From Chitinophagaceae bacterium (GTDB taxonomy: Bacteria; Bacteroidota; Bacteroidia; Chitinophagales; Chitinophagaceae), in assembly GCA_018061385.1 (NCBI GenBank), contig JAGOUF010000010.1, positions 1 through 16,630 of the forward strand: 16,630 nt of DNA, in the 5' to 3' direction. This document shows positions 1 through 16,630 of the stretch, piece after piece. The notes beneath the pieces are model-generated. The model saw only the letters and a list, made by a program, of their open reading frames with translations, searched no databases and had not been told where the DNA came from. Position 1 is the stretch's first letter, and every line of letters begins with the position of its first letter. The position numbers were made by a program, and so were the translations under genes.

Positions 1-456
1 GGTTTACAAGCACCTGCAGATTGTAGAGAATCTAAATGGCTTCAATGGAAAGCCAATCAATTAAACAAATTTGGCAAAAACTTATACAAATTGGTAAAGA
101 AAAATAAACCAAGCTGCACAGTTTCATGGTCGCCAAGTATTTACCCCTGGAGTAAAGAACAATATTTACAAGATTGGCCAACCTGGCTAAATGAAGGTTA
201 TGCAGATTATATTTTACCACAATGTTATCGGTACGATTTAAAATCATACGAAAATTTATTAAAGGAATTAAAGAAACAATTAAAGCCTACTCAATTAAAA
301 AAAGTATTTCCTGGTGTACTTACGTCATTGGGAGATGGCTATTTAATTAAAGAAGATTTATTGCAACAAAAAATTGCATTGAACAGAAAATATGGATTTG
401 AAGGCGAATGCTTTTTCTACTTTGAATTTTTAAAAAAAATTAACCACATATATTAA
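1..456 (+). CDS. Glycosyl hydrolase-like 10 (GHL10/DUF187) family protein, C-terminal part
   Basis: The reading frame is open from the first base of the window, so the start lies upstream and about 151 C-terminal residues are visible. The segment W-x4-YLQDWPTWLNEGYADYILPQ, followed by CYR, is the conserved C-terminal region of the GHL10 (YngK/DUF187) glycoside hydrolase-like fold. In that family a Trp-rich strand leads to 'G-x-x-D-Y-I-x-P-Q-x-Y' at the end of the TIM barrel. The protein ends with 'GECFFYFEFLKK', which resembles the family's closing 'G...FFyYe.L' strand. Members are usually exported enzymes thought to cleave cell-wall or exopolysaccharide glycans; the substrate here is unknown. 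The export signal is outside the window. The next gene starts only 10 bp after the stop, so the two are probably co-transcribed. The family call rests on motif recognition and is fairly secure. The enzymatic specificity is not known. Confidence 0.8.
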   Translation, partial: GLQAPADCRESKWLQWKANQLNKFGKNLYKLVKKNKPSCTVSWSPSIYPWSKEQYLQDWPTWLNEGYADYILPQCYRYDLKSYENLLKELKKQLKPTQLKKVFPGVLTSLGDGYLIKEDLLQQKIALNRKYGFEGECFFYFEFLKKINHIY

Positions 457-466
457 GAACTAGTTT

Positions 467-1483
467 ATGAAAAATTACAACACTAAAAATGTATTTATTG
501 TTTTGATGTTAATTGCCTTTGTTGCTTGTAAAAAGAAAACAGAAGTTACTACAACAATACCAGTTACACCAGGCACAACAGCACCTTTAATAACTTTACC
601 TGCAGGTTGGAGTTTAAATACAACACTTGCGTCAGGATTTCCTTCAGGTATTCAAGTATATTCATTTGACAGTACTTTTTTAGGAGCTAAAACCAAAGCA
701 TATTGTGTAGCTTATGATAGCAGAAATACAGGAATTGAATTTAAAACAATAATGAGTACAGCAGGTAAAACACCTACAACTTTTGCTACTGAAGAATCTA
801 CAACCAATACAGTATTTGCTTGTATAAATGGAGGCTTTTTTGGAACAGGCCAATCGTACAGTTTAGTAAAATACAACAATACGGTTAGTTCCCCTAATAT
901 AAAAGCATTAACAAGGGTTTACAATGGTTCCAACACAAATTATTACCCAACAAGAGCAGCATTTGGAGTTACGTCAACCGGTGCACCTTCGGTTGGTTGG
1001 ATTTATAATGTTGGAAGTGGAAATGATTTAATTTATAGTTATCCATCGGCTAGTCCTAATGTATTAAACAGTGCTCCACAGGCTGTACCTACTGCAACTT
1101 TCCCAAGTGGTGGTTTTATTTGGAATACTGTTAGTGCAATTGGCGGATCACCTATGCTAATAAAAGATGGCACAATAAATATTACAGATGCCGAAGAATT
1201 AATTGTAATTGACAATACAAGTTCAAGAGCTCGTTCGGCAATTGGTTACAATGCCAATGGAATAATTGTTATACTTGCTGTTGAGGGTGGCAATCCTCCA
1301 AACAATGGAATTAATTTAGCCAACTTAGCTTCTATGATGCAATCTCTGAGTTGTAGCAATGCCATTAATTTAGATGGTGGAGGTTCAACATCGATGGTTG
1401 TGGGTGGTACAAAAACTGTACGACCAAGTGATGGTACAGAAAGAAGTGTTGTGAGTGCTGTGGTGATAAAAAGGAAATCTTAA
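467..1483 (+). CDS. Phosphodiester glycosidase (NAGPA-type) family lipoprotein
   Basis: This 338-aa protein has an N-terminal lipoprotein signal: a hydrophobic stretch at residues 9-20 ending in AFVAC, with Cys21 as the probable lipidated residue. A Thr/Pro-rich linker (about 25-45) follows. The rest matches the NAGPA (DUF2233) fold, named for the mammalian lysosomal 'uncovering enzyme' that removes GlcNAc from phosphodiester-linked sugars. Visible family motifs are NGGFFG (121-126), GGSPML (226-231), the R-x-R-S-A-I-G-Y segment (254-261) and the hallmark NLDGGGSTSM (301-310) near the C terminus. By analogy it would hydrolyse sugar-1-phosphodiester bonds in envelope or external polymers from the periplasm or outer membrane. 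The residues after Cys21 are Lys-rich rather than acidic, so surface export is not clearly signalled. It is the second gene of a likely pair with the GHL10 protein. The ATG start is supported by the signal sequence. Confidence 0.88.
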   Translation: MKNYNTKNVFIVLMLIAFVACKKKTEVTTTIPVTPGTTAPLITLPAGWSLNTTLASGFPSGIQVYSFDSTFLGAKTKAYCVAYDSRNTGIEFKTIMSTAGKTPTTFATEESTTNTVFACINGGFFGTGQSYSLVKYNNTVSSPNIKALTRVYNGSNTNYYPTRAAFGVTSTGAPSVGWIYNVGSGNDLIYSYPSASPNVLNSAPQAVPTATFPSGGFIWNTVSAIGGSPMLIKDGTINITDAEELIVIDNTSSRARSAIGYNANGIIVILAVEGGNPPNNGINLANLASMMQSLSCSNAINLDGGGSTSMVVGGTKTVRPSDGTERSVVSAVVIKRKS

Positions 1484-1524
1484 AAAAGCCATTCGAAAAA
1501 AATGTGGTCTTTGTCATATAGTAT

Positions 1525-1570
1525 AACTCTTTAGAGATAATGGAATCTAATCCTTTATCTCTAAAGAGTT
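1525..1570. terminator. Perfect 16-bp inverted repeat, probable bidirectional terminator
   Basis: Arms 1525-1540 and 1555-1570 are perfectly complementary around a 14-nt loop. The hairpin lies 42 bp after the stop of the plus-strand glycosidase gene and spans the last codons and stop of the minus-strand small gene (stop at 1547-1549). A T-rich tract follows on the plus strand. Its position between convergent genes fits a shared terminator. Confidence 0.75.
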
Positions 1571-1756
1571 GTTTCTTATTTGTTTCATTTTTTTTGCTCC
1601 ATAACCTACGCCAGCAGCAATTAATAACGACAATCCTCCATCTACAGGCACATCATTTACGTCATCATCAAACACGGGTTGTGCATTTACCAATGAAGGT
1701 AAACAAATTGCCACCATTACACATACTATTATTAATGTTGATGTTGTTAGTTTCAT
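1547..1756 (-). CDS. Small PID-CTERM-like sorting-signal protein
   Basis: This 69-aa protein combines an N-terminal signal peptide with a C-terminal sorting-type tail. The signal peptide is hydrophobic at 8-20, with likely cleavage after SLVNA before Gln26. A short acidic spacer follows (PVFDDDVNDV). The tail has the motif PVDGG (37-41), a hydrophobic segment LSLLIAAGVGYG (42-53) and a basic cluster KKMKQIR (55-61). This motif, membrane segment and basic end match the PID-CTERM class of Bacteroidota small proteins, which parallels PEP-CTERM/exosortase substrates. After export it would be held in the inner membrane and possibly cleaved and anchored elsewhere. No exosortase is in the window. 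The gene lies 73 bp downstream of the giant T9SS protein gene on the same strand, and its 3' end is folded into the 1525-1570 hairpin. The PID-CTERM label is from memory of the motif, and the function is unknown. Confidence 0.75.
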   Translation of the reverse strand: MKLTTSTLIIVCVMVAICLPSLVNAQPVFDDDVNDVPVDGGLSLLIAAGVGYGAKKMKQIRNNSLEIKD

Positions 1757-1785
1757 AATTTTTTATTTGGATTGGAATGAATATT

Positions 1786-1820
1786 TAGGGAAGGAAGATT
1801 ATGATAACCTCCCTTCCCTA
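1786..1820 (-). terminator. Hairpin just after the giant gene
   Basis: Arms TAGGGAAGG (1786-1794) and its complement (1812-1820) form a 9-bp stem starting 10 nt after the stop of the giant gene, before the start of the downstream small gene. On the minus strand an A-run precedes the stem and no T-run follows. It may therefore be a partial terminator or a 3'-end-stabilising structure rather than a strong intrinsic terminator. Confidence 0.5.
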
Positions 1821-1829
1821 TAGTTTTTT

Positions 1830-4800
1830 CTATTCTACTATAACAATTTTGTTAATTGTATTATTTCCATTACTTATTTGCATGTTATAAGAACCAGCTG
1901 CAATCTTTTTACTTAATGTAATAGATTGAGTTGAGCTACCTCCGTTATGATTGATAGTTTTATTTGCAACTTCTTGGCCAATGTTATTAAAGAGTCTAAT
2001 AGTGTAAGTACCCTTTTCAACATTACTCATTTGTAAACTAACTACTTTCCCTTTTACCGGATTTGGATAAACTGTAAATTCAGCATCTTTACTTCCAATA
2101 TTCACTTTTACAATATTGCTGTACTTAGTTACACCATTTTTCTCAGTTGATTTTATGCGATAGTAATTGTTACCATTTACAATATTTCCATCGAACCATG
2201 AATAAGAGTTGGTTGCTTCATTTTTAGATTGTACTGTTATTGCTTTTTCGAAGCTATTGCCATTTGTACCTTTCTCTATCGTATAACTTTCCATATTTTG
2301 TTCATTAGCTGTAGTCCAACTTACTTGAATACCATCATTTTTTTGAGCAGCTGTTACATTTAAGAAGGTTGACGGAAGTGCAGTGTTTGTTTTCATGATT
2401 AACTCAAACCTATTTTCGCCTAAAGTTGCAGGTGTTGAAGGGTCTACATTAAAGCTATACGATACACCTACTAATAATTGAGTAGTTATATTTAAGTATT
2501 TATCTTTTAAATAAACCTCTTCTGTTAAACCAAAATCTTCTACAACTATTTTGAAACTATTTGCAGTTGTTGCTGTGAAACCCAATGGAATAACTTTATT
2601 CTCAGCAAATGGTCTTGTATCTAAACTTTGCTTTTTGTTATCGGCACTGATTGCATACATGTTCACTTCTGGATTCAATAATTTAGTTCCATCCATTACT
2701 TCTTGACTATCGCTTGAGTTACTATTGAATCGTACAAACATATTATCTACTGGATAATTATTGTACAACACTTTTAATTCTATTAAGCCAGATAATGTTG
2801 TAGTATTTCTAAATAAGTTAGCTGTTTGTGTTGTTTGCTTATCTGCCTCTACAAAATTAATTGTAGTGGCTGAAGTAGGGTTAACTACAAAAGCACCACT
2901 CATAGCCAAGTTGTAAGCACCACCACCAATAATTTTTGTAATATAAGAACCTGCAGAAACTCCACCATTGGCATCCCAAACCCAGTATTGAGTTCCAATA
3001 TTGCTAGTTGAATTTAATCTACTTCCTAAATTAATTGGAGAAGGATATGGATTAGATACAACACTGTAACCTGTAGGAATTGCTATGTTTTGATTATTCA
3101 TATTTACAACCCCATCCATATCTAATGTTACTGCATTAGGTGTAGGATTTGCACCAGTTAAAGTTGTTGGTTGATTTCTATCGCCCCTTACCAACAATCT
3201 TATACCACGGTATTGAGTCCAATTGGCATTGCTAACTGATGTAAATGGAGTCCATGTTTGGTTGGCACTATTATCAAACCAAAATGCCGATGGATTATTG
3301 GTACTTGTTGCATCAAAACCATTGGCAGTACCACCTGCTCCTGTAACATAAATATCATCTATTAAGCTATTCATACTTAAAGCATTGCTAAAAGGATGAC
3401 CTATGAAACGTGAAGTACGACGACCACCTGGTATATAACGTTGTACAGTAACATTTCCTGAAATATACGTTCCAGTACCTGCTGCAATTCTTGCAGTAGT
3501 AGTTGCATTACTGGATAGTGTTAAAAAGTTATTGGTTGCTAAAGTGCCAGATGTTGGTGTAACAACGTCACTAACAGTTAATGCACCATTTAGCGACACA
3601 CCTGCTTCATTGTTAATGGTTAAACCTTTAATGCTGTTGTCTGTAAAAGTTGAAGCTGCAATTTGCTGAGGAGTATTACCATTATAAGCAATTGTACCAG
3701 CAGTAGAAGTTAACATTCCACTATTAAACAAATTACCTGCTATGCTTAATGTATTCGTGTTGATTAGTGAAGCACTTGTTTGTACTTGACCATTGTAGAA
3801 ACCTTGTGCTGTGGTTACAGATACAGGCAAATTACTAGCACCTGTTGGTATTACAATATTATCGTTTGTTGTAGGAGTTGTGCCTAAATCCCAATTGGTT
3901 GCTGTTGCATAATTGTTATTGATAGCACCAAGCCATGTATTCCATGCTGTACTAGCAATCCAGTTGCTTGTTGCCCCTGTTAATGCAAAGTTGTTTAATG
4001 TTCCATTATTTGCATTGGAAGTTTTATCGTTCAATACAGTTATTCCAGTATTACTACCTCCAGAAACTCCTTCATTAAAATTATAGTAAGCCATTAAACC
4101 TGCAGAAGCTGGATTAATAAAGTTGTACATATTTGTTTGAATATCTTCTTTTGATCTAACCATATTCCAAATACGAACTTCTTCAAGAGACCCCCAAAAA
4201 CTATAAGTACTATTTCCTGTAGCATCTTGCGGTGTACCTAGGTATAAATCTAGTGTATTAGAAACCGGTACTGCAACTGTACTATAAGTAGTATCTAAAT
4301 TGCCATTTATATAAAGTGAAACTGCAGAAGTTGATGCGTTATAAACTCCAGCTACATGTATCCATTTATTTTGAGGTAATTGGCTAATGCCTCTATAAGT
4401 TCTATTGCCAAATCTTAAGCCTAATTTATTATCGGCAAATAACCAAAAAGAATATCCATTGGCAGAAGTAAAATTATCTTTACCAATAATACAGTCGTCT
4501 GTTCCTAATGAACTTCTATACACCATTGCTTCAAGAGATAGAGAACCTGTAATATTCAAATTAGCATTATTTCCACAATTTACATAGTCGTTCGTTCCAT
4601 CAAAATTCAAAGCATTTCCAATTGTAGCCGTAAAAGTTCCATCAATTATAAAATCATCTATCGATAAATTTTGAGTTCCAGTACCACTATTGATTGCATA
4701 CACCTCAATACTTACAGTTCCAGTTAAGAATAAAGGTGTGTTGCCAGATAATGTAACACCTGGGCAAGCACTTAATACAGAAGCAGAACTTGCATAAGTT

Positions 4801-7800
4801 GTTCCATTTACTTTCACACCATATCCACCGTTATTAATAGTACTATTTTGTTTGAAAGAAATTCCTGTAAGATTTAATCTATAACCACTTGCTACATTTA
4901 ATGATAGTGTTAAAGATCTTGTGCTACCTAAATTTGGAACAGCAACAGAGAGCTTGCCATTACCACTACAATTGGTAATAGAAGTTGTGCCAGAGCCTGT
5001 CCATTGTGGGCTGCCAACAGTTAAGTTGCTAGCCAATACATCTGGTACTGTATTATAATCGCTACCCGAAACTGAGCCTGAATTAAATTGGTGAAAATAA
5101 ACTGCCGAAGTGGTCAATGTTCCATTTAAAATAAAATCATCAATAGCAAAATTTTGTGCATTAGAACCACTATTGACTGCCGATATTACAATGGTTACTG
5201 TACCTGTTAAACTTAGTGGTGTATTTTGTGTAACTGCTATTCCAGGGCAAGCATTTAATACACTAGCACTACTGTAATATGGATTTCCATTTACAGTAAT
5301 AGCAAAGCCACCATTATTAATGGTACTAATAAACTTTGTAGAAATACCTGTAAGGTTAAAAGTGTATGCTGATGCAACATTTAATGTTAATGTAAGTGTT
5401 CTTGTACTACCAAGATTTGGAACATTAACAGCCAAACTATTGCTACCATTACAATTGGTAATAGAAGTGGTACCGGAGCCAGTCCATTGAGTAGAACCTA
5501 CCAATAAACCAGTAGCAATAATATCTGGTGCTGTATTATACTCACTTGCTGAAACTGAACCAGTATTGAAAGAATGATAGTAAACTGTATTTGTACTTAC
5601 CGCCCTTGTAACAGTAATTGTGTATGTTTTTATGGTTGTACCATCTTGTGCAGTAACCTTAACATCTATTGTATTAGAACCAACATTTAAAGACAATGCT
5701 GCTGATGCCGAACCACTATTTACAGTTGAATAGCCCCCGTTGTTTACTTGAACTTGAATGGTAGCATTTGCATCGGACTTAGTTGGTGTTACTGTTACAC
5801 TTGTTATGGCATTAGTAACACTTGCCGTATAAGCGGTTGTTGCAGCATCGAAAGTTGGAGATATTGTACCCGCTGTAGTGGTTAATGCTGACAAATCTGC
5901 ATTAGCACTTGCTGCCCTCATAACTGTTATAGTATATGTTTTAACGGTTGTACCATCCTGTGCAGTAACCTTAACATCTATTGTATTTGAACCAACATTT
6001 AAAGACAATGCTGCTGATGCTGAACCACTAGTTACAGTTGAATAGCCCCCATTGTTTACTTGAACTTGAATGGTTGCATTAGCATCAGCTTTGTTTGGCG
6101 TTACAGTTACACTTGAAGTAGCATTAGTAACACTTGCTGTATAGGCGGTTGTTGCAGCATCGAAAATTGGTGTAATTGCACCAGCAGTTGTAGACAGTGT
6201 AGAAAGATTGGCATTGGTAGAAGGAATTGGGTAATATGCCAATTGCGATGCTTCCATACTTTGCCTATCTGTTGTATTTAACTCTGTAGAATAACTAATT
6301 ACTTCACTTATATATCCATTTAGTGGCTCTGAATATGCACCTTCTGTACCAAGATTTATTTTTCCTGGAAGACCTTTGTTGTTAGCACTTGTTTGAGATA
6401 CTCCATTTCTAAAAGATGTACAAGAATTACTTGTTGGTTGAGTAACTGTAAAATATTCTACCAATGTAGTAGACCATGGCGTTGAGATTTGGTGATTCCA
6501 ATTTCCAGCAAACCAACTATGTTGGTTGCCATATGGGCCCACCAACCAATTGCTTGAACCTTGTATTGCTCTTCTTAATGCGTTACTATTGGCATTACTA
6601 CCAGCTACTAAGTTTACAGTTATTGGATTGCTATTTAAATAAGTAGCTCCAGAGTAAATCATGCCATCATCACTACCATCTAAATATAATGTGGGCTTGC
6701 CATTTCTTCTATACATTATTCCAGCGTTTACAATACCAGGTTGCTTACTACTAGTAACTTCTGTTAGGTTTCTTGTATTGCCAGACTGATCGTACCAGAT
6801 TGTAACAAAACCATTTCCACTACCTACAAATGTTTTAAGTGCTGTTGTGTCCAAATCTCCATTTGCTGTAAACCCTATATTTTGAGTGGAGTTGTCTGAA
6901 CTTCTTCTTACTTCTATGGCAGCACCTGTATAATCAGAATTCAACTTTCTTAAACTATAGGCAGAAGCTGCTTGGGTAGAAGTGATACCTATATTATTTA
7001 AAAAGGTTAATGTCGTAGCAGTAATTGTAGACGAATATCCACCTTGCCCTGTAACACTTGTTTTATCTGCTTGTACTCTATAATAATAAGTTGTGCCTGC
7101 TGTTAAACTAGTTACAGACTGAGATGTTCCTGCAACACTCAAACCATTATATCCACTAACAAAAGATGAAAAAGTTGATGAGGTAGATACATCTAACAAA
7201 TAATTGGTTACTGTACCTACTGTTGGTGCAGTCCAGTTTGCTGTAAAACTTGTATTTGCAATATTTGTAGCTGTTGTAGTTGTTGGTATTACCATTGCAT
7301 AACTTTCTACCCAATTACTAGTTGCCCCTGTTAATGCAAAGTTGTTTAAGGTCCCATTGTTTGCATTTGAAGTTTGGTCTGCCAAAGTAGTAAGACCAGT
7401 ATTTGTTGCACCTGGTAATCCATTGTCAAAATTATAATATGCAAATAAACCTGAAGTAGATGAGCTAATAGTATTGAACATATTAGCCTGTATTTCGGCT
7501 TGTGTACGTGTTACATTCCATAATCTAAACTCGTCAATACTTCCTTTAAAATAATATTCGTTAGAAGCTCTTTTGCCAATGCAAAAAGGATTTGCATTTG
7601 TAGTTAATGCCGTACTGACTGAGCCAGATGTTACTGTATAAGCTCTGTCAACACCATTTATATATACTTTTAAAACGCTTGTACTTGGGTCGTGTACATA
7701 AGCAATATGTGTCCACTTATTTACTTGTAACGCATTTGCCACATCAATGTAAACATTGGGTCTAGGTAAAATCCTAAGATAATTTGCACCAAGACCACCA

Positions 7801-10127
7801 GTATGCATTTCTAAAACCTCTGATCCAGCTCCAAGTCCTTTGCTATATATAAACTGTACATCTGATGCAGAGTTTGGTGTCCAATAAACCCATGTTTCAA
7901 TAGTTACTTTATTAACACCAAAACCAGCAACCGATGGAATGCTCACATTATCATTTACAGCATCAAAATTTAATGCATTTCCAGGGGGGGTATATGAAGT
8001 TGTTGTAGTTATAGATGATGAATATCCACCTTGCCCTGTAACACTTGTTTTATCGGCTCTTACTCTATAATAATATGTTGTACCTGATGATAAACTAGTT
8101 ACAGATTGTGAAGTTCCTGCAACACTTAAACCATTATAGCCACTTACAAAAGAGGCAAAGGTTGATGAAGTAGAAACATCTAATAAATAATTGGTTACTG
8201 TACCAACTATTGGTGCTGCCCAATTGGCTGTAAAACTAGTAGTAACAATACTTGTAGCAGCTGTAGCTGTTGGTACAACCATTGCATAACTTTCTACCCA
8301 ATTACTGGTTGTACCGGTTAATGCAAAGTTCTTTAATAAACCATTATTTGCATCTCCACCTACGTCATTCAATGCATAATAAGCAGCATTTGAACCTGCT
8401 GCTGTGCCATTATAAAACTTATAATAAGCCACTAAACCTGTATTGGTACAACCTAAAATATTTTTATTATTGGTAGATATTTCTGTAGATGTTCGTGCAG
8501 TATTCCAAATTCTTACTTCATCAATCATTCCATTAAAATATCTGCCATTAAAATCGGATCCAATTCTTAATTCATCTGTATTAACAGCTGTTGTAATTCC
8601 TGTTCCTGTTAAAGTTTGTGCAACACCGTTTACATATAAACTACGTGTGCCACCACTTTTAGTAGCTGCAATATGGTACCATTTTCCGGCTTGCAAAATG
8701 CCATCTACAGTTTCCATACCATCAAAACCTATTCCAGAGAAAGTTCCAGAACTTCCTAAACGTAACAAGTACCCATTTGACCCAACAGTTTGATATTTAC
8801 TAACAATACCAGCAAGTGCAGTAAAGCTAGAAACATTGATCCAAGCTTCAATTGTATAATTGGTTGTAATATCTAAATTATTCGCATCAGGTATTGATAT
8901 ATAGTCATTAACGCCATCAAATTTTAAAGCATTGCCAGGGGCATTTTTTACATTTGCTAAACTTAAATCGTTTAGATATACTAATGAAAGATTGGTACTA
9001 GTACCTGATCTTGACATACAAAAAATATCTAATTTTCCATCTCCAGAAAGTTCACCCAATATTGCACCATGTGGTGCAGCATTTACTGTATAAGGTTGTA
9101 CTGCTAAACCACATCCATTGTTAATTAAAATACTGGTAGGTGTAACAGATCCATTACTTATAACTGCATCAATATATCCATCGCCATTTAGGTCGCCAAA
9201 GTCTACTGATGCTCCAACTATTGTAGAAGTGTAAAAAGTTGTACCAAAAGTACCACTACCATTGTTTAGAAAAACTCTTACACCTACTCCATTATACGGA
9301 CTCCATGTTATTAAATCTAAATCTCCATCTTTATCCCAATCATTTAATACTACTTTGAAACTATAGGTACCTGTATGTGTTTGAAAAGTAAATACGCCAC
9401 TTGCATTTTTAAATACTTGTACAGCGTTATCAAATCCCCCAATAACTACATCTTTATCTCCATCTGCATCAATATCTGCAATATCTATAGAGTTGTTGTT
9501 AGTGCTTGCCGAAACAAAGCCAGTAGAATAAGTAAAAGCAGCATTACCAGTTGTGCCTGTATTTAACCAAACTTCATTAAAAGCATTTGCTCCATTTGAA
9601 CTATTGGCCCAAATAATATCGTTTTTACCATCGTTGTTTATGTCTGTTATTTTTATAGCCGCAATTGTTCCGCCTGCGTTCTGTTTTATGAGTAAACTGC
9701 CTAATTGAGAGAAAGTGCCAGATCCATTGTTAATATAAACTCTACCGTTTGTACATACAATATCTATATCGCCATCATTATCTAAATCGCCGGTTTCAAT
9801 GGCTTGATTGGTAACAGGTATTAACTCAGTAAAAGTATTTGCAAAAGTACCATTACCATTATTTTTATAAAGTCTATAATTACCACCAACGCCATCAAAA
9901 TTAGCTATATCATTATCGCCATCATTATCAAAGTCGGCAATTCTTGCATTACTTGTAAAGTCGCTTGTTAACCCAATACTTGATGATAATGTGAAGCTGT
10001 TTGTTTGAGCAAAACCCATTATTGACAATAACATAAAAAACACAATATAAAAAGTTGCTTTTCGCAACTGAATTGCCGTTTTTTTGTTGTTAATCTTGCT
10101 TAAGTGAGAATGAAACTGATAAAACAT
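1830..10127 (-). CDS. Giant multidomain T9SS-secreted adhesin-like protein (FG-GAP/LamG/FN3/cadherin-like)
   Basis: This 2765-aa protein (from ATG at 10127) is probably exported by Sec, passed through the type IX system and attached to or released from the cell surface. Approximate residue order: signal peptide ending GFA|Q (40/41); seven FG-GAP/VCBS calcium-loop repeats of DxDxDGxxD type (65-385), enough for a beta-propeller; LamG (395-610); FN3 (614-712); LamG (714-942); FN3 (946-1037); a GH54 arabinofuranosidase-like concanavalin module with AYSLRKL and WYDQSG (1044-1295); two cadherin-like beta-sandwich repeats (1302-1505); two copies of an unassigned domain (1510-1836); LamG (1835-2059); a beta-rich stretch starting near W-x-G-x-N-x-NW-D (2061-2580); an FN3-like domain (2584-2680); and the T9SS type A sorting domain starting FTVYPNPV (2685-2765). 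The content suggests glycan binding and adhesion rather than catalysis. An in-frame GTG at 10145 would add six residues. The ATG follows the A/T-rich leader typical of the phylum and is preferred. Confidence 0.9.
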   Translation of the reverse strand: MFYQFHSHLSKINNKKTAIQLRKATFYIVFFMLLSIMGFAQTNSFTLSSSIGLTSDFTSNARIADFDNDGDNDIANFDGVGGNYRLYKNNGNGTFANTFTELIPVTNQAIETGDLDNDGDIDIVCTNGRVYINNGSGTFSQLGSLLIKQNAGGTIAAIKITDINNDGKNDIIWANSSNGANAFNEVWLNTGTTGNAAFTYSTGFVSASTNNNSIDIADIDADGDKDVVIGGFDNAVQVFKNASGVFTFQTHTGTYSFKVVLNDWDKDGDLDLITWSPYNGVGVRVFLNNGSGTFGTTFYTSTIVGASVDFGDLNGDGYIDAVISNGSVTPTSILINNGCGLAVQPYTVNAAPHGAILGELSGDGKLDIFCMSRSGTSTNLSLVYLNDLSLANVKNAPGNALKFDGVNDYISIPDANNLDITTNYTIEAWINVSSFTALAGIVSKYQTVGSNGYLLRLGSSGTFSGIGFDGMETVDGILQAGKWYHIAATKSGGTRSLYVNGVAQTLTGTGITTAVNTDELRIGSDFNGRYFNGMIDEVRIWNTARTSTEISTNNKNILGCTNTGLVAYYKFYNGTAAGSNAAYYALNDVGGDANNGLLKNFALTGTTSNWVESYAMVVPTATAATSIVTTSFTANWAAPIVGTVTNYLLDVSTSSTFASFVSGYNGLSVAGTSQSVTSLSSGTTYYYRVRADKTSVTGQGGYSSSITTTTSYTPPGNALNFDAVNDNVSIPSVAGFGVNKVTIETWVYWTPNSASDVQFIYSKGLGAGSEVLEMHTGGLGANYLRILPRPNVYIDVANALQVNKWTHIAYVHDPSTSVLKVYINGVDRAYTVTSGSVSTALTTNANPFCIGKRASNEYYFKGSIDEFRLWNVTRTQAEIQANMFNTISSSTSGLFAYYNFDNGLPGATNTGLTTLADQTSNANNGTLNNFALTGATSNWVESYAMVIPTTTTATNIANTSFTANWTAPTVGTVTNYLLDVSTSSTFSSFVSGYNGLSVAGTSQSVTSLTAGTTYYYRVQADKTSVTGQGGYSSTITATTLTFLNNIGITSTQAASAYSLRKLNSDYTGAAIEVRRSSDNSTQNIGFTANGDLDTTALKTFVGSGNGFVTIWYDQSGNTRNLTEVTSSKQPGIVNAGIMYRRNGKPTLYLDGSDDGMIYSGATYLNSNPITVNLVAGSNANSNALRRAIQGSSNWLVGPYGNQHSWFAGNWNHQISTPWSTTLVEYFTVTQPTSNSCTSFRNGVSQTSANNKGLPGKINLGTEGAYSEPLNGYISEVISYSTELNTTDRQSMEASQLAYYPIPSTNANLSTLSTTAGAITPIFDAATTAYTASVTNATSSVTVTPNKADANATIQVQVNNGGYSTVTSGSASAALSLNVGSNTIDVKVTAQDGTTVKTYTITVMRAASANADLSALTTTAGTISPTFDAATTAYTASVTNAITSVTVTPTKSDANATIQVQVNNGGYSTVNSGSASAALSLNVGSNTIDVKVTAQDGTTIKTYTITVTRAVSTNTVYYHSFNTGSVSASEYNTAPDIIATGLLVGSTQWTGSGTTSITNCNGSNSLAVNVPNLGSTRTLTLTLNVASAYTFNLTGISTKFISTINNGGFAITVNGNPYYSSASVLNACPGIAVTQNTPLSLTGTVTIVISAVNSGSNAQNFAIDDFILNGTLTTSAVYFHQFNSGSVSGSDYNTVPDVLASNLTVGSPQWTGSGTTSITNCSGNGKLSVAVPNLGSTRSLTLSLNVASGYRLNLTGISFKQNSTINNGGYGVKVNGTTYASSASVLSACPGVTLSGNTPLFLTGTVSIEVYAINSGTGTQNLSIDDFIIDGTFTATIGNALNFDGTNDYVNCGNNANLNITGSLSLEAMVYRSSLGTDDCIIGKDNFTSANGYSFWLFADNKLGLRFGNRTYRGISQLPQNKWIHVAGVYNASTSAVSLYINGNLDTTYSTVAVPVSNTLDLYLGTPQDATGNSTYSFWGSLEEVRIWNMVRSKEDIQTNMYNFINPASAGLMAYYNFNEGVSGGSNTGITVLNDKTSNANNGTLNNFALTGATSNWIASTAWNTWLGAINNNYATATNWDLGTTPTTNDNIVIPTGASNLPVSVTTAQGFYNGQVQTSASLINTNTLSIAGNLFNSGMLTSTAGTIAYNGNTPQQIAASTFTDNSIKGLTINNEAGVSLNGALTVSDVVTPTSGTLATNNFLTLSSNATTTARIAAGTGTYISGNVTVQRYIPGGRRTSRFIGHPFSNALSMNSLIDDIYVTGAGGTANGFDATSTNNPSAFWFDNSANQTWTPFTSVSNANWTQYRGIRLLVRGDRNQPTTLTGANPTPNAVTLDMDGVVNMNNQNIAIPTGYSVVSNPYPSPINLGSRLNSTSNIGTQYWVWDANGGVSAGSYITKIIGGGAYNLAMSGAFVVNPTSATTINFVEADKQTTQTANLFRNTTTLSGLIELKVLYNNYPVDNMFVRFNSNSSDSQEVMDGTKLLNPEVNMYAISADNKKQSLDTRPFAENKVIPLGFTATTANSFKIVVEDFGLTEEVYLKDKYLNITTQLLVGVSYSFNVDPSTPATLGENRFELIMKTNTALPSTFLNVTAAQKNDGIQVSWTTANEQNMESYTIEKGTNGNSFEKAITVQSKNEATNSYSWFDGNIVNGNNYYRIKSTEKNGVTKYSNIVKVNIGSKDAEFTVYPNPVKGKVVSLQMSNVEKGTYTIRLFNNIGQEVANKTINHNGGSSTQSITLSKKIAAGSYNMQISNGNNTINKIVIVE
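4615..5600 (-). repeat. Two tandem copies of a ~490-bp coding module
   Basis: The segments about 4615-5104 and 5105-5600 encode two ~160-aa units of the giant protein that align end to end. Shared landmarks include VYxHxFNxGSVS, QWTGSGTTSITNC, VPNLGSTR, SASVLxACPG and IDDFIxxGT. Each copy carries two conserved Cys, a possible disulfide. The units look like jelly-roll or beta-sandwich carbohydrate-binding-type folds, but I cannot assign a named family. Confidence 0.85.
5605..6222 (-). repeat. Two near-identical cadherin-like beta-sandwich repeats
   Basis: The units at about 5605-5920 and 5921-6222 each encode about 100 aa with TTAG-x-I-x-P-x-FDAATTAYTA, DANATIQVQVNNGGYST and DGTTxKTYTITV. This is the pattern of the cadherin-like beta-sandwich (PF12733-type) domain. 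By eye the two proteins differ at roughly 14 of about 101 positions. Long stretches of DNA are identical, which points to a recent tandem duplication or gene conversion. Confidence 0.85.
7010..8290 (-). repeat. Duplicated LamG-tail plus FN3 module
   Basis: The FN3 segments at about 7010-7292 and 7992-8285 encode almost the same domain, sharing NYLLDVSTSSTF, SGYNGLSVAGTSQSVTSL and DKTSVTGQGGYSS. In both cases the domain is preceded by the same LamG tail (LTGxTSNWVESYAM). The LamG tail alone recurs near 3950-4010 before a different domain. The pattern indicates duplication of a LamG-FN3 block during growth of the gene. Confidence 0.8.
7984..7990 (-). repeat. Seven-base C homopolymer in coding strand
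   Basis: Seven consecutive G on the plus strand (C on the coding strand) encode Pro-Pro at the FN3/LamG2 junction (SYTPPGNAL). It stands out in an AT-rich gene. The paralogous junction near 8937-8940 has only four G. The frame is intact here. Confidence 0.7.
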
Positions 10128-10303
10128 AATGGTTAATTTTGCCACAAACTATTTTAGGTAGTTTAAACTATTTAGTTACATGTCCTCAAAAAGGTTTTTT
10201 TTGTCCATAAAAAACATATCTATGACTTTTTTTTCATTAAAACACCCTTACTTGCAATTGTTTTAATAAAAGTTGAATACTTTACCAACCGATACTATTT
10301 TAT
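10128..10303. promoter_or_regulatory. Divergent intergenic region with palindrome and direct repeats
   Basis: This region separates the divergent giant gene and the response regulator and must hold both promoters. AAACTATTT occurs at 10146-10154 and again at 10165-10173, 19 bp apart. A perfect 12-bp palindrome TAGTTTAAACTA lies at 10159-10170. Two direct repeats about two helical turns apart resemble the layout of LytTR-type operator sites, and the neighbouring regulator has that DNA-binding domain. For the regulator, TTG (10258-10260) and TACTTTAC (10278-10285) weakly resemble the Bacteroidota -33/-7 elements. The assignment is by inspection only. Confidence 0.4.
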
Positions 10304-11053
10304 ATGAATGATAAAATTAAAGTGCTAATTGTTGAAGATGAGGAGACCTGGGTTTTATCTCTACAAACGCTTTTAGATTCAATGGGGTTTGAAGTAGTTG
10401 CAGTTGCATCAACATTAGCTGATGCAATAAATAACATTAATAACACTGAATTTGATATTGCACTTTTAGATATACATATTGATGATACAAATAGTGGTAT
10501 TTCTTTAGGGCAGTTAATTAAAACATCATTTAAAAAGCCATTTGTTTTTATAACAGCAAGTAGCGAAAGCCATACTTTACTTGAAGCAGCTAAGGCAAAG
10601 CCTTCGGCTTATTTAATAAAACCTGCAGATAGAAATAGTTTATACATTGCTATACAAAATGCTATTGAAAATTTTATTGAAAAAAGTGATCCTATTGCAA
10701 TAGAACAAAACTTAAATCAAGAATCTTTTTTTATTAAAATTGGAAAAAAGTATATGAAGGTTTTTTGGCAAGATGTTTTGAGCCTTCGATCTGAACAAAA
10801 ATATACTGCCCTAGAATTAATGAACGATAGTACCGAATGCTATATAAGAAGTTCACTTCAAAACACAATTAAACATTTAGTTCCTCCATCAATTGTAAGA
10901 CAATATGTTCAAATTAACAGAGCAGAATATATTAATATGAAGTTTGTTGAAGAGCTATTGGGTAACACACTTAAAACCAGCAATAAAAAGACTTTTGCTG
11001 TAAGCGATAATTATTTACCCGATTTAAAAACAGCTATGAATATTATGCATTAG
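10304..11053 (+). CDS. LytTR-family response regulator (REC-LytTR)
   Basis: This 249-aa two-component regulator has an N-terminal receiver domain (about 5-125). It shows the acidic pocket E11-D12-E13, the phospho-acceptor Asp56 in LLDIHI, the switch Thr84 in FITAS and Lys106 in LIKPAD. A LytTR DNA-binding domain follows (about 140-245), with FFIKIGKKYMKV at its first strand and a QINRAEYIN motif where the family usually has 'hRsYlvN'. Phosphorylation by a partner kinase is expected to promote binding to direct-repeat operators. The gene is divergent from the giant adhesin-like gene and tail-to-tail with a sensor kinase, so this kinase is the natural partner by proximity. Its last 11 bp overlap the 3' end of the kinase gene. 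Receiver residues are complete, so it should be phosphorylatable. Target genes are inferred only from position. Confidence 0.93.
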   Translation: MNDKIKVLIVEDEETWVLSLQTLLDSMGFEVVAVASTLADAINNINNTEFDIALLDIHIDDTNSGISLGQLIKTSFKKPFVFITASSESHTLLEAAKAKPSAYLIKPADRNSLYIAIQNAIENFIEKSDPIAIEQNLNQESFFIKIGKKYMKVFWQDVLSLRSEQKYTALELMNDSTECYIRSSLQNTIKHLVPPSIVRQYVQINRAEYINMKFVEELLGNTLKTSNKKTFAVSDNYLPDLKTAMNIMH

Positions 11054-13163
11054 TGGTAATTGCAAATTCAATAGACACTGTAGTGCCTATATTTTCTTTT
11101 GATTCAATATATAGTTTGCCATTGTGTGCCTCAACAATTTGTTTGCATATATTCCAGCCAAGTCCATAACTTTTTTCTCCATTTGTTCCAGCTCTTACCA
11201 ATGTGCTTTTGGCATTCGTTAATCCTTTTAGTATTTCATTGCTCATACCTATTCCACTATCATTGATATGTATAAGAACTTTCTCATTTTTTACTTCTAA
11301 TACAACTTGTACACTACCTCCTATAGAAGTAAACTTAATGGCATTGTGTAGTAAATTATTTACAACCCTTTCTAGCTTTGCCCAATCGGCCAAAACTATA
11401 ATTTCGTTTGGCGGTAATATTTGTTTAAGTTGAATATTTTTTTGGTCAGCTTTGTGTTTAAACAATGGTAAAATTTGTTGCACTAGTTTATTTAAGCTAA
11501 TTATTTCTAGCGACAACTGTTGCTGTTTATTGTATTGATTGCTCACCAATTCATTTACCAATTGAGTGGCTCTTTTACTTGAGCTAGATATAGTTTTTAA
11601 AATATTTTGTTGTTTTGCTTCTTCAACATCTTCTAACATTATATCTGCAAGGGTTGCAATACCAGTAAGTGGATTACGAAGATCATGGGCTACAATATGA
11701 AGTATTTTATCTTTGTCTTTATTGGCTTCTAATGCTTGCTCATGTGCAAAGGCTGTTTCTTTTTGCTGTTGCTTTATTTCGTTGTTTAAAGTAGATAAAA
11801 GCTTGTTGGTTTGTTTCTCTTTTTTATTGCTTCTATAAAACAAAAACGCAACAAATGCAATAACAATAGCAATAAGTACTATACCCAATAAATAAAGACG
11901 ATCAATTTTACTGGTAAGTTTTAATTTGTTTACTTCATCTTCTTTACCTTTTATTTCTAAAGCCTGAATGAGGTTTCTATCTTTACCCTCTTTTTGAACC
12001 AGTTCAATACTATCTTTATAACTTACATAACGGTTTAGGTAATACAATGCAGCCTTGTCGTTTTTTTGCATAGTATTATACCAATAGTTTACTTTTAAAC
12101 TACCCAATACATACCCATTATTTATAAAAAAACCATGACCAAGCAAATTATAAGAAACAATGGTATTTACTTTTTGTACTGTTTCTTTAAATTGTTTTTC
12201 ATCTTTAATAGTATAATATAACTCTGCCAATTGTATCATTGAAACACAAGCATCTAGTGTGTCTCTGCTAGAAGATGGAAGTATTTGTGGTACATCTAAT
12301 GTTAAATAAATAGATTTTTTATAAGCTGCTATAGCATCATCAGTCTTGCCTTGCAAAGCATATATTTTTGCCAAGTTTCCAATTGTTACAGCAAGGCATA
12401 CATTATAATGATCGTTGTGCAGCTCATAATTTTTTATTGCCCCATTTTTTGCAGCTTCAATAAACTGTAACCCTTGTTTACAATAGCTTTCGGCACTATC
12501 TAGTTTGTTAAGCTTTGTATAGCTAAGCCCAATATTGTTAAATGTTTGCTGTGTAAAATAATACCTGTAATGTGGCTCAAGTATGGTATCTGTTTTGGGT
12601 GTTGAAACTAAATTATCTAATTGTTTCTTAAAAAAGAAGGCAGCTTTATCATACAATTTCTGTTCGTAAGAACTGATACCCATCGTAAATAAAAAGTGGT
12701 TAGTAGCAACTGGTTGTCGGTTGTGTTCGTGCCAATTTTTTACATTATAATACAGGTCGTAAGCTTGGTAATATTTATTTTGAGCAAAGAGTATACTAGC
12801 TTTTTGGCAAAGTGAATTAATATAGTGTACCTCAAAAGCCTTCTGAAAATCTTTATTTACAAGGGGATAAAGTTGTTCTAGAGAATCAATATATAATAAT
12901 GATTTGTCTAAATTTTTTTCGCCAGCACCATCATTAAGCATTAGTAGGTAATAATGCAAAAGCATAAAGTCATTTTCTTTTGCAGCGTGCCGCATTAACT
13001 GCTTCTGGTGTTCTACTTCGTTCCAATCTGTTTTAATAACAAATTTTTCTATATGCCTTGTAAAATACATTCCTCCTTCGGCAATTGCATCTTGGTTCGA
13101 TTTACTACTGCAAGCAGCAAATAAGGCTACCCAAAAAACCAATATATAATACTTACAGTTCAT
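11043..13163 (-). CDS. TPR-containing membrane sensor histidine kinase
   Basis: This 706-aa kinase begins with a lipoprotein-like signal (hydrophobic 7-17, LFAAC with Cys18). About 400 residues of helical, TPR-type repeats follow and would be the extracytoplasmic sensor. A transmembrane helix (about 423-442) followed by basic YRSNKKEK puts the rest in the cytoplasm. A coiled-coil linker leads to the HisKA domain with the phospho-acceptor His493 in HDLRNPL. The HATPase_c domain has the N box NNLLHNAIKFT (from residue 602), the G1 box NDSGIGMS (about 633) and the G2 region GLGWNICKQIV (about 660). All catalytic motifs are present. This layout is common in Bacteroidota, where the kinase sits beside a LytTR regulator. 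Unusually, the two genes converge and overlap at their 3' ends instead of forming an operon. The ligand is unknown. Confidence 0.93.
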   Translation of the reverse strand: MNCKYYILVFWVALFAACSSKSNQDAIAEGGMYFTRHIEKFVIKTDWNEVEHQKQLMRHAAKENDFMLLHYYLLMLNDGAGEKNLDKSLLYIDSLEQLYPLVNKDFQKAFEVHYINSLCQKASILFAQNKYYQAYDLYYNVKNWHEHNRQPVATNHFLFTMGISSYEQKLYDKAAFFFKKQLDNLVSTPKTDTILEPHYRYYFTQQTFNNIGLSYTKLNKLDSAESYCKQGLQFIEAAKNGAIKNYELHNDHYNVCLAVTIGNLAKIYALQGKTDDAIAAYKKSIYLTLDVPQILPSSSRDTLDACVSMIQLAELYYTIKDEKQFKETVQKVNTIVSYNLLGHGFFINNGYVLGSLKVNYWYNTMQKNDKAALYYLNRYVSYKDSIELVQKEGKDRNLIQALEIKGKEDEVNKLKLTSKIDRLYLLGIVLIAIVIAFVAFLFYRSNKKEKQTNKLLSTLNNEIKQQQKETAFAHEQALEANKDKDKILHIVAHDLRNPLTGIATLADIMLEDVEEAKQQNILKTISSSSKRATQLVNELVSNQYNKQQQLSLEIISLNKLVQQILPLFKHKADQKNIQLKQILPPNEIIVLADWAKLERVVNNLLHNAIKFTSIGGSVQVVLEVKNEKVLIHINDSGIGMSNEILKGLTNAKSTLVRAGTNGEKSYGLGWNICKQIVEAHNGKLYIESKENIGTTVSIEFAITTNA

Positions 13164-13233
13164 TAACAGAGAATTGAAGCTAAAGAAAGGACAATTCTAA
13201 CAATTTTTATTTTGAATGATGAATGATTTTATT

Positions 13234-13275
13234 GGCACACGGATAACACGGTTTTAACGGATGTTCACTGATTTT
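13234..13275. repeat. Degenerate CACGGAT-type short repeat array
   Basis: Units CACACGGATAA, CACGGTTTTAA, CGGATGTT and CACTGATTTT follow each other with a period of about 8-11 bases. Arrays of this CACGGAT/CACAGAT style are, as I recall, dispersed in Bacteroidota genomes, often near GxxExxY or four-helix-bundle genes. Here it stands alone and may be a remnant. Confidence 0.5.
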
Positions 13276-13312
13276 TTCTGCTTCGCAGAATTTGGATTTT
13301 CAGAAATATTTT

Positions 13313-13337
13313 AGCTGTCCGATTTTTTTGGACAGCT
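13313..13337 (-). terminator. Hairpin terminator after the hypothetical gene
   Basis: The stem AGCTGTCC (13313-13320) pairs perfectly with 13330-13337 around a 9-nt loop. It starts 36 nt past the stop of the minus-strand 320-aa gene, the expected place for its terminator. A T-run is absent on the minus strand after the stem. Confidence 0.6.
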
Positions 13338-13373
13338 GATTACTACTTGAGTGGGTTAAAGTTATTATATTTT

Positions 13374-14336
13374 CTAAATTACATTTCCAACTAACTTCCA
13401 AAATTTCATTAAAGCATCAAACTCTTGCACAAGTTTATAAAAACTATTGCTCACTTTATAAAATTTACCTTTCATTTCATCCAATTCAGAAAAGCTAAAA
13501 ATTTCAAATGTACCCAATCCTTTTGCTTTAGACAACAAGATCGCTTCATGCCTACTTTTCACTTTTTCATCTATTAACATAAACTTCTCTTTTACTCTTG
13601 AAAAAGGTATCTTTTCTAAAACCATTTCAATTGGTGGTTCTTTAATGAAGGTTAATATTTCTCTTACTTCCAACACTTTAAATAAATCATTAGAGAATAA
13701 TGACAAAGGCAAAAATGAAATTTCATTTTTTGTTGTATGAGTTTTTAATAGATACCAATTTTCACTATAATTTTTTATTCCCCCTAAATCGTCAATTATC
13801 CAATGGTATTTATTTAAAAGTAAAATATCAAACTCCAAAAAAAATATCATATTCTCTCTTTCATCAGCATTAAAAAAATTAAGAACACAATAGTCAGTTT
13901 TAAATTGAGTAGGCCTAAACCCTTTCAAAATCTCTAGTTTTTGTTGTAAATTAATTTCATGGAAATTGATTTTTTTGTTGAATACTGCTGATATTTTTTC
14001 AACGTACCTTTTCCTGTTGATTTCAATATATTTTTCTAACTCATGAATTCGCAATTGAGCCTTTATTGCAAAAGGCAGAAAATCATTTATCTTGTAAGAA
14101 TTATTGTTTAAAATTTCGAAGAACTTCGCTTTTGCTTCATTAGAGGATGTTGAAACGGTGTATTTATTTTTTTGAGGGTATTCATAACCATATCTAACAT
14201 CTTGCTTGGATTTAATGGGTATAGATTCCTCTTTTGGTTTTGCCTTTTCTGCTTTCAGTTTTATTCTTTCATTTACGATTTGTTGCTTCGCCGATTCTCT
14301 TAACAGCTTATTGATTAAAGAAAAAAAACTGGTCAT
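13374..14336 (-). CDS. Hypothetical protein, 320 aa, no recognised family
   Basis: I do not recognise this protein. It has no signal peptide or clear membrane span and should be cytoplasmic. Residues about 15-65 are rich in Lys/Glu/Pro (for example KAEKAKPKEESIPIK), probably a flexible or helical linker. The rest looks globular and helical, rich in aromatic residues and Lys, with segments such as RIHELEKYIEINRKRYVEKI (about 95-115) and IFFLEFDILLLNKYHWIIDD. It contains just one Cys. The gene stands alone on the minus strand, 210 bp from the kinase and 230 bp from preA, with a hairpin beyond each flank and a repeat array downstream. This isolation and lack of a familiar fold fit an accessory or lineage-specific gene. 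The reading frame is long, uninterrupted and has the same A/T-rich codon use as its neighbours, so it is probably a real gene. Confidence 0.7.
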   Translation of the reverse strand: MTSFFSLINKLLRESAKQQIVNERIKLKAEKAKPKEESIPIKSKQDVRYGYEYPQKNKYTVSTSSNEAKAKFFEILNNNSYKINDFLPFAIKAQLRIHELEKYIEINRKRYVEKISAVFNKKINFHEINLQQKLEILKGFRPTQFKTDYCVLNFFNADERENMIFFLEFDILLLNKYHWIIDDLGGIKNYSENWYLLKTHTTKNEISFLPLSLFSNDLFKVLEVREILTFIKEPPIEMVLEKIPFSRVKEKFMLIDEKVKSRHEAILLSKAKGLGTFEIFSFSELDEMKGKFYKVSNSFYKLVQEFDALMKFWKLVGNVI

Positions 14337-14566
14337 CTATTGTAAATATTGTTTGTTATATATTTTATTCTTACTCAAGAAAAAGCCATCGATAAAAGCC
14401 AAATTTATATTCTTCATTTGAATGGAGCGACGCCACTGAAGTTTCATTTATGTTCTACTGTTTGTTACATAAAAAATTCTACATCTAACAACATACTTCG
14501 ACAAGATTAGTACGACATTTCGGTTATGATAAATTCAACATTTAGAATTTATCATTCAAAATAATT
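14337..14566. other. Intergenic region between preA and hypothetical gene
   Basis: This 230-bp AT-rich stretch has no open frame that looks coding. Apart from the hairpin at 14526-14555 next to preA, I see no repeat, RNA or clear promoter in it. It must hold the promoter of the 320-aa gene. Confidence 0.5.
14526..14555 (-). terminator. Perfect 11-bp hairpin after preA
   Basis: Arms ATGATAAATTC (14526-14536) and its complement (14545-14555) flank an 8-nt loop. The hairpin starts 11 nt after the preA stop and would end the preT-preA transcript. The stem is A/T-rich, so its strength as a terminator is moderate. Confidence 0.65.
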
Positions 14567-15835
14567 CTAATGATTGTTCAAAGGTAAACCTTGCTCTTGC
14601 CACTGTTTCCAATTGATGTATTCTGGAGCAACACGATGTTCTTCCATAGTAATACAACTGTCTACTGGACAAACCAACTTGCATAAATTGCAGCCTACAC
14701 AATCGTCTTCTTTAATGGTGTATGTGTTGTAGGGATTGCCTTTGGCGATATTGATGGATTGATGTGATGTGTCTTCGCAAGCAATATAACATAGGCCACA
14801 GTGAATACATTTATCTTGATTGATTTTTGCAATGTGGTGATAGTTGATATCCAAATCTTCCCAATGGGTAATTTTATCTACACTTTTGCCAATAAAATCG
14901 TTGATGGTTTTATAACCTTTTTCATCCATCCAATTGTTGAGGCCTTCACACATGTCTTCTACAATTCTAAAGCCATGCGTCATGGCTGCTGTACAAACTT
15001 GTACAGTGGTGCTACCAAGTAACATAAACTCAACAGCATCTTTCCAGGTACTAACACCACCAATTCCACTAATTGGAACTTTGCTAGTTAAATCGTCTTG
15101 TGCAAGCGTAGTCAGCATTTTTAATGCAATGGGTTTTACTGCAGGACCACAATAACCACCAAAAACACTTTTACCAGCTACATAAGGATTTGGCACAAGC
15201 GTATCTAAATCGATGCCTGTAACACTTTGAATTGTATTGATTAAACTGAGTGCATTGGTGCCACCTTCAACTGCTGCACGACCTGTGGGCACCACGCTAT
15301 GTACGTTTGGTGTAAGCTTGGTAATAACAGGAATGGTGGCTTTTTCCATTACCCATTCCACCACCATTTTTGCAATGTGTGGATCTTGACCAACAGCAGC
15401 ACCCATGCCACGTTCTGTCATGCCATGTGGGCAACCAAAGTTGAGTTCAAAACCCATGGCTCCTGCATCTTCACATTTTTTAATGAGTTCGTGCCAAGAT
15501 TTTCTATCATTGTCGGCCATTAAAGAAACAATCATTGCTCTATCAGGAAATAGTTTTACAACTTCTGTAATTTCTTTGAGGTTAATGTCAAGTGGTCGAT
15601 CACTAATTAATTCAATGTTGTTGAAACCCATCATGCGATGTCCACCATAACCAACTGAAGAATATCTACTAGACACATTCTTTACCTGACTGCCCAAGGT
15701 TTTCCACACAACCCCACCCCAGCCTGCTTCATAGGCACGAAGTACATTGATTTTTTTATCTGTTGGTGGGGCACTTGCTAACCAAAAAGGGTTAGGTGAT
15801 TTTATACCAAGAAAATTTGCTGATATATTTGCCAT
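14567..15835 (-). CDS. preA: NAD-dependent dihydropyrimidine dehydrogenase, subunit PreA
   Basis: This 422-aa protein is the catalytic subunit of the two-subunit dihydropyrimidine dehydrogenase, which reduces uracil and thymine to the 5,6-dihydro forms in the first step of reductive pyrimidine catabolism. The FMN-binding TIM barrel (about 1-330) starts with the typical NPFWLASAPPT segment. It contains ELNFGCPHGMTERGMG (130-144), where Cys135 corresponds to the catalytic cysteine of the family. The C-terminal ferredoxin module has two 4Fe-4S sites: Cys343/346/349/353 and Cys379/382/385/389. The start at 15835 is chosen because MANISANFLGIKSPNPF matches the family's beginning. The frame stays open upstream to 15919, but that stretch only reads through the flanking inverted repeat (peptide TIRAIRAFVAN) and into the GxxExxY gene. 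Its partner preT lies upstream on the same strand but is separated by the GxxExxY unit. Confidence 0.95.
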   Translation of the reverse strand: MANISANFLGIKSPNPFWLASAPPTDKKINVLRAYEAGWGGVVWKTLGSQVKNVSSRYSSVGYGGHRMMGFNNIELISDRPLDINLKEITEVVKLFPDRAMIVSLMADNDRKSWHELIKKCEDAGAMGFELNFGCPHGMTERGMGAAVGQDPHIAKMVVEWVMEKATIPVITKLTPNVHSVVPTGRAAVEGGTNALSLINTIQSVTGIDLDTLVPNPYVAGKSVFGGYCGPAVKPIALKMLTTLAQDDLTSKVPISGIGGVSTWKDAVEFMLLGSTTVQVCTAAMTHGFRIVEDMCEGLNNWMDEKGYKTINDFIGKSVDKITHWEDLDINYHHIAKINQDKCIHCGLCYIACEDTSHQSINIAKGNPYNTYTIKEDDCVGCNLCKLVCPVDSCITMEEHRVAPEYINWKQWQEQGLPLNNH

Positions 15836-15848
15836 AAAAATAATATTT

Positions 15849-15874
15849 GCCACGAATGCACGAATTGCACGAAT
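15849..15874. repeat. Left inverted repeat of GxxExxY unit
   Basis: On the plus strand this reads GCCACGAATGCAC then GAATTGCACGAAT. Internally it is a threefold CACGAAT array. Its reverse complement matches 16295-16321 at about 22 of 26 positions counted by hand. It sits 13 bp upstream of the preA start. Confidence 0.7.
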
Positions 15875-15878
15875 GGTA

Positions 15879-16253
15879 TTAATAGATGATTCTTTTATGT
15901 TCCATTTTGCCTCTTGCAAAATTTACAATAAGTGCAAGTCGATTATCTGAAACTTTTAAATAGTTGATTGCTTGTGATTCATGTTCATCTGATATGCTTT
16001 TCACACATTTCACTTCTAAAATAATTTTATCGAAGACCACGAAATCTGCATAGAATTTATGTTTCAATAAATTCCCTTTATAAAAAACAGGGTATTCTTT
16101 TTCTCTTTCATACACAATCCCATTTTCACTAAACTCAAATTCAAGAGCATCTTTGTATACAATTTCAGAGAAGCCATGACCTAGTTGATTGTGTACTTCC
16201 ATACACAAACCAATAATGCTGTAAGACTCTTCTTTATAGACTAATTCACTCAT
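15879..16253 (-). CDS. GxxExxY protein (PDDEXK_3-type)
   Basis: This 124-aa protein carries the motif GFSEIVY (27-33), which defines the GxxExxY family. Its length is typical for the family, about 120-130 aa. FYADFVV...ILEVK resembles the D...ExK core of the PDDEXK nuclease superfamily to which this family has been assigned. The C-terminal LALIVNFARGKMEHKRIIY is the usual family ending. The biological role of these proteins is not established; they are often present in many copies per genome. No signal peptide is seen. The gene lies between preT (52 bp upstream) and preA (43 bp downstream) on the same strand, bounded by inverted repeats. It is likely transcribed with the operon, since I see no independent promoter in the short upstream gap. 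The family assignment is secure, while nuclease activity is only an inference. Confidence 0.93.
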   Translation of the reverse strand: MSELVYKEESYSIIGLCMEVHNQLGHGFSEIVYKDALEFEFSENGIVYEREKEYPVFYKGNLLKHKFYADFVVFDKIILEVKCVKSISDEHESQAINYLKVSDNRLALIVNFARGKMEHKRIIY

Positions 16254-16294
16254 AAATTATTTTTACTACGTGTACTCAATGGCACTAACAAAAT

Positions 16295-16321
16295 ATTCGT
16301 GTTCATTAGTGCATTGGTGGC
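16295..16321. repeat. Right inverted repeat of GxxExxY unit, overlapping the preT end
   Basis: The reverse complement reads GCCACCAATGCAC then TAATGAACACGAAT, a degenerate version of the left repeat. It contains the last codons and the stop (16306-16308) of preT. It has diverged more from the CACGAAT unit than the left copy has. Confidence 0.6.
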
Positions 16322-16630
16322 ATTATATATTTCAGAATTGCGTTTGCTCCATCTTTACCAGCTTGCACTGCATCTACAACTTCACGTCCACCATTTACAC
16401 AATCACCACCTGCAAATACACCATTGATATTGGTGGCAGTTTTTTCTTTCACTGACACTTTACCATTTTTGTTTTCTAGTTCATTGTTGTTGACTAATTC
16501 CGAGAAAGGCATTTGTCCCGCTGCTTTAATTACCATATCTACATCTAATGTAATGGTTTCACCTGTTGCCATAGGACTTCTTCTTCCACTTGCATCTGGT
16601 TCGCCTAACTTCATGGTATCACAAATGAGC
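16306..16630 (-). CDS. preT: NAD(P)-dependent oxidoreductase subunit PreT, C-terminal part
   Basis: The frame is open to the right edge of the window, so only about 107 C-terminal residues are visible. The segment ICDTMKLGEPDASGRRSP, then DVDMVIKAAGQ and NGVFAGGDCVNGGREVVDAVQAGKDGANAI, is the end of the GltD-like FAD/NADH oxidoreductase fold of PreT. GGDC contacts the FAD. PreT carries electrons from NADH through flavin and iron-sulfur centres to PreA. Its usual partner preA is on the same strand about 470 bp downstream, beyond the GxxExxY unit. The last residues, MPPMH and the stop, are encoded inside the right inverted repeat, so the original C terminus may have been replaced by a few residues. 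All conserved positions visible here are intact, so the protein is probably functional. Confidence 0.9.
   Translation of the reverse strand, partial: LICDTMKLGEPDASGRRSPMATGETITLDVDMVIKAAGQMPFSELVNNNELENKNGKVSVKEKTATNINGVFAGGDCVNGGREVVDAVQAGKDGANAILKYIMPPMH

Follow-up and report, generated by a model that had tools for sequence, protein, structure and literature searches.

A GxxExxY nuclease gene between inverted heptamer arrays in a preT-preA operon: a probable minimal mobile element of Bacteroidota

At one end of the 16,630-nucleotide stretch of DNA analysed here (the window; contig C454 of a Chitinophagaceae assembly of 2.84 Mb in 516 contigs, 80% complete), a minus-strand operon reads preT-[GxxExxY]-preA, which raises the question of what a small gene enclosed by repeats is doing between preT and preA, and how it came to be there. 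A sequence-only reading of the window had described a 473-bp unit in which a GxxExxY gene lies between imperfect inverted repeats and splits preT from preA, with all three genes in the same orientation, and our analysis bears this description out. The element measures 473 bp from arm to arm, preA and the 3' end of preT lie on the GxxExxY strand, and the arms, GCCACGAATGCACGAATTGCACGAAT at 15849-15874 (plus strand) and GCCACCAATGCACTAATGAACACGAAT at 16295-16321 (minus strand), align with 22 identities in 27 columns and one gap, in agreement with the roughly 22 of 26 matches counted by hand. The features of the locus are as follows.

14567-15835, minus strand: preA, with its ATG start at 15835, just past the downstream arm (NF006183, 649 bits)
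15849-15874, plus strand: downstream arm, three inward-reading CACGAAT units, an inverted match to the upstream arm, with a counterpart in the genome CW01
15879-16253, minus strand: GxxExxY gene, 124 aa, predicted Cas4/RecB-like PD-(D/E)XK nuclease matching TIGR04256 and PF13366; residues G27-E30-Y33, D70, E80-x-K82 and Q94 invariant in 55 aligned sequences
16266-16288, strand undefined: probable decayed inner arm, from by-eye comparison with CW01
16295-16321, minus strand: upstream arm, array CACCAAT, CACTAAT, CACGAAT; the zero-mismatch pattern match in the own genome
16306-16629, minus strand: 3' end of preT, NAD-dependent dihydropyrimidine dehydrogenase subunit, assigned from synteny and similarity to the CW01 protein

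Of 5000 dinucleotide shuffles, 2 score at least as high as the local alignment of the gene's 200-nt flanks, which reaches 17. Because the upstream arm contains the stop codon of preT (16306-16308), the insertion probably took place in the terminal part of preT, and the best reading of the sequence is a landing at the last preT codons, with the upstream arm now supplying the preT stop codon; the predicted preT tail is ILKYI-MPPMH in the window, compared with ILNFIF in the relatives G009 and G003. In CW01 the stretch that matches 16266-16288 is a recognisable array, and makes the upstream arm there a complete hairpin (by eye). Contig C428 of the same genome runs out within preT, whose 5' portion it covers (tblastn query 1-389), so that C428 and C454 are probably neighbours, and C428 has a lone arm of the window type directly before the preT start.

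The window protein scores 137.7 bits against TIGR04256 (cut-off 35) and 126.7 bits against PF13366 (PDDEXK_3; cut-off 22). Its AlphaFold2 model has a pLDDT of 95.3, and the best fold match of the model is SSO0001 (4ic1), which we take to be a Cas4, with further matches to a named Cas4, lambda exonuclease, AddAB, and Holliday-junction resolvases. With this fold and the catalytic E, D, ExK, and Q residues (E30, D70, E80, K82, and Q94) in place, the protein is predicted to be a Cas4/RecB-like PD-(D/E)XK nuclease. The family scores above cut-off in 73 of 148 sampled Bacteroidota genomes. Phage or plasmid carriage was considered and rejected on the basis of 0 of 50,697 phage records and 8 of 72,556 plasmid records matching the protein at E 1e-3, and membership of an anti-phage defence family was likewise rejected, there being no PADLOC match up to E 0.01. 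The portions of the literature searched describe GxxExxY hardly at all, in passing mentions only, and neither the PDDEXK_3 name nor a report related to the repeat strings was found in that search.

The same junction can be followed in relatives. A preA of at least 81% identity is present in 16 genomes, own included; G060 and G046, in which no preT was seen beside preA, were left out, and six farther preA matches (55-59%) lie outside the comparison, which covers 14 genomes with nitrilase-preT-preA in the same order, own genome included, and CW01 (L109) as a fifteenth. The own genome and CW01 both carry a GxxExxY gene with CACNAAT arms at the junction, their proteins being 81% identical, and because this copy is common to CW01 at the same site it is not a fresh insertion. 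G007 has a GxxExxY gene with GCAAAG-type arms, of which G008 holds a remnant, and G035 has one with CGCAAAG/CGCCAAG arms. Four-helix-bundle genes (TIGR02436) occupy the junction in G009 and G003, and G042 has a 70-aa ORF together with a nucleotidyltransferase-like ORF (name by eye); the G042 insert had been taken for a four-helix gene plus nucleotidyltransferase, which was wrong, its first ORF being the 70-aa ORF. There is no cassette gene in G002, G006, G013, G024, G037, G015, or G043, two of which (G006 and G013) have other short repeats there (by eye). In the alignment with relatives that had been proposed as a check, 7 of the 14 relatives (CW01 and the 13 genomes other than the own) are thus without the gene and without the window arms at this junction (by eye), so that empty sites still carrying both repeats did not appear. 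Most of the inserts coincide with the preT stop or lie no more than a few codons from it. The preT-preA junction is thus empty in some genomes and holds unrelated small genes in others.

A second proposed check concerned the flanks of other GxxExxY genes, of which the own genome contains eight that are intact and two that are broken. A search of this genome with the window arm pattern at up to 3 mismatches found 7 places, compared with 0 for a reversed-pattern control; one is the window's upstream arm, and six are on contigs without a GxxExxY match. The cassette idea seemed to be refuted by the six of seven arm places lacking GxxExxY, a verdict that was overturned once the two flanks of each gene were compared with one another: loci L003 and L005-L008 have inverted flanks whose sequence is unlike the window arms, and L001 and L002 have no inverted flanks at the first threshold. 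Since these flanks differ in sequence within one genome, the arms are not one shared repeat. The idea of a minimal cassette therefore survives in one part, in that gene and arms travel together and half of the operon-bearing relatives lack both, but not in another, in that the repeat sequence is not common to other GxxExxY genes.

A first survey took in 37 GxxExxY loci belonging to the own genome or to relatives, plus 80 named loci. Inverted-flank scores of at least 18 were obtained at 23 of 36 and 49 of 77 usable loci, respectively, compared with 5% and 16% for mispaired-flank controls; in direct orientation this score was reached at 14 and 7 loci, and 400 or 800 nt away at 0-1 loci. The high mispaired rate in the named set results from orthology, as 62 of the 80 fetched named homologues represent one orthologous site, tsaC-cca, in Flavobacteriaceae, and the use of named homologues as independent counts was rejected for this reason. 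Site-level counts supersede locus-level ones where both exist, and the N-position figures given below stay at locus level. Addition of 29 Bacteroidota loci and eight plasmid-borne loci (four from other phyla), and removal of L054, L061, L115, and L116 for lack of an open frame with the motif, gave a full set of 150 loci, which fell into 81 clusters and, after merging, 77 sites; 68 have full flanks, the other 9 of 77 being dropped for incomplete flanks or, in the placement count, short neighbours.

Across these sites the arm unit is CRCNRAK, with linkers of 1-3 nt and a first unit usually preceded by C. An inward-reading CRCNRAK pair is present upstream at 43 of 68 sites (opposite orientation 14) and downstream at 37 (opposite orientation 11), and pairs occur in both arms at 34 of the 68 independent sites, compared with 0-2 at a distance of 0.8 kb. 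Other GxxExxY genes thus often have inverted flanks, but of a different sequence from those in the window, and about half of the sites (34 of 68) are without the strict unit pair in both arms; a direct-orientation score of at least 18 is also found at 20 of 68 sites, with some flanks holding both orientations. Inverted arms are clear at two of the eight plasmid-borne loci, in Bacteroides finegoldii after radA (score 24) and in Bernardetia after ade (score 20), and the plasmid-borne loci of Treponema, Gemmatirosa, Fusobacteria, Persicobacter, Sphingomonas, and Prevotella have inverted scores of 8-15. By eye, the plasmid of Fusobacteria bacterium ZRK30 (L220) has a long similar stretch on both sides of the gene, direct and not inverted, and the Gemmatirosa locus has a hairpin array downstream. 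On an 880-kb replicon of Sphingomonas parapaucimobilis (L222), GxxExxY splits fabD from fabG, a conserved operon, with a left array only; the corresponding stretch in S. paeninsulae is ~440 bp shorter, and its table lists fabD only.

The pattern of variation within the unit bears on what constrains the arms. At the two R positions and K, the two arms of a locus agree at frequencies of 0.90, 0.86, and 0.98, compared with 0.52, 0.49, and 0.55 between loci, and disagreement at N is 0.34 within a locus versus 0.37 between same-type loci for the first unit, and 0.44 versus 0.59 for the second (88 loci, sites partly shared). Because R and K agree within a locus and N is about as discordant within as between, sequence recognition is suggested as the constraint more than pairing, and the idea that base pairing is what mainly constrains the arms is not favoured; the second-unit N is somewhat more alike within loci, which leaves room for some pairing or conversion between arms. 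A second arm class, GTCTGAA...GGATT, accompanies another protein clade that includes three genes of the own genome, and protein clades tend, from these sequences, to have their own version of the arm array. The broad clade-arm association is inflated by the counting of orthologous rows; among 57 more diverse typed loci, the nearest relative is of the same fine type in 33, compared with a shuffled mean of 17.5 and maximum of 35. Residues that track arm type (e.g., 10, 87, and 89) are inseparable from phylogeny.

At tsaC-cca in Flavobacterium, filled, empty, and decayed alleles make the mechanism directly testable. Over the 62 loci (59 typed for each arm, the three untyped being dropped for each), the type of the right arm requires 6 changes on the GxxExxY tree versus 18 on the tsaC+cca tree, and the left arm 9 versus 16. 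At equal host distance, arm type is shared by 0.43-0.59 of pairs with close nucleases versus 0.08-0.13 otherwise, and both arms are of the same type at 48 of the 62 loci. With the GxxExxY data, the flank tree is rejected by 1128 log units; tsaC and cca are themselves at odds, though by less, the tsaC data rejecting the cca tree by 241 log units and the cca data the tsaC tree by 549. Comparison thus supports a picture in which gene and arms travel as one unit, with arm type following the nuclease and sites being gained and lost.

The junction itself was surveyed in a genus taken as Flavobacterium (tsaC up to 98% identical to F. orientale), with some genomes also among the 62 loci. A tsaC match was present in 149 genomes, from which 90 junctions were fetched (59 left out), 71 scored, and 19 left unscored. 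A GxxExxY gene or piece of one is found in 28 of the 71 scored genomes (fragments in L288 and L330), and in 43 cca lies beside tsaC without GxxExxY, seven of these 43 having a spacer of 4-15 nt. Many of the gene-free junctions contain gene-less inverted pairs of other arrays, and what looks like a single degraded arm is seen by eye in L306. In L289 and L305 the present element is flanked on the outside, on one side only in each, by an arm of a different type, so that "nested" proved too free a term for these elements, and inner and outer arms are mixed in L281 and L343. Comparison supports the view that one and the same short spacer, lying between co-directional genes, has been entered more than once by elements bringing their own arms. 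As a separate observation, the spacer (L260-L346) holds gene-less inverted pairs of unrelated arrays, AGTTTNN, GAAAATTT, TTGNCAAT, and a TCATTTCGACGAAGGAGAAATC hairpin (by eye), which gives the impression that several families of small elements use it.

The suggestion that the unit is MITE-like finds support in gene-less inverted pairs, which are numerous in Flavobacterium. Twelve genomes have 11-78 sites of CCRCNRATTCRCNRATT at up to 1 mismatch, compared with 0-4 for the reversed pattern. In G272, a single contig, 20 regions chosen for paired hits all lie outside ORFs of at least 100 aa, and 16 of the 20 pairs span 40-48 bp, about 44 bp; six of the 20 lie inside a longer repeat of ~139 bp, so that part of the copy number may come from another element. 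Exact CGCNGAT-type sites are commoner in genomes carrying CGCNGAT arms (p 8e-6), and exact CGCNAAT-type sites in CGCNAAT carriers (p 1e-4), over 71 genomes with own arms subtracted, where relatedness of the genomes makes the p-values optimistic and non-carrier status refers to scoring at tsaC-cca only. Contrary cases are 4 of 10 CGCNGAT carriers with more CGCNAAT than CGCNGAT sites, G252 with CACNAAT arms and 32 CGCNAAT sites, and nine non-carriers with more than 3 such sites. The type of the gene-less pairs tends to match the arms of the resident nuclease. The ~139-bp repeat with its CGCAGAT hairpin occurs in at least 7 places in G272 (L381, L386, L391, L394, L397, L400, and L371) and is possibly another family into which the hairpin was inserted once.

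We consider it probable that the 473-bp unit represents a single copy of a minimal mobile element made up of an inverted array, a PD-(D/E)XK nuclease gene, and a second inverted array, with movement that would be driven by the nuclease. A more specific reading, which we put forward tentatively, is that of an autonomous element of ~0.45 kb whose single Cas4-like nuclease would recognise the element's CRCNRAK arrays and would mobilise the element as well as a REPIN-like population of gene-less hairpins, with no DDE, HUH, serine, or tyrosine recombinase. On the broader, probable reading, the nuclease would recognise the CRCNRAK array of its own clade and cut such arrays, or a hairpin formed by them, and host repair or replication would then copy the element into a new spacer. 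The gene-less pairs would be non-autonomous copies moved in trans, in the way proposed for REPINs and RAYT transposases, and an element may survive mainly after a sense-orientation landing in the gap that separates the stop codon of one operon gene from the start codon of the next. A nuclease of this type is not known to move an element alone. By eye, neither a target-site duplication nor an exact boundary could be fixed from filled versus empty tsaC-cca and preT-preA junctions, which are too diverged for exact comparison. If the element is autonomous, arrays and nuclease specificity would co-diverge, and this would explain some of the short-repeat hairpins scattered through the intergenic DNA of Bacteroidota.

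The nuclease gene could instead be a passive passenger, merely enclosed by arrays that a host transposase (e.g., a REP-associated Y1 or IS enzyme) mobilises, an explanation that we find doubtful. The architecture is REPIN-like (PMC3116915), and Y1_Tnp is present in 41 of 59 genomes (own and relatives), comprising 31 of 41 with GxxExxY versus 10 of 18 without. Four-helix-bundle genes, which are unrelated to GxxExxY, also lie between inverted arrays (14 of 29 loci at a score of at least 18, mispaired 2.5%), suggesting general machinery, and machinery common to several small-gene cassettes is a serious rival. However, Y1_Tnp is missing in 10 of the 41 GxxExxY-positive genomes (G003, G004, G007, G020, G030, G032, G050, G054, G064, and G068, with G020 and G068 being 72% and 83% complete), arm type follows the nuclease tree and not the flanking genes, and gene-less copies tend toward the type of the resident nuclease. 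A transposase since lost, or one of another family, could still have served.

Classical homing, in which the nuclease would cut alleles of one conserved site that lack the element, after which homologous repair would copy the element between strains with no transposition, seems to us unlikely. It would fit the repeated presence of diverged nucleases at tsaC-cca and their strong incongruence with the flanking genes, but co-conversion is not clear. The host-corrected correlation of flanking-codon with nuclease distance is 0.03 for the last 20 tsaC codons and 0.18, 0.14, and 0.12 for the first three 20-codon cca windows, compared with -0.06 to 0.19 farther from the insert, and thus is low everywhere with no clear rise near the insert, the first cca windows being at the high end. 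Elements also occupy 77 different sites, and the gene-less copies are dispersed.

Still more improbable is an RNA-level intervening element like those of 23S rRNA, in which the arms would form an mRNA stem, RNase III would remove it, and the insertion would be hidden from the host. In keeping with it, the upstream neighbour is on the GxxExxY strand at 54 of 68 sites (7 opposite, 7 uncalled) and the downstream neighbour at 51 (12 opposite, 5 uncalled), both being on that strand at 42 (mechanical ORF calls); IVS elements with an S23 protein have a gene-in-stem anatomy that the GxxExxY elements resemble, and four-helix genes lie at the same preT-preA junction in G009 and G003. Against it, the two arms are not clearly complementary at the unit's free position, the constraint being on CRCNRAK as sequence, 14300-16630 has no Rfam match up to E 1, and RNA processing leaves movement unexplained, though both could coexist. 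Least credible of all is a vertically inherited small gene without mobility, lost in many lineages and with arms homogenised by gene conversion, which would suit the 62 of 80 fetched named homologues at one orthologous site, the window copy common to CW01, and the arms of the same type in 48 of 62 loci, but which conflicts with the 6 versus 18 changes and the tree rejection, with the occurrence of unlike arm types next to or surrounding each other, and with different cassettes at the same junction within one genus.

The nuclease-driven element that we favour has its closest working analogue in REPIN/RAYT. REPINs are GTAG-tagged palindromes, in contrast to the CRCNRAK arrays that form the GxxExxY arms, and the element encodes a PD-(D/E)XK nuclease rather than a Y1 HUH transposase; membership of that system fails because the enclosed gene is PF13366 and not Y1 and because of the GxxExxY-positive genomes without Y1_Tnp. 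The REPIN/RAYT account describes many gene-less inverted doublets that are extragenic and hairpin-forming, in repeat groups each with a specific related protein gene (PMC3116915). Gene-less inverted doublets in intergenic DNA are likewise what is seen in G272. As in MITEs, there are short inverted ends and multiple gene-less copies dispersed intergenically; unlike MITEs, the copies that carry a gene code for a nuclease, with no transposase recognised. No target-site duplication was seen by eye at the diverged junctions. Homing endonuclease genes are single small nuclease genes that repeatedly occupy one conserved site and spread horizontally, all of which the GxxExxY elements resemble, but the latter differ in having inverted arrays on either side, many further sites, derivatives without the gene, and no clear co-conversion. 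The 23S rRNA IVS with S23 protein is a short selfish element with a small ORF (PMC4990558), and the likeness extends to four-helix genes at the same junction in sister species; the GxxExxY element differs in lying in a protein operon and not in rRNA, in its protein family, and in arms constrained as sequence units. TAACTGA repeats share the short heptamer arrays and intergenic position, and according to the abstract are direct heptamer repeats in five Bacteroidetes with a proposed translational role (PMC4679880); they are direct copies of one fixed heptamer, and the abstract has no nuclease gene between inverted arrays. Cognate inverted arrays would give the widespread, hardly described GxxExxY genes a plausible job and a link to the intergenic hairpin population, as a very small and testable mobile system.

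Several other observations were made in passing. The arrays around four-helix-bundle (TIGR02436) genes have units of ~7 nt, of AGTTNTA and GGTTTCA kinds (L079-L108; L226 and L229 in G009 and G003), and in the own genome the operon's nitrilase is preceded by a four-helix-bundle gene that contains a single internal TGA (C428:15261-15581, L093). Elsewhere in the window, 1830-10145 (minus strand) encodes 2771 aa with Laminin_G_3, FG-GAP, Cadherin-like, and Por_Secre_tail matches, resembling a large secreted adhesin-like protein, and 13374-14336 (minus strand) is a 320-aa ORF without a Pfam, NCBIfam, or PADLOC match. Finally, the 15-mer CTTCAGTGGCGTCGC (either strand) occurs at 14397-14450 of the window and in the nitrilase-preT spacers of G002 (L227) and CW01 (by eye), and appears to be another dispersed repeat in the intergenic DNA of different species.
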